Assembly: GCA_002839315.1 (NCBI GenBank)
Contig: PGXV01000008.1
Coordinates: 43,707 to 107,706, forward strand
DNA: 64,000 nucleotides
Origin: Spirochaetae bacterium HGW-Spirochaetae-3
Lineage (GTDB): Bacteria; Spirochaetota; Spirochaetia; Treponematales; UBA12059
Direction: 5' to 3'
This document shows, in pieces, positions 1 to 64,000 of this stretch. The position numbers and the translations under genes were made by a program. Each line of letters starts with the position of its first letter. Within the stretch, counting starts at the first letter, position 1. Below the pieces are notes generated by a model, which was not told where the DNA came from, made no database searches, and saw only the letters and a list, made by a program, of their open reading frames with translations.

Positions 1-283
1 TACGCCTTCGCTTCCGTCCGGCGTCGCGCCTCGCATCCATCCCCGCCACGAAAGAAAAGACTTATACCGCTACGATGGCAGGGCGTCAGGGAAAGAGTTA
101 TCTGTGATCGGTGATCTGTGGAAGATAGCCCTCTCTTGATTACGGATCACTGATCACTTCTTCAATTTGACCCCGCCGCGCTCGATGGGTACCCCGCCGT
201 CGACAACGGGCACCATGCGGCGCTCGAAGGTGCGAGTGGGGAGAGCGTAGCCACGCGCTCATTGCGCAGGCAGAGTATCCGCC
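1..283. other. Intergenic left edge, no complete gene
   Basis: No complete gene is visible. On the minus strand a short open frame of about 35 codons ends at a TGA at 154-156 (last residues GGVKLKK). It reads like the tail of a protein but has a stop upstream near 260 and no convincing start. It may be a gene remnant or chance. An inverted repeat at 104-157 lies over its end. Confidence 0.4.
104..157. repeat. Imperfect inverted repeat, REP-like
   Basis: The arms GTGATCGGTGATCTGT (104-119) and ACGGATCACTGATCAC (142-157) pair with two mismatches around a 22-nt loop. Each arm contains two GATC-type half repeats. No T-tract follows on either strand, so this is not a classic terminator, although it lies downstream of pepF. 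A hairpin with similar GATCCACT repeats occurs at 56818-56848. Confidence 0.5.
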
Positions 284-2188
284 CTACTCCAGCGAAGCCT
301 TCGCGGTAACGAGCCGCTCGAATCGTTCCACCTTCTTGGCGACTATCGCGACGCTGGCCCGCCAGAAATCGGGCCTCGACAGGTCGACGCCGAGATGCCT
401 GGCCGCGAGCTCCTCGACCTCCATCCTGCCGGTATCGCGGAGCATCGCGACGTACGTCCCATGGAAACGGTCTCCGAGCTCCTCGCGACGGGCGTATACG
501 CCGAGGCTGAACAGGTATCCGAACGAGTACGGGAAGTTATAGAAGCTGACTCCGGTCTTGTGGAAATGCAGCTTCGAGGCCCAGTACCATTCGTCGTAGC
601 CGGACAGCGAGTCGCCGTACCACTCGGCCCACGCGTCCTTCATCAGCGCGCGTAGCTCGTCGGGGCCGACGGGGCCGGCCGGTCGGCGCTCGTAGAAGCG
701 GCTCTCGAATTCGAAGCGGGCCGGTATGTTGACGAGGAAGGTAGCGGCGTCCTGCGCGTCGGACCACGCGAGCTCGATGATCTCGGCGTCGGTGGAGGCC
801 TCGGAGGCGAGGAGCTCGCCGAGCACGGTCTCGGCGAAGGTGCTGGCGGTCTCGGCCAGCGTCATCGGGTAATCAGACTCTGAGAGCGGGATGTCGCGCA
901 TCGCCTCGCAGTGGTACGCGTGGCCGAGCTCGTGGGCCAGGGTCGAAAGCTCGGACAGGGCGCCCTGGTAGGTCGTATAGACGAAGGGCCGGCGCGAGCG
1001 AGGGAACTCCGTGCAGAAGGCGCCGGGCCGCTTGCCGTCCTTGACCCGGCCCTCTATCCGGCCGTCCGCGGCCATCGAATCGACGAAGGCGCCCATGGCC
1101 GGGTCGACGGACGCGTACGCCCTGCGTACGATGCCGAGGCCGCGCTCGAAGGGAATGTTCGCTATCGCGCTCGCCCGAGCGCCTTCGTCGGCCGGGGCGG
1201 GCGCCAGTATGTCCCAGGGGCCGAGCCGATCGACGCCGTACAGCCGAGCCTGCGCCCGGAGCGCGCGTCGCCCGAGTTCCCTTGATTCGCGCAGGACGCC
1301 CGTCAGCGCGTCGAGGGTCGCTCGGGACAGGCGGCCCTGATGCAGCGCGCCGTCCAGGTAGTGGACGGGCTCGGTATGGGACCGGAGCGATCCTTCCGAT
1401 CCGCGCCAGCCCGAGATCGCGTTGAGGATGGCCGCGAAGGAATCGGCGTGCACCGACAGGGCGGCGTTGATGCCGCGCCACGCTCCCTCGCGTACGTCGC
1501 GTTCCGGCCGCTTGAGGAGGCTGGCCGCCTTGGCGAGGCCGACGCTCGACTCGGAGCCGTCTACGCCGCGTACGCGGCACCTGAGCTTGCCGGTGATGCC
1601 GTCGTACAGGCCGCCCCACGCGTGCAGGCCGTCGGCGGACAGCGTGGCGATCGCCCGCTCGGCCGGTAGCGGCAGCGCGCGGGCGCGCCGCTTGCGCTCC
1701 TGGCCGAGAGCGAAACGGAAGCGCGCTGTCTCGGGAGCCGAGCAGAAGGCCTCGAAGAAGCTCGCGGGACAGAGCGTCAACGCGAGCGAGAGCGAAGCGG
1801 AGGCGGCGCCGAGCCTGGCGGACAGGCCGTCCAGGAATCCGCGCATCGCGGCGGCGGCGGCGTCCGATCCGTCGGTGGACAATACGCAACCGGCGTAGAC
1901 GGCGAGGTTCGATAGTAATTCCCTGGCCGCGGCGTCGGCCACGGCGAAGCGCCGGAGATCCGCCAGCGTAACCGCGTCGACGGCGGGGTCGAATCCGGCC
2001 GCCTCGTCGATCCGGGCGCCCGCGGCCGCCCCCATGGCCTCGAGCGAGGCTATCGAGGATTCCACGGTCGCTATATCGTTCCTGAATTCGGAAGACTGGA
2101 TGGATGGGTACTCGCTGGAAAGATCCCAGGCCGGACCGGCCGCGGAATCGGGATCCACCGAGGGGACGTCGTCGATGATGGTTCGCAT
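284..2188 (-). CDS. pepF: M3 family oligoendopeptidase F
   Basis: Predicted cytoplasmic zinc metallopeptidase that cleaves short peptides during peptide recycling. The 634-residue product has the M3 active-site motif HELGH at about residues 419-423, within AHELGHAYH, followed by a conserved Glu-rich helix (TLAETASTFAETV) that supplies the third zinc ligand. The length fits PepF (about 600 residues). The frame is open upstream to 2263, but the ATG at 2188 is chosen because the upstream residues are low-complexity and the family begins near here. It is transcribed away from the Gre-family gene at 2262, so the two share a 73-bp divergent promoter region. No signal peptide or membrane segment is seen. 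Confidence 0.93.
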   Translation of the reverse strand: MRTIIDDVPSVDPDSAAGPAWDLSSEYPSIQSSEFRNDIATVESSIASLEAMGAAAGARIDEAAGFDPAVDAVTLADLRRFAVADAAARELLSNLAVYAGCVLSTDGSDAAAAAMRGFLDGLSARLGAASASLSLALTLCPASFFEAFCSAPETARFRFALGQERKRRARALPLPAERAIATLSADGLHAWGGLYDGITGKLRCRVRGVDGSESSVGLAKAASLLKRPERDVREGAWRGINAALSVHADSFAAILNAISGWRGSEGSLRSHTEPVHYLDGALHQGRLSRATLDALTGVLRESRELGRRALRAQARLYGVDRLGPWDILAPAPADEGARASAIANIPFERGLGIVRRAYASVDPAMGAFVDSMAADGRIEGRVKDGKRPGAFCTEFPRSRRPFVYTTYQGALSELSTLAHELGHAYHCEAMRDIPLSESDYPMTLAETASTFAETVLGELLASEASTDAEIIELAWSDAQDAATFLVNIPARFEFESRFYERRPAGPVGPDELRALMKDAWAEWYGDSLSGYDEWYWASKLHFHKTGVSFYNFPYSFGYLFSLGVYARREELGDRFHGTYVAMLRDTGRMEVEELAARHLGVDLSRPDFWRASVAIVAKKVERFERLVTAKASLE

Positions 2189-2261
2189 GGGGGCGACTGT
2201 ACCACGGCTCCGGCGAGCGGGCAAGCCGAAACCCGTGGTATACTGTGGCCGTGGAGGCTGC

Positions 2262-2807
2262 ATGTCCAGGGCATTCGTAGGAGACGACCAGTACGACGCG
2301 GCCGACGACGAGGCGCCGGAGATAAAGGTGCCGATACCGCCGGGATCGCGTAACTACCTGACTCCGGAAGGCGCCGCCGCGCTGGCCGACGAGCTTCGTT
2401 CCCTCGAGACGGAGGAGCGGCCCCGGCTGGCGGCGGAGATCGATCGCCTCGGCAAGGACGGCGGCCACGCCGCGCCCGAGTCGCTGTCCAACGCGCGGCG
2501 TACGCTGGGGCGCGTCGACCGGCGTATCGAGTACCTGTCGAGGATGGCGTCCATCGCCGAGACCGTAGAACCGCCGGCCGGCGGATACGACCGGGTGCGG
2601 TTCGGCGCGACGGTCACGGTGAGTGACGCGGACGGGACGGAAACGACCTACCGCATCGTCGGCGTCGACGAGGCCGATCCCGAGCGGGGGCTCATAGGCT
2701 GGACGAGCCCGATAGCCAGGGCGCTGATAAGCAGGAAACCCGGAGACGAGACGGTCGCGGCGCTGCCGGAAGGCGAGCGGAGGCTCGTCGTCGTCGCGCT
2801 GGGCTGA
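2262..2807 (+). CDS. GreA/GreB-family transcription elongation factor
   Basis: The 181-residue protein begins MSRAFV, the usual start of a GreB-like subgroup. An N-terminal coiled-coil region spans about residues 30-95. The C-terminal FKBP-like Gre domain (about 105-180) has YRIVGVDEAD, SPIARAL and GDETV, matching Gre C-termini that bind RNA polymerase beside the secondary channel. The coiled-coil tip lacks a clear GDxxEN motif (it reads KDGGHAAPES), so the acidic pair that promotes transcript cleavage appears altered. Its role may therefore be modulation rather than cleavage. The ATG at 2262 has GGAGG a few bases upstream; the longer open frame overlaps pepF and is rejected. It is convergent with yciO, with 7 nt between stops. 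Confidence 0.85.
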   Translation: MSRAFVGDDQYDAADDEAPEIKVPIPPGSRNYLTPEGAAALADELRSLETEERPRLAAEIDRLGKDGGHAAPESLSNARRTLGRVDRRIEYLSRMASIAETVEPPAGGYDRVRFGATVTVSDADGTETTYRIVGVDEADPERGLIGWTSPIARALISRKPGDETVAALPEGERRLVVVALG

Positions 2808-2814
2808 CCACCGG

Positions 2815-3450
2815 TCAGGCCGGGTACGGGCCGGCGCCGGGCCGCAGGACCTCGACCTCGCCGGAGCGGATATCGAGCACGGTGCCCAGGCGACGTTCGT
2901 TCTCCTCGCCGGGGTCGAGTATAAGGTCTACGCCGGGCAGGTCCTCGAGTTCCCATCCGCCGGAGAACAGGGCCTCCTCGGGATAGTCGGGAGCCGGGGA
3001 ATCGGGGTCGAGCATAGAGCGCTTGGCGGTCAGCGAAAGCGCTGCGCAGCCGAGCGCCTCGATGACGCCCAGGGGCACGCGGTGGTCGGGTATGCGCACG
3101 CCCAGCTCGGCGCGCCTGAGGTCGAGGGTCCTCGCGGATTTGTTGGAGCTCGGCAGGATGAACACGTACGGCCCGGGCGTAAGCCGCTTCATCACCCTGA
3201 AGGCGGCGCTCGACACTTCGCACAGCTCCGAGGCCTGGGCTATCGACGAGCACATCACGGTAAGCGGCCGGTCGCGGCCCGGCTCGATCAGGCGCTTGAG
3301 CCTCGCGATGCCTGCCTTCGATGCTATGGAGCACAGCACGCTCCAGCTGGTGTCCGTCGGGACGACGACGAGCCCTCCGCCCTCCAGGGCGGACGCGGCG
3401 CGGCGCATGACGCGGGCGTCCGGGTTCGCGGCGACGACGTACTCGAACAA
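2815..3450 (-). CDS. yciO: Sua5/YciO/YrdC-family protein, YciO-type
   Basis: The 211-residue protein is a single YrdC-like domain. Visible features are VVPTDTSWSVLCS near residue 30, KRLI...RPLTVMC near 55-70 and TPGPYVFILPSS near 90-102. These match the family that binds ATP and threonylcarbamoyl-AMP; Sua5/TsaC members work in tRNA t6A synthesis. The pattern TPGPYVFIL and the lack of a Sua5 C-terminal domain fit the YciO branch, whose exact role is less certain. Translation appears to start at TTG (3448-3450): GGAGG lies 6 nt upstream and no in-frame ATG is near. Confidence 0.87.
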   Translation of the reverse strand: MFEYVVAANPDARVMRRAASALEGGGLVVVPTDTSWSVLCSIASKAGIARLKRLIEPGRDRPLTVMCSSIAQASELCEVSSAAFRVMKRLTPGPYVFILPSSNKSARTLDLRRAELGVRIPDHRVPLGVIEALGCAALSLTAKRSMLDPDSPAPDYPEEALFSGGWELEDLPGVDLILDPGEENERRLGTVLDIRSGEVEVLRPGAGPYPA

Positions 3451-3539
3451 GGTAAGCCTCCAGTCGGCGCGGAGGACCGTGCCGACGCGGGGATGATACT
3501 ACCTTTGCCCCCGCTCGCGCAACGCCGCTCCGCGCGGGA

Positions 3540-6500
3540 TCATCGACGAAGGGCCACGAGATCGCGCAGCTCGTCGTCTCCCAGCTCGGCTATCCACGAC
3601 TCGCCCGAGCGTACCGTCAGTTCCGACAGTTCCCGTTTGGACGCTATCATCGCGTCGATACGCTCCTCTATCGTGCCGCGGGTAATGAGGCGATGGACGA
3701 AGACGTTGCGGCTCTGGCCTATGCGGAACGCCCGGTCCGTCGCCTGGTTCTCCACCGCCGGGTTGAACCAGAGGTCGTAGTGGACGACGCGCGTCGCCGC
3801 GGTCAGGTTGAGCCCGACGCCGCCGGCCTTGAGGCTGACGAGGAATACTCCCGGGCCCCGCTCCGACTGGAAGCGGTCGACCTGCTCGTCCCGCCGTCTC
3901 TTGGTCATGCCGCCGTGGAGCAGGTAGGGCTCGACGCCGAGCTCGTCGCGGACGATGCCCGCCAGTACGTCGAGCATCTCGACGTACTGGCTGAACACGA
4001 GAACCCGTTCGCCCGCCTCGAACGCCGACTCCAGCAGCGCGACGAGGAGCCTGGACTTACCGGATCGCTCGGAAGTGCCGGAGCTCTCCTTGTCGTAGTT
4101 CCGGGGATGGTTCGACGCCTGCTTGAGGGCGGTGATCAGCGCGAGCACGAGGCCGAGCCGCGACTCGGCTCCGGCCGACGACACGTTGCCGAGGCCTTCG
4201 CTCGCTACGGCCTCGTACAGGGCGGCCTGCTCCAGCGTCAATTCGGCGTACTCGTCGACGACGATCTTGTCAGGCAGGTCGGCCGCCACCGCGGCGTCGG
4301 TCTTGAGCCTGCGCATTATGAACGGGGCTATGGCCTTGCGGAGCGCGTCCGCAGACGCCTCGGATCGGTCTATCTCGATAGGGCCTCGGTACTCGGCAGA
4401 GAATCGCGCGAGCGTGCCGAGGTAGCCGGGCAACGCGAAGTCGAAGACGCTCCACAGCTCGGCCAGGTTGTTCTCGACCGGCGTGCCGGTCAGCGCGAGC
4501 CGCCGCTCGGCCTTGACCGCCTTGATCGCCTTGGCCCGGGCGGAATCCGGATTCTTGATGTAGTGGGCCTCGTCGAGGGCTACGAGGCTCCATTCGACGC
4601 CGGCCGTCTTCTTCCGGTCGCGTATCCACGTCTCGTAGCTGGTAAGCGTCACGTCGGCCGGTTTCCGCCTGCGCGCGTGCCCGTAGTACAGGCATAGCGA
4701 CAGCGACGGCGCGAAACGCCCGAGTTCCCGTTCCCAGTTCGTCAGGAGCGACGCGGGCGCGCAGACGAGCGCCCCGCCCTCGAGCCTGCCCGATTCCTTG
4801 AGCGCCAGGATCGCGGCGATAGTCTGCACGGTCTTGCCGAGGCCCATGTCGTCGGCGAGCAGGCAGCCGAGGCCGCGCTCGAAGTTGCCGAGCATCCATC
4901 GATAGCCTCGCTCCTGATAGGGCCTGAGCGTAGCGAGGAGCGACGGGGGGACGGGGGCTTCGTCGGCCGCGAGGCGGCCCGGGCCGACGAGGAAATCGAC
5001 CGCGGCGCCGAGCTCGCCGTCGGCCTCGGCGTCGCCCGACAGCGCCGTACGCAGGGCCTCCATCGCTCCGGGGGCCTTGCGGGCCGATACGCGGGCGAGC
5101 ACCCTGGCCGCCTCTCCCGGGTCCAGGCGCACCCACTCGCCGCGCCAGCGTACGAGGCGGAGGCCCGATTCGAGCAGCGCGGAGAATTCGGCCGGGCTCA
5201 GCCGCTCGTCGCCTATCGCCACGGTCCAGTCGAAGCTGAAGGCGGTCGCCATGTCCAGGTACGATACGAGCCCGGCCTTCCTCGTGGCGCGCAGCGCCGG
5301 CTTCGGGGTCGCCAGGCGCCTGAGCTCCTTGGGCAGCACGAGGGCGACGCCGAAGCGCCGTAGCAAGGGCGCCGCGTCTACGACGAAGTCGGCGAGCTCC
5401 TTCCCGTCGAGCTCGGCGAAGGCGTCGACGCCGAGCCTGCCGAGGGCGGGTACGAAGTTCGACAGCAGGGCCGCGAAGGCCAGCGCGTCGGCGGCGCCCT
5501 TGCCGCCGGAACGGGCCGCGCGCCTGAGCGCCGTCCTGGAGCCGTCCTCGCCGACGACCGACGCGGACAGCCGATACGACGGCTCCTCGCCTCCCGACGC
5601 CGCCGTCCTCGAGGCCGACACCTTGAGCTCCAGCGGCGTCCTGTCCGCGGCCATGTCGTAGACCGACAGCCACGCGTCCAGGGCGCCGGGGAGGGCCCTC
5701 TGGCCGGGCGCGGCGCAGGGTACGGAACGGGTCCCGAACAGGGCGCGCGCGGCGGGGTCGCCGTTCTCCCTCACCGAGCCCAGGGTAAAGCCGACGGCGC
5801 CGGCGAGCTCCGTCAGGAAGGCGGCGGCGAGCGTATCGATAGTCGAGCGGCGGTCGGGGACCGTCTTCGAATCGCCCGCGGGCGACGGCGCCGTCGCGAC
5901 CGGCTCGAGGGCGGACAGCAGCGCGTCGACGTCGGATAGGAAGCGCGCCGGCTTCCAGACTACCGAGAACCGCCCGCCCTCTTCCCTTACGTCCGGCGTG
6001 AACGCGCAGGCGGAGGCCAGCGAGCGGGCCGCGGAGAAGAACGCGCGCAGGAAACGGTACGAGGCGCTACCGTCGCGCTCGCCGCAGGCCGCGAAGAGCC
6101 GTGACGCCGCGAGCGGCCCCGCCTCGCCGCGCGGACCGAGTACCGGCGACGCGATCCGAAGGCCTCGGGGCGAGCCGTCCGAGGCCGGGACCACGTCGAA
6201 GCGGGCCGCCGCGAAGGTCCTCGACCGCGGGCCGTCCATGGCGTCGGAGGGACGGGGCGCGAGCAGTTCTGGGCAGAGCGCGGCGGCCCGGTGATAGAAG
6301 GCTGTACAGACTACGCGCAGGTCGAACGGGGCCAGGCCGCGCGAGGGCGGCAGCATCGCTGGTATGGCGGCGACGTACGGGTTCAGCGGCCCCGCGCGCG
6401 CCAGCGGATCTGATAGTCCCTCCGGATCGGGCCACGGCGTAACGAGGCGGACGGGAACGGGGTCAGGCACGGCGCGGACCGGGACGTCCGGCCTGGCGCT

Positions 6501-7013
6501 TCCGCCCGTATCGGCCGCGCCGAGGTCGACGCCCCGGAGACGGAATAAACCGTACGGATCGCGGTCTATCTCCTGGGCGATGACGTAGTAGACCGCGGCC
6601 ATGTGCTTGCACGGGTCGCCCGAGTCGGGACAGTCGCATGAACGCGCCATATCCGACCAACGGGACGGCAGCAGCGATACGCCAGCGGCCTCCAGCCGTT
6701 CGAGGAAGCCGGCGGGCAGCTCACCCGCCGCGATGCGGCCTCGGAAGAGGGGGTCGGCGTCCACTTCGTCGCGAACGACGGAAGCCTGCCCTGGCGGCAG
6801 AGGCTCGAACCGTATGGCGACCGTATAGAACGGCCGATAGTTGCCGGCGACGCGCGCGCGCGCCAGTCCGCCCTTCAGCTCGAGCTCGAGGACGGCGCCG
6901 TTGCCCGCGTACGAACGGCCGCGGGCCAGGCGGCCCTCATCGGCCAGGGCCTCCATCGCGTCTATAAAAAATCGGCCCCACGGTGTGAGGCCGAAAACGT
7001 GCTTTGCCCGCAT
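3540..7013 (-). CDS. SNF2-family helicase with SWIM zinc finger
   Basis: Large ATP-dependent DNA translocase of the Swi2/Snf2 (HepA/RapA-like) superfamily, 1157 residues from the ATG at 7013. A SWIM zinc finger (CDCPDSGDPCKH) lies near residues 125-136, followed by a long variable region. The motor lies in the C-terminal half: Walker A DDMGLGKT near 720, DEAH box LDEAHYIKN near 815, TGTPVENN, and the helicase C motif QATDRAFRIGQ near 1090-1100. The architecture matches bacterial SWIM-SNF2 proteins thought to act on nucleoprotein complexes or stalled polymerase; the substrate is unknown. A start at TTG 7049 is possible but less likely. No restriction or defence genes adjoin it, which argues for a housekeeping role. 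Confidence 0.93.
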   Translation of the reverse strand: MRAKHVFGLTPWGRFFIDAMEALADEGRLARGRSYAGNGAVLELELKGGLARARVAGNYRPFYTVAIRFEPLPPGQASVVRDEVDADPLFRGRIAAGELPAGFLERLEAAGVSLLPSRWSDMARSCDCPDSGDPCKHMAAVYYVIAQEIDRDPYGLFRLRGVDLGAADTGGSARPDVPVRAVPDPVPVRLVTPWPDPEGLSDPLARAGPLNPYVAAIPAMLPPSRGLAPFDLRVVCTAFYHRAAALCPELLAPRPSDAMDGPRSRTFAAARFDVVPASDGSPRGLRIASPVLGPRGEAGPLAASRLFAACGERDGSASYRFLRAFFSAARSLASACAFTPDVREEGGRFSVVWKPARFLSDVDALLSALEPVATAPSPAGDSKTVPDRRSTIDTLAAAFLTELAGAVGFTLGSVRENGDPAARALFGTRSVPCAAPGQRALPGALDAWLSVYDMAADRTPLELKVSASRTAASGGEEPSYRLSASVVGEDGSRTALRRAARSGGKGAADALAFAALLSNFVPALGRLGVDAFAELDGKELADFVVDAAPLLRRFGVALVLPKELRRLATPKPALRATRKAGLVSYLDMATAFSFDWTVAIGDERLSPAEFSALLESGLRLVRWRGEWVRLDPGEAARVLARVSARKAPGAMEALRTALSGDAEADGELGAAVDFLVGPGRLAADEAPVPPSLLATLRPYQERGYRWMLGNFERGLGCLLADDMGLGKTVQTIAAILALKESGRLEGGALVCAPASLLTNWERELGRFAPSLSLCLYYGHARRRKPADVTLTSYETWIRDRKKTAGVEWSLVALDEAHYIKNPDSARAKAIKAVKAERRLALTGTPVENNLAELWSVFDFALPGYLGTLARFSAEYRGPIEIDRSEASADALRKAIAPFIMRRLKTDAAVAADLPDKIVVDEYAELTLEQAALYEAVASEGLGNVSSAGAESRLGLVLALITALKQASNHPRNYDKESSGTSERSGKSRLLVALLESAFEAGERVLVFSQYVEMLDVLAGIVRDELGVEPYLLHGGMTKRRRDEQVDRFQSERGPGVFLVSLKAGGVGLNLTAATRVVHYDLWFNPAVENQATDRAFRIGQSRNVFVHRLITRGTIEERIDAMIASKRELSELTVRSGESWIAELGDDELRDLVALRR

Positions 7014-7056
7014 GCGGCAAGGATACGCCGCGCGCGTAGCGGCGCGCAAGTCCGGT

Positions 7057-9030
7057 TTACGCCTTGGCTACGGTATCCTCGCAGGCCTCTACTCGGGCCT
7101 TCCTCGCCTGGAATAGCTGGACGGCCAGTACGACGGCCACGAGCGCCGCGCCGTACAGGTCCTGCGAGTTATTGGGCGTCATCAGGAGAATGGCTCCCGC
7201 GAGGGACATAACCCGGAGGATCACGTTCATCTTCGACATCAGGTAGCCCTCGATGGCGCCGCCCAGCATGATGACGCCTATGATCGACGTGAACATGACG
7301 ACGGCGCCCTCGAGGAAGCTCGAGGCGCGCAGGAGGAGCGCGTCGTTGTACACGAACATGAACGGCACGATGAAGCCCGCGAGCGACAGCTTGAGCGACG
7401 TAAGGCCCGTCTTCATCGGGCTGCCACCGGATATGCCGGCCGCGGCGAACGACGCCAGCGCGACCGGAGGCGTTATGTTGGCGAACATCGCGAAGTAGAA
7501 TACGAACAGGTGGGACACGAGCGGGTCTATGCCGAGGCGGACGAGGGCCGGCGCGGCCATGGTCGCGGTGATCAGGTACGCGGGTATGCTCGGCAGGCCC
7601 ATGCCCAGGATCATGCACGCCACCATCGTGAAGACGAGCGTCAGGAACAGGCTCTTGCCGCCGAGCGCGACGATGGCGCTGGCCATGGAGAGGCCGAAGC
7701 CGGTAAGGCTGGCGACGCCTATGATGATGCCGACCGACGCGCACGCTATCGCTACCGGTATCATCGACCGCGTACCCTCGAACAGGGCGTCCCCGACGTC
7801 CTTGAGGCTCATCCTGGTATTCTTCCGCAGCATCGACGAGGCTATCGTAACGAGTATCGTCATGAACGCGGAGTAGATGACCGTCTTGCCGGACGCGAAC
7901 AGCATGACGACCAGGAATACGAGCGGTATCAGGAGGTGGCCCCGCTCCTTGAGCACGTCCAGCGCCTTGGGCAGGTTCTCGCGGGCTATGCCCTCGAGGC
8001 CGCATTTCTTGGCGCGTATATGCACCTGCGCGATGATGCCGATGTAGTACAGCAGGGCCGGCAGGATGGCCGCGACGGCTATGGTCTTGTACTGGATGCC
8101 GAGGACCTCCGCCATGATGAAGGCGGCGGCGCCCATGATCGGCGGCAGCAGCTGGCCGCCTACCGACGCGGAGGCCTCGACGGCGCCGGCGAATTCCTTG
8201 TCGTAGCCGGTCTTCTTCATGAGCGGTATCGTGAACGTGCCGGTCGTGACGACGTTGGCCACGGCGGCGCCGTTGATGCTGCCGAGGAAGCCGGAGGCTA
8301 TCACGGCGACCTTGGCCGGCCCGCCCTTGGAGTGCCCCGCGAGCGCGAGCGCCATGTCGTTGAAGAACTGGCCCATCCCGGACTTCTCCATGAAGGCGCC
8401 GAACAGGATGAACAGGTAGATGTACGAGGCGGACACGCCGACGGCCGTACCGTAGATCCCGTCCGTAGACACGAAGAGGAAGCTGGACAGGTCGGACCAC
8501 GAATAGCCTCGATGGCCGAAGAACCCCGGCAGGCTCCTGCCGAACATCGCGTACAGCATGAACGCGACGCCGAGTACGGGCAGGGCCCAGCCGGTCACGC
8601 GCCTGGCGCCCTCGAGCACGAGAACGATCAGCACGGCCGCGAACGCGAGGTCGGCCGCGTTCGGCATGCCGGCGCGGCCGACGATGCCTATGTAGTTGAG
8701 GAATACGTATATAGTCGTCGAGGCCGCGAGCAGGGCCAGCGCGATATCGTACCAGGCCGCCTTGGACCGGGAAGCCTTCTTCCTGGCCGGATAGAAGACG
8801 AAGCCGAGCGCGAGTATCATCGCGACGTGGAGCGAGCGGTGCTTGAGCGTCACGGGCGTGCCGAATACGGCGCCGTACAGGTGGTACAGCGCGACGAGTA
8901 TCGCGAAGGCCTTGACGAACAAACCCGCGACCTTACCGCCGAATTCGCGGTACCTCGATTCGGAATCGTACTCCTCGAGTAGTTTCTTCTGTAATTCCGG
9001 CGAACCCGCCGCTTTCATAGTCTCGCTCAA
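7057..9030 (-). CDS. TRAP transporter fused permease (4TM/12TM, TAXI type)
   Basis: Inner-membrane permease of a TRAP-TAXI importer with the small (DctQ-like) and large (DctM-like) subunits fused in one 657-residue chain, as is usual for TAXI systems. Many hydrophobic helices are visible. Conserved DctM-like stretches include GSINGAAVANVVTTGTFTIP, SVGGQLLPPIMGAAAFIMAE, GMGLPSIPAYLI and FANITPPVALASFAAAGI. It is the last gene of the TAXI-SBP, DUF1850, permease operon. The start is TTG at 9030: GGAGGT lies exactly 6 nt upstream, whereas the next ATG (9018) would be too far from it. The substrate is unknown; many TAXI systems take up small organic or amino acids. Confidence 0.94.
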   Translation of the reverse strand: MSETMKAAGSPELQKKLLEEYDSESRYREFGGKVAGLFVKAFAILVALYHLYGAVFGTPVTLKHRSLHVAMILALGFVFYPARKKASRSKAAWYDIALALLAASTTIYVFLNYIGIVGRAGMPNAADLAFAAVLIVLVLEGARRVTGWALPVLGVAFMLYAMFGRSLPGFFGHRGYSWSDLSSFLFVSTDGIYGTAVGVSASYIYLFILFGAFMEKSGMGQFFNDMALALAGHSKGGPAKVAVIASGFLGSINGAAVANVVTTGTFTIPLMKKTGYDKEFAGAVEASASVGGQLLPPIMGAAAFIMAEVLGIQYKTIAVAAILPALLYYIGIIAQVHIRAKKCGLEGIARENLPKALDVLKERGHLLIPLVFLVVMLFASGKTVIYSAFMTILVTIASSMLRKNTRMSLKDVGDALFEGTRSMIPVAIACASVGIIIGVASLTGFGLSMASAIVALGGKSLFLTLVFTMVACMILGMGLPSIPAYLITATMAAPALVRLGIDPLVSHLFVFYFAMFANITPPVALASFAAAGISGGSPMKTGLTSLKLSLAGFIVPFMFVYNDALLLRASSFLEGAVVMFTSIIGVIMLGGAIEGYLMSKMNVILRVMSLAGAILLMTPNNSQDLYGAALVAVVLAVQLFQARKARVEACEDTVAKA

Positions 9031-9034
9031 GGCG

Positions 9035-9526
9035 TTACCTCCGTTGTTGTATCCGCAGCTCGAGGGCCTCGTGGTGCGGTAGGTCCGAGCCGCGCGCTAG
9101 CACGTTCCCGTTCAGGGATATGGCCGCCACGGCGGTCTGGGAATTGATCCAGCGGTACGACGGGAAGGTCTCGTCGATACCGCTATAGACGACGAAGCCG
9201 TCTTCCACGCGGGCGCTCGTCCCGCGCTCGTACGGCACGCCGGCGCCGAACCCGCCGATGCGGGTCTCGCGCAGCACGATCGCGCCGCCGGGGGCGACGT
9301 CGAAATACTCGAACCAGGGAAAATGCTCCACCGAGTGTATCCACTCGAATTCGAGCCGGTCGCCGGCGGCGGCCGGTACGGACAGGAGCCGCCGGCCGTC
9401 GGACTGGACCGATACGACGAGTTCCAGCCCGCCGGCGAGGGAGCGCAGGGATGCGGTCGCCAGCGCCGCGACGGTCATCGCCGCGACGGCGACGGCGACC
9501 GCGACGATGCGTCCGCGTCCCCGCAT
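9035..9526 (-). CDS. DUF1850 protein, TRAP-TAXI accessory
   Basis: The 163-residue protein has an N-terminal hydrophobic segment (about residues 5-28, signal anchor or signal peptide) and the DUF1850 signature: FEWIHSVEHFPWFEYF, with an acidic/aromatic pattern around the IHSVE core, and a C-terminal region containing GNVLARG. DUF1850 genes are commonly found beside TAXI-type TRAP permeases; the function is unknown but probably lies outside the membrane, with the transporter. Its ATG shares one base with the TGA of the binding-protein gene and it ends 4 nt before the permease start, so the three are translationally coupled. Confidence 0.88.
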   Translation of the reverse strand: MRGRGRIVAVAVAVAAMTVAALATASLRSLAGGLELVVSVQSDGRRLLSVPAAAGDRLEFEWIHSVEHFPWFEYFDVAPGGAIVLRETRIGGFGAGVPYERGTSARVEDGFVVYSGIDETFPSYRWINSQTAVAAISLNGNVLARGSDLPHHEALELRIQQRR

Positions 9527-10521
9527 CACTTCAGCTTACCGATTTCCTTGTAGTAGCGAGCGGCGCCCGGATGCAGCGGGACGACCATGCCGTCGAGGGC
9601 GGTCTCCAGGTTTATGTGCTTCTTGGCGGCGCTGTGGGTATCCTGGATCTTGGAGATGTTCTCGAAGAAGCCCTTGGTCATCATGTAGACGACCTCGTCG
9701 GACAGGTCCTTCTGGACGATCAGGATGTTCATGATGGTGGCGGTGTTGATGTCGGCGGCGTTGTTGTAGGTGCCGGCCGGTATCACGGACGCGGTGAAGA
9801 AGGGATACTTCTCCTGGAGATTCTTCATCCCCTCGCCCTCGATCGGGATGATGCGGATCTTGTTCGTGGTGCCGAGGTCCATCACCGTCGAGTTGGGGAT
9901 GCCGCTCGTTACGAAGGCCGCGTCGACGAGGCCGTTGCGCATCTGGTCGATAGCCTCGCCGTAGTTCAGGTAGTCGGGGCGGATATCGTCGTAGGTCATG
10001 CCGTGGGCCTCGAACATCAGGCGCGCGTTCACCTCGACGCCGGAATTGGGGGCGCCCACGCCGACGCGCTTGCCCTTGAGGTCGGCGAAGGTCTTGATGC
10101 CGGAGGCCTCGGTGGTGACGAGCTGGACGTAGTTGGGGTACAGGCTCATAAGCCCGCGGAGGTTCTTCTTGGGCTCCTGGCCCTGGAACGCGCCGAAGGC
10201 GTCGTACGCCTGCAGTACCGCGTCGGACATGACGATGGCTATCTCGGCCTTCTTGTTGAGGATGAGGTTGATGTTCTCGACGGACGCGCCGGTGGACTGC
10301 ACCGACGAGCGGAAGCCGATGTCGTTGGCGATGACGCTACCGAAGCCGCCGCCTATCGGATAATAGAGGCCGCTGGTCGGGCCGGACGCGACGGTGATGA
10401 ACACGGAGTTCTTGTCGATCGCGGCGGGCTTCGGCGCCTCTTCCTTCTTGGCGCACGAACCGAACGCGATGGCGACGACGGCGACGATCGCCACGATGGC
10501 GATTAACCTGGAATGCTTCAT
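9526..10521 (-). CDS. TAXI-family TRAP solute-binding lipoprotein
   Basis: The 331-residue product is a periplasmic binding protein for a TRAP-TAXI importer. It starts with a lipoprotein signal ending AFGSC, so Cys23 or so would be lipidated and the protein membrane-anchored. The mature part shows the TAXI hallmarks GPTSGLYYPIGGGF near residue 47, GASVENINLI, and GKRVGVGAPNSG near 150. AAGGAGGTATT directly precedes the ATG. It is the first gene of the operon and lies behind a sigma-54-type promoter (10555-10570). Confidence 0.95.
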   Translation of the reverse strand: MKHSRLIAIVAIVAVVAIAFGSCAKKEEAPKPAAIDKNSVFITVASGPTSGLYYPIGGGFGSVIANDIGFRSSVQSTGASVENINLILNKKAEIAIVMSDAVLQAYDAFGAFQGQEPKKNLRGLMSLYPNYVQLVTTEASGIKTFADLKGKRVGVGAPNSGVEVNARLMFEAHGMTYDDIRPDYLNYGEAIDQMRNGLVDAAFVTSGIPNSTVMDLGTTNKIRIIPIEGEGMKNLQEKYPFFTASVIPAGTYNNAADINTATIMNILIVQKDLSDEVVYMMTKGFFENISKIQDTHSAAKKHINLETALDGMVVPLHPGAARYYKEIGKLK

Positions 10522-10545
10522 AATACCTCCTTGAGACTAGGGCAC

Positions 10546-10578
10546 CTAGTTACTAGCACGAACCGTGCCAGTAACTAG
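10546..10578. repeat. 15-bp inverted repeat centred on the sigma-54 promoter
   Basis: The arms CTAGTTACTAGCACG (10546-10560) and CGTGCCAGTAACTAG (10564-10578) are complementary except for one pair, with a 3-nt centre. The repeat exactly covers the -24/-12 promoter element. It could form a cruciform or bind a second regulator that blocks sigma-54 polymerase. No T-tract follows, so it is not a terminator. Confidence 0.75.
10555..10570 (-). promoter_or_regulatory. Sigma-54 (-24/-12) promoter of the TRAP-TAXI operon
   Basis: On the minus strand the sequence is TGGCACGGTTCGTGCT. It matches the consensus TGGCACG-N4-TTGCW at every position except one T-to-G, and the GG and GC doublets have the required spacing. 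The predicted start is near 10544, giving a leader of about 20 nt with a strong Shine-Dalgarno before the binding-protein ATG. The gene directly upstream codes for a sigma-54 activator. Confidence 0.82.
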
Positions 10579-10705
10579 CCCGGCGGCGTCGGCCATTGCG
10601 TGGAGCCGAGGTAAGTATCGTGGCCGTAAGCAATCACGCAGGAAGTCGCTTGTTCTTTTCCTATGCGGACCGAAGGCGGGGATGTCGCTCGCATGGCGGA
10701 GCGCC

Positions 10706-10737
10706 GGCATTTCTTGCCATCGCCGGCAATTTATGCC
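10706..10737. promoter_or_regulatory. Two tandem palindromes, likely activator enhancer sites
   Basis: GGCATTTCTTGCC (10706-10718) and GGCAATTTATGCC (10725-10737) are both GGCA-N5-TGCC palindromes, with centres 19 bp apart. They lie about 160-190 bp upstream of the predicted start of the sigma-54 promoter, directly beyond the stop codon of the response-regulator gene. Paired dimer sites at this distance are typical upstream activating sequences for NtrC-family proteins. Confidence 0.72.
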
Positions 10738-10741
10738 GCTC

Positions 10742-12112
10742 CTATCGAACCTGGTTCAGGCCGTATTCGCTTATCTTGTTGCGCAGGCCGCGTTCGCTAA
10801 TGCCCAGGCTCTCCGCCGTATCCCTGCGGCGGCCCCCGTTCCGCTCGAGCGCGGCCTTGATGGCGATAGCCTCTACCTGCGCGAGCCTCTTGCCGCCCAG
10901 GAACGCGGCGATATCGGCGTCCGCGGGCTCCGCGCAGACAGACCGAGAACCGCCGAACCCGGGAGGCAAATCGCGCAGGCCTATCGTCGGCCCGTCGGCC
11001 ATCAGCACGCCATGCTCTATGACGTTGGCGAGTTCCCTGACGTTTCCCGGATAATCGTATTCCAGCAACCTTCTCGCGGCCTCGCCGGAAAGCCCGTGGA
11101 CCTCCTTGCCGAGGTCCTTGGAGCACGATGCTATAAAATAGTTGGCGAGTAGCGGAATGTCCTCGCGGCGATCCCTTAGCGGCGGCACGAATATCTCTAC
11201 GACCTTGAGGCGGAAGAACAGGTCGCGCCTGAAGCCGCCGGACTCGACGAGCGACGCGAGGTCGGCGTTGGTCGCGGCGACGACCCGGGCGTTGACCTTG
11301 ACGGGCTGGTTGGCGCCGAGCGGCGTCACTTCCTTCTGCTGCAGCACCTGCAGGAGTTTTACCTGGAGCGGAAGCGGCATGTCGCCTATCTCGTCGAGGA
11401 GGAGCGTACCGGAGCCGGCGAACGCGAACTTGCCCTGCCTGGCGTCGACGGCGCCGGTGAAAGCGCCGCGCCGATACCCGAACAGCTCTCCCTCGAGCAG
11501 GGACTCGGGGATGGCGCCGCAGTTGATCTCTACGAAGGGCTCAGCCTTGCGCTTCCCGGAATAGTGCAGCGCGCGGGATATCAGCTCCTTGCCCGTGCCG
11601 CTCTCGCCCCGGACGACGACGGTCGTGTCGACGTCCTTCAGGCGTTCGACCAACTCGAACACCCGGCGCATCGCGGCGCTCTTGCCCAGTATCCCGCCGT
11701 ACCCGTACCGGGCCTCCAGTTCATGGTTAAGATGGACGACGCGGCGGTTGAGCCGCCCGAATTCGAGGGCGTGGACCACCTGGGCGGCCAGCTCGTCCAT
11801 GCGCAGCGGCTTCTGCAGGTAGCCGAAGGCCCCGCGCCTCATCGCCTCCACCGACGACTCGATCGTACCGTAGGCGCTCATCATGATGACGACCGGGGGA
11901 TCGGGAAGGCGCCGTAGCGCGGAAAGCACCTCGATGCCGTCGTCGGCCCCGATGCGGAGGTCGAGCAGCACGAGGTCGAAGCCGTCGTCGGAGGCCATCC
12001 TGATTCCCGAGGCCGCGTCCACCGCGGTCGAGACGGCGTACGTATCCTCGAGGGCGAACGCGAGCGAGGAGCAGATGGCCGCCTCGTCGTCTATAATAAG
12101 GATCCTGTCCAT
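10742..12112 (-). CDS. Sigma-54-dependent response regulator, NtrC family
   Basis: The 456-residue regulator has the three classic domains. The receiver domain (1-115) has phospho-acceptor Asp51 in LVLLDLRIG and an acidic pocket at Asp8/Asp9. The AAA+ domain has Walker A GESGTGKE near 167, the sigma-54 contact loop GAFTGA near 215 and Walker B LLLDEIGDMP. A Fis-type helix-turn-helix lies at the C-terminus (RRRDTAESLGISERGLRNKI). All residues needed for sigma-54 activation are present. The gene begins 2 nt after the stop of the kinase gene. The paired palindromes and the sigma-54 promoter immediately downstream make the TRAP-TAXI operon the obvious target. Confidence 0.95.
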   Translation of the reverse strand: MDRILIIDDEAAICSSLAFALEDTYAVSTAVDAASGIRMASDDGFDLVLLDLRIGADDGIEVLSALRRLPDPPVVIMMSAYGTIESSVEAMRRGAFGYLQKPLRMDELAAQVVHALEFGRLNRRVVHLNHELEARYGYGGILGKSAAMRRVFELVERLKDVDTTVVVRGESGTGKELISRALHYSGKRKAEPFVEINCGAIPESLLEGELFGYRRGAFTGAVDARQGKFAFAGSGTLLLDEIGDMPLPLQVKLLQVLQQKEVTPLGANQPVKVNARVVAATNADLASLVESGGFRRDLFFRLKVVEIFVPPLRDRREDIPLLANYFIASCSKDLGKEVHGLSGEAARRLLEYDYPGNVRELANVIEHGVLMADGPTIGLRDLPPGFGGSRSVCAEPADADIAAFLGGKRLAQVEAIAIKAALERNGGRRRDTAESLGISERGLRNKISEYGLNQVR

Positions 12113-12114
12113 GC

Positions 12115-14202
12115 CTAGCGTCCTTCCAGCGGGAACTCCATGGCGACGACCGTGCCCTCGCCGATGGCGCTCCGTATCTCCAGGCGGCCGCCGTTCTCCT
12201 CGACGTACTGCTTCGATAGCGGCAATCCGAGTCCGACGCCGCCGCGCTTCGTCGTGTAGAACGGCTCGAAGACCCTGGCCAGCGTCGCCGCGTCAATGCC
12301 GCAGCCGAAGTCCACGATCTCGACGCGCGCCGCGTTGGCGACCGAGCTCGCCCGTATCAGGATATCGAGGCGGCCGTCGCCGGTAAAGCCGGCGCCCGCT
12401 CCGGAGCGAAGGGCCTCTACCGAGTCGGCGGAATTCAGTATGAAGTTCATGGCGCACTGCCGCACCTGATCGGCGTCGACGGAGACGCGCAGCCCCGGCT
12501 CGATCTCGGATCCTATCGTCACGCCGCGCTTAGCCAGCGACGGGGCCGCCAGCGAGAGGCACGACCCGAACAGCGCGCCGATGTCGACGACCGTCCGCAC
12601 CGGCTTCCTCGGCCGCGCGAAGTCTATGAGATCGCGTATGAGCTTGTCCATCCTCTCTACCTCGCGGGGGACGACGGAGCCCATCTCGCGCATGAAGCGC
12701 GGGTCGCCCATCTTCCGCGGCAGCAGCTCGACGAAGGCCTTTATGGACGTCAGCGGGTTGCGTATCTCATGGGCCACCCCAGCGACGATGCGGCCGAGGG
12801 CCTCGTCCTTCTCGCGCTCGGCCAGGCGCACGCGCATCGCCTGCTCGCTCGTGTGGTCCTCGAACGAGAAGATGAGCCCGACGATGCGGCGCTCGTGGTC
12901 GACCAGCGGATAGAGCCCGTGCCTGACGTTCAGGCGAGCGCCGTCAGGCCGCGTCCACTCGCTGACGTCGAAGGGAATGACCTCGCCGGAAAGCACGCGG
13001 GCGACCCGCTCGGGCGGCAGGAAGAGCGCGAGGAAGGGATACTCGGAGTACCGCCGGCCTACGGGATCAGGGTCGAGGAGGCCGATCTCGCGCCCCCTGA
13101 CGTTGCACACCGAGACGACGCCGCCGGAATCGCAGGTGACGAGCCCGCGGGGGCTACTCTCCAGTATCTGCGCGATGAGCTGCTTCTTGTCCTCGGCCTC
13201 GCCGACCAGGCGCTCGAGCGTCGCGTTGGCGGCGCGCAGCTCGGCCGTCCCGGCGCGCACGCGGGACGCGAGCTGGCGGTTCCACCAGAAGACGCCCCCG
13301 CCGCCGAGCACGAAGAGCGAGGCCGCTACGCCGAAGGCCAGCACGGCGTAGCGCAGGCGGCGCCGCACCGCGAGCTCGGAGTCGTCGAACCAGCGCTCGT
13401 GGGCCGCGCTGTAGGCGCCCGACTCCTTGATATCGCGCAGTCCCTGGTTGATACGGTACAGGAGATAGTCGTCGCCCGCCCGCACCGCCATGCCGTACTC
13501 GACGGGCAGCCAATACGACGACGTCATCGCGTAGCGATCGGCGTCGCCACGGCCCTCGAGGAGGTACGCCGCGACGACCCTGTCCTCGAGGAAGGCGTCC
13601 GCCCGGCCGACGGCGAGCAGCTCGAGCGCGTCCGCCGGCGTCCTGGTCTCGTTGAAGCGTACCGCGCGGATAGCCTTGAGAAAGTCGTAGGCGGGGGAAT
13701 CCCTCGTCAGCGCCAGCACTCCGTCGGCCAGGCGGGCGACGCCGTCGGCGTAGCGCTCGTCGCCGGCTATCGAAACGACGGCTATGGCTGACGCCAGCAG
13801 CGGTTCCGACATGGCGACGGGACCGTGGGCGCCCGCGGAATACGGCAGGCCGAGTATGGCGTCGACGGTCCCGGCAGCGAGCGCCTCCTCGGCCGCCGGT
13901 ACGTCCATCGGGAACAGCGCGACGGCCATGCCGCCGGCCTGGCCGATCGCGTTCACCACATCGACGAGGAAGCCGGAAGGCAGGCCCGACTCGTCGACGA
14001 ACTGCAGCGGGGGCGAGGCGGGCGCGACCGCCACCCGGAGTATCTCGTAGCGGGACGGAGCGTCGTCCAGCCCGTAGGATTGGCCGTCAGACGGGTCGCC
14101 CCAGGCCGGGGCGAGCCCCGCCAGGGCGACCAGGGCGATGAGGGACGACGCTACCGACGTCTGGAAGCGACGATACCCCCCCGCCGTTCCGAGCCTCCGC
14201 AT
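12115..14202 (-). CDS. Sensor histidine kinase with periplasmic solute-binding domain
   Basis: Membrane kinase of 695 residues. A signal peptide (about 1-35) is followed by a family-3 solute-binding domain (about 50-275), recognisable from LQFVDESGLPSGFLVDVVNA and GMAVRAGDDYLLYRINQGL. One transmembrane helix lies at about 285-305, then a short coiled coil, a PAS domain, the HisKA box GVAHEIRNPLTSIKAF near 475 and an HATPase domain ending GVGLGLPLSKQ. The ligand is probably a small organic or amino acid that binds the periplasmic domain directly. The ATG at 14202 is chosen because it begins a good signal peptide and lies 5 nt after the permease gene; the open frame upstream overlaps that permease. 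It is co-directional with its NtrC-type partner. Confidence 0.92.
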   Translation of the reverse strand: MRRLGTAGGYRRFQTSVASSLIALVALAGLAPAWGDPSDGQSYGLDDAPSRYEILRVAVAPASPPLQFVDESGLPSGFLVDVVNAIGQAGGMAVALFPMDVPAAEEALAAGTVDAILGLPYSAGAHGPVAMSEPLLASAIAVVSIAGDERYADGVARLADGVLALTRDSPAYDFLKAIRAVRFNETRTPADALELLAVGRADAFLEDRVVAAYLLEGRGDADRYAMTSSYWLPVEYGMAVRAGDDYLLYRINQGLRDIKESGAYSAAHERWFDDSELAVRRRLRYAVLAFGVAASLFVLGGGGVFWWNRQLASRVRAGTAELRAANATLERLVGEAEDKKQLIAQILESSPRGLVTCDSGGVVSVCNVRGREIGLLDPDPVGRRYSEYPFLALFLPPERVARVLSGEVIPFDVSEWTRPDGARLNVRHGLYPLVDHERRIVGLIFSFEDHTSEQAMRVRLAEREKDEALGRIVAGVAHEIRNPLTSIKAFVELLPRKMGDPRFMREMGSVVPREVERMDKLIRDLIDFARPRKPVRTVVDIGALFGSCLSLAAPSLAKRGVTIGSEIEPGLRVSVDADQVRQCAMNFILNSADSVEALRSGAGAGFTGDGRLDILIRASSVANAARVEIVDFGCGIDAATLARVFEPFYTTKRGGVGLGLPLSKQYVEENGGRLEIRSAIGEGTVVAMEFPLEGR

Positions 14203-14207
14203 CGGCC

Positions 14208-15158
14208 CTACTTGTCCTCCCGCACGTATGGTTGGCCGAGCGACGCGGGCGAGCCGACGCGCTTGCTGAGCGCTTCCCACCATGTTATCGCCACGAGGAC
14301 GACGATGGTCGCCAGGTACGGCAACATATTGAGGAAGGCGGCGGGGACGTTGGTGCCCGAGGCCTGCAGCCGGAACTGCACCGCGTTGATGCCGCCGAAG
14401 ATAAGGGCGCCCGTTATGGCCCGGCCGGGGTTCCACATGGAGAAGATGACGAGGGCGATGACTATCCAGCCTCGGCCGCCGGTGATGTTCTCCGACCAGC
14501 CCGGCGTGTACGCGAGCGCCAGGTGGGCGCCGCCGAGCGCCGTCAGCATGCCGCCGAAGACGGTGTAGCCGTACTTGGCCCGGTCCACGGCGACGCCCAT
14601 CGCGTCGGCGGTACGCGGATTCTCGCCTATCGCGCGCAGCCACAGTCCGTTCTTGGTACGGTACAGGTAGAACCACGCGAGCGGTATCAACAGGTAGATG
14701 CCGTACGTGAACAGGTCCTGCCCGAGTATCGCGCCGAGTATCGGCACCTTCCCGAGGGCGCCGACGTCGATCGGCGCGAAGCGCGGTCCGGTAAGGCCGA
14801 TCAGGTAGCGGCCGTTGGACTCGGGACCGAGGCGCTGGCCGAGGAAGCTCGCGAAGCCCGTGCCGAACAGCGTGATCGACAGGCCGGAGACGACCTGGTT
14901 GGCCTTCATGGTGATGGACAGGAAGGCGTGTATCAGCGCCATGAGGCCGCCGACGCCCAGCGCGACGACGATCGCGAGGCCGAGGCTCCCCGTATAGTAC
15001 GCGGTGGCGAAGCTCGACACCGCGCCCATCAGCATGATGCCCTCGAGGCCCAGGTTGAGTATGCCCGCGCGCTCGGCGTATGTCTCGCCGATCGTCGCGT
15101 AGACGAGGCTCGTTCCGGCCCGCAGGGTTATGGCTATCAGCGAAGTTATGAGGCCCAT
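14208..15158 (-). CDS. ABC transporter permease, BMP/simple-sugar type (second)
   Basis: Inner-membrane permease of 316 residues with about eight hydrophobic segments. The motif YAERAGILNLGLEGIMLMGA near residue 28 and LWLRAIGENPRTADAMGV near 190 are typical of the BPD_transp_2 permeases that work with BMP-type binding proteins (nucleoside importers such as Treponema PnrABCDE or Bacillus NupPQ). The ATG at 15158 overlaps the stop of the preceding permease by 1 nt; an upstream open frame to 15389 lies inside that gene and is rejected. Confidence 0.93.
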   Translation of the reverse strand: MGLITSLIAITLRAGTSLVYATIGETYAERAGILNLGLEGIMLMGAVSSFATAYYTGSLGLAIVVALGVGGLMALIHAFLSITMKANQVVSGLSITLFGTGFASFLGQRLGPESNGRYLIGLTGPRFAPIDVGALGKVPILGAILGQDLFTYGIYLLIPLAWFYLYRTKNGLWLRAIGENPRTADAMGVAVDRAKYGYTVFGGMLTALGGAHLALAYTPGWSENITGGRGWIVIALVIFSMWNPGRAITGALIFGGINAVQFRLQASGTNVPAAFLNMLPYLATIVVLVAITWWEALSKRVGSPASLGQPYVREDK

Positions 15159-16249
15159 CACACGGCTCCTGTCTCGGATTCGCGGACGGCCTGCCCGCCT
15201 ACGCGCTTGATACGGTATTCTGTGAACAGCGAGCCGGCCAGCATCGGGAACAGTATCATCCCCTGCATGAGGAGGCCTATCGACGACGGAAGGCCCATGA
15301 CCATCTGCACCTGGTCGCCGCCGACGAGCAGCCCGCCCATCAGCACGGCTACGAAGGGAATGGCCAGCGGATTGAGCTGCGCCATCCACGCGACGATGAT
15401 TGCCGTGAAGCCGTAGCCGAGCGACAGCCCCTGCTGCAGGCGCCTCGATATGCCCGCGACCTCGCCCACTCCGGCGAGTCCGCAGATGGCGCCCGACAGT
15501 AGCACGGCCAGGAGGATATTGCGCTCCACCGAGATGCCCTGGTAGCGGGCCGCCTTGGGGCTATTGCCGATAACCTTCAGCTCGAAGCCCCAGCGCGTGC
15601 GGTTGAGCACGAACCACAGGACCGCCGCGGCGACCAGCGCCAGGTACAGCCCGACGTGCGCGCGCCCCGCTATGCGCGGGAACCAGGCCTCCTTGGGGAA
15701 CATGCGCGTCCCCGGGAAGCCGAAGCCCTTTGGATCGCGCCACGGACCGTAGTACAGGAATTCGGAGAACAGTATGGCGACGTAGTTGAGCATCAGCGTC
15801 ACCAGGGTCTCGTCGACGTTCAGCCGCGTCTTGAGCAACGCGGGGACGCCCGCCCACGCCGCGCCGGCGGCGCAGCCGACCAGTACCATGACGGGCAGCA
15901 AGAGCGGCGCCGGTAGCCACGGGCTCCAGAACAAGGCTACCCCGGTTGCCGCGACGCCGGCGAGGGTCAGCTGGCCCTCGGCGCCGATGTTCCAGAATTT
16001 CAGGCGGAACGCCAGGGCCACGCCGAGTCCGGTCAGCGACAGGGGTATGGCCTTGACGAGCGTCTCGGTAAGCGCCCGGCCCGAACCGAAGGCGCCCTTG
16101 AACATAGCGGCGTATGTAGCCAGCGGGTTCGCCCCGAAGATCATGAGCAGCGCGCCCGTCAGCACCAGCGACGCTACGAACGATACGACGGGCACGACGA
16201 CTATGGCCGTCCTCGATACTGTCTTCCGTTTCTCGAACGCGAGGGTCAT
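15158..16249 (-). CDS. ABC transporter permease, BMP/simple-sugar type (first)
   Basis: The 363-residue membrane protein is the partner permease of the BMP-type importer. It shows KFWNIGAEGQLTLAGVAATG near residue 85, LMLNYVAILFSEFLYYGPW, and ELKVIGNSPKAARYQGI. The last resembles the EAA-like coupling loop that contacts the ATPase. Its start overlaps the ATPase stop by 4 nt (ATGA). Confidence 0.93.
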   Translation of the reverse strand: MTLAFEKRKTVSRTAIVVVPVVSFVASLVLTGALLMIFGANPLATYAAMFKGAFGSGRALTETLVKAIPLSLTGLGVALAFRLKFWNIGAEGQLTLAGVAATGVALFWSPWLPAPLLLPVMVLVGCAAGAAWAGVPALLKTRLNVDETLVTLMLNYVAILFSEFLYYGPWRDPKGFGFPGTRMFPKEAWFPRIAGRAHVGLYLALVAAAVLWFVLNRTRWGFELKVIGNSPKAARYQGISVERNILLAVLLSGAICGLAGVGEVAGISRRLQQGLSLGYGFTAIIVAWMAQLNPLAIPFVAVLMGGLLVGGDQVQMVMGLPSSIGLLMQGMILFPMLAGSLFTEYRIKRVGGQAVRESETGAV

Positions 16250-17790
16250 AGCCTGGTCTCCTTCTCGGACGGGTCGATGCCCGCCATGAGGAGGCCTATC
16301 TCCTCGGGATCGGCGCCGGCGGTAGGCATGACGCCTACCGCGCGGCCGTCGTACATCACCGCCACCGTATCCGCGACCGACAGGATCTCGTCGATATCCT
16401 CGGAGACGAGGAGCACGGCCTTGCCGGCGTCCCGCTGGGCGACGAGCTCGTTGCGCACCGACTCGGTAGCGCCGATGTCGAGCCCCCGCGACGGGTATAC
16501 CGCTATCAGCAGGCTACCGCACGACTCTATCTCGCGGGCGAGTATCGTTTTCTGGATATTGCCGCCCGAAAGGAACTTTACCCTGGTCTCCGGCGAGGGG
16601 GTCGCGATATTGAACGCGGATATCATCTTGCGGGCGAATTCCAGTATGCGCCTCGGAAGGAGCATGATGCCCTTGGATATAGGCGCCGCCCGGTAATCCT
16701 TCATCGCCAGGTTATTGGCTACGCTCATGTCGCCGACGGCTCCGACCGCCATGCGGTCGGAGGGTATATGGCTGACGCCGCTCCTGATGATCTGTAGCGG
16801 CGTCTTGTTGGTAGAGTCGACGCAGTTGATCGAGATGCCGCCCGACTTGACGGGGCGAAGGCCGGTGATCACCTCGGACAGCTCGCGCTGGCCGTTGCCG
16901 GCGACGCCGGCTATGCCGAGTATCTCGCCGGCCCGTAGCGACAGCGACAGCTCGCGGAGCGCCGGGAGCCCGCGCTCGTCGTCGGCGCAGACGTCCTTGA
17001 GCTCCAGCACGACGGCGCCGGGCTCGAACGGGCCCTTCTCGATATGGAACAGCACCTCGCGGCCGACCATGACGCGCGCGAGGTCCTTGGGATCGGTATC
17101 CCTGGTCGTCTTCTCGGCGACGACCCTGCCCTTGCGGAGTACCATCACGCGGTCCGCGAAGGCCATCACCTCGTCCATCTTGTGCGTTATAAACACGGCG
17201 CTCTTGCCTTCCGCCTGCATCCGCTTGACGACGTCATTGAGCTCGTGCGATTCCTGCGGCGTCAGCACGGCCGTGGGCTCGTCGAGCACGAGTATCTCGG
17301 CGTTCCGATAGAGCTGCTTGAGTATCTCGACGCGCTGCTGCTCGCCGACCGACAGCTGCCATATATACGCGTCCGGATCGACGGTCATGTTGTACCGCTC
17401 GCCGAGCTCGAGTATCGAGCGCTTGACGACGGCCATGTCGGGGACGAAGGGCAGGCTCGGCATGCCCAGGACGACGTTCTCCGCCACCGTCATGGTATCG
17501 ATCAGCATGAAGTTCTGATGGACCATGCCTATGCCGAGGTCGGCGGCGTCCCGGGGAGACCGTATGTCCACCTTCTCGCCGCGGATGAATACGTCTCCGG
17601 AATCCTGCCGGTACAGGCCGGACAGTATGTTCATCAGGGTGCTCTTGCCCGCGCCGTTCTCTCCGAGCAGGGCCAATACCTCGCCTCGTTCCAGCCGAAG
17701 ATCGACTTCGTCGGACGCGCGGACGCCGGGGAAGCTCTTGCATATCCCCCGCATCTCGACGAGAGGAACCTCGTTTGCGGTATCTTCCAT
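16246..17790 (-). CDS. ABC transporter ATPase with two nucleotide-binding domains
   Basis: The 514-residue protein contains two fused ABC ATPase domains, as in sugar and nucleoside importers with BMP or ribose-type binding proteins. The first domain has Walker A GENGAGKST near residue 44, signature LSVGEQQRVEIL and Walker B ILVLDEPTAVL. The second has a degenerate Walker A (GVAGNGQRE) and LSGGNIQKTILARE, a usual feature in this family, where only one site may hydrolyse ATP. The ATG at 17790 gives the normal family N-terminus; the longer open frame to 17841 adds a non-conserved stretch. It lies 215 nt downstream of the binding-protein gene. Confidence 0.95.
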   Translation of the reverse strand: MEDTANEVPLVEMRGICKSFPGVRASDEVDLRLERGEVLALLGENGAGKSTLMNILSGLYRQDSGDVFIRGEKVDIRSPRDAADLGIGMVHQNFMLIDTMTVAENVVLGMPSLPFVPDMAVVKRSILELGERYNMTVDPDAYIWQLSVGEQQRVEILKQLYRNAEILVLDEPTAVLTPQESHELNDVVKRMQAEGKSAVFITHKMDEVMAFADRVMVLRKGRVVAEKTTRDTDPKDLARVMVGREVLFHIEKGPFEPGAVVLELKDVCADDERGLPALRELSLSLRAGEILGIAGVAGNGQRELSEVITGLRPVKSGGISINCVDSTNKTPLQIIRSGVSHIPSDRMAVGAVGDMSVANNLAMKDYRAAPISKGIMLLPRRILEFARKMISAFNIATPSPETRVKFLSGGNIQKTILAREIESCGSLLIAVYPSRGLDIGATESVRNELVAQRDAGKAVLLVSEDIDEILSVADTVAVMYDGRAVGVMPTAGADPEEIGLLMAGIDPSEKETRL

Positions 17791-17940
17791 TTGTGGTTGC
17801 CTTAATAAGGGATGTTCGCCGAAACAGTCGATCGAACGCATTCGGGCATGGCGAATACGAATGCGGACCGCAGGATCGCCTCGGAGCTATAGTGCCTCGA
17901 GGCGGGCCGCCGCGCTACGGGACGCCTTTGCAGCGTAATG

Positions 17941-17968
17941 CGCGCGGCGGCCGAGCGGCGGCCGCGCG
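17941..17968 (-). repeat. GC-rich stem-loop between binding-protein and ATPase genes
   Basis: CGCGCGGC (17941-17948) pairs with GCCGCGCG (17961-17968) around a 12-nt loop, in the 215-nt gap after the BMP gene. There is no T-tract. Such hairpins commonly protect the abundant binding-protein mRNA and lower expression of downstream membrane genes; this role is inferred. Confidence 0.45.
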
Positions 17969-18005
17969 GGACGAGCCCGCGAACGCCGCCGCCGGGATAG
18001 ATAGA

Positions 18006-19103
18006 TTACTGTACCTTGCCTACGACGCCCTCGACGAGCCAGTCGAGGGACAGGAGCTCCCCGTCGGACATCTTGGCGCCTTCGTTGACGCGGAGCTTGC
18101 CCGTGTTATCCTTGATCGGACCGGTGAATACGTCCCAGGTTCCGCCCACGATCTTCTGCTTGACGACGGAGACCTGGTCGCGGACGTCCTGCGGGACGAG
18201 CGGGCTAAAGTCGGCGAGCCGCACGACGTCGGCGGAGAGCCCTTCCCAGTACTGCTCGGACTTCCAGGTGCCATCCATGCCCTTGCGTACCGTGTCGACG
18301 TAATACGGGCCCCAATTCCAGACCGGGCTCGTCAGCACGGTGTCGCCGACGAACTTGCGCATGTCGGAGTCGTAGCCGATCGACAGCATGCCGCGCTCCT
18401 GGGCCGCCTTCTGCGGCTCGACGGTGTCCTGGTGCTGGGTGATGATGTCGGCGCCGGCGTCGAGCAGGGCCACCGCGGCCTCGCGCTCCTTGACCGGGTC
18501 GTACCAGGTATTCGTCCACACGACGCGGACCTGCACCTTGGGATTGACGGAACGGGCGCCGAGCGTGAACGCGTTGATGCCGCGGACGACCTCGGGGATC
18601 GGGAACGCGCCCGGATATCCGATGATATTGGTCTTGGTCATCTTGCCGGCCACGATGCCGGCGAGGTAACGGGCCTGGTATATCCTGCCGAAGTAGGTGG
18701 ACATGTTGTCGGAGGTCTTGTAGCCGGAGCAGTGAATGAACTTGACCTTCGGGAATTCGGCGGCGACCTCGACCATCGGGTCCATGTAGCCGAACGACGT
18801 CGCGATGATCATGTCGTAGCCGTCCTGGGCGTACTGGCGGATGACGCGGGTGGCGTCCGGGCCCTCGGGCACGTTCTCCATATACGCGGTCTTGACCTTG
18901 TCGCCGAACGCGGCCTCGATCTGGAGGCGGCCGACGTCGTGCTCATGGGTCCAGCCGAGGTCCCCCGGGACGCCGATATAGATAAAGGCGACCTTGTACG
19001 GCTCTACGGCGACCGGCGCCGCGACCGGCTCGGCCTTCTTGGCGCAACCGAAAGTCGCCAACGCGACAATAAGGACGCAGAAGACGGAAAGCGTCTTTTT
19101 CAT
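18006..19103 (-). CDS. BMP-family ABC substrate-binding lipoprotein
   Basis: The 365-residue binding protein begins with a lipoprotein signal (ATFGC, Cys about residue 20). The mature domain carries BMP/PnrA features: VAFIYIGVPGDLGWTHEHD near 40, DMIIATSFGYMDPMVEVA near 105, and GRIYQARYLAGIVAGKMTKT. BMP proteins such as Treponema PnrA (TmpC) bind purine nucleosides; here the substrate is inferred only from family. The ATG at 19103 is chosen over the ATG at 19157 because it gives a clean lipoprotein signal with AGGAGAG 5 nt upstream. First gene of the ABC operon, divergent from the propeller kinase. Confidence 0.94.
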   Translation of the reverse strand: MKKTLSVFCVLIVALATFGCAKKAEPVAAPVAVEPYKVAFIYIGVPGDLGWTHEHDVGRLQIEAAFGDKVKTAYMENVPEGPDATRVIRQYAQDGYDMIIATSFGYMDPMVEVAAEFPKVKFIHCSGYKTSDNMSTYFGRIYQARYLAGIVAGKMTKTNIIGYPGAFPIPEVVRGINAFTLGARSVNPKVQVRVVWTNTWYDPVKEREAAVALLDAGADIITQHQDTVEPQKAAQERGMLSIGYDSDMRKFVGDTVLTSPVWNWGPYYVDTVRKGMDGTWKSEQYWEGLSADVVRLADFSPLVPQDVRDQVSVVKQKIVGGTWDVFTGPIKDNTGKLRVNEGAKMSDGELLSLDWLVEGVVGKVQ

Positions 19104-19271
19104 AGGTTCTCTCCTTTTATAGGCAATACGTGATATATAGTGCGCCGACTTCGTCATGGACGCGCGGCGGACAGAATAGTAAACAACGCGGGGGAGCGCT
19201 TGTCAAATCGTTTCTTCCGATAGCGTCGATATATCGCGATCTCGTTGACGCGAGACCGCGCCGAGGCTAGG

Positions 19272-22200
19272 ATGAGCGCCATGATCGATAGCCGAAGACG
19301 ATGGCGCCTCCGTCGCGGCGCGCTCGGGGCCCTCGCGACGCTCGTTATCGCTCTTCGCGCCCCGCTCGCGGCCGCCGATCAGCCCCCCCGGGCGGAACGC
19401 TTTTCATTCAGGCGCCTGGGTACCGCTGACGGCCTGCCCGGCGATTCGGTCTACTGCATGCTACAGGACGGTAGCGGATACCTCTGGCTGGGCACCTTCA
19501 GCGGCCTCGCCCGCTACGACGGCTCCCGCATCGTCGTCTACCGCCCGGTTCCCGGCGACCCAGAGAGCCTGCCCTCCTCGCTCGTCTTCGATATCCATGA
19601 GGATTCGTCGGGTACGCTGTGGATAGCGACCGACGGCGGCGGCCTGGCGCGCTACTCACGAGACTCCGACGCCTTCAAGCGATTCACGCACGACGCCGAT
19701 CAGGCGAATTCCCTGGCTAGCGACAGAATTTTCGCGGTGGCGGACGATACCTACGGCTGGATATGGGTGGGAACCGCGGACGCGGGATTGGATCGCCTCG
19801 ACGTGGTCAACGGGACGTTCGCCCATTACGGCGCAGCCTCGGGCCTGCCCTCGGACACCGTGCGAGCCCTCCTCTGCGACGGCGACGGAGGCCTCTGGGT
19901 AGGCACCACGGCCGGGCTGGCCCGCTACGACAGGGACGGGGACGCGTTTACGGCCGTAGCCTCCATCGGGACGGTTACCGTACGGGCCCTGGCGAGCGAC
20001 GATGACGGAGCCGTACTCGTCGGCACCGAGGGGAAGGGAGCCTTCAGGCTCGACGCCTCCAGCCTGGGGGCGTCGCCGCTGATGCTGGGAACGGGCTCGG
20101 GCAGGCTGCTCGTTCGGGCCTTGGCCAAAGACGACTACGGGCGGATCTGGGCCGGCCTTGACGACGGAGGCCTACGTATCCTGGACCCCGGTTCCGGCGC
20201 ACTAGCCTCCGTAAGGACCGACGCCGAGTCGCCGGGGGGACTCAGCCACGACGCGGTCAGATCCTTGCTCGTGGACCGCTCCGGTCTCGTCTGGGTAGGC
20301 ACCCGCGGCGGCGGCGCGGCGGCCTACAACCCTCGGTCGAAGGCCATAGCGCGCCTCGCGCCCGAGGGCGGACTACCGCCCTTCGAGATACGCCAGATAC
20401 TCGAGGCGAGCGACGGCGCCCTGTGGGTCTGCACCGACGGGGGCGGCCTCGTCAGAGCCTCGGCCCGGGGCGAGATCAACGTCTTCGCCCACGACGAGTC
20501 CGATGCGGCGAGCATTCCGGGCGACCGGGTCATCTGCGTCGCCGAAGACAGGGACGGCCGGGTTTGGGTCGGGACCGACGGCGCCGGCCTGGCGCGCCTC
20601 GACCCCTCAACGGGAGGCTTCGAGCGTTTCGCCCGGAATCCGGCGACGGAGGATTCCCTGGGAGGAGACACCGTATGGGCGCTGCTCGTCGACGAGACGG
20701 GCGTCCTCTGGGTCGGGCTCGAGGGCGGCGGGCTGGACAGGTTCGACGATGAGACCGGCGGATTCGCGCACCATAGGCCTATCCACGGGGACGAAGGCTC
20801 CCTGAGCGGCAACTCGGTGCGGGCCTTGCTCCAGGACTCGCGGGGACGCATGTGGGTCGGCCTCTGGGACGGCGGCCTGACGCTCTGGGACCCCGCCGCC
20901 GGCAAGGCCATAGCCCGCTTCAAGCCGAGCAGCGACGCCGACTCACTCGCGGACGCGTCCATCACCTGCCTCCTCGAGGATGGCTCGGGGCGAATATGGG
21001 CCGGAACGGGCGGATCCGGCATAGACCGCGTCGTCGAGGTCGGAGGCGATATACGCTTCGCGCACCTCAGCATGGCCGACGGCCTCGCTGGCAACGATAT
21101 CGTCGGCGCCCTCGAGGACGGGCGGGGCGACATCTGGATGGTCTCGGGTCGCGGCGTCTCGCGGCTGGAACCGGCGAGCGGGGAGATACGCTCGTGGGGA
21201 CCCGCCGATGGATTCCAGGAGCGTTTCAGCCAGAACGCGTGGGCTGTCGCGTCCGACGGCCGCATCCTGCTCGGCGGCCCGGCTGGCATAGACTCGTTCC
21301 GCCCCGGCGACCTCGAGCATCCCGCGGCTCCTCCGCCCGTGGTCATAGCGGACGTCTCCATAGTCGCGCATCCCGAGTCGGACGCCGCCCTACGCTCCAG
21401 GCGGACGCGGGCCTTCAGGGCAGCGCTCAACCAGGGCGTCATAGTACTGCGGCCCGAGGACGCGGCCCTCACCCTCGACTTCGCCGTGCTCGACTACGTA
21501 GACCCGGCGAGGAACCGCCTGTCGGTGGAGCTATGGGGCGGCCCGGCCGAGCGCATGGAACTGGGCTCGCAGAGCAGGGCCGTGCTCGGGGGCCTGGCCG
21601 CCGGCGACTACGAATTGCGAGTAGGCGGCGCCACCGCGGGCGGCGTCTGGAACCGCGAGGGAGCCAGGCTCCGTATCATAGTCGCCCCTCCTTTCTGGCA
21701 GACGTCGGAGTTCATTGGCATAGGCGCAATAGCCGTCCTGCTCGCCGCCTTCACCTTCGTCCGCTCGAGGACCAAGACGCTCGAAACCCGCGCTGAACGC
21801 ATGCGCACCCTGTCGATGCACATACAGGACGCCCGCGAGGAGGAGCGGAAGACGGCCGCGCGCGAGGTCCACGACGAGCTCGGGCAGCTCCTGACCGCGG
21901 CCAAGCTCGACCTTTCCTGGCTCAAGAGCCACCCGCCGGCCCCCAACGCCTTCGCGGAGCGGGTCGGCGAGGCAATAGTCATGGTCGATTCGGCCATAGA
22001 CTCGGTAAAGCGCATATCCACGCGCCTGCGGCCGAAGGCCCTGGATACCCTGTCGCTGTCGGAGGCGCTACGCTGGCAGCTCGAAGACTTCGGCAGGCGA
22101 TCCGATATAGAATGCCGGGCTATCATAGACCCCGCCCCCGAAGAGGTGGGCGAGGAGGCGGCCACGACCATGTTCCGCGTGCTTCAGGAGCTCCTGACCA

Positions 22201-22478
22201 ACGTCGGCAGGCACTCCGGCGCGACCGGCGTCGACGTGCGCTTCGCCGCCGAGGACGGATGCATGACGCTCGAGGTGAGGGACGACGGCCGAGGCCTACC
22301 GCGCTCCGCCGCCGATTCGCCCGAGTCGCTGGGCATACTCGGCATGAGGGAACGGGTTCGCCATCAGGGCGGGGAATTCTACCTGGAGTCGCCGCCCGAG
22401 GGCATGACGACGGGCACGAAGGCCTTCGTGAGCATCCCCCTGTCGAGGGACGGGACGGGCTCGAGGCAGAGGGAGTAG
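19272..22478 (+). CDS. Beta-propeller hybrid sensor kinase (NarL-type HisKA_3)
   Basis: The 1068-residue sensor has a signal peptide (about 1-36) and a very long periplasmic part built of repeated two-component-regulator-propeller units; GLWVGT, VWVGTDGAGLARL and MWVGLWDGGLT recur about every 40-45 residues, enough for two propellers. A Y_Y_Y-like beta domain follows (about 690-800), then one transmembrane helix (about 811-830). The cytoplasmic kinase has a HisKA_3 box REVHDELGQLLTAAKLDLSW (His about 867) and an HATPase domain (DDGRGL). The receiver found in Bacteroides hybrid sensors is absent; the regulator is the separate next gene, 2 nt downstream. The ligand is unknown, but the citrate operon behind it makes citrate or another tricarboxylate a candidate. 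Start chosen at ATG 19272 with GAGG upstream. Confidence 0.92.
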   Translation: MSAMIDSRRRWRLRRGALGALATLVIALRAPLAAADQPPRAERFSFRRLGTADGLPGDSVYCMLQDGSGYLWLGTFSGLARYDGSRIVVYRPVPGDPESLPSSLVFDIHEDSSGTLWIATDGGGLARYSRDSDAFKRFTHDADQANSLASDRIFAVADDTYGWIWVGTADAGLDRLDVVNGTFAHYGAASGLPSDTVRALLCDGDGGLWVGTTAGLARYDRDGDAFTAVASIGTVTVRALASDDDGAVLVGTEGKGAFRLDASSLGASPLMLGTGSGRLLVRALAKDDYGRIWAGLDDGGLRILDPGSGALASVRTDAESPGGLSHDAVRSLLVDRSGLVWVGTRGGGAAAYNPRSKAIARLAPEGGLPPFEIRQILEASDGALWVCTDGGGLVRASARGEINVFAHDESDAASIPGDRVICVAEDRDGRVWVGTDGAGLARLDPSTGGFERFARNPATEDSLGGDTVWALLVDETGVLWVGLEGGGLDRFDDETGGFAHHRPIHGDEGSLSGNSVRALLQDSRGRMWVGLWDGGLTLWDPAAGKAIARFKPSSDADSLADASITCLLEDGSGRIWAGTGGSGIDRVVEVGGDIRFAHLSMADGLAGNDIVGALEDGRGDIWMVSGRGVSRLEPASGEIRSWGPADGFQERFSQNAWAVASDGRILLGGPAGIDSFRPGDLEHPAAPPPVVIADVSIVAHPESDAALRSRRTRAFRAALNQGVIVLRPEDAALTLDFAVLDYVDPARNRLSVELWGGPAERMELGSQSRAVLGGLAAGDYELRVGGATAGGVWNREGARLRIIVAPPFWQTSEFIGIGAIAVLLAAFTFVRSRTKTLETRAERMRTLSMHIQDAREEERKTAAREVHDELGQLLTAAKLDLSWLKSHPPAPNAFAERVGEAIVMVDSAIDSVKRISTRLRPKALDTLSLSEALRWQLEDFGRRSDIECRAIIDPAPEEVGEEAATTMFRVLQELLTNVGRHSGATGVDVRFAAEDGCMTLEVRDDGRGLPRSAADSPESLGILGMRERVRHQGGEFYLESPPEGMTTGTKAFVSIPLSRDGTGSRQRE

Positions 22479-22480
22479 GT

Positions 22481-23113
22481 ATGCTCAGGGTACTGATAGT
22501 CGACGACCATCCCCTCATACGCAAGGGGCTCAGGCAGATACTCGTGGAATCCGTGCATATCGGCAGCGTCCAGGAGGCTTCCGACGGCTTCGAGGCCGTG
22601 GAAGCCGTCAGGAACGGACGGTTCGACGTGGTCGTGCTCGACATATCCATCCCCGGCAAGGACGGCATGGAAGTGCTCCGCGACATCAAGGAGATAGCCC
22701 CCGATACGCCCGTCCTGATGCTGAGCATACAGCCGGAGGAACAGTACGCGCTACGGGCATTCAGGCTGGGCGCCTCGGGCTGCCTTAACAAGTCCGGCGC
22801 CCCGGACGAGCTCATAGAGGCTATCAGGGCCGTGGCCTCGGGAGGCAGCTATGTCAGCCAGGCCGCGAGCAAGGCCCTGGTCTCGGGCATCAAGAACGGC
22901 GACGGCCGGCCGCCCCACCTTCTCCTGTCGGAGCGGGAGCACCAGGTAATGCTGATGCTCGCCGGCGGATCCACGGTCGGAGAGGCGGCTACCAGCCTCA
23001 AGCTATCGGTCAAGACGGTGAGCACCTACCGGGCGCGTATCCTCGAGAAGATGAACCTGGCCAATAACGCCCAGCTGACCCAATACGCCTACCGGCACAA
23101 GCTGATCCTCTAG
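22481..23113 (+). CDS. NarL/FixJ-family response regulator
   Basis: The 210-residue regulator has a receiver domain with acidic pocket Asp8/Asp9 and phospho-acceptor Asp54 (VVVLDISIPG), and a C-terminal LuxR-type helix-turn-helix (about 145-205; LSEREHQVMLMLAGG, VKTVSTYRARILEKM). It is the cognate partner of the propeller kinase, judging by the 2-nt spacing and by the HisKA_3/NarL pairing that is the rule for these families. It sits 132 nt before citC, on the same strand, so control of the citrate operon is likely. GGGAGTAGGT precedes the ATG. Confidence 0.95.
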   Translation: MLRVLIVDDHPLIRKGLRQILVESVHIGSVQEASDGFEAVEAVRNGRFDVVVLDISIPGKDGMEVLRDIKEIAPDTPVLMLSIQPEEQYALRAFRLGASGCLNKSGAPDELIEAIRAVASGGSYVSQAASKALVSGIKNGDGRPPHLLLSEREHQVMLMLAGGSTVGEAATSLKLSVKTVSTYRARILEKMNLANNAQLTQYAYRHKLIL

Positions 23114-23116
23114 TCA

Positions 23117-23158
23117 CGTAGGACAGACCCCTACAAGCGTCACTCCTCCCGTCCTACG
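23117..23158. promoter_or_regulatory. Inverted GTAGG/CCTAC sites upstream of citC
   Basis: CGTAGGAC (23117-23124) and GTCCTACG (23151-23158) are a perfect 8-bp inverted repeat with 26 nt between. Another CCTAC lies inside it. These are the only clear symmetric elements in the 132-nt gap between the response regulator and citC, and are candidate binding sites for it. They could also form a weak terminator stem for the kinase-regulator transcript, but no T-tract follows. Confidence 0.4.
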
Positions 23159-23245
23159 GCATATTCGTAAGCCATCCGACAGCGTATTCATAAAACCCCG
23201 TGCATCCTAGCCCAGACGAGGAAGAATCGGCAGTCGGAGGCGCGC

Positions 23246-24295
23246 ATGGACGAATTCCGGGTAAGGACGAGGATCATCGACCCTGTCGGGTCGGACGATA
23301 GACCATTCCTCCGCTCGTTCCTCGCCTCGCTCGGCCTCGACTTCGAGGATGACGTCGAACTCTCGGCGGTCGTGTCCGACGGGGACTCCGTCATCGCCAC
23401 GGCCTCGCTCGCCGGAGACGTAATCAAGTGCGTAGGCGTGCTGCCCGGCCGCGAAGGCGAGGGCGCGGCGGCCCGCGCGGTATCGGCAGTCGTATCCGAG
23501 GCCGAGGCCAAGGGCCGCAGGCGACTCTTCGTCTACACCCGCCCGGCCAACGCCCCCGTTTTCAAGAGCCTCGGCTTCATTTCGCTCGCCTCGACGCCGG
23601 ACGTAGCCCTACTGGAGAACGACCCTAAGGCGTTCGCGGCGTGGGCCGATGGCGTAGCCGGGCTCCTGCCGGGCGGCGCGGCCGAAGGCGCCGTCGTAGT
23701 CAACGGCAATCCCTTCACGCGGGGGCACCGCTACCTCATAGAGCGGGCGGCGGCCGCCTGCCGGGGCGGGAATCTCCTCGTGCTCGTCGTGGCGGGCGAG
23801 CGCTCCAGTTTCCCGGGAGCCGTCAGGGAAGCCCTCGTCAGGGCGGGAACCGCCGATATCGGCAATGTCGTCGTGGCCTCGGCCGGCCCCTACTGCGTCT
23901 CCGGAGCTACCTTCCCCGCGTACTACCTCAAGGAGAAGAGCCGAGCCTCGGAGCTGCAGGCGGCCCTGGACGCGGAGCTGTTCGCGTCCCGAATCGCGCC
24001 GGCGCTCGGCCTGAGGCGGCGCTTCGTAGGCACGGAGCCCTACTGCCCGGTGACCGAGGCCTATAACGCGGCCCTCGCCCGGGCCCTGCCGGGTCACGGC
24101 CTCGAACTCGTCGAGATGCCCAGGGTAGAGCTCGCGGGCGCCGCTATCAGCGCGTCGGCGGTCAGGACCGCCATCCGGGAAGGCGACATGGGTCGAGTCG
24201 CGGAGCTCGTGCCGGCGACGACGATGGAATGGCTCCGCTCCCCAGAGGCGGAGCGGGTGATACGAACCATAAGGGCCGGCTCCGGCCGGCATTGA
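23246..24295 (+). CDS. citC: [Citrate (pro-3S)-lyase] ligase
   Basis: CitC acetylates the thiol of the citrate lyase prosthetic group using ATP and acetate, which turns the enzyme on. The 349-residue protein has the expected two parts. The first is an N-terminal GNAT-like domain (about 1-130; VGVLPGREGEGAAARAVSAV is the acetyl-CoA loop). The second is a C-terminal nucleotidyltransferase domain with the HxGH-like motif NPFTRGHRYLIE near 155 and the ISASAVR motif near 305. Length is standard. It opens the citrate operon; citD begins 12 nt downstream. Confidence 0.95.
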   Translation: MDEFRVRTRIIDPVGSDDRPFLRSFLASLGLDFEDDVELSAVVSDGDSVIATASLAGDVIKCVGVLPGREGEGAAARAVSAVVSEAEAKGRRRLFVYTRPANAPVFKSLGFISLASTPDVALLENDPKAFAAWADGVAGLLPGGAAEGAVVVNGNPFTRGHRYLIERAAAACRGGNLLVLVVAGERSSFPGAVREALVRAGTADIGNVVVASAGPYCVSGATFPAYYLKEKSRASELQAALDAELFASRIAPALGLRRRFVGTEPYCPVTEAYNAALARALPGHGLELVEMPRVELAGAAISASAVRTAIREGDMGRVAELVPATTMEWLRSPEAERVIRTIRAGSGRH

Positions 24296-24307
24296 GCGGA
24301 GGAACGC

Positions 24308-24604
24308 ATGATCATAGAGAACGAGGCCTCGGCCGGAACGGCCGAATCGGGCGACGCTCGCGTGACGGTACGCCCGAACAAGGGCGGGGGACTGTCCCTC
24401 GAGCTGCGCGGCCCGTCCGCGACCCGATACGGCGAGGATATTAAGGCCGTCGCGATAGCGACGCTATCGTCGCTCGGCGTCCTGGACGCAGACGTCTCCA
24501 TAGAGGAGAAGGGCGCCTTGGACGCGACGATACGCGCCAGGCTCTCGGCCGCCGTGGGTCGCGCCGCCGGCGTCGTTGACATTCCCTGGGAGGTTCTGGC
24601 ATGA
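24308..24604 (+). CDS. citD: Citrate lyase acyl carrier protein (gamma subunit)
   Basis: CitD is the 98-residue acyl carrier subunit that holds the triphosphoribosyl-dephospho-CoA arm. The motif AGTAESGD places Ser14 in the same position as the modified Ser14 of the Klebsiella enzyme. The later RYGEDIKAVA region also matches the family. GGAGG lies 6 nt before the ATG. Its TGA overlaps the ATG of citE by 4 nt, as expected for subunits made in fixed ratio. Confidence 0.95.
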   Translation: MIIENEASAGTAESGDARVTVRPNKGGGLSLELRGPSATRYGEDIKAVAIATLSSLGVLDADVSIEEKGALDATIRARLSAAVGRAAGVVDIPWEVLA

Positions 24605-25470
24605 GGTTGCGCAGGTCGATGCTCTTCGTGCCCGGCAACGCCCCGGCCATGCTACGCGACGCCCATATATACGGCCCCGACTCGGTGATGTTCGATCTCG
24701 AGGACGCGGTGTCGCCGCGAGAGAAAGACGCCGCCAGGCACCTGGTATTCCGCGCCCTCAAGGACTACGACTACGCGGGCGTCGAGAGGATAGTCCGCAT
24801 CAACGGCCTCGACTCGCCGTACGGCCTCGAAGACGTCCAGGCCGTCGTCGCCGGCGGCGCCGACGCGATCAGGCTCCCCAAGACCGATAGCCCCGAGGAC
24901 GTACTCGCCGTTGAGAAGGCGGTCGAGGCCGCCGAGAGACGATTCGGGCGCCCCTCGGGATCGGTCGGGCTCATAGCCGCCATAGAGTCGGCGCGGGGCA
25001 TCCTGTCCGCGCGGGAGATCGCCTCCTCCAGCCCGCGCCTCGTCGCGATAGCCATAGGCGCCGAGGACTTCGTCACCGACATGCACACGACGAGGAGCGC
25101 CGACGGCGTCGAACTGCTGGCCGCGCGCGGCATGCTCGTGATGGCCGCGCGCGCCGCCGGCATCATGGCCATCGATACGGTGTTTACCGGGGTAGACGAC
25201 GAGGAGGGCTTCTTGAGGGAGGCCCGCCTGGCCAAGCAGCTGGGCTTCGACGGCAAGAGCGTCATTCACCCCTCTCAGATAGCCCTCCTCTTATCGGTCT
25301 ACTCGCCGTCCGAGGCAGAGCTCGTAAAGGCCAGGCGCGTCATCGCCGCGGCCGCCGACGCGGAGGCCAAGGGCTCGGGCGTCGTATCGCTAGACGGAAA
25401 GATGATAGACAAGCCGATCGTGGAGCGCGCCCGGCGCGTCCTCGCGCTGGCCGGGGAGGATCAGCCATGA
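24601..25470 (+). CDS. citE: Citrate lyase beta subunit (citryl-CoA lyase)
   Basis: CitE cleaves the citryl-thioester to acetyl-thioester and oxaloacetate. The 289-residue TIM-barrel protein shows RSMLFVPGNAPAML at the N-terminus, the metal-site region MFDLEDAVSPREKDAAR near 40, RINGLDSPYG near 65, GLIAAIESARGILSA near 125 and GFDGKSVIHPSQI near 215. All are standard for the CitE/HpcH family with conserved acidic metal ligands. It overlaps citD and citF by 4 nt each. Confidence 0.97.
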   Translation: MRLRRSMLFVPGNAPAMLRDAHIYGPDSVMFDLEDAVSPREKDAARHLVFRALKDYDYAGVERIVRINGLDSPYGLEDVQAVVAGGADAIRLPKTDSPEDVLAVEKAVEAAERRFGRPSGSVGLIAAIESARGILSAREIASSSPRLVAIAIGAEDFVTDMHTTRSADGVELLAARGMLVMAARAAGIMAIDTVFTGVDDEEGFLREARLAKQLGFDGKSVIHPSQIALLLSVYSPSEAELVKARRVIAAAADAEAKGSGVVSLDGKMIDKPIVERARRVLALAGEDQP

Positions 25471-26966
25471 TAGTCAATGCCGTAGGCCGGGCGGTACCGG
25501 CCCCAGAGGGCGGGTCGGCCGGGGTTTTCTCGCGGGCGAGCGAGCGCGCCGGGTCGAAGGTATACGACAGCCTCGAACGCGCCCTCGACGCCGTCGGAGT
25601 AGAGAGCGGTATGACCGTCTCGTTCCACCATCACTTCCGGGAAGGCGACCTCGTCGTCAACGCGGTCGTGGACGCGCTGGCACGCCGCGGCGTGCGCGAC
25701 CTCGTGTTGGCGCCGAGCTCGCTGACTACGGCGCACGCTCCTCTGATAGACCGCGTCAAGGACGGCACCATACGGAGCATCAGGACGAGCGGCCTTCGCG
25801 GCCCGCTCGCCGACGCCATCAGCGCGGGCCTCATGGACGAGCCGGTGCTCATTCATTCGCACGGCGGCAGGGCCCGGGCCATAGACTCCGGCGAGATCAA
25901 GGTAGACATGGCCTTCCTCGGCGTGCCCGCCTGCGACGAGCGGGGCAACGCCAACGGCACGGCCGGCAGGTCGGCCTGCGGATCGTTGGGCTACGCGATG
26001 GTGGACGCGCGTAACGCCGCCAAAGTCGTGCTCCTGACCGAGGAGATCCTGCCCTACCCGCTAGGCCCCGCGTCCATACGCCAGGACCAGGTAGACGCCA
26101 TAGTCAGGGTAGACTCCGTGGGCGACCCGGCCGGTATAGGCAAGGGAGCCACGCGCATGACCCGCGACCCGCGGGAGCTCCTGATCGCCTCGAGCGCCGC
26201 CCGCGCCATCCGCGCCGCCGGCGTCGTACGCGAAGGCTATTCCCTGCAGACCGGCTCCGGCGGAGCCAGCCTCGCGGTCGTCAGGTTCCTCCGCGAGGCT
26301 ATGCTGGAACTGGGCGTCAAGGCTTCCTTCGCCCTGGGCGGCATCACGAGCCAGCTGGTGCGCCTCCACGAGGAAGGCCTCGTCGGGGCCCTCCTCGATA
26401 CGCAGAGCTTCGACCTGGATGCGGCCCGCTCCCTGGCCGCCAACCCCGGTCACCGCGAGATAGACGCTTCCTACTACGCCAACCCGGCCCGCAAGGGCTG
26501 CGCCGTCGACGCCCTCGACGTCGTCGTGCTCTCCGCGATGGAGGTCGACCTCGACCTGAACGTCAACGTCATCACCGGCTCCGACGGCGTCATACGAGGC
26601 GCGTCGGGCGGCCACTGCGACACGGCCGCCGGGGCGGCCCTGACCGTCGTCGTGACGCCCCTCATACGGGGGCGCATCCCGTCCATACTCGACCGCGTCA
26701 CGACCGTCGTCACCCCCGGCGAGAGCGTCGACCTCCTGGTCACCGACCGCGGCATAGCGGTCAACCCGAGGCGTCCCGAATTGCGCGAGACCCTCGAGAA
26801 GGCGGGGCTGCCGATACGGGAAGTCGCCTGGCTCAAGCGTCTCGCCGAGTCGTACACGGGAGCTCCCCGCCCGGTCGAATTCGACGACAGGATAGTGGGC
26901 CTCGTCGAGTACCGCGACGGCACCATCATCGACGCCATACGCCGCCCGAGGGCGTCGGCCCTATGA
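25467..26966 (+). CDS. citF: Citrate lyase alpha subunit (citrate CoA-transferase)
   Basis: CitF exchanges the acetyl group on the carrier for citrate. The 499-residue protein is typical in length (about 500-510) and has the CoA-transferase fold: SFHHHFREGDLVVNAV near 52, ACDERGNANGT near 150, LQTGSGGASLAVV near 255, and GGHCDTAAGA near 385. It starts within the ATGA overlap with citE and ends within the ATGA overlap with citX. Confidence 0.97.
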   Translation: MIVNAVGRAVPAPEGGSAGVFSRASERAGSKVYDSLERALDAVGVESGMTVSFHHHFREGDLVVNAVVDALARRGVRDLVLAPSSLTTAHAPLIDRVKDGTIRSIRTSGLRGPLADAISAGLMDEPVLIHSHGGRARAIDSGEIKVDMAFLGVPACDERGNANGTAGRSACGSLGYAMVDARNAAKVVLLTEEILPYPLGPASIRQDQVDAIVRVDSVGDPAGIGKGATRMTRDPRELLIASSAARAIRAAGVVREGYSLQTGSGGASLAVVRFLREAMLELGVKASFALGGITSQLVRLHEEGLVGALLDTQSFDLDAARSLAANPGHREIDASYYANPARKGCAVDALDVVVLSAMEVDLDLNVNVITGSDGVIRGASGGHCDTAAGAALTVVVTPLIRGRIPSILDRVTTVVTPGESVDLLVTDRGIAVNPRRPELRETLEKAGLPIREVAWLKRLAESYTGAPRPVEFDDRIVGLVEYRDGTIIDAIRRPRASAL

Positions 26967-27589
26967 CGGAGCGGGAGACCCTCCTGGAGCGCGACCGCCG
27001 CGACGGGGAGACGAGGAAGCTTCTCGGCGGCGGCGCCCGCTCGGTGGTGCGCCTGTCGGCGAGGATGCCGGCCTCGATGCGCGAACGGGGACTCTCGGAA
27101 GAGCCCGTTCGGCGCGGCGCCGCAGCCTTCGAGAACGCCTGCCGCGACCTGCGCCTCGGCCTTATAGCCAGAGGATCGGGCGGCGGGGCCCTCGGTCCCT
27201 GGCGGCTATGGTCCTCGGGCTCGAAGCCGGCCGAGCTCAAGCGCGCCGCCCTGCTGATCGAGGAGGGTTCCTGGCTCGGCCAGCTCCTCGACATAGACGT
27301 CGCCGACGCCGAGGGCCCCTTCGGGCGATCGGCCCTCTGTATGCCCCCGAGGCCATGCGTCGTCTGCGGCGGGCCGGCCGCCGTCTGCGCAGGCAGGGCG
27401 TCGCACGCCGCGGCGGCCGTCGAGGCCGCCTTCGCCGTGATGCTCGGTACGCTGTCCGGGTTCGGGCTTCCGCCCGGCGCCCGCTCGCCGGGCCGAGTTG
27501 AATCAGGATCTCCGGGCGGAAGCGCCGTCGGCGCCTACCCGTCCTCGACCATACGAGAGATCGCCTACCAAGGAGGAGATACGCCATGA
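26963..27589 (+). CDS. citX: Apo-citrate lyase phosphoribosyl-dephospho-CoA transferase
   Basis: CitX attaches the prosthetic-group precursor to Ser14 of CitD. The 208-residue protein has the family region GQLLDIDVADAEGPFGRS (near 110-127) followed by PRPCVVCGGPAAVCAGR, the conserved Cys cluster, and a His near 155. The last 35 or so residues are low-complexity Gly/Ser-rich and probably not conserved. It overlaps citF and tctC by 4 nt each. Confidence 0.9.
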   Translation: MTERETLLERDRRDGETRKLLGGGARSVVRLSARMPASMRERGLSEEPVRRGAAAFENACRDLRLGLIARGSGGGALGPWRLWSSGSKPAELKRAALLIEEGSWLGQLLDIDVADAEGPFGRSALCMPPRPCVVCGGPAAVCAGRASHAAAAVEAAFAVMLGTLSGFGLPPGARSPGRVESGSPGGSAVGAYPSSTIREIAYQGGDTP

Positions 27590-28572
27590 ACCGTATCACC
27601 CGCATTCTAACCGCGACTGTACTGGTCGCCTTCCTCACGGCGCCCGCGTTCGCGCAGGCCAAGGGATACCCGTCCCGCACCATAGAGTGCTACGCGCCGA
27701 GCGGCGCGGGCGGCGGCTGGGACCTGACCATCCGCACGGTTTCCAAGACCCTGACCGACACCGGTCTCGTCAAGGTCGCGATGCCCGTAGAGAACAAGTC
27801 CGGCGGCGGCGGCGCGGTATTCCTCACCGCCCTCCAGTCCATGAAGAAGAAGGACAACGTCCTTACCGTCTACAGCCCGCCCCTCCTGTTCATCAATATC
27901 AACGGCACGACCCCGTTCTCGTACAAGAACACCACGCCGCTGGCAAGGCTCATCACCGACTTCGGCGCCTTCGTGGTCCGCAAGGACTCCAAGTACACCT
28001 CGATAGCCCAGGTCATCGAGGATCTCCGCAAGAACCCGACCAGCGTCAAGTTCGGTGGTAACTCCGCCGCCGGCTCGATGGACCACATCCAGTTCCTCGT
28101 CGTCGCGAAGGCCGCGGGCCTGACCGGCCTCAAGAACATCCAGTTCATCAGCTTCCAGGACAACGCCGGCGCCGCGCAGCTCCTCGGCGGGCACATCGAC
28201 ATGCTGTCCACCGGCCTGGGCGACGTCCGAGGCCTCGTAGAGTCCGGCGACCTCCGCGTCCTCGCCTCCACCGCGCCTACCAGGCCCAGCTTCGGCATCG
28301 GCAAGGACGTCCCCACGGTCCGCGAGCAGGGTATCCCCGTCGACTTCCTCAACTGGCGCGGAATATTCGGGCCGCCCGAGATGCCCGCCTACGCCGTGAA
28401 ATTCTGGCGCGACACCTTCGCCCGGATGGTGAAGACCCCTGAATGGCAGAAATCCTGCGAAGCCAACGGCTGGGTACAGAACTACGCGGACCAGCCCGAA
28501 TTCGAACAATTCCTCGAGGCGCAGAACAAGCTCGCCAGGGAAATTCTCACCGAGCTCGGCATGGCCAAATAA
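27586..28572 (+). CDS. tctC: TTT-family substrate-binding protein, TctC-like
   Basis: Periplasmic binding protein of a tripartite tricarboxylate transporter. The 328-residue product has a Sec signal peptide (about 1-24, ending AFAQA) with no lipobox Cys, then the Bug/TctC domain: YPSRTIECYAPSGAGGGWD near 27, VENKSGGGGAVFL near 65, and GGNSAAGSMDHIQF near 150. AAGGAGGAG precedes the ATG, and the start overlaps citX by 4 nt. Placement inside the citrate lyase operon points strongly to citrate as substrate. A strong stem-loop follows the stop codon. Confidence 0.94.
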   Translation: MNRITRILTATVLVAFLTAPAFAQAKGYPSRTIECYAPSGAGGGWDLTIRTVSKTLTDTGLVKVAMPVENKSGGGGAVFLTALQSMKKKDNVLTVYSPPLLFININGTTPFSYKNTTPLARLITDFGAFVVRKDSKYTSIAQVIEDLRKNPTSVKFGGNSAAGSMDHIQFLVVAKAAGLTGLKNIQFISFQDNAGAAQLLGGHIDMLSTGLGDVRGLVESGDLRVLASTAPTRPSFGIGKDVPTVREQGIPVDFLNWRGIFGPPEMPAYAVKFWRDTFARMVKTPEWQKSCEANGWVQNYADQPEFEQFLEAQNKLAREILTELGMAK

Positions 28573-28584
28573 CGAGCCCGAGCG

Positions 28585-28622
28585 AGCCCGAGCCCGGTAG
28601 CGAGCGCTCCCGGGCTCGGGCT
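28585..28622 (+). repeat. Intra-operon stem-loop between tctC and tctB
   Basis: AGCCCGAGCCCGG (28585-28597) pairs perfectly with CCGGGCTCGGGCT (28610-28622) over 13 bp around a 12-nt loop. There is no downstream T-tract, and the operon continues. Such hairpins after a binding-protein gene usually stabilise the upstream mRNA and set a high ratio of binding protein to permease; this is inferred here. Confidence 0.75.
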
Positions 28623-28649
28623 TCCTTCAATTCCGATTCGGAGGGATCA

Positions 28650-29123
28650 ATGACCTGGAACATGATAACGGGCCTCATCGCGACGCTGATAGGCGTGGCG
28701 TACGGTTGGAGCGCATGGAACCTGCCTCGGGCCACGTTCGGGAGCGCGACCGGGCATATAGTCTACCCGGTGATACTAGGCGCGCTTATGACCTTTCTCG
28801 GGCTCGTCTTGATCGTCAAGGAACTGCTCGTGAAAGAAAAGCCGAGCGCCAGGAACGCGCCGAAATTCGGGCCCCTGACGAGGCACGGCAAGGAGATCGC
28901 CGCCGCCATAGGCGCCAGCCTCGTATACGCGATCATCTTCGAGCCGCTCGGCTACGTGATCTCGACCATACTCTACCTGGGCGCGGTGCTGTTCCTCGTC
29001 AACGGGCGCGTGAAGGTCGCGAGGACCGTGATCGTCGCCGTATTCTTCAGCGTCGGCGTATACGTCCTCTTCTCGGTACTCCTGGGCATCCAGCTCCCCA
29101 GGATGCCGCTACTCGATATCTAG
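28650..29123 (+). CDS. tctB: TTT-family small permease subunit, TctB-like
   Basis: The 157-residue membrane protein has about four hydrophobic segments (near residues 5-20, 35-60, 85-105 and 108-150), the pattern of TctB. The cytoplasmic loop KEKPSARNAPKFGPLTRHGK separates the second and third. TctB is poorly conserved in sequence, so the call leans on topology and on its place between tctC and tctA. The ATG at 28650 follows GGAGGG; an upstream open frame overlaps tctC and is rejected. Confidence 0.9.
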   Translation: MTWNMITGLIATLIGVAYGWSAWNLPRATFGSATGHIVYPVILGALMTFLGLVLIVKELLVKEKPSARNAPKFGPLTRHGKEIAAAIGASLVYAIIFEPLGYVISTILYLGAVLFLVNGRVKVARTVIVAVFFSVGVYVLFSVLLGIQLPRMPLLDI

Positions 29124-29136
29124 AAAGGAGGACGAC

Positions 29137-30642
29137 ATGAACGAAGCATTATCCCAGCTCTTCCTCGGCTTCCAGGTCGCGCTTACCCCGATCAATATCA
29201 TGTGGACGACGCTCGGCGGCGTCCTCGGGACTATCATAGGCATGCTTCCCGGCCTCGGGCCCGCCACGGGCGTCGCGGTACTCCTGCCCCTGACCTTCAA
29301 GATGGGCCCGGTGGGAGCCATGATAACGATGGCGGGCGTCTACTACGGCGCTATGTTCGGCGGCTCACGCGCGTCTATACTGCTCAACACCCCCGGCGAC
29401 GGCGCCGCCATCGCTACCTGCTTCGACGGCTACCCTATGACCCAGAAGGGCCGCGCCGAGGCGGCGCTCGCCATGTCGGCCGTGGCCTCGTTCATAGGCG
29501 GCATGATAGCCAACGTCGCCATGGTGTTCGTAGCGGTACCGGTAGCGAAATTCTCGCTCAAGTTCGGCCCGGCCGAATACACCCTCCTCATGCTCTTCGC
29601 GCTGGCCGCCACCGCCGCCATGTCAAAGGAGAAGATACTACAGGGCTTCATAGGCATGGTCTTCGGCCTGATGATATCGACGGTCGGATTGGACGGCCTT
29701 ACGGGCGTCAACCGCTTCACGTTCAACATCCTCGAGTTGATGGGAGGCATAGACTTCCTCATTATAATCATCGGGATATACGCGCTCGGCGAGGTATTCA
29801 AGAGCTTCAAGTCGGTGCACGATCCGAGCTACAAGATGCAGACGAAGTTCGGCAAGATCACGTTCACCAAGGAGGACTGGAAGCGCTCGTGGCCGGCCAT
29901 ACTACGCTCCACGCCCCTGGGATTCTTCATAGGCGCCCTGCCCGGGGCCGGCGGCACGATGGCCGCCCTGATGGCCTATAACAACGAGAAGAGCCTTTCC
30001 AAGCACCCCGAGGAATTCGGCAAGGGAGCTATCGAGGGCCTCGCGGCTCCCGAGGCGGCCAACAACGCTTCGAGCGTCGGCGCCCTCATCCCGATGATGA
30101 CCCTCGGCATACCCGGCTCGGGTACCACCGCGGTCATGCTCGGCGCCCTCCTCATGCTGGGCCTCCAGCCCGGGCCGCTCCTCTTTACAAAGCAGCCCGA
30201 GGTCGCGTGGGGCATGATCGCGTCGATGTTCATCGGCAACGTCATACTGCTCATCATCAACATGCCTATGGCCAGCATACTCGTGCGGGTCCTCTCGGTC
30301 CCGGCGAAGGTGCTCTACCCGCTCATACTCGGACTGGCTTTCATAGGCACGTACGCCATCACGAACAGCGTCGTCGACTTCTTCATACTCATAGCGTTCG
30401 GCCTCATAGGCATATTCCTAGACAAGGCCAAGATCCCGACGGCGCCGTTGATACTAGGCGGCATCGTAGGCTCGACCATGGAGACATCGTTCAGGCAGGC
30501 CCTGATGCTCTCTGACGGCAATATGAGGATTTTCCACGGCTCGCCCATAACGAAGGTCCTCATCGGGCTGACGATCTTCTCCATCGCGTGGCCCTTCATA
30601 GAAGGCGCCATAAAATCGGCGAAACGCTCGAGGACGGCGTAG
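29137..30642 (+). CDS. tctA: TTT-family large permease subunit, TctA-like
   Basis: The 501-residue integral membrane protein has the two conserved TctA motifs. The first is GMLPGLGPATGVAVLLPL near residue 28, followed by YYGAMFGGSRASILLNTPGD near 70. The second is GALPGAGGTMAALMAY near 267, with GIPGSGTTAVMLGAL near 325. These Gly/Pro-rich inverted-repeat motifs line the transport path. AAAGGAGG precedes the ATG. The length is that of typical TctA (about 500). Confidence 0.96.
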   Translation: MNEALSQLFLGFQVALTPINIMWTTLGGVLGTIIGMLPGLGPATGVAVLLPLTFKMGPVGAMITMAGVYYGAMFGGSRASILLNTPGDGAAIATCFDGYPMTQKGRAEAALAMSAVASFIGGMIANVAMVFVAVPVAKFSLKFGPAEYTLLMLFALAATAAMSKEKILQGFIGMVFGLMISTVGLDGLTGVNRFTFNILELMGGIDFLIIIIGIYALGEVFKSFKSVHDPSYKMQTKFGKITFTKEDWKRSWPAILRSTPLGFFIGALPGAGGTMAALMAYNNEKSLSKHPEEFGKGAIEGLAAPEAANNASSVGALIPMMTLGIPGSGTTAVMLGALLMLGLQPGPLLFTKQPEVAWGMIASMFIGNVILLIINMPMASILVRVLSVPAKVLYPLILGLAFIGTYAITNSVVDFFILIAFGLIGIFLDKAKIPTAPLILGGIVGSTMETSFRQALMLSDGNMRIFHGSPITKVLIGLTIFSIAWPFIEGAIKSAKRSRTA

Positions 30643-30646
30643 TACC

Positions 30647-31621
30647 ATGATCGCGACGTACGCGTCGACAGCCGACGGCTCGGGGCCTCATCAGGCCCGC
30701 TCCATCGGAGGGCGGAACGCGTCGCCGCGATCGTTCTCGGACCGGGTGGCCTCGCTCGCCGTCGTCGCTCTGCTGCGCGAGGCCGAGGCCGCCCCGAAAC
30801 CCGGTCTCGTGGACCGTTTCGGCCCTGGCTCCCATACCGATATGGATATAGGCCATTTCAGGCGCTCGGCGGCGGCTATAGAGCCATTCTTCGCGCTCAT
30901 GGCGGAGAATCCGTCTCCCGTAGAGCTACGCTCCCTCGGCCTCCGGGCCGAGGCGGCCATGCTCGACGCGACCGGCGGCGTCAACACGCACAAGGGCGCC
31001 ATATGGGCGCTCGGGCTACTCTGCGCCGCGGCCGCGTCGCTCCGCGGCAAAGGCTCGCCGCGCTACACGGATAGCCGTCTCAACGCGGACGCGACATGCG
31101 CGGAGGCGGCGCGATTGGCCGCCGGCATCAAGGCCCTCCCTCCTCGCGAGCCATCGCGCGAACCTAGCCGAGGCGGCGAGGCGGCCTCCAACGGGCAAGT
31201 CGCGAAGCGGCTCTACGGCCTGCGCTCCGCCGCGGACGAAGCCATTCTGGGTTTTCCGTCTATCAGGTCGGCCGCGCTGCCCCTGGCCCTTAGCCTCGCC
31301 GACGAGGGCCGGCCGCCGGCGCTCCGAGGCGACGCCGTCGACGACGAGGACGAGCGCGTCATACTCGTGCTCCTCGCTGTCATGAGCGTCGCCGACGACA
31401 CCTGCGTCGTAGCGCGAGGTGGCATCGCGGCCCTCGAAATGGCCCGCTCCTCGGCCAAGGCCGTCATCGCCGCCGGAGGCCCTCGTTCACGCGACGGCGC
31501 GGTCGCGTACGCCGCCATGATACGCCGCTTCGCGGCCATGGGCATCTCGCCGGGAGGCTCGGCCGACCTATGCGCCGCGACGCTGTTCCTGGCCGAGCTC
31601 TGTTCCCGGCCTATCCCTTGA
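30647..31621 (+). CDS. citG: Triphosphoribosyl-dephospho-CoA synthase
   Basis: CitG makes the citrate lyase prosthetic-group precursor from dephospho-CoA and ATP. The 324-residue protein has the CitG signatures AAPKPGLVDRFGPGSHTDMD (near 48-68), GGVNTHKGAIWALG near 105, and a C-terminal MSVADDTCVVARGG near 245. The first 25 residues are not conserved-looking, and a later start is possible, although the ATG is only 4 nt after tctA. It closes the citrate operon; putting the maturation enzyme behind the transporter genes is unusual. Confidence 0.94.
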   Translation: MIATYASTADGSGPHQARSIGGRNASPRSFSDRVASLAVVALLREAEAAPKPGLVDRFGPGSHTDMDIGHFRRSAAAIEPFFALMAENPSPVELRSLGLRAEAAMLDATGGVNTHKGAIWALGLLCAAAASLRGKGSPRYTDSRLNADATCAEAARLAAGIKALPPREPSREPSRGGEAASNGQVAKRLYGLRSAADEAILGFPSIRSAALPLALSLADEGRPPALRGDAVDDEDERVILVLLAVMSVADDTCVVARGGIAALEMARSSAKAVIAAGGPRSRDGAVAYAAMIRRFAAMGISPGGSADLCAATLFLAELCSRPIP

Positions 31622-31652
31622 TACGGACCTGAGGAAAGGCTACTCTTCCTCT

Positions 31653-32213
31653 ATGCGAAGCGCGTATCCGTGGATAGACCTATCGTCCAAGCATCTCCTC
31701 GATTGCAGGGTCTTCAAGGTCAACTCCAGCGAGCGGCAGTCCACGTCGGGCAAGCGCGGCACGTTCTTCGCCATCGACGCGCCCGACTGGGCCGGCGTCA
31801 TCCCGGTAGTGGAGACTCCCGAAGGCCGATCGTTCGTGATGGTACGGCAGTTCCGGCACGGCACGAAGCATCTGTCCATAGAGTTCCCCGGAGGCATCGT
31901 AGAGCCGGGAGAGAATCCCGCGACGGCGATAGCGAGGGAACTCCTCGAGGAGACGGGCTACCGGGCCGAGATGATAGTGCCGCTCGGCATCCTGTCGCCC
32001 AACCCCGCGTTCATGACCAACACCTTCCACGCCTTCGTCGCCGAGGGTTGCACGCTCGAGCGCCTCCAGTGCCTCGACGAGCACGAGGAGATAGAGGTCA
32101 TGCTCGTGCCCGAGCACGAGGCGATCGACATGATAGGCGCGGAGGACATGGGCCACGCGCTTATGACGGCGACCCTGTTCTTCTACGCGCGCTACCGCGG
32201 CAAGCTCGACTAG
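31653..32213 (+). CDS. Nudix hydrolase, ADP-ribose pyrophosphatase-like
   Basis: The 186-residue protein has a full Nudix box: GGIVEPGENPATAIARELLE then ETGY (about residues 75-98), matching GX5EX7REUXEEXGU with all metal ligands. The surrounding pattern (VRQFRHGTKHLSIEFPGG before the box, LSPNPAFMTNTFHAFVAEG after) is that of ADP-ribose or nucleotide-sugar pyrophosphatases. A GAGGAAAGG Shine-Dalgarno lies upstream. It is convergent with the FAH gene; their stop codons overlap. Confidence 0.92.
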   Translation: MRSAYPWIDLSSKHLLDCRVFKVNSSERQSTSGKRGTFFAIDAPDWAGVIPVVETPEGRSFVMVRQFRHGTKHLSIEFPGGIVEPGENPATAIARELLEETGYRAEMIVPLGILSPNPAFMTNTFHAFVAEGCTLERLQCLDEHEEIEVMLVPEHEAIDMIGAEDMGHALMTATLFFYARYRGKLD

Positions 32214-33061
32214 CCCGCCGCTATCGGGTTCCTGAGCATCCCTATCCCCTCGATCTCGACCTCGCATACGTCTCCGGGCTTCATGTACAGAGGAGGCGTA
32301 CGCGACATGCCGACGCCCGACGGCGTTCCGGTCACGATGACGTCGCCGGGCTCCAGCGTCATCGCCTCGCTGAGCAGCGCTATCAGCTCCGCGACGCCGA
32401 ACACCATGTCGGCGGTATTGCCGTCCTGCACGACGGTATCGTTGAGCCTCGTACGCACGCGCAGGCCCGACCCCCCCGGAGGCAATTCGTCGGGGCTGAC
32501 GAGGCAGGGGCCGAAGCCGCCGGTCGCGTCGAAGTTCTTGCCGATGGTCCACTGCGACGTGCGCATCTGGTAGTCGCGTATCGAGGCCTCGTTGAAGATC
32601 GAGTAGCCGACGACGAACTCGAGTGCCTGGCCGACCGGCGCGCGGCGGCATCGGCGCCCGATAACGGCGACCATCTCGCCCTCGTAATCCAGCTGTTCCG
32701 ACACCGCGGGCCTGCGTATCGGGCTACCGTGCCCCACGAGCGAGGACGGGAAGCGCGCGAAGAAGGAGGGATAATCGGGCGCCTTGAAGCCTATCTCGGC
32801 GCTATGTGCCCGATAATTGAGCCCGACGCAGACGATCTTGGACGGCCTGCGGACGGGCGGCAGGAATCGTACGGCGCCGGCATCGATGATCGGCGCCGCC
32901 GCCAAGACGCGGGCGACCGACCCGAGATCGGCTCCCGAGGCCAGCAATTCGTCCAGGTCGCCCGGATAGCCGGCGGAACCGGCCTCCAGGCCTCGAAGCT
33001 CGATGCCCGTCCAGAGTCCTATCCCCGGCTTACCGTCCCGTTCGTATATCGATAATCTCAT
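32210..33061 (-). CDS. Fumarylacetoacetate hydrolase-family protein
   Basis: The 283-residue enzyme is a FAH-fold hydrolase or lyase of the ureidoglycolate lyase / acylpyruvase group. An N-terminal domain (1-70) precedes the catalytic domain with VGLNYRAHSAEIGF near 77, metal ligands in LDYEGEMVAVIG near 118-128, the second acidic ligand region NEASIRDYQMRTSQW near 155, and TGTPSGVG near 255. The exact substrate cannot be told. It follows the Lys/Ala-rich gene by 18 nt on the same strand, with GGAGG before its ATG. Confidence 0.92.
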   Translation of the reverse strand: MRLSIYERDGKPGIGLWTGIELRGLEAGSAGYPGDLDELLASGADLGSVARVLAAAPIIDAGAVRFLPPVRRPSKIVCVGLNYRAHSAEIGFKAPDYPSFFARFPSSLVGHGSPIRRPAVSEQLDYEGEMVAVIGRRCRRAPVGQALEFVVGYSIFNEASIRDYQMRTSQWTIGKNFDATGGFGPCLVSPDELPPGGSGLRVRTRLNDTVVQDGNTADMVFGVAELIALLSEAMTLEPGDVIVTGTPSGVGMSRTPPLYMKPGDVCEVEIEGIGMLRNPIAAG

Positions 33062-33079
33062 AGGAGCCTCCGCGTCGCG

Positions 33080-33886
33080 CTATTTAGCGCCCTTGATCGT
33101 AAACGTCTTGCGCAGTAAGGCGACAAGCCTCTTGAGTAGCGGATCGGCGAGGCCGGATAGGCCAAGGTCGTTGATAGCGTCAGACCGTTCCGCTAACAGC
33201 CAGCGGTAGAGTCGTCCGCCTACCTGATCGACAGGATCCTTGGACGACGCGATGCGTACCATTGCCATCATCTCTTCGCCGGTGAACATCTTCCATTTTC
33301 CGTTATGGACGAGGTCGTAGGCCGAACCGTCGCTGGCGGCCTGTATAGACAGCTCCCCGGAGTCTCCGGCGGCCTTGGGCCCTTTCGCGGCCGCCGCGCC
33401 GGTTGAACGGGCGCGCGACGACGCCCGTTCAGCCTCCTCTGCCGCGGTTTCCAGGTCCGCGACGCGCATATTGTAAAGATGCACCCTTGCCTGCTCTATC
33501 AGGAAGGCCAGGCCCTCGGCGTCCAAATCCGGGATAAGCGACGACAGCTCGGCCGCGAGAGCCTTGCGACCGGATCCGGCGGCCTTCTTCGGCGACGAGG
33601 GTTTCCTGGCGGATGAAGCCTTCTTCTCAGGCGCGACCTTCTTCGCGGCGACGGCTTTCTCGGCAGACGGCGTTCGAGCGACAGGTTCCGGCTCGGGCAG
33701 GGCCTTCTGCTTCGTCCTCGAGTACTCGTCGAGTATCGCCGTCTCGAGGTTCTTCATGAACGCCGGGTCCTTGCGCCGTTGCGGCGACCCGGCGGCGGGC
33801 GGCTTCTTTCCCGACGCGGCCTTCCCGGTCGCCGCGCCGGTCTTCTTCGTGGTTCCCGTTCGGGAGTTTCCGCTTGCCTTGGCCAT
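33080..33886 (-). CDS. Lys/Ala-rich protein of unknown function
   Basis: The 268-residue protein is not recognised. The N-terminal 110 residues are low-complexity, rich in Lys, Ala, Ser and Pro (histone-tail-like repeats such as KKTGAATGK and SSPKKAAGSGRK), so this part is probably disordered and basic. A second part (about 115-165) is helical and acidic (ELSSLIPDLDAEGLAFLIEQ). The C-terminal 80 residues look folded (KWKMFTGEEMMAMVR, GGRLYRWLLAERSDAIND). GGAGGAGG lies 8 nt before the ATG. It is divergent from the XRE regulator, with the two 20-bp operators in the gap. DNA or RNA binding through the basic tail is possible but unproven. Confidence 0.8.
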   Translation of the reverse strand: MAKASGNSRTGTTKKTGAATGKAASGKKPPAAGSPQRRKDPAFMKNLETAILDEYSRTKQKALPEPEPVARTPSAEKAVAAKKVAPEKKASSARKPSSPKKAAGSGRKALAAELSSLIPDLDAEGLAFLIEQARVHLYNMRVADLETAAEEAERASSRARSTGAAAAKGPKAAGDSGELSIQAASDGSAYDLVHNGKWKMFTGEEMMAMVRIASSKDPVDQVGGRLYRWLLAERSDAINDLGLSGLADPLLKRLVALLRKTFTIKGAK

Positions 33887-33958
33887 GATCAACCTCCTCC
33901 ATGCGCAGACTACGAGTATACGCCGTCTCAGGAACTTTTCCAGCTCAACGTACGAAGT

Positions 33959-33978
33959 ATGTAAAGCTCGCTTGACAT
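33959..33978. promoter_or_regulatory. Operator 1 for the XRE regulator
   Basis: ATGTAAAGCTCGCTTGACAT is a near-perfect 20-bp palindrome and matches operator 2 (34003-34022) at 19 of 20 positions. It includes the -35 hexamer of the regulator promoter. The start-to-start distance to operator 2 is 44 bp, about four helical turns. Confidence 0.82.
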
Positions 33979-34000
33979 GTCGGCGTCGGCGCGATATGGT
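33972..34000 (+). promoter_or_regulatory. Sigma-70 promoter of the XRE-membrane protein operon
   Basis: A perfect -35 TTGACA (33972-33977) and a -10 TATGGT (33995-34000) are separated by 17 bp. Transcription would start near 34007, inside operator 2, about 30 nt before the ATG of the regulator. Confidence 0.8.
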
Positions 34001-34002
34001 AT

Positions 34003-34022
34003 ATGTAAAGCTAGCTTGACAT
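34003..34022. promoter_or_regulatory. Operator 2 for the XRE regulator
   Basis: ATGTAAAGCTAGCTTGACAT is a 20-bp palindrome with one mismatched pair, a copy of operator 1. It spans the predicted transcription start, so binding here would block initiation. Confidence 0.82.
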
Positions 34023-34036
34023 AGAAAAGGATCGAT

Positions 34037-34234
34037 ATGCTGAACCACGTCAAGGATCGCAGGCTAGTCCTGGGGTTGACCCAGGAGCAGCTCGCGGAAC
34101 GCGCCGGAGTATCCAGGCAGACGATCATCTCTATCGAGGGCGGCCGGTACGACCCGTCGCTCTCATTGGCCATGAAACTCGCCGCCCTGCTGGGTGAACG
34201 TGTAGAAGGGCTGTTCATACCCAAGGAGGACTGA
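34037..34234 (+). CDS. Small XRE/HTH_3 transcriptional regulator
   Basis: The 65-residue protein is one Cro/C1-type helix-turn-helix domain (LGLTQEQLAERAGVSRQTII at about 12-31, then IEGGRYDPSLSLAMKLA), ending VEGLFIPKED. It resembles the small YozG-like regulators that sit beside membrane proteins. AAAAGG lies 6 nt upstream of the ATG. The twin operators over its own promoter imply autorepression. The membrane-protein gene starts directly after its stop codon. Confidence 0.94.
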   Translation: MLNHVKDRRLVLGLTQEQLAERAGVSRQTIISIEGGRYDPSLSLAMKLAALLGERVEGLFIPKED

Positions 34235-34645
34235 ATGCTCGCCATGCTCAGGATGACCCTGAAGCGCTTTATCATCACCAACGTCATACTGGCGGCGATG
34301 TTCGTCAACGTCATACTGTTCGGGCCCAGGTTGGCCATGGGCGAGGCGTTCACGGCGGGCCTGGCCACGGGCATCGGCGTCGGCTGGCTTATCTTCGCCG
34401 TGGCCGGATGGATCGAGCTCAGGCGGCCGGGGCGCGCCTGGGACGAGCGCGCGGCGGCCATCTACACCAAGGCCTCGGCCGTCGCGTTCTGGATCCTGCT
34501 GCTGGCTGTCGCCCTGATGGCTCCCGCGCTCCGATCGCGGACGCTCGCGCTCGGGTGGAACGCGGCGGAAGTCTGCGGCGCGCTCGTCAACCTGGCGCTG
34601 GCCACGTTCGGCATCGCCGCGTTCGCGTTCTCGAGGGTCTCGTAG
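34235..34645 (+). CDS. Four-helix membrane protein, XRE partner
   Basis: The 136-residue protein has four hydrophobic segments (about 10-30, 40-60, 80-100, 112-132) and a short cytoplasmic loop with GRAWDERAAAIYTKAS before the third helix. This DER-x-IxxKA loop is typical of small membrane proteins (DUF2178-like) coded directly after YozG-like XRE regulators. The function is unknown; it may sequester or modulate the regulator, or respond to membrane stress. Its ATG abuts the TGA of the regulator with AAGGAGG upstream, so the pair is coupled. Confidence 0.85.
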   Translation: MLAMLRMTLKRFIITNVILAAMFVNVILFGPRLAMGEAFTAGLATGIGVGWLIFAVAGWIELRRPGRAWDERAAAIYTKASAVAFWILLLAVALMAPALRSRTLALGWNAAEVCGALVNLALATFGIAAFAFSRVS

Positions 34646-34649
34646 CTCG

Positions 34650-34759
34650 TTCCTCGAACTCTGCGCCCGGGACAGACGCGGTACCAGGAACAGTAGTTCC
34701 ACGCGTCCAGCGGCTACCGCCCATGGCCGCGTTCACCCGCAGGCGCGAGGTTCGAGGAA
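34650..34759. repeat. Long-range inverted repeat in intergenic DNA
   Basis: TTCCTCGAAC (34650-34659) and GTTCGAGGAA (34750-34759) are perfectly complementary across 90 nt. A smaller hairpin GGAAC-AGTA-GTTCC (34687-34700) lies between them. Together they fill the gap between the membrane-protein gene and the dipeptidase. No T-tract follows. Possible mRNA end structure. Confidence 0.4.
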
Positions 34760-34805
34760 TTTGGGCGCTTTACACGAGCACGCCCGTCGGGTAGCATCGT
34801 CGCCC

Positions 34806-35357
34806 ATGAACCCGTACGGACTCGTCAAGATCGCGGACGCCTGCCCCGGCGTCATCGTGGATATGCGCTACGCGACCGACCGCAACGTCTTCGGGATTCG
34901 GCTCTACGACGGCGACGACGCCTGGCTACTCGCGGAGGCGGCCCGCAAGCTGGCGGTCGCCTCCGCTTTGGCGCTGGCCGCGGGCCGCCGGCTCATCGTG
35001 CTCGACGCGTACCGCCCGCTGTCGGCGCAGGTCCGGATGTGGGAGGCGATGCCCGTACCCGGTTTCGTGGCTCCGGCCACGAGGGGATCCAACCACAATC
35101 GAGGCGCGGCCGTCGACGTGACGCTGGCCTACGCCGAGGGCGTCGAAGTTCCGATGCCCAGCGGCTTCGACGAATTCTCGGAGCGCGCGTCACAGCTCTA
35201 TCGGGGCGGCGATCCCGCGGCGCTCGCCAACCGCGACGCGCTTCGAGGATATATGGAAGCGGCCGGGTTCAAGGCGTACGACGGGGAGTGGTGGCATTTC
35301 AACGACCCGGATTCCGTATCCCGCCCGCTTATCGACGCGCCTATCTCTTTCCTCTGA
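34806..35357 (+). CDS. D-Ala-D-Ala dipeptidase, VanX/DdpX family
   Basis: The 183-residue zinc peptidase has the family motifs: VIVDMRYATDRNVFG at the N-terminus, YRPLSAQVRMWEAM near 62, the zinc motif GSNHNRGAAVDVTL near 96-109 (SxHxxGxAxD), and EWWHFN near 164 (ExxWH). Such enzymes cleave D-Ala-D-Ala or related dipeptides from cell-wall turnover. No signal peptide is seen, so it acts in the cytoplasm. No van regulatory or ligase genes adjoin it, so a catabolic DdpX-like role is more likely than vancomycin resistance. Confidence 0.92.
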   Translation: MNPYGLVKIADACPGVIVDMRYATDRNVFGIRLYDGDDAWLLAEAARKLAVASALALAAGRRLIVLDAYRPLSAQVRMWEAMPVPGFVAPATRGSNHNRGAAVDVTLAYAEGVEVPMPSGFDEFSERASQLYRGGDPAALANRDALRGYMEAAGFKAYDGEWWHFNDPDSVSRPLIDAPISFL

Positions 35358-35404
35358 GAACAGTCGCCCCTAATTGCTTGCTAACGCCGAAAACGGGCGC
35401 TATC

Positions 35405-37249
35405 ATGCTCGGCATGTCGCTTAGCCTTCGTCGCTACATATCGACGCGTCTCATGCGGGCCGTAATAGGCAGCGGGCTAATCGCTGGCGCCGGTATCATC
35501 ACAACCGGTACGATCCTGATGAACAGGATCATCGACACCGCGACGGAAACCGCTTTCCAGGAGGTAGAGAACCGCCTCGTCATCCTCGACCGCATGCTAT
35601 ACCGCGCGGAAATGGACGCCGTCGCCTCGGGCCACGCCGCGATCGAGCGGTTGGTCGAGCGCTACCCGGCTATGGCCGACGCGAAGGCCGCCGGACCGGG
35701 CTCCCTGAGGGACTCCGCGGACGAGCTCGGTATCAGCGAGATATACTTCATCGACGCCTCCGGCGTCATCGAGGCGACGTCGTTCGCCCCGGACCTCGGA
35801 TTGAACCTGTTCTCGCTCGGTCCCGAGTTCAAGGGCTTCCTGCGGCGGATTCGAGGGAGCGGCCGCTTCGCCGACCAGCGCCTGAGCATGTCGAGCCTCA
35901 CGTCGCAGGCGAACAGCTACCAGTACTACGGCCCGGAGGGAGCGGATTACCTCATAGAGGTATCGACGAGGCTCGACGTGGCGGTACCGAGGAGCTTCCC
36001 GGGGCTCGGGTTCCCCGAACTCATCCGCCTGCTGCTCAATCAAGGCGGCGGATCGACTAAGCCCTTCGTCAGGGCCACGGATTTCATATGGGGGAACGAT
36101 CCCCCGTACCGCTCGTTCATAGACCAGCGACCGGTGGACGACGACCTGACGCGGCTCATATCCAGCGCCGCGGCCGGGGAGACGGTCTCGTCTACGGCCG
36201 GGCCGACAAGGACACTGGTCCGGTCGCTCTCGCTGGCGCGCTCCGATTTCGACTACATGGACAAGGGCATGTACGCCGTATTGGTCGTCGATCGCTCCCC
36301 CGCCCGCGACTTCGTCGTCGTATCGGCGGCTGTCTCGCTCGCGCTCATCGGCCTGGCCATAGCCGCGTCCTACCTGTGGGCAAAAGGCTCGTTCGACCGC
36401 CATGTAACATGCCGGCTCGAGGAGCTGGAGTCGGCCATGAACAAGATAGGCTCGGGCGACGCCGACGCGCGGCTGCATGACGGCGAGGACGGCGAGGACG
36501 ACGAGATCGCCTCGATCGGGCGTAGCGCCGAAGGCATGGTCGAGCAGATAAGGGAGCGCAACGCCGAGCTGTCGTCGTTCGCCCGCAAGCTCGAGGAGGA
36601 AGTCTCCGAGGGGGTTCGGCGAGAGAAGGCCCTGGAGGATATACTGGAGGCCAACCAGGCGCTCGTCCACGAGATGGACCACCGCGTCAAGAACAACCTG
36701 CAATTCGCGATGAGCCTGGCCTCGATACAAGCCAGGATGGTCGAATCCGAAGTCGCGCGGCTGGCGCTGGAGCGCATGCGCTCCAGGCTCAGCGTTATCT
36801 CGATGGTACAGGACTACGCGCTCAAGGACCCGGACCGCCCGCGCGTACGCATGGAAGGATTCCTCTCGGACGTCTGCGCGGACATAGCCGGCTCGTTCAA
36901 TCGACAGATATCGAGGATCAGGCGCCGCATCGACGCGGGGGACGTGGAGATGGACGCCCCCGCCGCCATAGCGATAGGGCTTATCGTCGCGGAGCTCATA
37001 GACAACGCCTATCGCCACGCGTTCGCCGATGTCGGCGCCGGCGTCCTCTCGATAGTCATGCGCCATGGCGACGTCGGCGCTGCCGGCGGCCTCTCGATTA
37101 CGGTGGAGGACGACGGAAACGGCGAGCCGAGGGAAGGCGGCGTAGGACTGGAACTGGCCGGGGCCCTCGCCGCGCAACTCGGGGGCGGTCTCTCGTGGGA
37201 ATCCTCCGGCGGCACACGCGTAACGCTCACGATACCGCCAGCCGCTTGA
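35405..37249 (+). CDS. Membrane histidine kinase, HisKA_2 type, orphan
   Basis: The 614-residue sensor has an N-terminal membrane helix (about 16-40) and an extracytoplasmic domain of about 260 residues with a PAS/Cache-like look (DELGISEIYFIDASGVIEATSF). A second membrane helix (about 300-325) is followed by a HAMP-like linker and a coiled coil. The kinase core has the HisKA_2 phospho-acceptor region HEMDHRVKNNLQFAMSLAS near 420 and an HATPase domain (IVAELIDNAYRHAF, DDGNGEPREGGVGL). HisKA_2 kinases often signal to output domains other than transcription factors. No response regulator is encoded nearby. The ATG at 35405 lacks a strong Shine-Dalgarno; ATG 35414 is an alternative. Confidence 0.88.
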   Translation: MLGMSLSLRRYISTRLMRAVIGSGLIAGAGIITTGTILMNRIIDTATETAFQEVENRLVILDRMLYRAEMDAVASGHAAIERLVERYPAMADAKAAGPGSLRDSADELGISEIYFIDASGVIEATSFAPDLGLNLFSLGPEFKGFLRRIRGSGRFADQRLSMSSLTSQANSYQYYGPEGADYLIEVSTRLDVAVPRSFPGLGFPELIRLLLNQGGGSTKPFVRATDFIWGNDPPYRSFIDQRPVDDDLTRLISSAAAGETVSSTAGPTRTLVRSLSLARSDFDYMDKGMYAVLVVDRSPARDFVVVSAAVSLALIGLAIAASYLWAKGSFDRHVTCRLEELESAMNKIGSGDADARLHDGEDGEDDEIASIGRSAEGMVEQIRERNAELSSFARKLEEEVSEGVRREKALEDILEANQALVHEMDHRVKNNLQFAMSLASIQARMVESEVARLALERMRSRLSVISMVQDYALKDPDRPRVRMEGFLSDVCADIAGSFNRQISRIRRRIDAGDVEMDAPAAIAIGLIVAELIDNAYRHAFADVGAGVLSIVMRHGDVGAAGGLSITVEDDGNGEPREGGVGLELAGALAAQLGGGLSWESSGGTRVTLTIPPAA

Positions 37250-37280
37250 CATCGTCGCCCGCCGGCGGCACCATCGTTCC

Positions 37281-37736
37281 ATGATACCCGAAAAAGTCTC
37301 GAGGATCCTCGAAGGAGCGGGCCTGGCGGCACTGGAATTCGAACCGGGATCGACGCCGACCGCTCCGCTCGCCGCGGCCCGCATAGGCGTCGAGGTCGGC
37401 CAGATCGCCAAGTCCTTATTATTCCGCGCCAAGGACGGCGCGTACCATCTCGTCGTATGCGCCGGCGACAGGCGCGTCAACTCGGGCAGGCTCAAGGCCC
37501 TCGTCGGTTCCAAGGCGAGCATGGCCGACGCCGAGGAGACGCTCCGCGTCACCGGCTATCCGCCGGGCGGGGTCTGCCCCTTCGGCGTGGACGGCGCGTC
37601 GATATGGATAGACGAGAGCCTCTCGGCGTGGAAGACGGTCTACCCCGCGGCCGGTACCGACGCCACCGGGGTACCGACGACCTTCGAGCAGCTGCTCGCG
37701 ATCACGGGCGGCGCTCGGGCCGCCGTGACCGAGTAG
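37281..37736 (+). CDS. YbaK/EbsC-family aminoacyl-tRNA deacylase-like protein
   Basis: The 151-residue protein is a single YbaK-like domain (IGVEVGQIAKSLLFRAKDG near 35, the invariant-type Lys in IAKSLLF, VNSGRLKALVGSKASMADAEE near 72, and GYPPGGVCPFG near 95). Family members remove mischarged amino acids from tRNA, such as Ala or Cys from tRNA-Pro. The specificity here cannot be set. It starts 31 nt after the kinase gene, on the same strand. Confidence 0.9.
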   Translation: MIPEKVSRILEGAGLAALEFEPGSTPTAPLAAARIGVEVGQIAKSLLFRAKDGAYHLVVCAGDRRVNSGRLKALVGSKASMADAEETLRVTGYPPGGVCPFGVDGASIWIDESLSAWKTVYPAAGTDATGVPTTFEQLLAITGGARAAVTE

Positions 37737-37745
37737 CGTCCCGGC

Positions 37746-38540
37746 CTACCAGGATCCCTTGAGCTGGCCGCCGTCCAGGGCTACGACCTGCCCGGTCAGG
37801 AAGGACGCCGCCGGCGACAGCATCCAGCACGCCGCCTCGCCGAATTCGTCGGGCTCGCCGTAGCGTCCGAGGGCGATCGAGGCGAGGGCCCGGGAGCGCG
37901 CCTCCTCGACGCTCGTACCCTTGCGCTCCGCCGTAGCCTTGTCCAGCCGCTCCACGCGGCCGGTCGCGAAGCGGCCCGGTGCGAGGCAGTTAACCCGTAT
38001 GCCCTTCGGCGCCAGCTCTACGGACAGCGTCTTGGCCATGGCGACGGTAGCCGATCGTAGGGAATTGGACAGGAGGAGACCGTCTATCGGTTCCTTGACG
38101 GACGTCGAGGAGCAGACGAGCACGGCCCCTCCGCGCGCCGACAGGCCCGGCAGCGAAGTCCTGACGAGCCGAACCGCCGACATCACGAGAAGATCGAAGG
38201 CCCCGCTCCAGGCCGCGTCGTCGAGGTCGGCGAACAGCCCCGGCTTCGGCCCGCCCGAATTGACGACGAGCGCGTCTATGCCTTCGCCGAACGCCTCGGC
38301 CGCGGATCGAACCCACGCGGCGATGGACCCCGAGTCGGTTACGTCGAGAACGGCTCCCTCGACCGAGGCGCCGGGAACCTCGCCGCGCAGGCGCCCGAGC
38401 GCCGCGGTTACCTTCGAGGCATCGCGGCTGCCTATCCATACGCGCGCGCCTTCCGCCGCGAGCGCCTTGGCCGTCGCGAAGCCGAGTCCTTCGGTCGACG
38501 CGGCGACCAGCGCGACCTTACCCCTGAGACCTAGTTCCAT
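37746..38540 (-). CDS. SDR-family protein lacking the usual Tyr-x3-Lys site
   Basis: The 264-residue protein has a Rossmann fold like 3-oxoacyl-ACP reductases. The cofactor motif is altered to AASTEGLGFATA (normally TGxxxGxG), NNAG is replaced by NSGGPKPG, and the catalytic YxxxK lines up with SNSLR, so Tyr becomes Ser and Lys becomes Arg. The C-terminal LTGQVVALDGG is normal. This fits a known BKR-like SDR subgroup that lacks the standard tetrad; its reaction is unclear. The ATG at 38540 gives the normal SDR start. It is the third gene of an ilvE-DUF362-SDR run, 62 nt after DUF362. Confidence 0.9.
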   Translation of the reverse strand: MELGLRGKVALVAASTEGLGFATAKALAAEGARVWIGSRDASKVTAALGRLRGEVPGASVEGAVLDVTDSGSIAAWVRSAAEAFGEGIDALVVNSGGPKPGLFADLDDAAWSGAFDLLVMSAVRLVRTSLPGLSARGGAVLVCSSTSVKEPIDGLLLSNSLRSATVAMAKTLSVELAPKGIRVNCLAPGRFATGRVERLDKATAERKGTSVEEARSRALASIALGRYGEPDEFGEAACWMLSPAASFLTGQVVALDGGQLKGSW

Positions 38541-38602
38541 GGTTGCCTCCCGGATATACGATAACGCCGGGATAGCCGGATAGCAAACGGAGCGGCGCCG
38601 GG

Positions 38603-39721
38603 CTAGGGCCGCCGGAGCAGGCGGATTGCGTCCTCCGGACATACTTCGTGGCAGCAATAGCATCGCAGGCACTTCTCGTAGTCCACGGCGACGTATCGTT
38701 TCCGCCCGCGGCCCTCGACTATCTCGAGGGCGCCTGCGGGGCAGATCTTGACGCAGGCGCCGCATAGCGCGCAGCGCTTCCGCGAGAAGAAAGGCCTCGG
38801 AGCCGCTAAGTTACCGAGCAGGCGCCCCAACGGCCCCTTCCTCGCGGCGCGGCCCTCGTCGACGATCGGCACGAGCTTGAAGTCGTTCACCCGTACGCTC
38901 TCGGGCGACGCCCCGACCGTCCGGATCGCCGCGGAGTCGAAACCGTAGACGGCGCTCCCGGCGGCCTCGCGCAGGTACGGCACGTCCATAGGATCGTACC
39001 CGACGATCGACGAGGCCACCCAATCCACTGCAAAAGGGTTAGCGCCGGCCAGCACGAGCCCGACCTTGCGCGGGGTTCCGTTGCGCGGGCCGGGCCCCTC
39101 CATCGCGACGACGGCGTCCATGATGGAGAAGACGGGACCGACGGCCAACGTGAGGTCGGCTAGCATGGATCCGAATTCGCGCTTGCCGGGGAAGCGCATG
39201 TGGAAGGCGCTTTTCTGAAGCCCCGGGATCACGCCGAACAGGTTTTTCGCGGCGCCCGTGAAGTACATGAACGAGTGCGTCTTGAGCCTGCAGAGGCTAA
39301 TTATCAGGTCGGCTTCGGCCGCGGCCCGTGCTATGGCGAACCGCTTTACGAGTCGGCCGTCGGGCACGCTTACTTCTACGGAATCGCCGAAATCCAGCCA
39401 TTCGACGCCCTCCTCGAGGGCGACCGTTTTCAACCCGCTCTTGGCGCCGACCGCGTCGCCGGACTGGAACGCCGGTGAATCGCCGACGAGGATACGCGCC
39501 GCCCCTCCGGCCCTCAGTAGCCGGATGACGGCGCGAAGCATCTCGGGGGCGGTGGTCACGGCGCGCTCGGGATCGGCGGACGCGAGCATGTTGGGCTTGA
39601 CGAGCACGGTCTTGCCGGCGACGGCCAGGCCCCCGGCCTTCTCGACCGCGTCGGCTACCGCGGCACGAACGGGCTCGACCTCGTAGTCGGCGCACGGCAC
39701 TATGGCGACGGAATGCTCCAT
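38603..39721 (-). CDS. DUF362 iron-sulfur protein with two 4Fe-4S clusters
   Basis: The 372-residue protein combines an N-terminal DUF362 domain (about 1-290; VLVKPNMLASADPERAVTT, SLCRLKTHSFMYFTGAAKN, PFAVDWVASSIVGYDP) with a C-terminal ferredoxin domain. That domain carries CALCGACVKICPAG and CLRCYCCHEVCPED, two complete CxxCxxCxxxCP cluster motifs. It is probably a cytoplasmic redox protein; no substrate is established for the family. It begins 2 nt after ilvE, so translation is coupled, but the link to branched-chain amino acids is unclear. Confidence 0.93.
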   Translation of the reverse strand: MEHSVAIVPCADYEVEPVRAAVADAVEKAGGLAVAGKTVLVKPNMLASADPERAVTTAPEMLRAVIRLLRAGGAARILVGDSPAFQSGDAVGAKSGLKTVALEEGVEWLDFGDSVEVSVPDGRLVKRFAIARAAAEADLIISLCRLKTHSFMYFTGAAKNLFGVIPGLQKSAFHMRFPGKREFGSMLADLTLAVGPVFSIMDAVVAMEGPGPRNGTPRKVGLVLAGANPFAVDWVASSIVGYDPMDVPYLREAAGSAVYGFDSAAIRTVGASPESVRVNDFKLVPIVDEGRAARKGPLGRLLGNLAAPRPFFSRKRCALCGACVKICPAGALEIVEGRGRKRYVAVDYEKCLRCYCCHEVCPEDAIRLLRRP

Positions 39722-39723
39722 GG

Positions 39724-40830
39724 TCAGGATACGACCTCCGTCCAGCCGAAGCTATCGGGCAGGCGGCCAGTCTGGATGCCGTCGAGCTCGTCGTATATCC
39801 TCGTCGTGACGGGACCTACCGCGCCCGAGCCGAACGAATAGTCCTTGCCCTTCCAGCGCATCGAGCCGATAGGCGATATCACCGCCGCGGTACCCATGCA
39901 GAAGGCCTCGTCGGCGGGCCCGGCCGCGGCGTAGTCGCCGGTACCGAGCACGCGCGCCAGCTCCAGCGGCGCGAACACCACGTCGACGCCCAGGCGCTCG
40001 CGGGCCACGCGCATCACCGAGTCGCGCGTGATACCCTTGAGGATGGACGGGGAATCGGCGACGTACAGCGCGCCGCCCTTGACCATCGCGAAGTTGGCCG
40101 AGCCGACTTCCTCGACGCGCTTGCCCTCGTGGTCGAGGAACAGGAGATCGGCGAAGCCGTCGGCCTTGGCTTTCTTGGTCGGCTGGAAGCACGGGGCGTA
40201 GTTTCCGGCGGCCTTTACCCATCCGGTGCCGCGGGCCGCGGCGCGCTGGTGCTCGTCCTCGACCTTCACGCCTATGCATGTCAGGCCCTTGAAATACGAG
40301 CCTACCGGCTGGACGTATACCACGAACGTCGTCTCGCCGCACGCGGCCGGCGCCAGGGTCATGCCCGAGCCGACGAGGAGCGGGCGGATATAGAGCGCGC
40401 CCTTGCCGAGCGGCGGCACGTAGTCGACGTTCGCCCTTACCACGTCGACGACGGTCTTGCGGAACAGGTCCTCGGTCGGCGGGGCGAGCATCAGGCGATC
40501 GGCCCCGGACGCCATGCGCGCGGCGTTGGCCGAGACGCGGAACAGCCTGATCCTGCCGTCGACGCCGCGCCTGGCCTTCATGCCCTCGAATAGCGCCTGG
40601 CCGTAGTTGAGCGCCCCGGCCTGCGGCGGCATACGGAGGACGCCGGCGCTTACGACGGTAGGCGCCTCGTAGACGCCGTCTTCGCCGGCTACGCTGCCGC
40701 CCATGAACGGGGTTACCGTCACCGAGAAGCCTAGCTTCTCCCAAACGATCGACTCGAGCGGCGTCGGCTCGAGCGATCCGGGTATGACGATGGATTCGAA
40801 GCGGGACGACTGCTTGCCTGGGCTGCTCAT
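39724..40830 (-). CDS. ilvE: Branched-chain amino acid aminotransferase
   Basis: PLP enzyme that transaminates Val, Leu and Ile with 2-oxoglutarate. The 368-residue protein belongs to the long class-IV (BCAT group II) form: GALNYGQALFEGMKARRG near 75, the PLP Lys in GTGWVKAAGNYAPCF near 205, EEVGSANFAMV near 242 and GITRDSVM near 270. The ATG at 40830 has AGGAGAA upstream. It heads a run with DUF362 and SDR genes. Confidence 0.95.
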   Translation of the reverse strand: MSSPGKQSSRFESIVIPGSLEPTPLESIVWEKLGFSVTVTPFMGGSVAGEDGVYEAPTVVSAGVLRMPPQAGALNYGQALFEGMKARRGVDGRIRLFRVSANAARMASGADRLMLAPPTEDLFRKTVVDVVRANVDYVPPLGKGALYIRPLLVGSGMTLAPAACGETTFVVYVQPVGSYFKGLTCIGVKVEDEHQRAAARGTGWVKAAGNYAPCFQPTKKAKADGFADLLFLDHEGKRVEEVGSANFAMVKGGALYVADSPSILKGITRDSVMRVARERLGVDVVFAPLELARVLGTGDYAAAGPADEAFCMGTAAVISPIGSMRWKGKDYSFGSGAVGPVTTRIYDELDGIQTGRLPDSFGWTEVVS

Positions 40831-40851
40831 GGGCTTTTCTCCTGTGCGTTA

Positions 40852-40895
40852 CGATGTATCGTCGCATAGTAACACACAAGAAGCGCGAGGCTCAA
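40852..40895 (-). promoter_or_regulatory. Probable sigma-70 promoter of ilvE with dyad
   Basis: On the minus strand -35 TTGAGC (40890-40895) and -10 TACTAT (40866-40871) are 18 bp apart. A dyad CGAT-GT-ATCG (40852-40861) lies at the predicted start site, within a wider GTTAC...GTAAC repeat, and could be an operator. Confidence 0.6.
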
Positions 40896-40902
40896 CAGGC
40901 GC

Positions 40903-42429
40903 CTACCTGGCTCCGGCGAGAGCGGCGGCGAGGTCATCTCCGGCTAGCGCGCGCAGGTCCAGCTCCGACAGAAGCAGGTCCAGCTCGACCCGCAGGGCCT
41001 CCGCGAACGCGCGGTCACGCTCGGAGCGGGCGGAGGCCACGTCGTCGGAGGTCAAGGTGCCGGCGGCCGCGAGCTGGGCCGCGCGGTCGGCCTTGCGGGC
41101 GTTAAGCTCCGCTATGCGCCGCTGTATCGACAGGCGCTCGCGTAGCGCGTCCCGGGTTCCGGCCAACGACGCGGCCCGATCCGCCGTCGCGCGCTCCGCC
41201 TGCGCGAGTTGCGCATCCGCCGCGTCCACGGACAGCGCTTCAATCCGGCGCCGGTACTCGCGGGACGCCCCGGCTGAAAGCGGCACGTCCAGGGTCAGCG
41301 ACACGTTCCATGACAGACCCGCGCCGCCTGCCGTATCGGCGAAGTCGGAGATCAGCGTACCGGGATCGGAAGGATCGCCGCGCGAGTCCGGATAACGGGG
41401 CGACGCGGCGAGCGACGTGACGAGAATCGGAACGTCTATGGTCGAGCGCGCGACGGCGTCGGTCCGGGCCTTCTCCGAGGACAACGCGGCGCGCGCCGCG
41501 TCGGGCGTCTCGCCGGCGACGGGAGGGACCGCGGGATCGAGCGACGGGACCCTGTCGGAGAGGGGCGGCAGGATCATGGAGCCGCCCGCACCCGGTTCCA
41601 GCCCGAGTACGGACGCCAGCCGCCGCTCGGCTTCACGGAGCGACAAGCGCGTGTCCAGCAGCGACTGGCGTACCAGCTCGGCGGAGAGCGCGGACTCCAG
41701 GGCCGCGTCCTCGGTAGTCGTTCCGGCGCTGCGCCTGAGCCCGAACGATTCGGCGCGCCCGAGGGCGGACGACAGCGACGCCTCCTGAACGGCCAGCGTC
41801 CGCCTGAGCACGAGCACCCTTCCGGCGATTTCGACGGCGGCGCGTACGGCCTGGTTTCGCCGCGCCCTGTCGTCGAGGGCCGCCTGTTCCGCGACTATGG
41901 CGACGGAGCGCCTGGCGGCGGTCGCCGCCCCGAACGGCAGGAACTCGCCGACGGCGAACAGGGGCTGGCGCAGGGACGCGCTCAGCGACGGCGTCACCGC
42001 ATACTCGATCCCGCCGTCCTTGTCGGTAACGCTGAAACCGGACTTGACCCCGGCGGAGAGCGAGCCGGCCGTCGGCAGGACCTGGCTGTAGTTGAGGCCG
42101 CCCCCGAGGGACAGCGCGCCGGTGTCGGCGTAATACGGCGGCGAGCCGCCGAGCTTCGAGAAATCGAAGGCCCGCCGCGCGTCGTACGACAACGGGGTCA
42201 GCCCGAGCGTGAATTTCGGGCCGGCCTTGTCCAGCTCGAGACCATACTGCGCCGCCGCGATGCTCGCGAGGGCGCCAGACGCGCGTACCTCGGGGTCCGC
42301 CTCCAACACGCGAGCCGCGATCGACGCCAGGTCCCAGGCCTCGTCGCCTACCCTTTCCTGCGTATGGACCGATGCTACGGCCGCGAGGCCGACGACGAGG
42401 CCGAGTATCGCTCTAATCACACTCTTCAT
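40903..42429 (-). CDS. TolC-family outer membrane efflux protein
   Basis: The 508-residue protein has a signal peptide (about 1-24) and two repeated halves rich in long Ala/Arg/Glu/Ser heptad helices (AQLAQAERATADRAASLAGTR, ARNGKAD-like stretches), the layout of TolC-type outer-membrane channels. Sequence conservation in the family is low, so the call rests on helix pattern and on its place as the third gene after adaptor and RND pump. It starts in a 4-nt ATGA overlap with the pump gene. Confidence 0.9.
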   Translation of the reverse strand: MKSVIRAILGLVVGLAAVASVHTQERVGDEAWDLASIAARVLEADPEVRASGALASIAAAQYGLELDKAGPKFTLGLTPLSYDARRAFDFSKLGGSPPYYADTGALSLGGGLNYSQVLPTAGSLSAGVKSGFSVTDKDGGIEYAVTPSLSASLRQPLFAVGEFLPFGAATAARRSVAIVAEQAALDDRARRNQAVRAAVEIAGRVLVLRRTLAVQEASLSSALGRAESFGLRRSAGTTTEDAALESALSAELVRQSLLDTRLSLREAERRLASVLGLEPGAGGSMILPPLSDRVPSLDPAVPPVAGETPDAARAALSSEKARTDAVARSTIDVPILVTSLAASPRYPDSRGDPSDPGTLISDFADTAGGAGLSWNVSLTLDVPLSAGASREYRRRIEALSVDAADAQLAQAERATADRAASLAGTRDALRERLSIQRRIAELNARKADRAAQLAAAGTLTSDDVASARSERDRAFAEALRVELDLLLSELDLRALAGDDLAAALAGAR

Positions 42430-45400
42430 ACGGGAATCTCCTCGGTCTTTATCTTCCGATCGAATAGCAGGCCATACAGCGCGGGCACGACGGAAAGGGC
42501 CGTCAGCGTTGAGAAGAGCAGGCCGAAGATGATGGTGCTGGCCATCGGGCTCCAGACCACCGAGTAACCGCCGAGGCCGATCGCCGTGGGCAGGAGGCCT
42601 CCTATCGTAGTGACGCTCGTCAGCACGATGGGCCGGAGCCTCGTAGAAGCGGCCTCGACGACCGCGTCCGCTATCGGGACGCCCTTCTTCCTGAGGTAGT
42701 TAATGAATTCTATGAGCACGATGGAATCGTTGACGGCTATGCCCGCGAGCGCCACGCCCGCGTACAGCACGGTGGTGGAGAACGGCGTGCCGGAGAGCAC
42801 CAGGTACAGGACGACGCCGGCGAAGGCCATAGGCACCGAGAGCAGTATCAGGAGCGGCTGCGTATAGCTCTTGAACTGGGCGCCGAGCACCGCGTATATC
42901 AGGAACACGCCGATAAGGAATACCCGCAGGATCTGCACGAGCAGGTCGGCTATCTCGGCGAATTCGCCGCCGACCACCAGCTCGAGCCCCGGATATCGCG
43001 GCATGACCTCGCCTTCGAACCATGCCCGCACGTCGGCGTTGATGGCGGGGACGCCGTCCTTGGAGTACGCCTCGGCCGTGACGCCGACTTCGCGCTTGCC
43101 GTCCACCCGCTTGACGGCCGCCAGCGCCGAGCCCTCCTCCAGGTCGGCTATCGCGGAGAACGGCACGAGTCGTCCGTCCGGCGAGGGTATCTTGAGCTCG
43201 AGGAGCCTACGGACCGAGCCCGCCCCGCCCGTGCCCGCGTAGCGCACGACTATATCGAGCTCCTCGTTGCCGAAGAATACCGTTCCCGCGGGGAACCCGT
43301 CGTACGAGCCCCGGACGAACGCGCCGGCAGAGGCGACCGTGATGCCGTACGACGCCGCCCGCTCCTCGTTGACGCGGATGCGTAGCTCGGGCGTCCCGGC
43401 TTGCAGGGTATCCTCGATATTGAGCAGCTCGGGATACCCGGACAGTATCCCGCGGATACCGTCGGCCGTCTCGATCAGCGCGCCGTAGTCGTCGCCGCGT
43501 ACGCGGAAGCCTATGGGCGGGGACACGGGCGGCCCCGACGCGGCCTTCCGGTATATCACCTTCTCCGGCCCCGGGATGTCGGCGCACATAGCCTGGACCT
43601 CGTTCATGATGACGGCGATGGGCCGCTTTCGACCTTCCTTTACCTCGGTCAGGTCGACGACTATCTCGCCGACGTTCCCCGCGCTCGTCCCGCCGGAACC
43701 GCCCGAACGGAAGCCTACGCTGGAAATGACGTTGCTGACCTCTCCGTTACCGCGTAGCGGCAGGATACGCTCCTCGAAGCTGCGGATAACGGCCTCTGTC
43801 TTGGCCCGGTTCGAGCCCGAAGGGAGGTCTACGTCGATATAGAACAGCGTAAAATCCTCGGCGCTGAACAGGTCCTGCCGGATGAACGGGATAGCCGAAA
43901 AGATACCGCCCGCGACGAGCACGAAACCGAGGACCACGAAGAGCCGCCTTCGGTACAGCGTCCTCACGAGGCGCTCGAACCGCGGCTTCAGGCGGTCGAA
44001 GAGATCCGGTTTCGACTTGACGATATCGCCGCCCGGCCACTCCGCGGAATGCGCCGGGATGAATACGATGGCCTCTATCGTCGACGCTATCAGCGCGATC
44101 GAGACGACGAGAGGGATGACCCGGAGGAACTTGCCTATCGTCCCGGGCAGTATCATCAGAGGCAGGAAGGCGGCGACCGTAGTCAGGCTGGAGGCGACGA
44201 TGGGCCAGGCTACCTGGCCCGTGCCCTCTATCGCGGCAGATCGCTTGTCCAGGCCCAGCCTGCGCAGGCGATAGGTATTCTCCGTTATGACGATCGCGTG
44301 GTCGACGACCAGCCCGAGCACGAGCACGAGACCGAACAAGGTATTGGAGTTGATCGTCTCGCCGAGCGCCTCGAGGACGAGGAAGGTGGCCGCGAAGGTC
44401 ACCGGGATTCCCAGCGCCGTCATCAGCGCGTTGCGGGCCCCGAGGAACAGGAACAGGATCAAAGACAGGAGGACGAGGCCCTGGACCGCGTTGGTCAGCA
44501 GCACGTCGATGCTGTCGCGTATCTGTACCGTGGAATCGTTGACCAGCGATACGGAAAGGCCATCGGGCAGCGACGGCCGGGCCGCGGCTACTATTTCCTT
44601 TACCCGGTCGATCACCCGGATGGAGTCCCCACGGGGGACCTTGCCGACCCGGAGGAGCACGGACCTCTCGCCGTTGAACAGGGACGTCTCTCCCTCCTCG
44701 TCGTAATCGTCGTGAACGCGCGCGACGTCCCCGACCCGGACGAGAGCCCCGCGGGAATCGACGCGGCGGACGATGACGTCCTCGAAATCGCCGATGCCGC
44801 GGAGCGAGCCGACGGTACGCAGGAGGTACTCCCGCGACGCCGTCTCGAGGGCGCCGCCCGGCACCGAGACGTTCTTCTGTTGCACGGCCCGCAGCAGCTC
44901 GGAAATCGAAATGCCGAACGACTCGAGCCTGTCGCGGTCGGCGTCCACCACGATGCGCCGATCGCGATCGCCTACGAGGTCCACGGACGAGACGTCCTTG
45001 ACCGACAGGACGCGGTCCTGAAGGTCGCGCGCGACGACGCTGATGTCGGCGTACGGGACGATTCCGGAGACCGCTACCTCGATGACGGGCAGGAAGTCGT
45101 TGGACGAGAAATCGTTGGCTATAGGTTGCAGCGCGCCGTCGGGCAGGCTAACCCGGCCGAGCCGCGTGCGCGCGTCCTGGAACAGGCGCTCGAATTCGTC
45201 GTTGGAGATACCATCGTCGAATTCCACGCGCACCACCGACAGGCCGTCGCTAGTGACGCTCTGGATACGCTTGAGGCTCTTGAGCCCTTGCATCTCGCGT
45301 TCTACCTTGACGGTAACCGACTGCTCGATGTCGGAGGAGGAAGCGCCCGGATACGGTACGACGACGTTGACCCAGAAGAACGGCACCTCGGAAAACTGCT

Positions 45401-45503
45401 CCTGGGGCATCCTCGCGACGCTGAAGCCGCCGAGCACGAGCAGGGTCACGAGCACGATAGTAAGGAGCACCGTGTTCTCGGTGGAGAATCTTGGAAGGTT
45501 CAT
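42426..45503 (-). CDS. RND efflux pump, HAE1/AcrB-like
   Basis: The 1025-residue inner-membrane proton-driven exporter has the normal RND layout: a membrane helix at 12-32, a large periplasmic loop, a block of helices near 330-520, then a second copy. In helix 4 the proton-relay motif reads GLVVDHAIVITENTYR, so the usual Asp-Asp pair is Asp-His, while the Lys of helix 10 region (VLYAGVALAGIAVNDSIVL) is within normal variation. The C-terminal half has RLRPIVLTSVTTIGGLLPTA. The ATG at 45503 with GGGAACGGA upstream is chosen. Substrates are unknown. Confidence 0.94.
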   Translation of the reverse strand: MNLPRFSTENTVLLTIVLVTLLVLGGFSVARMPQEQFSEVPFFWVNVVVPYPGASSSDIEQSVTVKVEREMQGLKSLKRIQSVTSDGLSVVRVEFDDGISNDEFERLFQDARTRLGRVSLPDGALQPIANDFSSNDFLPVIEVAVSGIVPYADISVVARDLQDRVLSVKDVSSVDLVGDRDRRIVVDADRDRLESFGISISELLRAVQQKNVSVPGGALETASREYLLRTVGSLRGIGDFEDVIVRRVDSRGALVRVGDVARVHDDYDEEGETSLFNGERSVLLRVGKVPRGDSIRVIDRVKEIVAAARPSLPDGLSVSLVNDSTVQIRDSIDVLLTNAVQGLVLLSLILFLFLGARNALMTALGIPVTFAATFLVLEALGETINSNTLFGLVLVLGLVVDHAIVITENTYRLRRLGLDKRSAAIEGTGQVAWPIVASSLTTVAAFLPLMILPGTIGKFLRVIPLVVSIALIASTIEAIVFIPAHSAEWPGGDIVKSKPDLFDRLKPRFERLVRTLYRRRLFVVLGFVLVAGGIFSAIPFIRQDLFSAEDFTLFYIDVDLPSGSNRAKTEAVIRSFEERILPLRGNGEVSNVISSVGFRSGGSGGTSAGNVGEIVVDLTEVKEGRKRPIAVIMNEVQAMCADIPGPEKVIYRKAASGPPVSPPIGFRVRGDDYGALIETADGIRGILSGYPELLNIEDTLQAGTPELRIRVNEERAASYGITVASAGAFVRGSYDGFPAGTVFFGNEELDIVVRYAGTGGAGSVRRLLELKIPSPDGRLVPFSAIADLEEGSALAAVKRVDGKREVGVTAEAYSKDGVPAINADVRAWFEGEVMPRYPGLELVVGGEFAEIADLLVQILRVFLIGVFLIYAVLGAQFKSYTQPLLILLSVPMAFAGVVLYLVLSGTPFSTTVLYAGVALAGIAVNDSIVLIEFINYLRKKGVPIADAVVEAASTRLRPIVLTSVTTIGGLLPTAIGLGGYSVVWSPMASTIIFGLLFSTLTALSVVPALYGLLFDRKIKTEEIPV

Positions 45504-45511
45504 TCCGTTCC

Positions 45512-46606
45512 CTACTCCCAACTGGCCGTATCGCCGACCCTCGAGACCGTTAACGGGGTACCCGGTCCCAGGCGCGTCAAGGCGCTGATGACGAGCGTCT
45601 CTCCTTCCGCCAGTCCGGACAGCACCTCGACGCGTACTCCGGAACGCCTGCCGAGCGACAGTTCCCGGACCGCCGCCTTGCCCGCCTCGTCGACGAAGAC
45701 CGCGAACCTGGAGCCGCGTCTGACCAACGAGGCGGTAGGGACGACGATGGCCGGGTCGGTCGCGCGCGCGCGGATGGATACGTTGGCCGACATGCCTGAC
45801 TTGACTCGTCCGCCGAAGGCGTTACGGAACGACACGACGACGGGGAAGCTGCCGGTCGACGGATTCGACCCCGCGCCGACGGCCTCCACGACCCCTTCCG
45901 CGAACTCCTCGCCGAGCGCGGCCGGCACGTAGACGCGGGCCGCCGCCCCCGTCTCTATAAGCCCGACCTCGCGCTCCCCGACGCCGACCGTCAGCCGGAA
46001 GGACGAGGTATCGACGATACGGGCCACCGCCGCCCCCGGGGATATCGTCGCGCCGACCGTGGCGACGTCTTCCTTCGACGCGACGACGCCCGCCATCGGC
46101 GAGCGCAGCCGCGTATCGTTGTACGCCTTCAGCGCAATCTCGTACTGCGCCTTGGCGCCGCTCGCGTCGCCCCGGGCGCGGGTCAGATCCGCCGGCGAGC
46201 TCCTACCGGCCGACGCCAGCCGCTCGGTCGCCTCCAGCTCCAGCCGGGCCGCCTCGTACTGCTCCTTTGACCTATCCAGGCTAAGCGTCGCGATACGGTC
46301 GTCTACCTTAAGCAATTCCTGCCCCTCGGCGACCCTGTCGCCCAGAGAAAACCCTACCGTCTTGACGATGCCCTGGGTCTCCGAGACCGTATAGGCCTCG
46401 CGCGCTCCGGCGACGACGCCCGAAGCCCGTACGTCGTCCACGAGCGGACCGCGCGCCACCGTCAGCGCCTCGACGGCTATAGCCGTCCTCGCCTGGGTCT
46501 CGTCCCAGGCCGTGGCGCCGGTTACCGCGTCCGGCTTGCCGCACGACGCGGCGAGCCCGGCCGCCGAGATCGCGGCGGCGACGATCAGGACCGTTCGGGA
46601 TTTCAT
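45512..46606 (-). CDS. RND periplasmic adaptor lipoprotein (MFP)
   Basis: The 364-residue adaptor links the RND pump to the TolC channel. It has a lipoprotein signal ending GLAASC (Cys about 23), a biotinyl-lipoyl-like half (SETQGIVKTVGFSLGDRVAEGQELLKVDD near 70-98 and SPMAGVVASKEDVATVGATI near 165) flanking a helical hairpin, and a membrane-proximal C-terminal domain. The ATG at 46606 follows AGGGGGCT; the upstream ATG at 46627 would spoil the signal. First gene of the efflux operon. Confidence 0.93.
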   Translation of the reverse strand: MKSRTVLIVAAAISAAGLAASCGKPDAVTGATAWDETQARTAIAVEALTVARGPLVDDVRASGVVAGAREAYTVSETQGIVKTVGFSLGDRVAEGQELLKVDDRIATLSLDRSKEQYEAARLELEATERLASAGRSSPADLTRARGDASGAKAQYEIALKAYNDTRLRSPMAGVVASKEDVATVGATISPGAAVARIVDTSSFRLTVGVGEREVGLIETGAAARVYVPAALGEEFAEGVVEAVGAGSNPSTGSFPVVVSFRNAFGGRVKSGMSANVSIRARATDPAIVVPTASLVRRGSRFAVFVDEAGKAAVRELSLGRRSGVRVEVLSGLAEGETLVISALTRLGPGTPLTVSRVGDTASWE

Positions 46607-46617
46607 CTGTAGCCCCC

Positions 46618-46641
46618 TTATATTCAATTTGTAGAATATAA
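46618..46641 (-). promoter_or_regulatory. 24-bp palindrome before the RND operon, probable operator
   Basis: TTATATTC-N8-GAATATAA is a perfect palindrome just upstream of the adaptor gene's Shine-Dalgarno. It contains a -10-like TATATT. The surrounding 60 nt are AT-rich, unlike the rest of the window. A TetR- or MarR-type repressor would be expected, but none is encoded nearby. Confidence 0.7.
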
Positions 46642-46768
46642 TTAGCGAACAGGCTAAAAACCAGCGTTATGCAACTATAAATGAGTCAGAGGATAGATGC
46701 AAAAAAGATGACGGGCGCAGAGGGAAGCGGCGTTCGAGAGCGGAAGGCGCCAACCCGCCCTGGCGGCC

Positions 46769-47671
46769 CTAGCGCGCGTCGTACAGCCGGTGCCGCCTTC
46801 GCTCGCGCTCCCGCAGCCCCGACGCGAAGGTCCGGGTTCCCGCGAGCACGAGCAGGTAGGAGACGAGGGGCCAGACGAGCATCCATCGCGCGCCTAGCAA
46901 GCGGATGCGGTACAAGCCGATCAGCCCCGTTATTTCACTCGTGGCCGAATTCAGGATCAGCGGATCGAAGCTCATCGTCGTACCGCCGATGAACAGCATG
47001 AATACCCCGAGACGGCCGACGAGCTGGAGCACGGCTACGGTCTGGTCGGCGAAGCACTCGAGGAGCTCCTCCGCCAGGAACGGCATCACGTGGCGCCTGA
47101 ATTTCCACGCGTTTCCAGCGCCGCACGAAGACGCCGCCTCGACGAAAGGCGCGGCGAGCAAGGCGCTCGTCTTGGCGGCAGTCGCGCCGACGATAGGCCC
47201 GAGATCGAGCAGGGACAGGATCGCGCATTGGAAAAGGAAGAGCCGCCAGCCTTGCCACGGCGAGTTGATGGAGAATGGATATATCGCGAAAAAAGCTATG
47301 ACGAAGCTCGGGATACCGGAGAGCGGAGACAGTCCGCGATCCCCGCCCGGCCTTCCGGCCAGCGCGCGGACGCCCCCTATGGTCCCGCCGATAACCGTCC
47401 GCGCGGCGGCGACGAGGAACACGCAGCCGAGGGTCCACCGGAGCCCCCAGACGATGCGGGTAAGGATGTCGTACCCGTACTGATCGGTCCCGCACGGATA
47501 ATACGAGGACGGCGCCTCGGGCGCGAAGAGCCATTCGGTGCCCGAGGGCGTCTCAACCGACCGTATCGTGTCGGAATAGTCCCTCGGGAAGCGCGTGAAG
47601 GCCCCGGGCCAGGCCGCGACGACTATCAGGGCGACGAGTATCGCCATACCGGAAGCGAGCCTAGCGTTCAC
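46769..47671 (-). CDS. Peptide-type ABC permease, DppC-like
   Basis: The 300-residue inner-membrane protein has five or six hydrophobic segments and the DppC hallmark PCGTDQYGYDILTRIVWGLRWTLG-type region near residues 58-80 (here split by one loop), plus a weak EAA loop (KTSALLAAPFVEAASSCGAG). It overlaps the DppB-like gene by 11 nt and starts at GTG 47671. No ATPase or binding protein gene is adjacent, so the remaining parts must be encoded elsewhere or the pair works unusually. Confidence 0.87.
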   Translation of the reverse strand: MNARLASGMAILVALIVVAAWPGAFTRFPRDYSDTIRSVETPSGTEWLFAPEAPSSYYPCGTDQYGYDILTRIVWGLRWTLGCVFLVAAARTVIGGTIGGVRALAGRPGGDRGLSPLSGIPSFVIAFFAIYPFSINSPWQGWRLFLFQCAILSLLDLGPIVGATAAKTSALLAAPFVEAASSCGAGNAWKFRRHVMPFLAEELLECFADQTVAVLQLVGRLGVFMLFIGGTTMSFDPLILNSATSEITGLIGLYRIRLLGARWMLVWPLVSYLLVLAGTRTFASGLRERERRRHRLYDAR

Positions 47672-48587
47672 CGGTCAAGGCCCTCCTCACCGCGTAGAGA
47701 GCGAGCCTGAAGAACTCCCAGGCCGCCAGGTACAGGATCATGACGCCGAGGAGCACCGCGACGGCGACCGGATACTGATACGACTCTATCCAACCCGCGC
47801 GCCGTCCCGAGAAGCCTACCAGGAACAGGAACCGGGTAATACCCGGAAGCGCGAAGATATACTCGGCCATGAAGAGATTCGCCTGCATGATACCGAGCAG
47901 CGTCGGCAGCTCCGTCGATATCGAGGGGATGACGGCGGCGCCGATATGCTTGAGCCGTACGGTACGCTTTGACAGGCCCTTGGACAGGGCGAAAACGGCG
48001 AACGGCTCGCGCTCGGCGTCGACGGATTTCCGGAGCGTCGTCTTGAACGCGAACGCGAAGGGATAGACAGTAAGGAGGACGAAAGGCAAGAGCAGGAACA
48101 CCCCGCTCGCCGCGTCGTGGGAGATGCGGCCTATCTTGAAGCCGGTGGCGTCGAGGATCACTATGGTGACGAGCTGCAATAGGATAGCGGAGATAAAGTC
48201 GGGTATCGCGTACAGAGAGCCGAGTATCGACGACGCGACGTCCGCCGCCCTGCCCCGCAGCGAGAGACCGAGGGCGACTCCGGCCGCCATGCCCACGGAT
48301 CCCGCCGACACCACGTAGAGTAACGATACCGCGAAGAAACGCGGCGCTACGTCGAAGAAGTTCCAGACGGTCGATCCGAGGCTGTATTCGAACGACGAGC
48401 CGTCGGCCAGCCCGCGTAGCCAGCCCGCGATAGCCTCGAGCGCGGGGCCGAGGACGAAAGCGGGAGCCCCGGCGCGTTTCTCGAACAGTAGCGGAGTCGC
48501 GGCTATAAGGAGGACGGCGACAGGCGCTACGATCACCGATGCTATGGAAATTACTCGTTTCCCTGACTTTTCAGCTATAGAAACCAT
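47661..48587 (-). CDS. Peptide-type ABC permease, DppB-like
   Basis: The 308-residue membrane protein has about six hydrophobic segments. The EAA-like coupling loop is visible as EPFAVFALSKGLSKRTVRLKH near 195-215, followed by ALPGITRFLFLVGFSGRR. The N-terminus is shorter and more divergent than in typical DppB. The ATG at 48587 lacks a strong Shine-Dalgarno. It pairs with the overlapping DppC-like gene. Confidence 0.86.
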   Translation of the reverse strand: MVSIAEKSGKRVISIASVIVAPVAVLLIAATPLLFEKRAGAPAFVLGPALEAIAGWLRGLADGSSFEYSLGSTVWNFFDVAPRFFAVSLLYVVSAGSVGMAAGVALGLSLRGRAADVASSILGSLYAIPDFISAILLQLVTIVILDATGFKIGRISHDAASGVFLLLPFVLLTVYPFAFAFKTTLRKSVDAEREPFAVFALSKGLSKRTVRLKHIGAAVIPSISTELPTLLGIMQANLFMAEYIFALPGITRFLFLVGFSGRRAGWIESYQYPVAVAVLLGVMILYLAAWEFFRLALYAVRRALTGER

Positions 48588-48765
48588 ACTATAGTGATAG
48601 AATCCCCCGATTATCGGGATCGGTCAACTCGAAACGGTTCGCCGGCGAGGCTAGCACCGCAAAGTACGCGACCCCGACCTGACAGGTCATCGGGCCTGGC
48701 CAACCGATGGGCCGAGGGACGGCGAGACGGCGCCCCGGGCGGCCGAGGCGCCCATCCCGTCGATC

Positions 48766-49746
48766 CTAGCGCGCGAGGTCGGAGGCGCCCGCGGTAGCGG
48801 CGTCTATGGCCGCCATAACGGAGTCGTCCAGCTTCGCGACTAGATCCATGGCCTTCATGTTCTCGATCACCTGCTCGGGACGCGACGCGCCGGTCATCAC
48901 GGTGCTGACGCGGGGATTCCTGGCGCACCATGCTATGGCCAGCTGCGCGCTCGTGGCGCCGAGCTCCTTGGCGATGGGAGCCAGCCGGGCCGCCGCCTCG
49001 AGCTTGGCTGGCTTAAGCGAGCTATCCTTTAGCCAGCCGTACTGGTCGAGTGACAGCCGCGAACCGGCGGGTATCCCGCTGGCATACTTGCCCGATAGCA
49101 CGCCGGAAGCCAGCGGGCTCCACGTGGTCAGCCCCAGGCCCGTGGTGTCGTACAGGCGCGCGAACTGGCGCTCCACGCGGTCGCGGACGAACAGGTTATA
49201 CTGAGGCTGCTCCATTACGGGCTTGCGGAGGTTGCGGCGGTCGGCTATCTCCCATGCCTGACGGTACTCCTCCGCGCTCCACTCGCTGGTGCCCCAGTAC
49301 ATAGCCCTTCCCGACGCGACGATGTCGCTCATGGCCCATACCGTTTCCTCTATGGGCGTATCCGGATCCGGGCGGTGGCAGAACAATAGGTCGACGTAGT
49401 CCATGCCCAGCCGCTTCAGGCTACCGTCGATGCCTTCGAGGAGGCGTTTCCGGTTGAGCGTATTCTTCTCGTTAGGGCCATCGTGCAGCCCCCAGAACAG
49501 CTTGGTGGAGACGAGAAACGAACCGCGCCTGAGTCCGAGGCGCTTCAAGGCCGCGCCCATTATCTCTTCGGATTTCCCGCCCGCGTATACCTCCGCGTTG
49601 TCGAAGAAGTTGACTCCGGCGTCGTAGGCCGTCTTCAGCGACCCGGCCGCGGCATCTACATCGACCTGATTCCCATACGTTACCCACGAGCCTATGGACA
49701 GTACGCTCGTCTTTATTCCAGAATTTCCCAATCTCCTGTATTCCAT
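48766..49746 (-). CDS. Aldo/keto reductase, potassium-channel beta-subunit-like
   Basis: The 326-residue NADPH-dependent oxidoreductase has the full AKR tetrad: Asp and Tyr in [15 protein letters not shown] near 48-62, Lys in LVSTKLFWG near 85 and His in DLLFCHRPD near 120. [21 protein letters not shown] and [16 protein letters not shown] place it in the AKR6 (Kv-beta-like, YghZ/GerA) group. GGAGGAACC precedes the ATG; the upstream open frame is not conserved. Physiological substrate unknown. Confidence 0.94.
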
Positions 49747-49985
49747 GGTTCCTCCGTCGGCCTCGACAGTCGCGACGCCATTAGTACAAAGTGCTAGCGA
49801 CGCGGACCGGGAGTCAAGGGAACTGGCGCCGCGATTCATGGCCCATGCCGTCCCCGCCTCGGCGACAAGCCGATCCAGCCCGCTCACTGCGAGCCTCGGC
49901 CGCTCCCCGATATCGGTCGCGAAGGCCGCGGGGTCGACCTTCGTTTCTCAGTCACTGCGGATAACGCGGAACGGCAACCGGCTTG
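49747..49985. other. Intergenic region upstream of aldo/keto reductase
   Basis: No gene, repeat or RNA is seen here. It should hold the promoter of the aldo/keto reductase, but no convincing -35/-10 pair stands out. Together with the tRNA locus that follows, it makes a protein-free stretch from 49747 to 50303. Confidence 0.5.
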
Positions 49986-50023
49986 AAAAGAAAACGGCCT
50001 TTCCCGTAATCGGAAAAGGCCGT
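49986..50023 (-). terminator. Rho-independent terminator of the tRNA-Pro locus
   Basis: On the minus strand a stem of CGGCCTTT pairing with AAAGGCCG (50015-50022 with 49995-50002), with a few further pairs, is followed by TTTTCTTTT (49986-49994). It lies directly downstream of the 3' half of the outer tRNA-like element, where the terminator of a normal tRNA gene would be. Confidence 0.9.
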
Positions 50024-50026
50024 CAA

Positions 50027-50053
50027 TCGGGCAACCGAGATTCCAACCGGGGA
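50027..50053 (-). pseudogene. 3' half of a degenerate tRNA-Pro (outer element)
   Basis: On the minus strand this reads as the T-arm, acceptor 3' strand (TTGCCCG) and discriminator A of a tRNA-Pro. It is identical to the intact tRNA over its last 17 nt, but the T-loop is TTGGAAT (conserved C56 lost), one T-stem pair is broken and there is no encoded CCA. Its acceptor strand pairs perfectly with the 5' fragment at 50249-50255. Confidence 0.8.
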
Positions 50054-50118
50054 TCCCCGCTCCTATCGGCGCGGCTACTGTCACGATCCCTCGACTATCC
50101 GTCACGATGAACTTAAGA

Positions 50119-50215
50119 AGATTTCTTGGTCGGGCAACCGAGATTCGAACCCGGGACCCCTAGTCCCCCAGACTAGTACGCTAACCAGCTGCGCTATTGC
50201 CCGACCAAGAAATCT
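50119..50215. repeat. Perfect 19-bp inverted repeat around tRNA-Pro
   Basis: AGATTTCTTGGTCGGGCAA (50119-50137) and its exact complement (50197-50215) extend the 7-bp acceptor stem by 12 further pairs. The tRNA 5' leader is therefore fully complementary to the CCA end and trailer. Confidence 0.93.
50127..50203 (-). tRNA. tRNA-Pro(GGG), CCA encoded
   Basis: The 77-nt gene folds fully: acceptor CGGGCAA/TTGCCCG with the C1-G72 and A73 identity bases of bacterial tRNA-Pro, D-arm GCGC/GCGT, anticodon stem CTAGT/ACTAG with loop CTGGGGG (anticodon GGG), T-arm with TTCGAAT, and an encoded CCA. It reads Pro codons CCC and CCU. It lies between two halves of a degenerate second copy and shares that copy's promoter and terminator. 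Confidence 0.97.
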
Positions 50216-50230
50216 ATTATCCACGTCGTG

Positions 50231-50255
50231 ACGCAACCAACCGCGCTATTGCCCG
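50231..50255 (-). pseudogene. 5' half of a degenerate tRNA-Pro (outer element)
   Basis: On the minus strand this reads acceptor CGGGCAA, TA, and a complete D-arm GCGC-GGTTGGTT-GCGT. The first 13 nt equal those of the intact tRNA-Pro. The sequence diverges after the D-arm, where an anticodon arm should begin. It lies about 16 nt after the predicted transcription start. Confidence 0.8.
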
Positions 50256-50277
50256 TCACGCGTTTCCGCGCCCGCGA

Positions 50278-50307
50278 ATACTAGCACGCTGCCGGAACCC
50301 GTGTCAA
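50278..50307 (-). promoter_or_regulatory. Sigma-70 promoter of the tRNA-Pro locus
   Basis: On the minus strand -35 TTGACA (50302-50307) and -10 TAGTAT (50278-50283) are 18 bp apart. The predicted start near 50271 is just before the outer 5' tRNA half and about 68 nt before the intact tRNA. The -35 overlaps the stop codon of the TIGR02757 gene. Confidence 0.82.
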
Positions 50308-51131
50308 TGAAAGCACCCGAAGCATTCGTCCGGATCGAGGTCGGGGCGAATACCGGGGCGGGTCATGCAGAAGTCGTAACGAACCGGGTCGTCCGGACGG
50401 ATGGCCCGGAATGCGGCGCCCGCCTCCCTCGCGGCCTTGAGGTCGGTAGAGCGCCTGGTCACGAATCCTAGCCGCCTGCAGGCCGCGGCCATATGGGTAT
50501 CGAGCGGGACGACGAGGCGCGACGGGTCGGCGTCGCGCCAATGTCCCGGGTCTACGGCGTCGCGCCTGGTCATCCATCGCAGGTACATGAATACGCGCTT
50601 GGCGGCGGACCCCCGGGCGGGATCGGGGAAGAGGTTCGATCGCCAGGCGCCTCGATCGGGGAGGAGGCCTTTCGGGGCGGCCGATACGAGCGCCCGGACG
50701 AACCTGGAAGCGGCTACCGCGTAATCGGGTTCCCCGGGATCGTCGCCGTCGAGGAAGGCGCGCTCGAGGCCTCCGCGATCGGCCGCCAGGTTCCTGGCTG
50801 CGCATATGAACGGCGCGAGGTCGGACGCATCGAAGAAACGGTAACGGAATCCCGCCAGGGCGGCGGCGACGGCCCCGTCGTCCATCGTCGCCAGGGCCGA
50901 CGCGGGACGGGGGCCGAAGGGCGCTAGCGCCGTCTCGGCGGCGCGCATGATCAGCGATGCGTTACCGAGCGACAGCGCCGCGGCGACGAGCCCCGCCAGC
51001 TCGGCGTCGGCGGGATCGGCGTAGCGCCGGACCACGACCAGCGGGTCGGGATAGAGCCAGGACGGATCGTTATATCGTTCGTATAGCGCCTCGAGGAGGG
51101 CGTACAGGTCGGGGATGGGCGCCGGATTCAG
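50304..51131 (-). CDS. TIGR02757 (DUF2400) family protein, probable CTG start
   Basis: Conserved protein of unknown function, 275 residues if read from CTG 51131. The only standard start, GTG 51035, would drop the region LYALLEALYERYNDPSWLYP then DPL, which matches the N-terminus normal for TIGR02757 proteins. The frame is open through it and no ATG, GTG or TTG occurs further upstream. CTG at 51129-51131 overlaps the TGA of the upstream TPR gene as CTGA, copying the ATGA overlaps common in this window. Later family features are RRYADPADAELAGLVAAALS, WRSNLFPDPARGSA, LVVPLDTHMAAACRRLG and the Cys-rich end ECFGCF. No function is known. Confidence 0.85.
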   Translation of the reverse strand: MNPAPIPDLYALLEALYERYNDPSWLYPDPLVVVRRYADPADAELAGLVAAALSLGNASLIMRAAETALAPFGPRPASALATMDDGAVAAALAGFRYRFFDASDLAPFICAARNLAADRGGLERAFLDGDDPGEPDYAVAASRFVRALVSAAPKGLLPDRGAWRSNLFPDPARGSAAKRVFMYLRWMTRRDAVDPGHWRDADPSRLVVPLDTHMAAACRRLGFVTRRSTDLKAAREAGAAFRAIRPDDPVRYDFCMTRPGIRPDLDPDECFGCFH

Positions 51132-52813
51132 GGTATGGCCACGCCGAGCTGGGTAAGCACGTTGCGGCGCTCGACGATGTCGGCCCTATCGGGGGATATC
51201 GCGATAGCCTGCTTGAGATAGAAGCGGGCCCGCTGGTAGTCGCCCTTCTTCATGTACATATCCGACATCGCGGCGAGCGCCTCGATATTCATGCCGTTCT
51301 CTACGAGGGCCGCCCTGAGCGACGAGAGAGCGGCATCGTCGCCGTTCTGCAGCCTCGACTGGAGCCAGTACAGGTTGGATCGATACGCCGGGCTACCCTT
51401 GCCGGCCAGCAGCTTGCCGATGAGGTCGGAGGCGGCGGCCTTCTCTCCCCGCTCGACGAGGGACGTAGCCCACGCTACGGCGGCGGCCTCGGAGGAGGGA
51501 TCCCTGGCTCGCCACTCCTGGGCCAGCCTGGACGCGTCCACGAGCCGGCCGGCGCCCCGATAGGCGTTGTACAGCGACTCGGTATCGGAGAAGGGGGCCC
51601 CGACGGCGAGGATGGCGTCGGCGCGCGACGCCGCCTGGTTATAATTACCGCTCGCCAGGTCAGCCGATAAGAGGACCTTGAGGGCGCGGGTCGAGGCGGG
51701 ATCGGCCGCGTACGCCTTCTGTGCGAAGGCCACCGCCTCGGCCTTCTCGTCGGGAGTCCCTCCCCAGAATACCTCCGCCGCGTACAGAACCATCTCCATA
51801 TCGTCCGGGTAGCGCTCCAGTCCCTGGCGCAACGCGGCGGCCGCGGCGCTACGGTTCTTGGCGCTCTCCATGGCGGAGCGGGCGCGCAGGAGTATATACA
51901 GGCGATCCCCGGGATTGATGCTGGCGTAGGCGTCGAGAAGCGGCGCCGCCTGCTTGTACTCGCCGCGCTCGACGAGCAGGTGGGCCCGCATCAGCGCGAA
52001 GCGGGAATCGAGGGGGTCGCCGAGCAGCACCGCCGTTATCAACGGCAACGCCTCGTCCCAGCGGCCGGCGGCATACAGCGCCTGAGCCTTGATCCTGCGG
52101 CCGGCGGCGCTATCCGCCAGCGTCGGCGATAGCGCCGCTACGGCCGCGAGCGCGTCGGCGCCCCGGCCCAGCTCGACGAGCATGCGCGCCTTGCCGAGCG
52201 TAGCCGGATAGCAGTCGGCGGCTAACTCCTCGGCCCTCGAGTACGACGACAGCGCCCCTTTCAGGTCGCCGGAGCGCTCGAGCGCTATGCCCCTCGCCAC
52301 GTCGGCCGCGGCTGAAGGGATTCCGAAACGGTTGAAGCGCTCTACCGCGGCGAGCGCGACGCCGGCCGCGGCCGCGGTCTTGAGCCTGAAAATGGACAGA
52401 GCGGGGAATAGCTCCAACAGCGGCCCGGCGTCGGGTCCCGGCGAAGCCGGCTTGCCGTTGCGAGCGTCGATGAAGGATCGTACGAGCGGCGACTCGGGCG
52501 GCGACGTCGAGCTTGGCGGAAGTCCGCCAGCCAGCTCCGGATAGACGAGCCTCGCCATCTCGTAGGCTATCCAGCCGTAGATCTTGGCGTCCGCGACGGG
52601 CAGCGTCGAGGATCCCCCGGCCATGCCGACGGCGGCCTCGAGCGACGAGGGGCTCCCGAGGGCGATGGCCCGCTCGATATCGTTCCGTTCCTTCTGGGCC
52701 AGGCTCAGCCCGTCGCCGGAGGAGAGCGACGTACCGGGCCTCGGCGCGGGATCGCCGGCGCACGAGGAGAAGACGAGGGTCGCCGCGCACAGGGCCGCGG
52801 CGATACGCTTCAT
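51128..52813 (-). CDS. TPR-repeat lipoprotein
   Basis: The 561-residue protein has a lipoprotein signal (LVFSSC, Cys about 18) and a long array of tetratricopeptide-like helical repeats through most of its length (ERSGDLKGALSSYSRAEELA, YAAGRWDEALPLITAVLLGD, KGDYQRARFYLKQAIAISPD). It is probably periplasm-facing and a scaffold for envelope complexes; no enzyme motif is seen. The ATG at 52813 overlaps the membrane-protein gene by 4 nt, and its stop overlaps the next gene, so three genes form a coupled unit. Confidence 0.88.
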   Translation of the reverse strand: MKRIAAALCAATLVFSSCAGDPAPRPGTSLSSGDGLSLAQKERNDIERAIALGSPSSLEAAVGMAGGSSTLPVADAKIYGWIAYEMARLVYPELAGGLPPSSTSPPESPLVRSFIDARNGKPASPGPDAGPLLELFPALSIFRLKTAAAAGVALAAVERFNRFGIPSAAADVARGIALERSGDLKGALSSYSRAEELAADCYPATLGKARMLVELGRGADALAAVAALSPTLADSAAGRRIKAQALYAAGRWDEALPLITAVLLGDPLDSRFALMRAHLLVERGEYKQAAPLLDAYASINPGDRLYILLRARSAMESAKNRSAAAAALRQGLERYPDDMEMVLYAAEVFWGGTPDEKAEAVAFAQKAYAADPASTRALKVLLSADLASGNYNQAASRADAILAVGAPFSDTESLYNAYRGAGRLVDASRLAQEWRARDPSSEAAAVAWATSLVERGEKAAASDLIGKLLAGKGSPAYRSNLYWLQSRLQNGDDAALSSLRAALVENGMNIEALAAMSDMYMKKGDYQRARFYLKQAIAISPDRADIVERRNVLTQLGVAIP

Positions 52814-53397
52814 GCCTTTCCTCGATCCCGGCGATCTACGTCGGCTGAAGGGCGGGGATTCGGAACGTTCTTCAGGATCAGGCGCTGGACGTACCACGCC
52901 AGGAGGAGGAGGAGGCCGGACGCTATGATCAGCGCGGGCCACCATCGCGAGATGAACGTCTTGAAGCGCATGGAACTGAAGCCGAACGAGAATATGGAGA
53001 AGAAAAGGCCGAGCAGTACGAACGACGACGATATGACTATGGAACTCGGCCTGATCCGGCCGCTTCTCTTATAGTTCGCGGGCAGGAGGCAGATCCCGGC
53101 GGCGACGGCGTACAGGGGCCAATAGTCGGCCGCCCCTATTCCGAGCAGCTCGGCGCCGAACCGTATCAGGGCCGAGCACGCGACGATCAGGCCGATGAAC
53201 AGCATCCTGGCCCTGAGGCGGGCGACCGTCGAGAAATACGAGAACAGGGACCCGACGGCGAAGAAAACGAGCGGCCATAGCACGCGGATGCCGGCGTCCT
53301 TCTCGGTCGTGACGACGAGGAGGCCCGCCCCGAGCGTCACCGACACTATGGCCAGCGAGAAGAGCAGATGGTACGTAAGGTTCTTTCGCTGGTCCAT
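52810..53397 (-). CDS. Multi-helix membrane protein of unknown function
   Basis: The 195-residue protein has about six hydrophobic segments (near 10-30, 37-55, 63-85, 90-105, 118-140, 150-168) and a charged C-terminal tail. The paired short helices and the WW-containing SRWWPALIIASGLLLLL segment resemble LiaF/DUF5668-type membrane domains, but the match is weak. First gene of the three-gene minus-strand unit; divergent from the lipoprotein gene at 53475. Confidence 0.8.
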   Translation of the reverse strand: MDQRKNLTYHLLFSLAIVSVTLGAGLLVVTTEKDAGIRVLWPLVFFAVGSLFSYFSTVARLRARMLFIGLIVACSALIRFGAELLGIGAADYWPLYAVAAGICLLPANYKRSGRIRPSSIVISSSFVLLGLFFSIFSFGFSSMRFKTFISRWWPALIIASGLLLLLAWYVQRLILKNVPNPRPSADVDRRDRGKA

Positions 53398-53474
53398 GCT
53401 ATAGGCTCCTTTCTCTATTGTATCGACAAATCCGATTCCTTGCCAACGGCAAAGCGCGCGTGATACAGTCCGGT

Positions 53475-54521
53475 ATGCTACGCTTCGCGACGATCGCGCT
53501 GTCGATCCTGATATGCCTATCCGCGACAGGCTGCAGTTCGCCCAGGGATTACTTCATCGAGGCTCCGGGAGCCGACGCGAAGCAACTCGAAGACCTGTTC
53601 GGCCTCCTCGACTCCGGCCGGCTCGTCCCGGACGAGCGCTACGCCGTCATCCAGAAGATATCCACGTCCCTATCCGACGCACGCGACTATACCAGGCTCG
53701 TGAGCTTCCTCTCCGACGTGGTCGCGACGGATCCGGACGGCCCGTATAACGCCAGGCACCTCCTGTCCATCGCGTGGGCGTATTCCAGGCAGGACGCGGA
53801 CGAGATTGCGGCGCTGTACTACGACCGCATCCTGAAGAACTTCCCCGACCTCACGATAAACGGCGAATCGATCCACTTCGCGTGCCTGCGGAGGCTTATC
53901 GAGCTATCGAAGGATGACGCCGAGCGGATAGAATTCAGGCGCGAGCTCATAGCCCGTTTTCCCGATAAGGTTGATATGGGCAGCGAGCTTTTCCTGTTGG
54001 GCAACGACTACGAGTCTCTCGGCGACTGGGACGCGGCGATCGACGCGTACAGGCGCTTCCTGCCTTCGTTCATCGCCGATATCCCCGGCCACCCCGACGC
54101 GATACAGTACGCCCAGCAGTTCATCGACCTGGCGACCATCCGCAAGGACTGGACCTACGAGACGCTCGACGAGCTGATCGCCGCCGTTTCCAAGGCCATG
54201 GCCGCCGGGAACGCCCGAGCGTTGTCCAAGATTCGCGCGAAGGTCGGGTTCTTCGCGATGGACTGGTACCAGGACAAGACGGACGGGAACAGCCAGGTCA
54301 TATTCGATTTCGGCGCGTTCACGTCGGGATCGCGCATCCAGCGCGCCCCCGCCCTCGATCCCAGCTCCAACTCGCGGGAGGCGTTCCTCCGTACCTGGGG
54401 CTGGACCGAGCGGATATCGGTCTGGTACCTGTACTTCCGCAAGGTCAACTTCCCCGCGGACCCCGAGGTTCACGGCCGATGGGAATGGGCGGGGATATAC
54501 TTCGGCGAGAAGATGCAATGA
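53475..54521 (+). CDS. Lipoprotein with TPR-like repeats
   Basis: The 348-residue protein has a lipoprotein signal (CLSATGC, Cys about 20). TPR-like helices are suggested by LFLLGNDYESLGDWDAAIDAYRRFLPS near 175-200. A C-terminal part with WTERISVWYLYFRKVNFP and GRWEWAGIYFGEKMQ looks like a distinct folded domain. Not recognised as a named family. The ATG at 53475 is chosen as it begins the signal; no strong Shine-Dalgarno is seen. It overlaps the MltD-like gene by 4 nt (ATGA). Confidence 0.85.
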   Translation: MLRFATIALSILICLSATGCSSPRDYFIEAPGADAKQLEDLFGLLDSGRLVPDERYAVIQKISTSLSDARDYTRLVSFLSDVVATDPDGPYNARHLLSIAWAYSRQDADEIAALYYDRILKNFPDLTINGESIHFACLRRLIELSKDDAERIEFRRELIARFPDKVDMGSELFLLGNDYESLGDWDAAIDAYRRFLPSFIADIPGHPDAIQYAQQFIDLATIRKDWTYETLDELIAAVSKAMAAGNARALSKIRAKVGFFAMDWYQDKTDGNSQVIFDFGAFTSGSRIQRAPALDPSSNSREAFLRTWGWTERISVWYLYFRKVNFPADPEVHGRWEWAGIYFGEKMQ

Positions 54522-55891
54522 CGTTACGCGGAATCGGTTCGCGCGCGGGCGCGCTGGCCGTCGCGGCGGCGCTCGCGGTCGCGGGGGTCCGGGCGGCCTT
54601 CGGCGCCGACGTCCCCGTCGGCGGAGAGGCGCCTACCGTCGAGCCCCGCGAAGCCGTAGCCCGGTCGGAACCGGCGGCCCAATCGAATAGGCCGCTCCGT
54701 TCGATACGTGCGGAACCGCCGTCATATAGCCATCACGCCGGCCCCGTGCGCATCTGGCTCGAGCTTCCCTTCGGCGAGCCGCAATTCGAGCGCTTCCGCG
54801 CCGCGTACCTGACGCCCGGGGGCAGGAAGTGGCTGGAGGCCGTCTACGAGCGCTCCAGGCCCTACGCTTCGTATATCCTCGAGCGCATACGATACTACGG
54901 CGTGCCCGAGGAGCTGTTCTTCCTTCCGTTCATCGAATCCGAGTACTCGACCAGGGCCGTCAGCAAGTCCGGCGCCGCGGGCCTCTGGCAGTTCATGAAG
55001 AACAGCGTCGGCGGTTACGACATACGCATCGACGACTGGGTAGACGAGCGCCGCGACTTCATGAAGTCTACCGACGCCGCCCTCCGCAAGCTACGATTCA
55101 ACTATGAGCGGTTCGGCGACTGGCCGCTCGCGATAGCCGCGTACAACTGCGGGGCCGGCGCTATAGATCGGGCGATAAAGGCCGGCGGCGTCCGCGACTA
55201 TTGGCTCTTGCGCGATCGGGGCCTCCTACCCAAGGAGACCGCATCGTACCTACCCAAATTCCTCGCCGTCGTATCGATAGCCATGCACGGAGGCCGTAAT
55301 GGGCTCGCGGCGTCGTGGACGCCGTCCGTCGATTGGTCCCGCGTCGCGATGGACAGGCCAGTGGACGTCTCGATGCTGGCGGCGCTGGCGGGAATCCCGG
55401 TAGAGCTCCTGAAGGCCGGCAATCCGGAGCTACGATACGGCGTTACGCCTCCCGACGGCGCGTACTCGCTGAAAGTACCCGCTCTCTTCGAGGAGAGCGT
55501 CAAAGCGGCGCTCGCGTCGAGGACGGCGCTGATGAACGTCTACATGCACTCGGTTCGATCGGGAGATACCGTCTCGGCGCTCGCAAAGTATTACGAGGTC
55601 CCGGTCGCGATGATCGCCAAGATGAATCCCGGTCTCGCCCCCGACAGGATACGCATAGGCCAGAAGATCGCCATCCCGGCCTTCAAGGACAAGAAACCCT
55701 ATGTCGGCGAGACCGCTTCGAGCGACCGGCTGTCGTTCACGGGCAGCTACGTCGTCGTCAAGGGGGATACGCTATGGAGCATATCGCTACGCTACGGCGT
55801 ACAGCCCGAGGTCCTGGCGGAGAAGAACGGCATGAGCCTATCGGGCGTCTTGCGCGAAGGTCTGTCGCTTATCGTGCCGATACTCGAGTAA
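54518..55891 (+). CDS. Lytic murein transglycosylase with LysM repeats, MltD-like
   Basis: The 457-residue exported enzyme cleaves peptidoglycan glycan strands. It has a signal peptide (about 1-29) and an SLT family-1 domain with catalytic Glu in FIESEYSTRAVSKSGAAGLW (about 140) followed by WQFM, and AIAAYNCGAGAIDRAI near 205. Two LysM peptidoglycan-binding modules follow (about 340-385, VRSGDTVSALAKYYEVPV; and about 408-455, VVKGDTLWSISLRYGVQPE). The order matches MltD. It is coupled to the lipoprotein upstream and to the exported protein downstream. Confidence 0.94.
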   Translation: MTLRGIGSRAGALAVAAALAVAGVRAAFGADVPVGGEAPTVEPREAVARSEPAAQSNRPLRSIRAEPPSYSHHAGPVRIWLELPFGEPQFERFRAAYLTPGGRKWLEAVYERSRPYASYILERIRYYGVPEELFFLPFIESEYSTRAVSKSGAAGLWQFMKNSVGGYDIRIDDWVDERRDFMKSTDAALRKLRFNYERFGDWPLAIAAYNCGAGAIDRAIKAGGVRDYWLLRDRGLLPKETASYLPKFLAVVSIAMHGGRNGLAASWTPSVDWSRVAMDRPVDVSMLAALAGIPVELLKAGNPELRYGVTPPDGAYSLKVPALFEESVKAALASRTALMNVYMHSVRSGDTVSALAKYYEVPVAMIAKMNPGLAPDRIRIGQKIAIPAFKDKKPYVGETASSDRLSFTGSYVVVKGDTLWSISLRYGVQPEVLAEKNGMSLSGVLREGLSLIVPILE

Positions 55892-56784
55892 TGGAAACCA
55901 AAGATCGCGGTGCGCGCGGGCACGCGGCGTCGTTGGCGGCGATCGTCGCGGCGCTGTTCCTGCCTCTGACAGCAGGCGCGGCCCCGGACGCCGCGCCACT
56001 CGTATCGACGCCCCTCGGGGCTACTACCTCGGTAGACTGGACGATCGGCGTCCTGAGAGCCGACGTCGAGCTCGATCTAGCCGCGGCGGGTATCAGGCTA
56101 CCTTCCGGGAGGTCCCAGGCGGAGCGTAGCCTCGAGGAGGCCGTACCGGACCTGGTGCGCGGCGCCGCCCTATCGGTGGAACTCGATTCGTACAGGACGG
56201 TAGCCGACAGCCTTACTGACGGGACCCTCGACCCGGCGGCCTTCGAGGCCTTCCTCGGCGCCGGTCGCAGGATCAAGTCGTCACTGAGCCGGGACCTCGG
56301 TCGCCTCGTCGCCAGCTACGAATGGAAGCTCGCCGACCTCGCGTCGCTCTACGTCAGGCATAGCGTGCCTATAGACCTCCCCGCCCCCGATCGCTACGCG
56401 CCGACGCGGGCCTATACGGGCATCGTCGTGTACGCTAAAGGCGAATACGGCGTCAGGGGCGAGCACAGGGACGGCAAGCTACGCCCCTGCCTCTTCCCCA
56501 GGCTATACGACGAGGCGATGCATCCCCTCGTGGAACGCAACCTGCTCTATCCCGACGCGTTGCGCGCATGGGGCGCCGTAGGCTACGCGACCGGCCTGAG
56601 CGACCCAATCGTAGAGGCCAGGGCCGGCGCGGCCCCGCTACGTATCATGGCCTCGCAGATATTCGGATCCCACCGCACCGACGCCATCATCAACGCCGAC
56701 GACGCGCTCAAGATCCTCGGCTCTCCCGAGAACCGCGAGCTGGCGAGGCAGGGCAAGATAGTCTTCGTCATCGACGCGCCCTGA
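55891..56784 (+). CDS. Exported protein of unknown function
   Basis: The 297-residue protein has a signal peptide (about 1-31, ending TAGAA). The mature part is not recognised: TSVDWTIGVLRADVELDLAA near 45, GIVVYAKGEYGVRG near 175, LRPCLFPRLYDEAM, and a C-terminal GSHRTDAIINADDALKIL. Its ATG shares one base with the TAA of the MltD-like gene, which suggests an envelope role tied to murein turnover. The sequence looks well structured, with no low-complexity stretches. Confidence 0.85.
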   Translation: METKDRGARGHAASLAAIVAALFLPLTAGAAPDAAPLVSTPLGATTSVDWTIGVLRADVELDLAAAGIRLPSGRSQAERSLEEAVPDLVRGAALSVELDSYRTVADSLTDGTLDPAAFEAFLGAGRRIKSSLSRDLGRLVASYEWKLADLASLYVRHSVPIDLPAPDRYAPTRAYTGIVVYAKGEYGVRGEHRDGKLRPCLFPRLYDEAMHPLVERNLLYPDALRAWGAVGYATGLSDPIVEARAGAAPLRIMASQIFGSHRTDAIINADDALKILGSPENRELARQGKIVFVIDAP

Positions 56785-56817
56785 GTGGAGAAGAAGTGGT
56801 TCAGCGGATGAGTAGTT

Positions 56818-56848
56818 CAGTGGTTCAGTCAGCGCAACTGATCCACTG
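56818..56848. terminator. Hairpin between convergent genes, possible terminator
   Basis: CAGTGGTTCAGT (56818-56829) pairs with ACTGATCCACTG (56837-56848) with one mismatch and a 7-nt loop, between two converging genes. It lacks a clear T-tract, so termination is inferred from position. Its repeats resemble those at 104-157. Confidence 0.5.
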
Positions 56849-56864
56849 ATCCACTCCTCCCCTG

Positions 56865-59105
56865 CTACCGGGCGGCGCGCTCCCCGGCGATACGTCCCGA
56901 CACGAAGGCGTAACCCTCGGCGACGCCGCCGTAATTAGCGTAGCCCTTGCGATTGGTAAAGAGAACGCCCATCGAGTCGTTGCCGACGGCGTACAGGCCC
57001 TCGATCGTCGTTCCGTCGCCCTTCAGCACGCCCATATCCTGGTCCACGTCCAGCCCGCCGCAGGTACTATAGATATACGGCGCCCCAGTGACGGCGACGT
57101 AGTACTCGCTGGCCGAGGCGACGGCGCCGAGCCGCTTCGCCCGCTCCATCGGTTTGCCCATGACGTCCTTTCCGGCCGCGATCCCCGCGCCGTAATCCGC
57201 GACGGCCCGCTCCAGGGTCTTAGCGCTCATCTTGCCGTTGTCGGCCTTGATAGCCGCGGCGAGCGCCTTGAGGCTCTTCTCCTTGTATATGAAGCCCGCG
57301 TCGATGCCCGCCTGCATGACGGCGTCGATATTCGACAGCGGCGCGTCGGCCTTGATCCCGCCGCGGTTCAGGTAGCGCCCCGACGCCGCGAAGGCGAAGC
57401 CCTTCTCCCTGAGTATATCGATCTGCTCCTTCGAATAGACCGTATAGAAGCGAGCGCCGCCCAGGTAAGCCTCTATCCCGATGTTCGCCTCGTTGATGAA
57501 GCGAGCACCCGATTTTGTCACAGCCAGGGTCTCGCTGGTGGCGACCATCCCGAAGGGAATGTCGTTATCGAAGGGAGAATCGAAGTCTCTGAGGATGACC
57601 GGCGGAGCCGAGAAGTGGGACATCGGAGGCATGTCGATATTGTAGGTAGCCGCCCCGGCGCCTAAGGCCATACGGATACCGTCTCCGTCGTTCTGGGCCA
57701 TCCCGTACATCTTCCACGATTCGCCGAGGTACTTCTCCATCATCTCGTCGCTACCTCCGAACCCGCCGCTCGCCAGGATAACGGCCCTGGCGTTCACGGT
57801 TACTTCGGTCCCGTCCGATTTGCGGGCCTTGACCCCGACGACGCGCCCGTTCACGACGATGAGGGAAGTCGCTTCCGTCTCCACCAGGCAGCGACCGCCG
57901 AACTCCTCCTCGAATCTCTTGGCGGCCTTTCCGAAAAAGCCTTCGGTCAACGCCTTGTTCCCCTTGAAGGGCGAGAACAGGGCCCATTGGTTACCAAGGA
58001 AACCCTTGGCATCGGAGAATTCGAAACCGTAGCCCGTCAGCCAGTCGAGGGTCTCCCCCGATCGGTCCACGATACGCCGGATGATCCCCTCCTTGGCGCA
58101 TTGAACGCCGTCGACGGTCGTATACCGGGTCCAATCGCTTATCAATGCCTCGGCGTCGACCAACGGTTCACCAGCCTCCTTGACCCGCTTCTTCCTCTGG
58201 AGCGGATCGTCCCAGTCGGCGATTCGACGTTCGACCATGCTGGGCGCGTTGACCGCCATCGGGCCGCTGGTTACCACGCTCGTGCCGCCTATCCTCCCGC
58301 TCTTCTCGAGGGCGATAACCTTCGCGCCCCTTTCCGCCGCGGCGAGGGACGCGGTCATGCCTGAGGCGCCGAAGCCGACGACGACGACATCCGCGGTATA
58401 CTCTTCCTTGGCGACGGACCTCGGAACGGGCGCGTACAGAGCCTCCTCGCGGGCGCCCGCCTTCAGGAGACATGCCCGAACGGCCCCGAGGACGGCGTTG
58501 GAGGTGGCCGTAGCCCCGGTGATCGCGTCTACGGCCAGGGATTGCCGTTCGAGGATACGGGGGACGAGGAGATCGCGCGTCGCGGCCAGCTTCCCTTCAG
58601 TCTCCTTACACGCGCCTATCGCGATCGAGGCTATCCCTTCGTCGGAGACGATTACCGTTACGGACACGGGTGAGGAAAGGTCGAAGCCCCGCTCCGACGC
58701 GGAGTAGGTCCCCGGCGCGATATCGAGCTTAGCGGAAACGCTCTCTCCCCGGGCCCGGGCCAGGGCCTCGGCGAGGGCCCGCTTGATTGCGGCGCTGGTA
58801 TATGTGGCGCCGCTTACGCCCTCGACCGCCTCCCCCTTGGAGAGTATCTCCCGGGGCATCCGCTCTATCGCCTTCCCCCCGATATCCGGGGTCTCGTTCG
58901 CGCCTACGATCCTGACGCTGACGATCGACCGGGCATCCACCGTGAGCGCTACGGACACGTCTCCCCCGAAGCCCTTAGTCGATACAGTATACGTACCCGG
59001 GTTGTATATCGATGCTCCCCGCCCGAGGCTGTTACACCCCGCGATCAAGCACGCCAGCATCGCGATCCCCGCGACGAGCATCCGGAATTTTCTCGTTCTC
59101 TTCAT
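56865..59105 (-). CDS. Exported FAD/FMN reductase (fumarate/urocanate reductase-like)
   Basis: The 746-residue lipoprotein (signal ending LIAGC, Cys about 24) has two tandem FMN-binding domains, each with a flavin-attachment motif (EGVSGATYTSAA near 90 and DAITGATATSNA near 185). These are followed by a flavoprotein domain of the fumarate reductase type: FAD motif VVVGFGASGMTASLAAAERG near 235, SGRIGGTSVVTSG near 260, GARFINEANIG, YSTCGGLDVDQDMGVL and GYAFVSGRIAGERAA. It should reduce an unsaturated acid (fumarate, urocanate or similar) as an anaerobic electron sink outside the cytoplasmic membrane. No haem motifs are present and no ApbE flavin transferase is in the window. It lies behind a MerR-type promoter. 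Confidence 0.93.
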   Translation of the reverse strand: MKRTRKFRMLVAGIAMLACLIAGCNSLGRGASIYNPGTYTVSTKGFGGDVSVALTVDARSIVSVRIVGANETPDIGGKAIERMPREILSKGEAVEGVSGATYTSAAIKRALAEALARARGESVSAKLDIAPGTYSASERGFDLSSPVSVTVIVSDEGIASIAIGACKETEGKLAATRDLLVPRILERQSLAVDAITGATATSNAVLGAVRACLLKAGAREEALYAPVPRSVAKEEYTADVVVVGFGASGMTASLAAAERGAKVIALEKSGRIGGTSVVTSGPMAVNAPSMVERRIADWDDPLQRKKRVKEAGEPLVDAEALISDWTRYTTVDGVQCAKEGIIRRIVDRSGETLDWLTGYGFEFSDAKGFLGNQWALFSPFKGNKALTEGFFGKAAKRFEEEFGGRCLVETEATSLIVVNGRVVGVKARKSDGTEVTVNARAVILASGGFGGSDEMMEKYLGESWKMYGMAQNDGDGIRMALGAGAATYNIDMPPMSHFSAPPVILRDFDSPFDNDIPFGMVATSETLAVTKSGARFINEANIGIEAYLGGARFYTVYSKEQIDILREKGFAFAASGRYLNRGGIKADAPLSNIDAVMQAGIDAGFIYKEKSLKALAAAIKADNGKMSAKTLERAVADYGAGIAAGKDVMGKPMERAKRLGAVASASEYYVAVTGAPYIYSTCGGLDVDQDMGVLKGDGTTIEGLYAVGNDSMGVLFTNRKGYANYGGVAEGYAFVSGRIAGERAAR

Positions 59106-59151
59106 TCGGAATCCCCCTATGATGAATCTTGAGCCGTTCACGAAGGAGGGA

Positions 59152-59182
59152 ATTCTAAATTACGTGGTGACCACGCAGTCAA
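59152..59182 (-). promoter_or_regulatory. MerR-type promoter with 19-bp spacer and operator
   Basis: On the minus strand -35 TTGACT (59177-59182) and -10 TAGAAT (59152-59157) are 19 bp apart. The spacer contains the palindrome CGTGGT-C-ACCACG (59163-59175), centred within 2 bp of the spacer midpoint. Over-long spacers with a central dyad are the hallmark of MerR-activated promoters. The gene upstream encodes a MerR-family protein; the flavin reductase lies downstream. Confidence 0.85.
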
Positions 59183-59208
59183 GGTAATACTTTGCCAAGG
59201 GGCGATGA

Positions 59209-60042
59209 TCAGGCCACGCAAAGGTTGGCTGAAAAGTAGTAATGCCGCCCCTTCTCCGAATCCACGATGTAGCAGAGCCTCCCGATCAGCCCTCCCTCGA
59301 GCCGGAGGCCACGGGCCCGAACGGTATCCAGGAGAGGGAGCAGGTCGCGCCGCCGCAGGTTCAACGGATCGGTAGTCGCGATCAGGGTACCTACATGGGC
59401 TTTGTTCGGGAAGAATTCCGCCGGCGGGCTGGTGTCCAGCTCCAGCGATATCGCCGTTTCCATACGGACGCTAAGCCCCAATGAAACTGGTAGCTCGTCG
59501 ATGCCCGGATCGAGGATAGCCGCCTCCGGAACATGGAGCGCGACCTGAAGATGCTGGGGATAGCGCATCCACTCGTCGACGCGGCTCATGATCTCCGGTA
59601 TACGTGTCTTGCCGCGGGCTGCGTCTAGCAGAGTAATGCGGTAGACGGACGGCGCTTCATCAGCCGACCTGATCCGAACGCAGTCGAGCCTGCGGCGCGC
59701 GGTTCCGAGGAATTCGATCTCCTGGCGCATCCGGTCGAGCTTAAGCTGCAGCCGGAGGACGTCCCGCTCGAGGATCGCCTTATGGCGCACTAATACGGCA
59801 TCCTGCTCTTCCGGCCCGGACTCGCTTCTCTGGATGATGCTCTGTATGGGTAAACCTAATCCTCGGTATATGCGGGCGTGAAGCACATCGATCATATTCT
59901 GGCTGGAATACTTACGGTAGTTGTTCTCGTCGACCTGGAGAGGTTTCAGGATGCTGCATTCGACATAGTGGCGCAAGGTTTCGGGACTAATGCCCGTGAG
60001 CTGCCGGATTTCCTTGGCCCCGAACTGAAAAGCGTTCTTCAT
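59209..60042 (-). CDS. MerR-family regulator with effector-binding domain
   Basis: The 277-residue protein has an N-terminal MerR winged helix (about 8-75; ISPETLRHYVECSILKPLQV and NYRKYSSQNMIDVLHARI), a dimerising coiled coil (about 85-120) and a C-terminal GyrI/BltR-like domain that probably binds a small effector (about 125-275, ending CYIVDSEKGRHYYFSANLCVA). It is encoded just upstream of the flavin reductase and of a MerR-type promoter, so activation of that gene in response to a substrate or redox signal is likely. Confidence 0.92.
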   Translation of the reverse strand: MKNAFQFGAKEIRQLTGISPETLRHYVECSILKPLQVDENNYRKYSSQNMIDVLHARIYRGLGLPIQSIIQRSESGPEEQDAVLVRHKAILERDVLRLQLKLDRMRQEIEFLGTARRRLDCVRIRSADEAPSVYRITLLDAARGKTRIPEIMSRVDEWMRYPQHLQVALHVPEAAILDPGIDELPVSLGLSVRMETAISLELDTSPPAEFFPNKAHVGTLIATTDPLNLRRRDLLPLLDTVRARGLRLEGGLIGRLCYIVDSEKGRHYYFSANLCVA

Positions 60043-60289
60043 GGTCGTGAGCGGTCCTCAGGTATCGTTCTGGGCATGACTGTATCGGTGAATAATGTCG
60101 AAAAAAGAGCGCCGTGACTAGGGAAGGGGAAGGGAGGCGCTAGCGGGACGATATCGCTCGATACGGGGGACGGCGGCGGCTCGGTCAGCCTAGAGGCGGA
60201 GGCGCCCATGGGGGGATAAGCGTTCCATGAGCCCAGTCGGCGTACCTGATCGCAGCATTCCCTGAACCGCCCATCCCCTTTTCCCGCGA

Positions 60290-61522
60290 TTATCGCTCCG
60301 CAAGCATCAGGCGGGCGAAGACCTTCGCGTCGCCTATGAGGTTCTCTATCTTCGTATACTCGTTCGGCGCGTGCATCGTCTCGTCCTGACGGCTCCAGAC
60401 GACGCAGGGGAAGCCAGCCGAGCGCAGGTAGGCGCCTACCGTACCGCCGCCGACGCCGATAGCCCTGCCGGCTATGCCGTAGGTCGCCTTGATCGCGTCC
60501 TGTAGCAGGAGCACGACGGGCGCGTCCGCCGGGGTAGGAGGGCTGTCGTTGCGCTGTACTACTTCCAGGCCGACCTTGACGCCGTAGCGGGCCTCTACCG
60601 CGTCCGCTCGCCTGCGCGCCTCGGCGAGGACGTCGTCGATGGGATACTCGGGCAGGATGCGCATATCAACGTAGAACGCGTCGTCCGCGGGTACCGTATT
60701 GATGTTGGGGACGTTGGCGTCCTTCTTCGTCGGCGTTATCGTCGTGCGCTCCGGCACGAAGATGGCGTTCTTGACGGAGAAGACTTCCCGCTCCATCGCG
60801 TTGAGGCTCAGCGCGAGCTCGCAATTGGCGAGGAAGGCGTTGGCGCCGTCGTCAGGCCTCGAGGCGTGGCACTGCCTGCCCTTGGTGGCCAGCTTGAGCC
60901 AGCAGACGTTCTTCTCGGCGACCTCTATCTCGGAGCCGTCGGCGGACCCGGAATCCGGGACGACGATCAGGTCGTCCGGCGCGAACAGCGCCCTGTTCTC
61001 CAGTAGCCACTGGATACCGAATACCGAGCCGAATTCCTCATCGGCGACGAACAGCAGCTTGACGTCCCGTTCCGGAACGATGCCGTTCTCGACCAGTGCC
61101 AGGGCTGCGAATACGCTGGAGACGAGGCCTTGCTGGTTATCCTCCACGCCTCGGCCGAATATCTTGCCGTCCTTGACGACGGCCTCGAAAGGCTCGGTAT
61201 CCCACAGCGAGCGGTCGCCTTCCGGCACAACGTCGGTATGGGCCATCACCCATAGCCGCTTGCCCGGCTTCTTGCCCCGTATCGTCGCTATCAGGTTCGG
61301 CCGCTTCCCCGCGCTCACCCTCTCGTCGGGCGCGTCATGGTGCTCTATATCGACGATCCCGTGGGACCGTAGCCAGGCCTCGAGCGCCTCGGCCTTCTTC
61401 CATTCGCCGTCGCCGCCCGATTCGGGCGCCAACGCGGGGATGGCCGTCAACAGCCTCTCCAGCTCGATGACTCCGCCCTCGGCCCGATCCAGGTATTCGA
61501 TCGCCTTCTGCATTCCTTCCAT
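60290..61522 (-). CDS. M20-family metallopeptidase
   Basis: The 410-residue zinc peptidase has the M20 metal and catalytic residues: MAHTDVVP near 93-100 (His-x-Asp), GRGVEDNQQGLVSS near 123 (bridging Asp), ADEEFGSVFG near 160 (Glu-Glu) and a final His in DETMHAPNEYTKI near 385. The lid domain has CHASRPDDGANAFL. It resembles dipeptidases that act on short peptides. AAAGGAG precedes the ATG. It follows galE by 33 nt on the same strand, perhaps co-transcribed. Confidence 0.93.
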   Translation of the reverse strand: MEGMQKAIEYLDRAEGGVIELERLLTAIPALAPESGGDGEWKKAEALEAWLRSHGIVDIEHHDAPDERVSAGKRPNLIATIRGKKPGKRLWVMAHTDVVPEGDRSLWDTEPFEAVVKDGKIFGRGVEDNQQGLVSSVFAALALVENGIVPERDVKLLFVADEEFGSVFGIQWLLENRALFAPDDLIVVPDSGSADGSEIEVAEKNVCWLKLATKGRQCHASRPDDGANAFLANCELALSLNAMEREVFSVKNAIFVPERTTITPTKKDANVPNINTVPADDAFYVDMRILPEYPIDDVLAEARRRADAVEARYGVKVGLEVVQRNDSPPTPADAPVVLLLQDAIKATYGIAGRAIGVGGGTVGAYLRSAGFPCVVWSRQDETMHAPNEYTKIENLIGDAKVFARLMLAER

Positions 61523-61555
61523 ATCGTTACTCCTTTTTTTACGTGCGCGTACGGC

Positions 61556-62521
61556 TCAGCGCGAATAGGCCTTCCAGCTGGTCTCGACGAGCGAGTCGAG
61601 GTCCGAGTACCGTGCCTTCCAGCCGAGCTTCTCCGCGGCCAACGCGGAACTGGCGACCAGGCGCGCCGGGTCGCCGGGCCTTCGGCCCTCTATCGAGACG
61701 GGGATGGGCTCGCCCGTTATGCGCCTCGTCGCCTCGACGATATCCAGCACCGAGAGCCCTTCCTCGGAGCCCAGGTTGACGACCAGGCTCTCGCCGGTCC
61801 TCGCCATGCGCTCGAGCGCCGACAGGTGGGCGGAGGCGAGGTCGTTGACGTGCACGTAATCGCGTACGCCGGTGCCGTCCTTCGTCTCGTAGTCATTCCC
61901 GAACACCCTCACCTCCGAGCGCATACCAGCCGCCGTCTCCATGATCACCGGTAGCAGGTTGGCGGGGTTGCGCTCCAGCCCGCTTACCCGGCCGCGCACG
62001 TCGTATCCGGCCGCGTTGAAATAGCGCAGGGCGGTATACTGGATGCCCTTGAGCCTCCCGTACCATTCAAGCAAGCGCTCGACCTCCAGCTTCGTGAAGC
62101 CGTAGAAGTTCTCGGGACGGGTCGGATGCTTCTCGTCTACGGGCAGGTACTCGGGTTCTCCGTATACCGCGGCGGTGCTCGAGAATACGATGCGCCGTAC
62201 GCCGGCATCGCACATCGCGTTGAGGATATTGATAGTACCGCTGATATTGTTGCGAGCGTATTTCTCTGGCGCCGTCATCGACTCGCCGGCCGCCTTGAAG
62301 GCCGCCAGGTGTATGACGCCGTCGAAGCCTTCCGACATCGTCTTGCCGAGGCGCTGCGGATCCATGATATCGCCTTCGATGAAGCGCTCGCCCTCGAAAA
62401 GATTCTTCTGGAGACCAGAGGACAAGTTGTCGTAGACTACGACTTCGTGTCCCGCCTCCAAGAGCTCGAGGCAGACGTGGCTGCCGATATATCCGGCCCC
62501 GCCGATAACCACTACCTTCAT
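61556..62521 (-). CDS. galE: UDP-glucose 4-epimerase
   Basis: GalE interconverts UDP-glucose and UDP-galactose using bound NAD, supplying galactose for glycans. The 321-residue extended SDR has GGAGYIGSH at 7-15, VYDNLSSG near 31, catalytic YGFTK (Tyr-x3-Lys) near 144, ALRYFNAAGYD near 168 and GTGVRDYVHVNDLA near 214. All key residues are present. AAGGAGAA lies upstream of the ATG. Confidence 0.96.
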   Translation of the reverse strand: MKVVVIGGAGYIGSHVCLELLEAGHEVVVYDNLSSGLQKNLFEGERFIEGDIMDPQRLGKTMSEGFDGVIHLAAFKAAGESMTAPEKYARNNISGTINILNAMCDAGVRRIVFSSTAAVYGEPEYLPVDEKHPTRPENFYGFTKLEVERLLEWYGRLKGIQYTALRYFNAAGYDVRGRVSGLERNPANLLPVIMETAAGMRSEVRVFGNDYETKDGTGVRDYVHVNDLASAHLSALERMARTGESLVVNLGSEEGLSVLDIVEATRRITGEPIPVSIEGRRPGDPARLVASSALAAEKLGWKARYSDLDSLVETSWKAYSR

Positions 62522-62625
62522 ACTCGTTTTCTCCTTAATACGGTCATGCGGCCCATACCGGGATAACGCGCCGAACGCTATAAGGATACTAAACGGGGAA
62601 CGCCAAACGCGGCAAGGGTCTCGAT

Positions 62626-62657
62626 AAAAAAAGAACCGCCCTACAGAAGGACGGTTC
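62626..62657 (-). terminator. Rho-independent terminator of tRNA-Phe
   Basis: On the minus strand GAACCGTCCT pairs with AGGGCGGTTC (10 bp with one wobble, 5-nt loop), followed by CTTTTTTT-type U-run ending at 62626. It lies 4 nt beyond the tRNA-Phe 3' end. Confidence 0.94.
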
Positions 62658-62660
62658 GGA

Positions 62661-62733
62661 TGCCACCGGTCAGAATTGAACTGACGACACGTGGATTTTC
62701 AATCCACTGCTCTACCAACTGAGCTACAGCGGC
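62661..62733 (-). tRNA. tRNA-Phe(GAA), CCA not encoded
   Basis: The 73-nt gene folds with acceptor GCCGCTG/CGGTGGC (two G-T wobbles), a normal D-arm, anticodon stem GTGGA/TCCAC with loop TTGAAAA (anticodon GAA), and T-loop TTCAATT. After A73 the DNA reads TCC, so CCA must be added by the nucleotidyltransferase. Promoter and terminator both lie close by. Confidence 0.96.
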
Positions 62734-62748
62734 TCGCGTGCGGGCACA

Positions 62749-62777
62749 TTTATACCTAAAACGGAGAAAAGCGTCAA
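62749..62777 (-). promoter_or_regulatory. Sigma-70 promoter of tRNA-Phe
   Basis: On the minus strand -35 TTGACG (62772-62777) and -10 TATAAA (62749-62754) are 17 bp apart. The start falls near 62742, about 9 nt before the tRNA, with a GC-rich discriminator after the -10 such as is usual for stringently controlled stable-RNA promoters. Confidence 0.9.
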
Positions 62778-62863
62778 GGACTTGCCGAAGAATATCGCAG
62801 GGCCCGCCGGGGAAGTTTTACTATGCTATTCGAAAGGCCGTTTAGAGCAACGAGCGCGGGCGA

Positions 62864-63280
62864 TCACTCGCCTATGATCTTAACGAGGACGCGCTTGCGG
62901 CGGCGGCCGTCGAACTCGCCGTAGAAGATGCGCTCCCAGGGGCCGAAATGGAGTTTCCCTCCGGTAATGGCGACGACGACCTCGCGGCCGAATATCTGGC
63001 GCTTGATATGGGCGTCGGCGTTATCCTCGCCCACGTTATGGCGATAGGCGGATACCGGCTCGTGAGGCGCGTGGCGCTCCAGCCAGTCGGCGAAGTCGGC
63101 GTGGAGGCCAGACTCGGCGTCGTTGACGAAGACGCTCGCGGTGATATGCATGGCGTTGACGAGACAGAGCCCCTCGGCGACGCCCGACTCGTCCACGAGA
63201 TCCTCCACCGTATCGGTGATATCGACGAACTCGAGCCTCTCGCGGGTAGTAAACCAAAGTTCCTTCGTAAGTACTTTCAT
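62864..63280 (-). CDS. yjbQ: YjbQ/UPF0047 family protein
   Basis: The 138-residue protein matches YjbQ throughout: [20 protein letters not shown] near 20, [23 protein letters not shown] near 43, [18 protein letters not shown] near 85 and [20 protein letters not shown] near 107. Family members show weak thiamine-phosphate synthase activity and can rescue thiE mutants, but the true role is unsettled. His and Asp residues for a metal site are conserved. Divergent from the radical-SAM gene. Confidence 0.94.
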
Positions 63281-63325
63281 GGTATCAGTATAGCCAACGG
63301 AAAGTCGCTCCGCTATACTGGAGCG

Positions 63326-64000
63326 ATGCGCGCCGTTTGCATTCAGCCGCCCCTCGTACAGCTTAACTCACCCTACCCCGCCGCCTGGTACCTGGACGCG
63401 TGGCTACGCTCCCGCGGTATCGAATCGCGGGCGGAAGACCATTCGGTAGAGCTCGCCAGGCGGGTATTCAGCCGGGAAGGCCTACAAGTCGTATTCGCCG
63501 CGGCGCGCGTTGCGCTCAAGGGGAAGAAACACCCCGACGAGGAGACGGCCCGACGCGTGGCCGCATACTTCGACGACGAGGCCCGGTACCTGTCGACCAT
63601 CGACTCCACCGTGGCCTTCCTCTCGGGAGACGATCCTGCCTTCGCGTATCGCCTGGCCGTAGGCGCCGGCCTCCCGGCCGGCATGAGGGCAGAGGCGGTC
63701 TTCGGCGACGGCATAGGCCCGGACGATGCCCGCGCGTTCGCCACCGCGACCGTCAACGACCTGTCCGACTTCATATCGTACGCGCTGGACGCGGATTTCG
63801 GTACGGTACGCTACGCCGAGCGTATCGCAAGGAGCGCGACGGCCTTCGGGCCGCTACGCGCGGCCGCCCGTAGCGGCTGGATCATCGAGACGTTCTACCG
63901 CCCCCTGCTGCGCGAATCGATGAAGCGCCTCGGCGACGACGGAGGCGGTATACTCGTCGTCATCAGCATTCCGTTCCCCGGTTGCCTCGCCGGCGCCGTA
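63326..64000 (+). CDS. Probable B12-binding radical-SAM protein, N-terminal part
   Basis: The gene runs off the window; 225 codons are visible with no stop. The start [20 protein letters not shown] matches the N-terminus of cobalamin-binding-domain radical-SAM proteins ([13 protein letters not shown], then [19 protein letters not shown]). A second Rossmann-like strand [16 protein letters not shown] appears at the right edge, as in the B12 domain before the radical-SAM core. The CxxxCxxC cluster motif would lie beyond the window, so the call depends on the N-terminus only. Confidence 0.65.

Follow-up and report, generated by a model that had tools for sequence, protein, structure and literature searches.

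What is an intact tRNA gene doing between the two parts of another copy of the same tRNA? In the window, the 64,000-nucleotide stretch of DNA from Spirochaetae bacterium HGW-Spirochaetae-3 that was analysed, one promoter and one terminator on the minus strand enclose the 5' part of a tRNA-Pro(GGG), an intact tRNA-Pro(GGG) and a matching 3' part. The features of this nested unit are, in transcribed order (genomes are denoted by G numbers):

50278..50307, minus strand: sigma-70-like promoter of the whole nested unit (TTGACA, 18 nt, TAGTAT with TG before it)
50232..50255, minus strand: outer tRNA-Pro 5' part, acceptor 5' strand and D-arm, 24 nt, degraded
50204..50231, minus strand: left arm (L), comprising the outer-arm strand TCACGA (preceded by CG at 50233-50232) and the clamp strand AGATTTCTTGGT (50215-50204)
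50130..50203, minus strand: inner intact tRNA-Pro(GGG), 74-nt body (ARAGORN, Rfam)
50099..50129, minus strand: right arm (R), comprising the clamp strand CCAAGAAATCT (50129-50119) and the outer-arm strand TCGTGACG (50107-50100)
50057..50098, minus strand: degraded anticodon-arm piece of the outer tRNA-Pro, ATAGTCGAGGG, from CTAGTCTGGGGG, with a second insertion (by comparison with G002, G015, G020 and G157)
50027..50056, minus strand: outer tRNA-Pro 3' part, with T-arm, acceptor 3' strand and discriminator A
49993..50024, minus strand: intrinsic terminator of the whole unit (14-pair stem, 4-nt loop, T tract)

An earlier note on this DNA had described the order of 5' half, intact tRNA-Pro(GGG) and 3' half, which ARAGORN, Rfam and the sequence itself confirm with the same coordinates, and had assigned the promoter and terminator to the outer copy; both indeed flank the whole unit on the correct strand. 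The outer acceptor strands are, as it stated, perfectly complementary (CGGGCAA/TTGCCCG), and its two inverted repeats between the outer parts and the inner tRNA have the lengths given, 8 bp (CGTCACGA/TCGTGACG) and 19 bp, the latter consisting of a 12-bp leader/trailer clamp, in which CCAAGAAATCT plus A73 pairs with AGATTTCTTGGT, and the 7-bp acceptor stem. Missing from that description was the degraded anticodon-arm piece of the outer copy (50098-50057), which is recognisable only through relatives.

The inner copy scores as an ordinary tRNA gene (Rfam tRNA, 58.5 bits against a cut-off of 29), and is most likely the working tRNA and the sole working product of the unit. ARAGORN extends it to 50127-50203, since the CCA of the clamp follows the 74-nt body; this is not an encoded CCA tail, as the same place reads CCG or CTA in other species. 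None of the other 41 tRNAs in the window genome has a 5'-half duplicate close by. Rfam searches of the window at gathering thresholds, with sub-threshold hits ignored, find only two tRNAs and no other known RNA family, group I and II introns included, and a permissive threshold in the relatives yields no intron either.

The folding check proposed in the earlier note supports its picture of nested arms with the inner tRNA inside the outer: in ViennaRNA, which models no tertiary contacts, modifications or kinetics, the whole transcript has a predicted minimum free energy of -138.9 kcal/mol (z = -7.4), with none of 200 dinucleotide shuffles as stable. Fold z-scores of -7.4, -7.8 and -5.0, along with recurrence in independent assemblies, reject chance as the source of the layout. 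The outer acceptor stem is predicted to form with a probability of 0.93–0.99, and the minimum-energy fold of G020 is without the outer helix.

Comparison of the 325-base unit with 99 related genomes gave full-length or flank matches in several members of the same genus and family. A pattern of a tRNA-Pro 5' half, 18–48 nt and then a tRNA-Pro 5' half again was matched in 6 of 394 genomes of the order: G002, G014, G015 and G020 from the same family, and G051 and G157 from another. Six stretches with this pattern, every one of them from a spirochaete, were found among 84,980 bacterial and archaeal species genomes, a search that may leave out the window genome's own records; the matching records include Spirochaetae bacterium HGW-Spirochaetae-7, Spirochaetes RA.bin110, Spirochaetes QR_Bin.15 and Treponema sp. 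UBA12037. The window genome itself misses the pattern only through one base lost from the outer half.

The nested order is therefore found in several spirochaete genera and always with tRNA-Pro(GGG), in G002, G015, G020, G157 and G051, with half of it in G014, and the promoter precedes the outer 5' half in G002, G015, G020, G014 and G157. The order in G157 runs CGGGCATTAGCGCAGGTGGTTAGCG, left arm, complete tRNA, right arm, CAGTCTGGGGGAC, hairpin, TTGGGTCC, T-arm, ATGCCCGA and terminator; G002, G015 and G020 have the same order, as does G051, where the outer 3' part lies past an assembly gap and is without its acceptor strand. Two variants are incomplete, G007 being without the outer 5' half and G014 without the outer 3' half, and loss may account for either, as may, in G007, the collapse of a contig end. 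An assembly artefact is rejected for the layout as such, which occurs in seven genomes and, in one, within a 733-kb contig.

Many close relatives carry a plain tRNA, so the nested layout is dispensable. The earlier note had taken relatives with a plain tRNA-Pro here as grounds for abandoning its reading; some relatives are indeed plain, while others keep the nested layout, so this objection holds by half. One plain tRNA-Pro(GGG) is that of G022, from the same genus as G015 and G020, whose leader GGGCGCCCAAGGGCGCGA is identical to the leader of the outer copy in G020 and whose terminator is nearly identical. It therefore appears that the outer copy occupies the original locus. Judged by sequence comparison, G022 would be the empty-site counterpart, in which the insert was never present or was lost by recombination between direct repeats.

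As for the age of the arrangement, the left arm is alignable across genera (G000 with G014 and G015), with none of 2000 shuffles aligning as well, which points to a nested layout that predates these genera and was later lost in places. Independent origins from an ancestral clamp may be an alternative; the shared L sequence across genera could in part derive from such a clamp.

Is the outer copy one interrupted tRNA, or the leftovers of several? In the relatives, the outer 5' part breaks off behind the D-stem, its last bases being GCG(T), and the 3' part takes up the anticodon stem from its 5' strand, restarting at (A)CAAGTCTGGGG or nearby (G002, G015, G157, G051). The break thus lies at about position 26, between D-arm and anticodon arm, and a second, smaller hairpin insertion is found in or adjoining the 3' strand of the outer anticodon stem. 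In G002, G015 and G157 the abutting outer parts nearly complete one tRNA, though within one transcript and with the anticodon stem disrupted by the second insertion. Because the parts abut in this way, we read the outer copy as one interrupted tRNA and not as two array leftovers. Of the three readings offered by the earlier note, that of a tRNA inserted into another is for the same reason the best supported, with its site corrected from the anticodon arm to the junction of D-arm and anticodon arm.

A decayed tandem array, also offered in the earlier note, would instead comprise three tandem tRNA-Pro copies, of which the first lost its 3' part and the third its 5' part, without any functional nesting. 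The locus is recombinogenic: G015, G002 and G051 carry further downstream copies of trailer, anticodon piece and T-arm, G051 repeats the leader plus 5' half, and contigs end near tRNA-Pro in several relatives. The second copies of right arm, anticodon piece and T-arm lie at L040 (G015) 4892-4917, L042 (G002) 8044-8069 and L052 (G051) 3975-4000, some hundred bases past the first (about 370 in G015 and 780 in G002), indicating tandem duplication at the tRNA-Pro locus. However, at four loci or more the two outer parts join at one and the same tRNA position, neither overlapping nor separated by more than about two bases. Repeated abutment of this kind, in several genera, is not expected if copies one and three of an array had decayed independently. 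The flanking arms are also complementary and co-vary. We therefore regard the decayed array as unlikely, although tandem duplication does occur here.

The arms make up two helices, a clamp, which adds 8–13 pairs to the inner acceptor stem, and beyond it an outer helix. Outer-arm pairs differ across six species (CGTCACGA/TCGTGACG, CGCCATGA/TCATGGCG, CGATCCGATCGACA/TGTCGATCGGATCG, CGCCGCA/TGCGGCG). Across these six, the summed L:R duplex energy of the cognate arms is the best of 720 permutations, with a mean of -28.2 kcal/mol for cognate and -15.5 kcal/mol for mismatched arms, and for the outer helix alone the cognate pairing ranks 3 of 720. In the alignment of the clamp-plus-acceptor helix, 100% of cells are paired and 7 of 19 pairs have changed on both sides, a result from which the T-stem pairs, one base off in the alignment, were left out; sliding the partner by one base breaks the pairing. 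Clamp pairs -2 to -8 are paired in all 12 of the species picked for having a clamp, five of which are without outer halves (G006, G078, G096, G093 and G054). In the window genome the clamp measures 12 bp at the nested tRNA, compared with a mean of 0.12 bp in the 41 other tRNAs. These comparisons indicate that the arms are under pairing constraint, changing in sequence yet staying complementary.

What the arms may do is suggested by predicted folds. Across five species, the probability that the inner acceptor stem forms is 0.97–0.99 with native arms and 0.02–0.30 with shuffled arms. For a transcript that stops with the inner tRNA, the predicted fold has the inner 3' strand captured by the outer 5' half (probability 0.87–0.96), so that the right arm would then switch the fold to its productive form. 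In a control with the outer halves removed, shuffled arms still spoil the predicted inner fold, as the acceptor strand is then taken up by the G-rich anticodon region. The clamp may therefore mainly help an inner tRNA that is liable to misfold, more than it shields this tRNA from the outer halves, and may predate the nesting, since relatives such as G006, G078 and G096 have the clamp without outer halves.

The earlier note's third reading, an RNA with its own function, gains from the pairing constraint on the arms and loses from the state of the outer copy in the window genome. In the relatives the outer 5' part matches its own inner copy at 24–25 of 25 positions; in the window genome the outer halves are 21/25 and 27/30 identical to the inner copy, the anticodon piece is scarcely recognisable, the outer D-loop and T-arm have likewise decayed, and the outer copy is visibly decaying. 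If there is a function, the pieces left after excision of the inner tRNA, joined by the acceptor stem and the outer arms, would be a selected two-piece tRNA-like RNA that might bind prolyl-tRNA synthetase or processing enzymes; C1-G72, A73 and the GGG loop are retained in relatives. Between G015 and G020 the outer halves are indeed 25/25 and 30/30 identical while the arms L and R are only 61% and 68% identical, the anticodon-arm insert keeps its hairpin by paired changes, and the outer acceptor stem has the high predicted probability given above. Yet the outer halves track the inner copy in each lineage, as in the T-stem strand, which is CTCGG in G002 and the window genome and CCGCG in G015/G020, and because such lineage-specific changes are common to both copies, exchange between them (concerted evolution) would, at least in part, account for the conservation without selection. 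Furthermore, G022 does without the outer RNA, and ARAGORN calls no tRNA-Pro in the excised outer sequences. A selected two-piece RNA is accordingly doubtful in our view. Slightly more doubtful still is its strongest version, in which a stable, CCA-tailed two-piece RNA, recognised by prolyl-tRNA synthetase or RNase P, is left over once the inner tRNA has been released; were it true, one transcript would couple tRNA supply to a tRNA-like regulator. The outer anticodon-arm insert of G015 and G020 (L040, L041) comprises two hairpins, of which the first differs by paired changes (CTGAACAAGGC/GCCTTGTTCAG in one, GTCAACAAGGC/GCCTTGTTGAC in the other) and the rest is nearly identical.

The inner tRNA together with its arms forms an insert bounded by terminal inverted repeats (CGTCACG...CGTGACG), with a single insertion point and a sporadic distribution over two families and different gene neighbourhoods, features that would also suit a small mobile cassette, a tRNA with inverted arms that enters tRNA-Pro genes at one site. 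Against this, the tRNA within the insert resembles, in every case, the outer copy of its own host and not a common cassette, the window contains no recombinase gene, the integron and attC-like repeats elsewhere in the genome are unlike the insert, and no other tRNA of the window genome holds a nested copy, making a cassette very improbable. Eight tyrosine-recombinase matches are found in the genome, none of them in the window, and the locus therefore does not present itself as an integrase attachment-site remnant. An integron cassette or attC site is rejected, as the CCTAACA/TGTTA-type repeats near the integron are, by reading, absent at the tRNA locus; so is a transposase-mobilised repeat, the Y1 transposase of the genome lying away from tRNA-Pro, and a phage origin, viral contigs giving no match to the layout.

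Mobile elements do occur elsewhere in these genomes. An integron integrase (TIGR02249, 437 bits) with attC-like repeats at a contig edge, at G000:C4:1340-2281 (L116), marks a chromosomal integron of the window genome, and tyrosine recombinase genes at G000:C15:21961-22449 and G000:C5:181028-181516 adjoin tRNA-Ala(CGC) and tRNA-Leu(GAG) and probably belong to integrated elements. Just past the G002 array, at about 7500–8050 of L042, a sequence resembling a phage terminase large subunit (by reading) suggests a prophage remnant. Several tRNA genes have their own T-arm and acceptor strand in inverted orientation downstream of the terminator: L060 (Pro CGG), L072 (Cys), L064 (Met), L076 (Asn) and L117 (Gly CCC). 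The last of these lies a few hundred bases downstream of a Y1-type (REP/IS200-like) transposase gene at G000:C14:122766-123101 (L117). The inverted end is followed by a G+C-rich element with a hairpin around CATGGATG, and often by a direct copy and another terminator; such units are tandemly arrayed in some relatives, with downstream arrays in L039, L042, L049 and L090. Because each inverted end matches its own tRNA, these elements look like an undescribed family of tRNA-linked repeats.

Taken together, the layout, its recurrence, the abutting outer parts, the co-varying arms and the plain tRNA of G022 with its like leader and terminator make it probable that a tRNA-Pro(GGG) gene was interrupted near position 26 by another tRNA-Pro(GGG), complete and borne on a paired stem, and that the inner copy works, the outer copy is a relic and the arms act as a folding clamp. 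We infer that the outer copy marks the original locus and now just supplies promoter and terminator. The inner tRNA would be the functional product, and the arms would stay complementary as they force it to pair with itself despite the decoy halves and the G-rich anticodon region. Bacterial RNase P is slowed when the leader pairs with the 3' RCCA (PMC9433436), and RNase III acts in bacterial tRNA and rRNA processing (PMC3386247). The clamp should hinder RNase P, and maturation would probably begin with an RNase III-type cut in the long duplex, followed, in this presumed order, by RNase P and 3'-end processing. The outer halves would stay inner-like through exchange between copies while decaying in the window genome. 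Such loci are natural test cases for how tRNA precursors mature when their acceptor stems carry long extensions, and for how identical RNA halves in one transcript avoid misfolding.

Searches of the open-access literature, outside which most subscription journals lie, yielded no description of a nested tRNA layout, whether directly or by way of leader/trailer pairing with RNase III or tRNA remnants. The closest known systems each share a part of it. Split and permuted tRNA genes of Archaea and algae (PMC3218864, PMC4390854) are likewise broken, with RNA ends held by flanking pairing, but in them a splicing endonuclease acts at a bulge-helix-bulge to join the parts into the mature tRNA. In the nested unit it is the insert that is most likely the working tRNA, a second insertion lies in the broken copy, and the host is bacterial. 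Self-splicing group I and II introns (PMC4390854) also interrupt bacterial tRNA genes with an extra stretch, whereas the stretch described here enters at position 26 instead of the anticodon loop, is about 130–140 nt long with a tRNA inside and gave no match to a ribozyme family. In leader-RCCA-paired pre-tRNAs (PMC9433436), leader and trailer similarly lengthen the acceptor stem, slowing RNase P; in the nested unit the added helix measures about 12 bp and co-varies between species, and beyond it come a second helix and another copy of the tRNA. Duplications of tRNA 3' ends at integrase attB sites resemble the unit in leaving a 3' remnant downstream of an intact tRNA, but the nested unit also has a 5' remnant upstream and complementary arms, with no element or integrase between. 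Disrupted tRNA genes are familiar from Archaea, algae and bacterial self-splicing introns. A bacterial tRNA gene interrupted by an entire second copy of itself, held between co-varying arms, is a genuine, recurring and unusual arrangement, and the open-access searches gave no account of a complete tRNA as the insert, in several bacterial genera.
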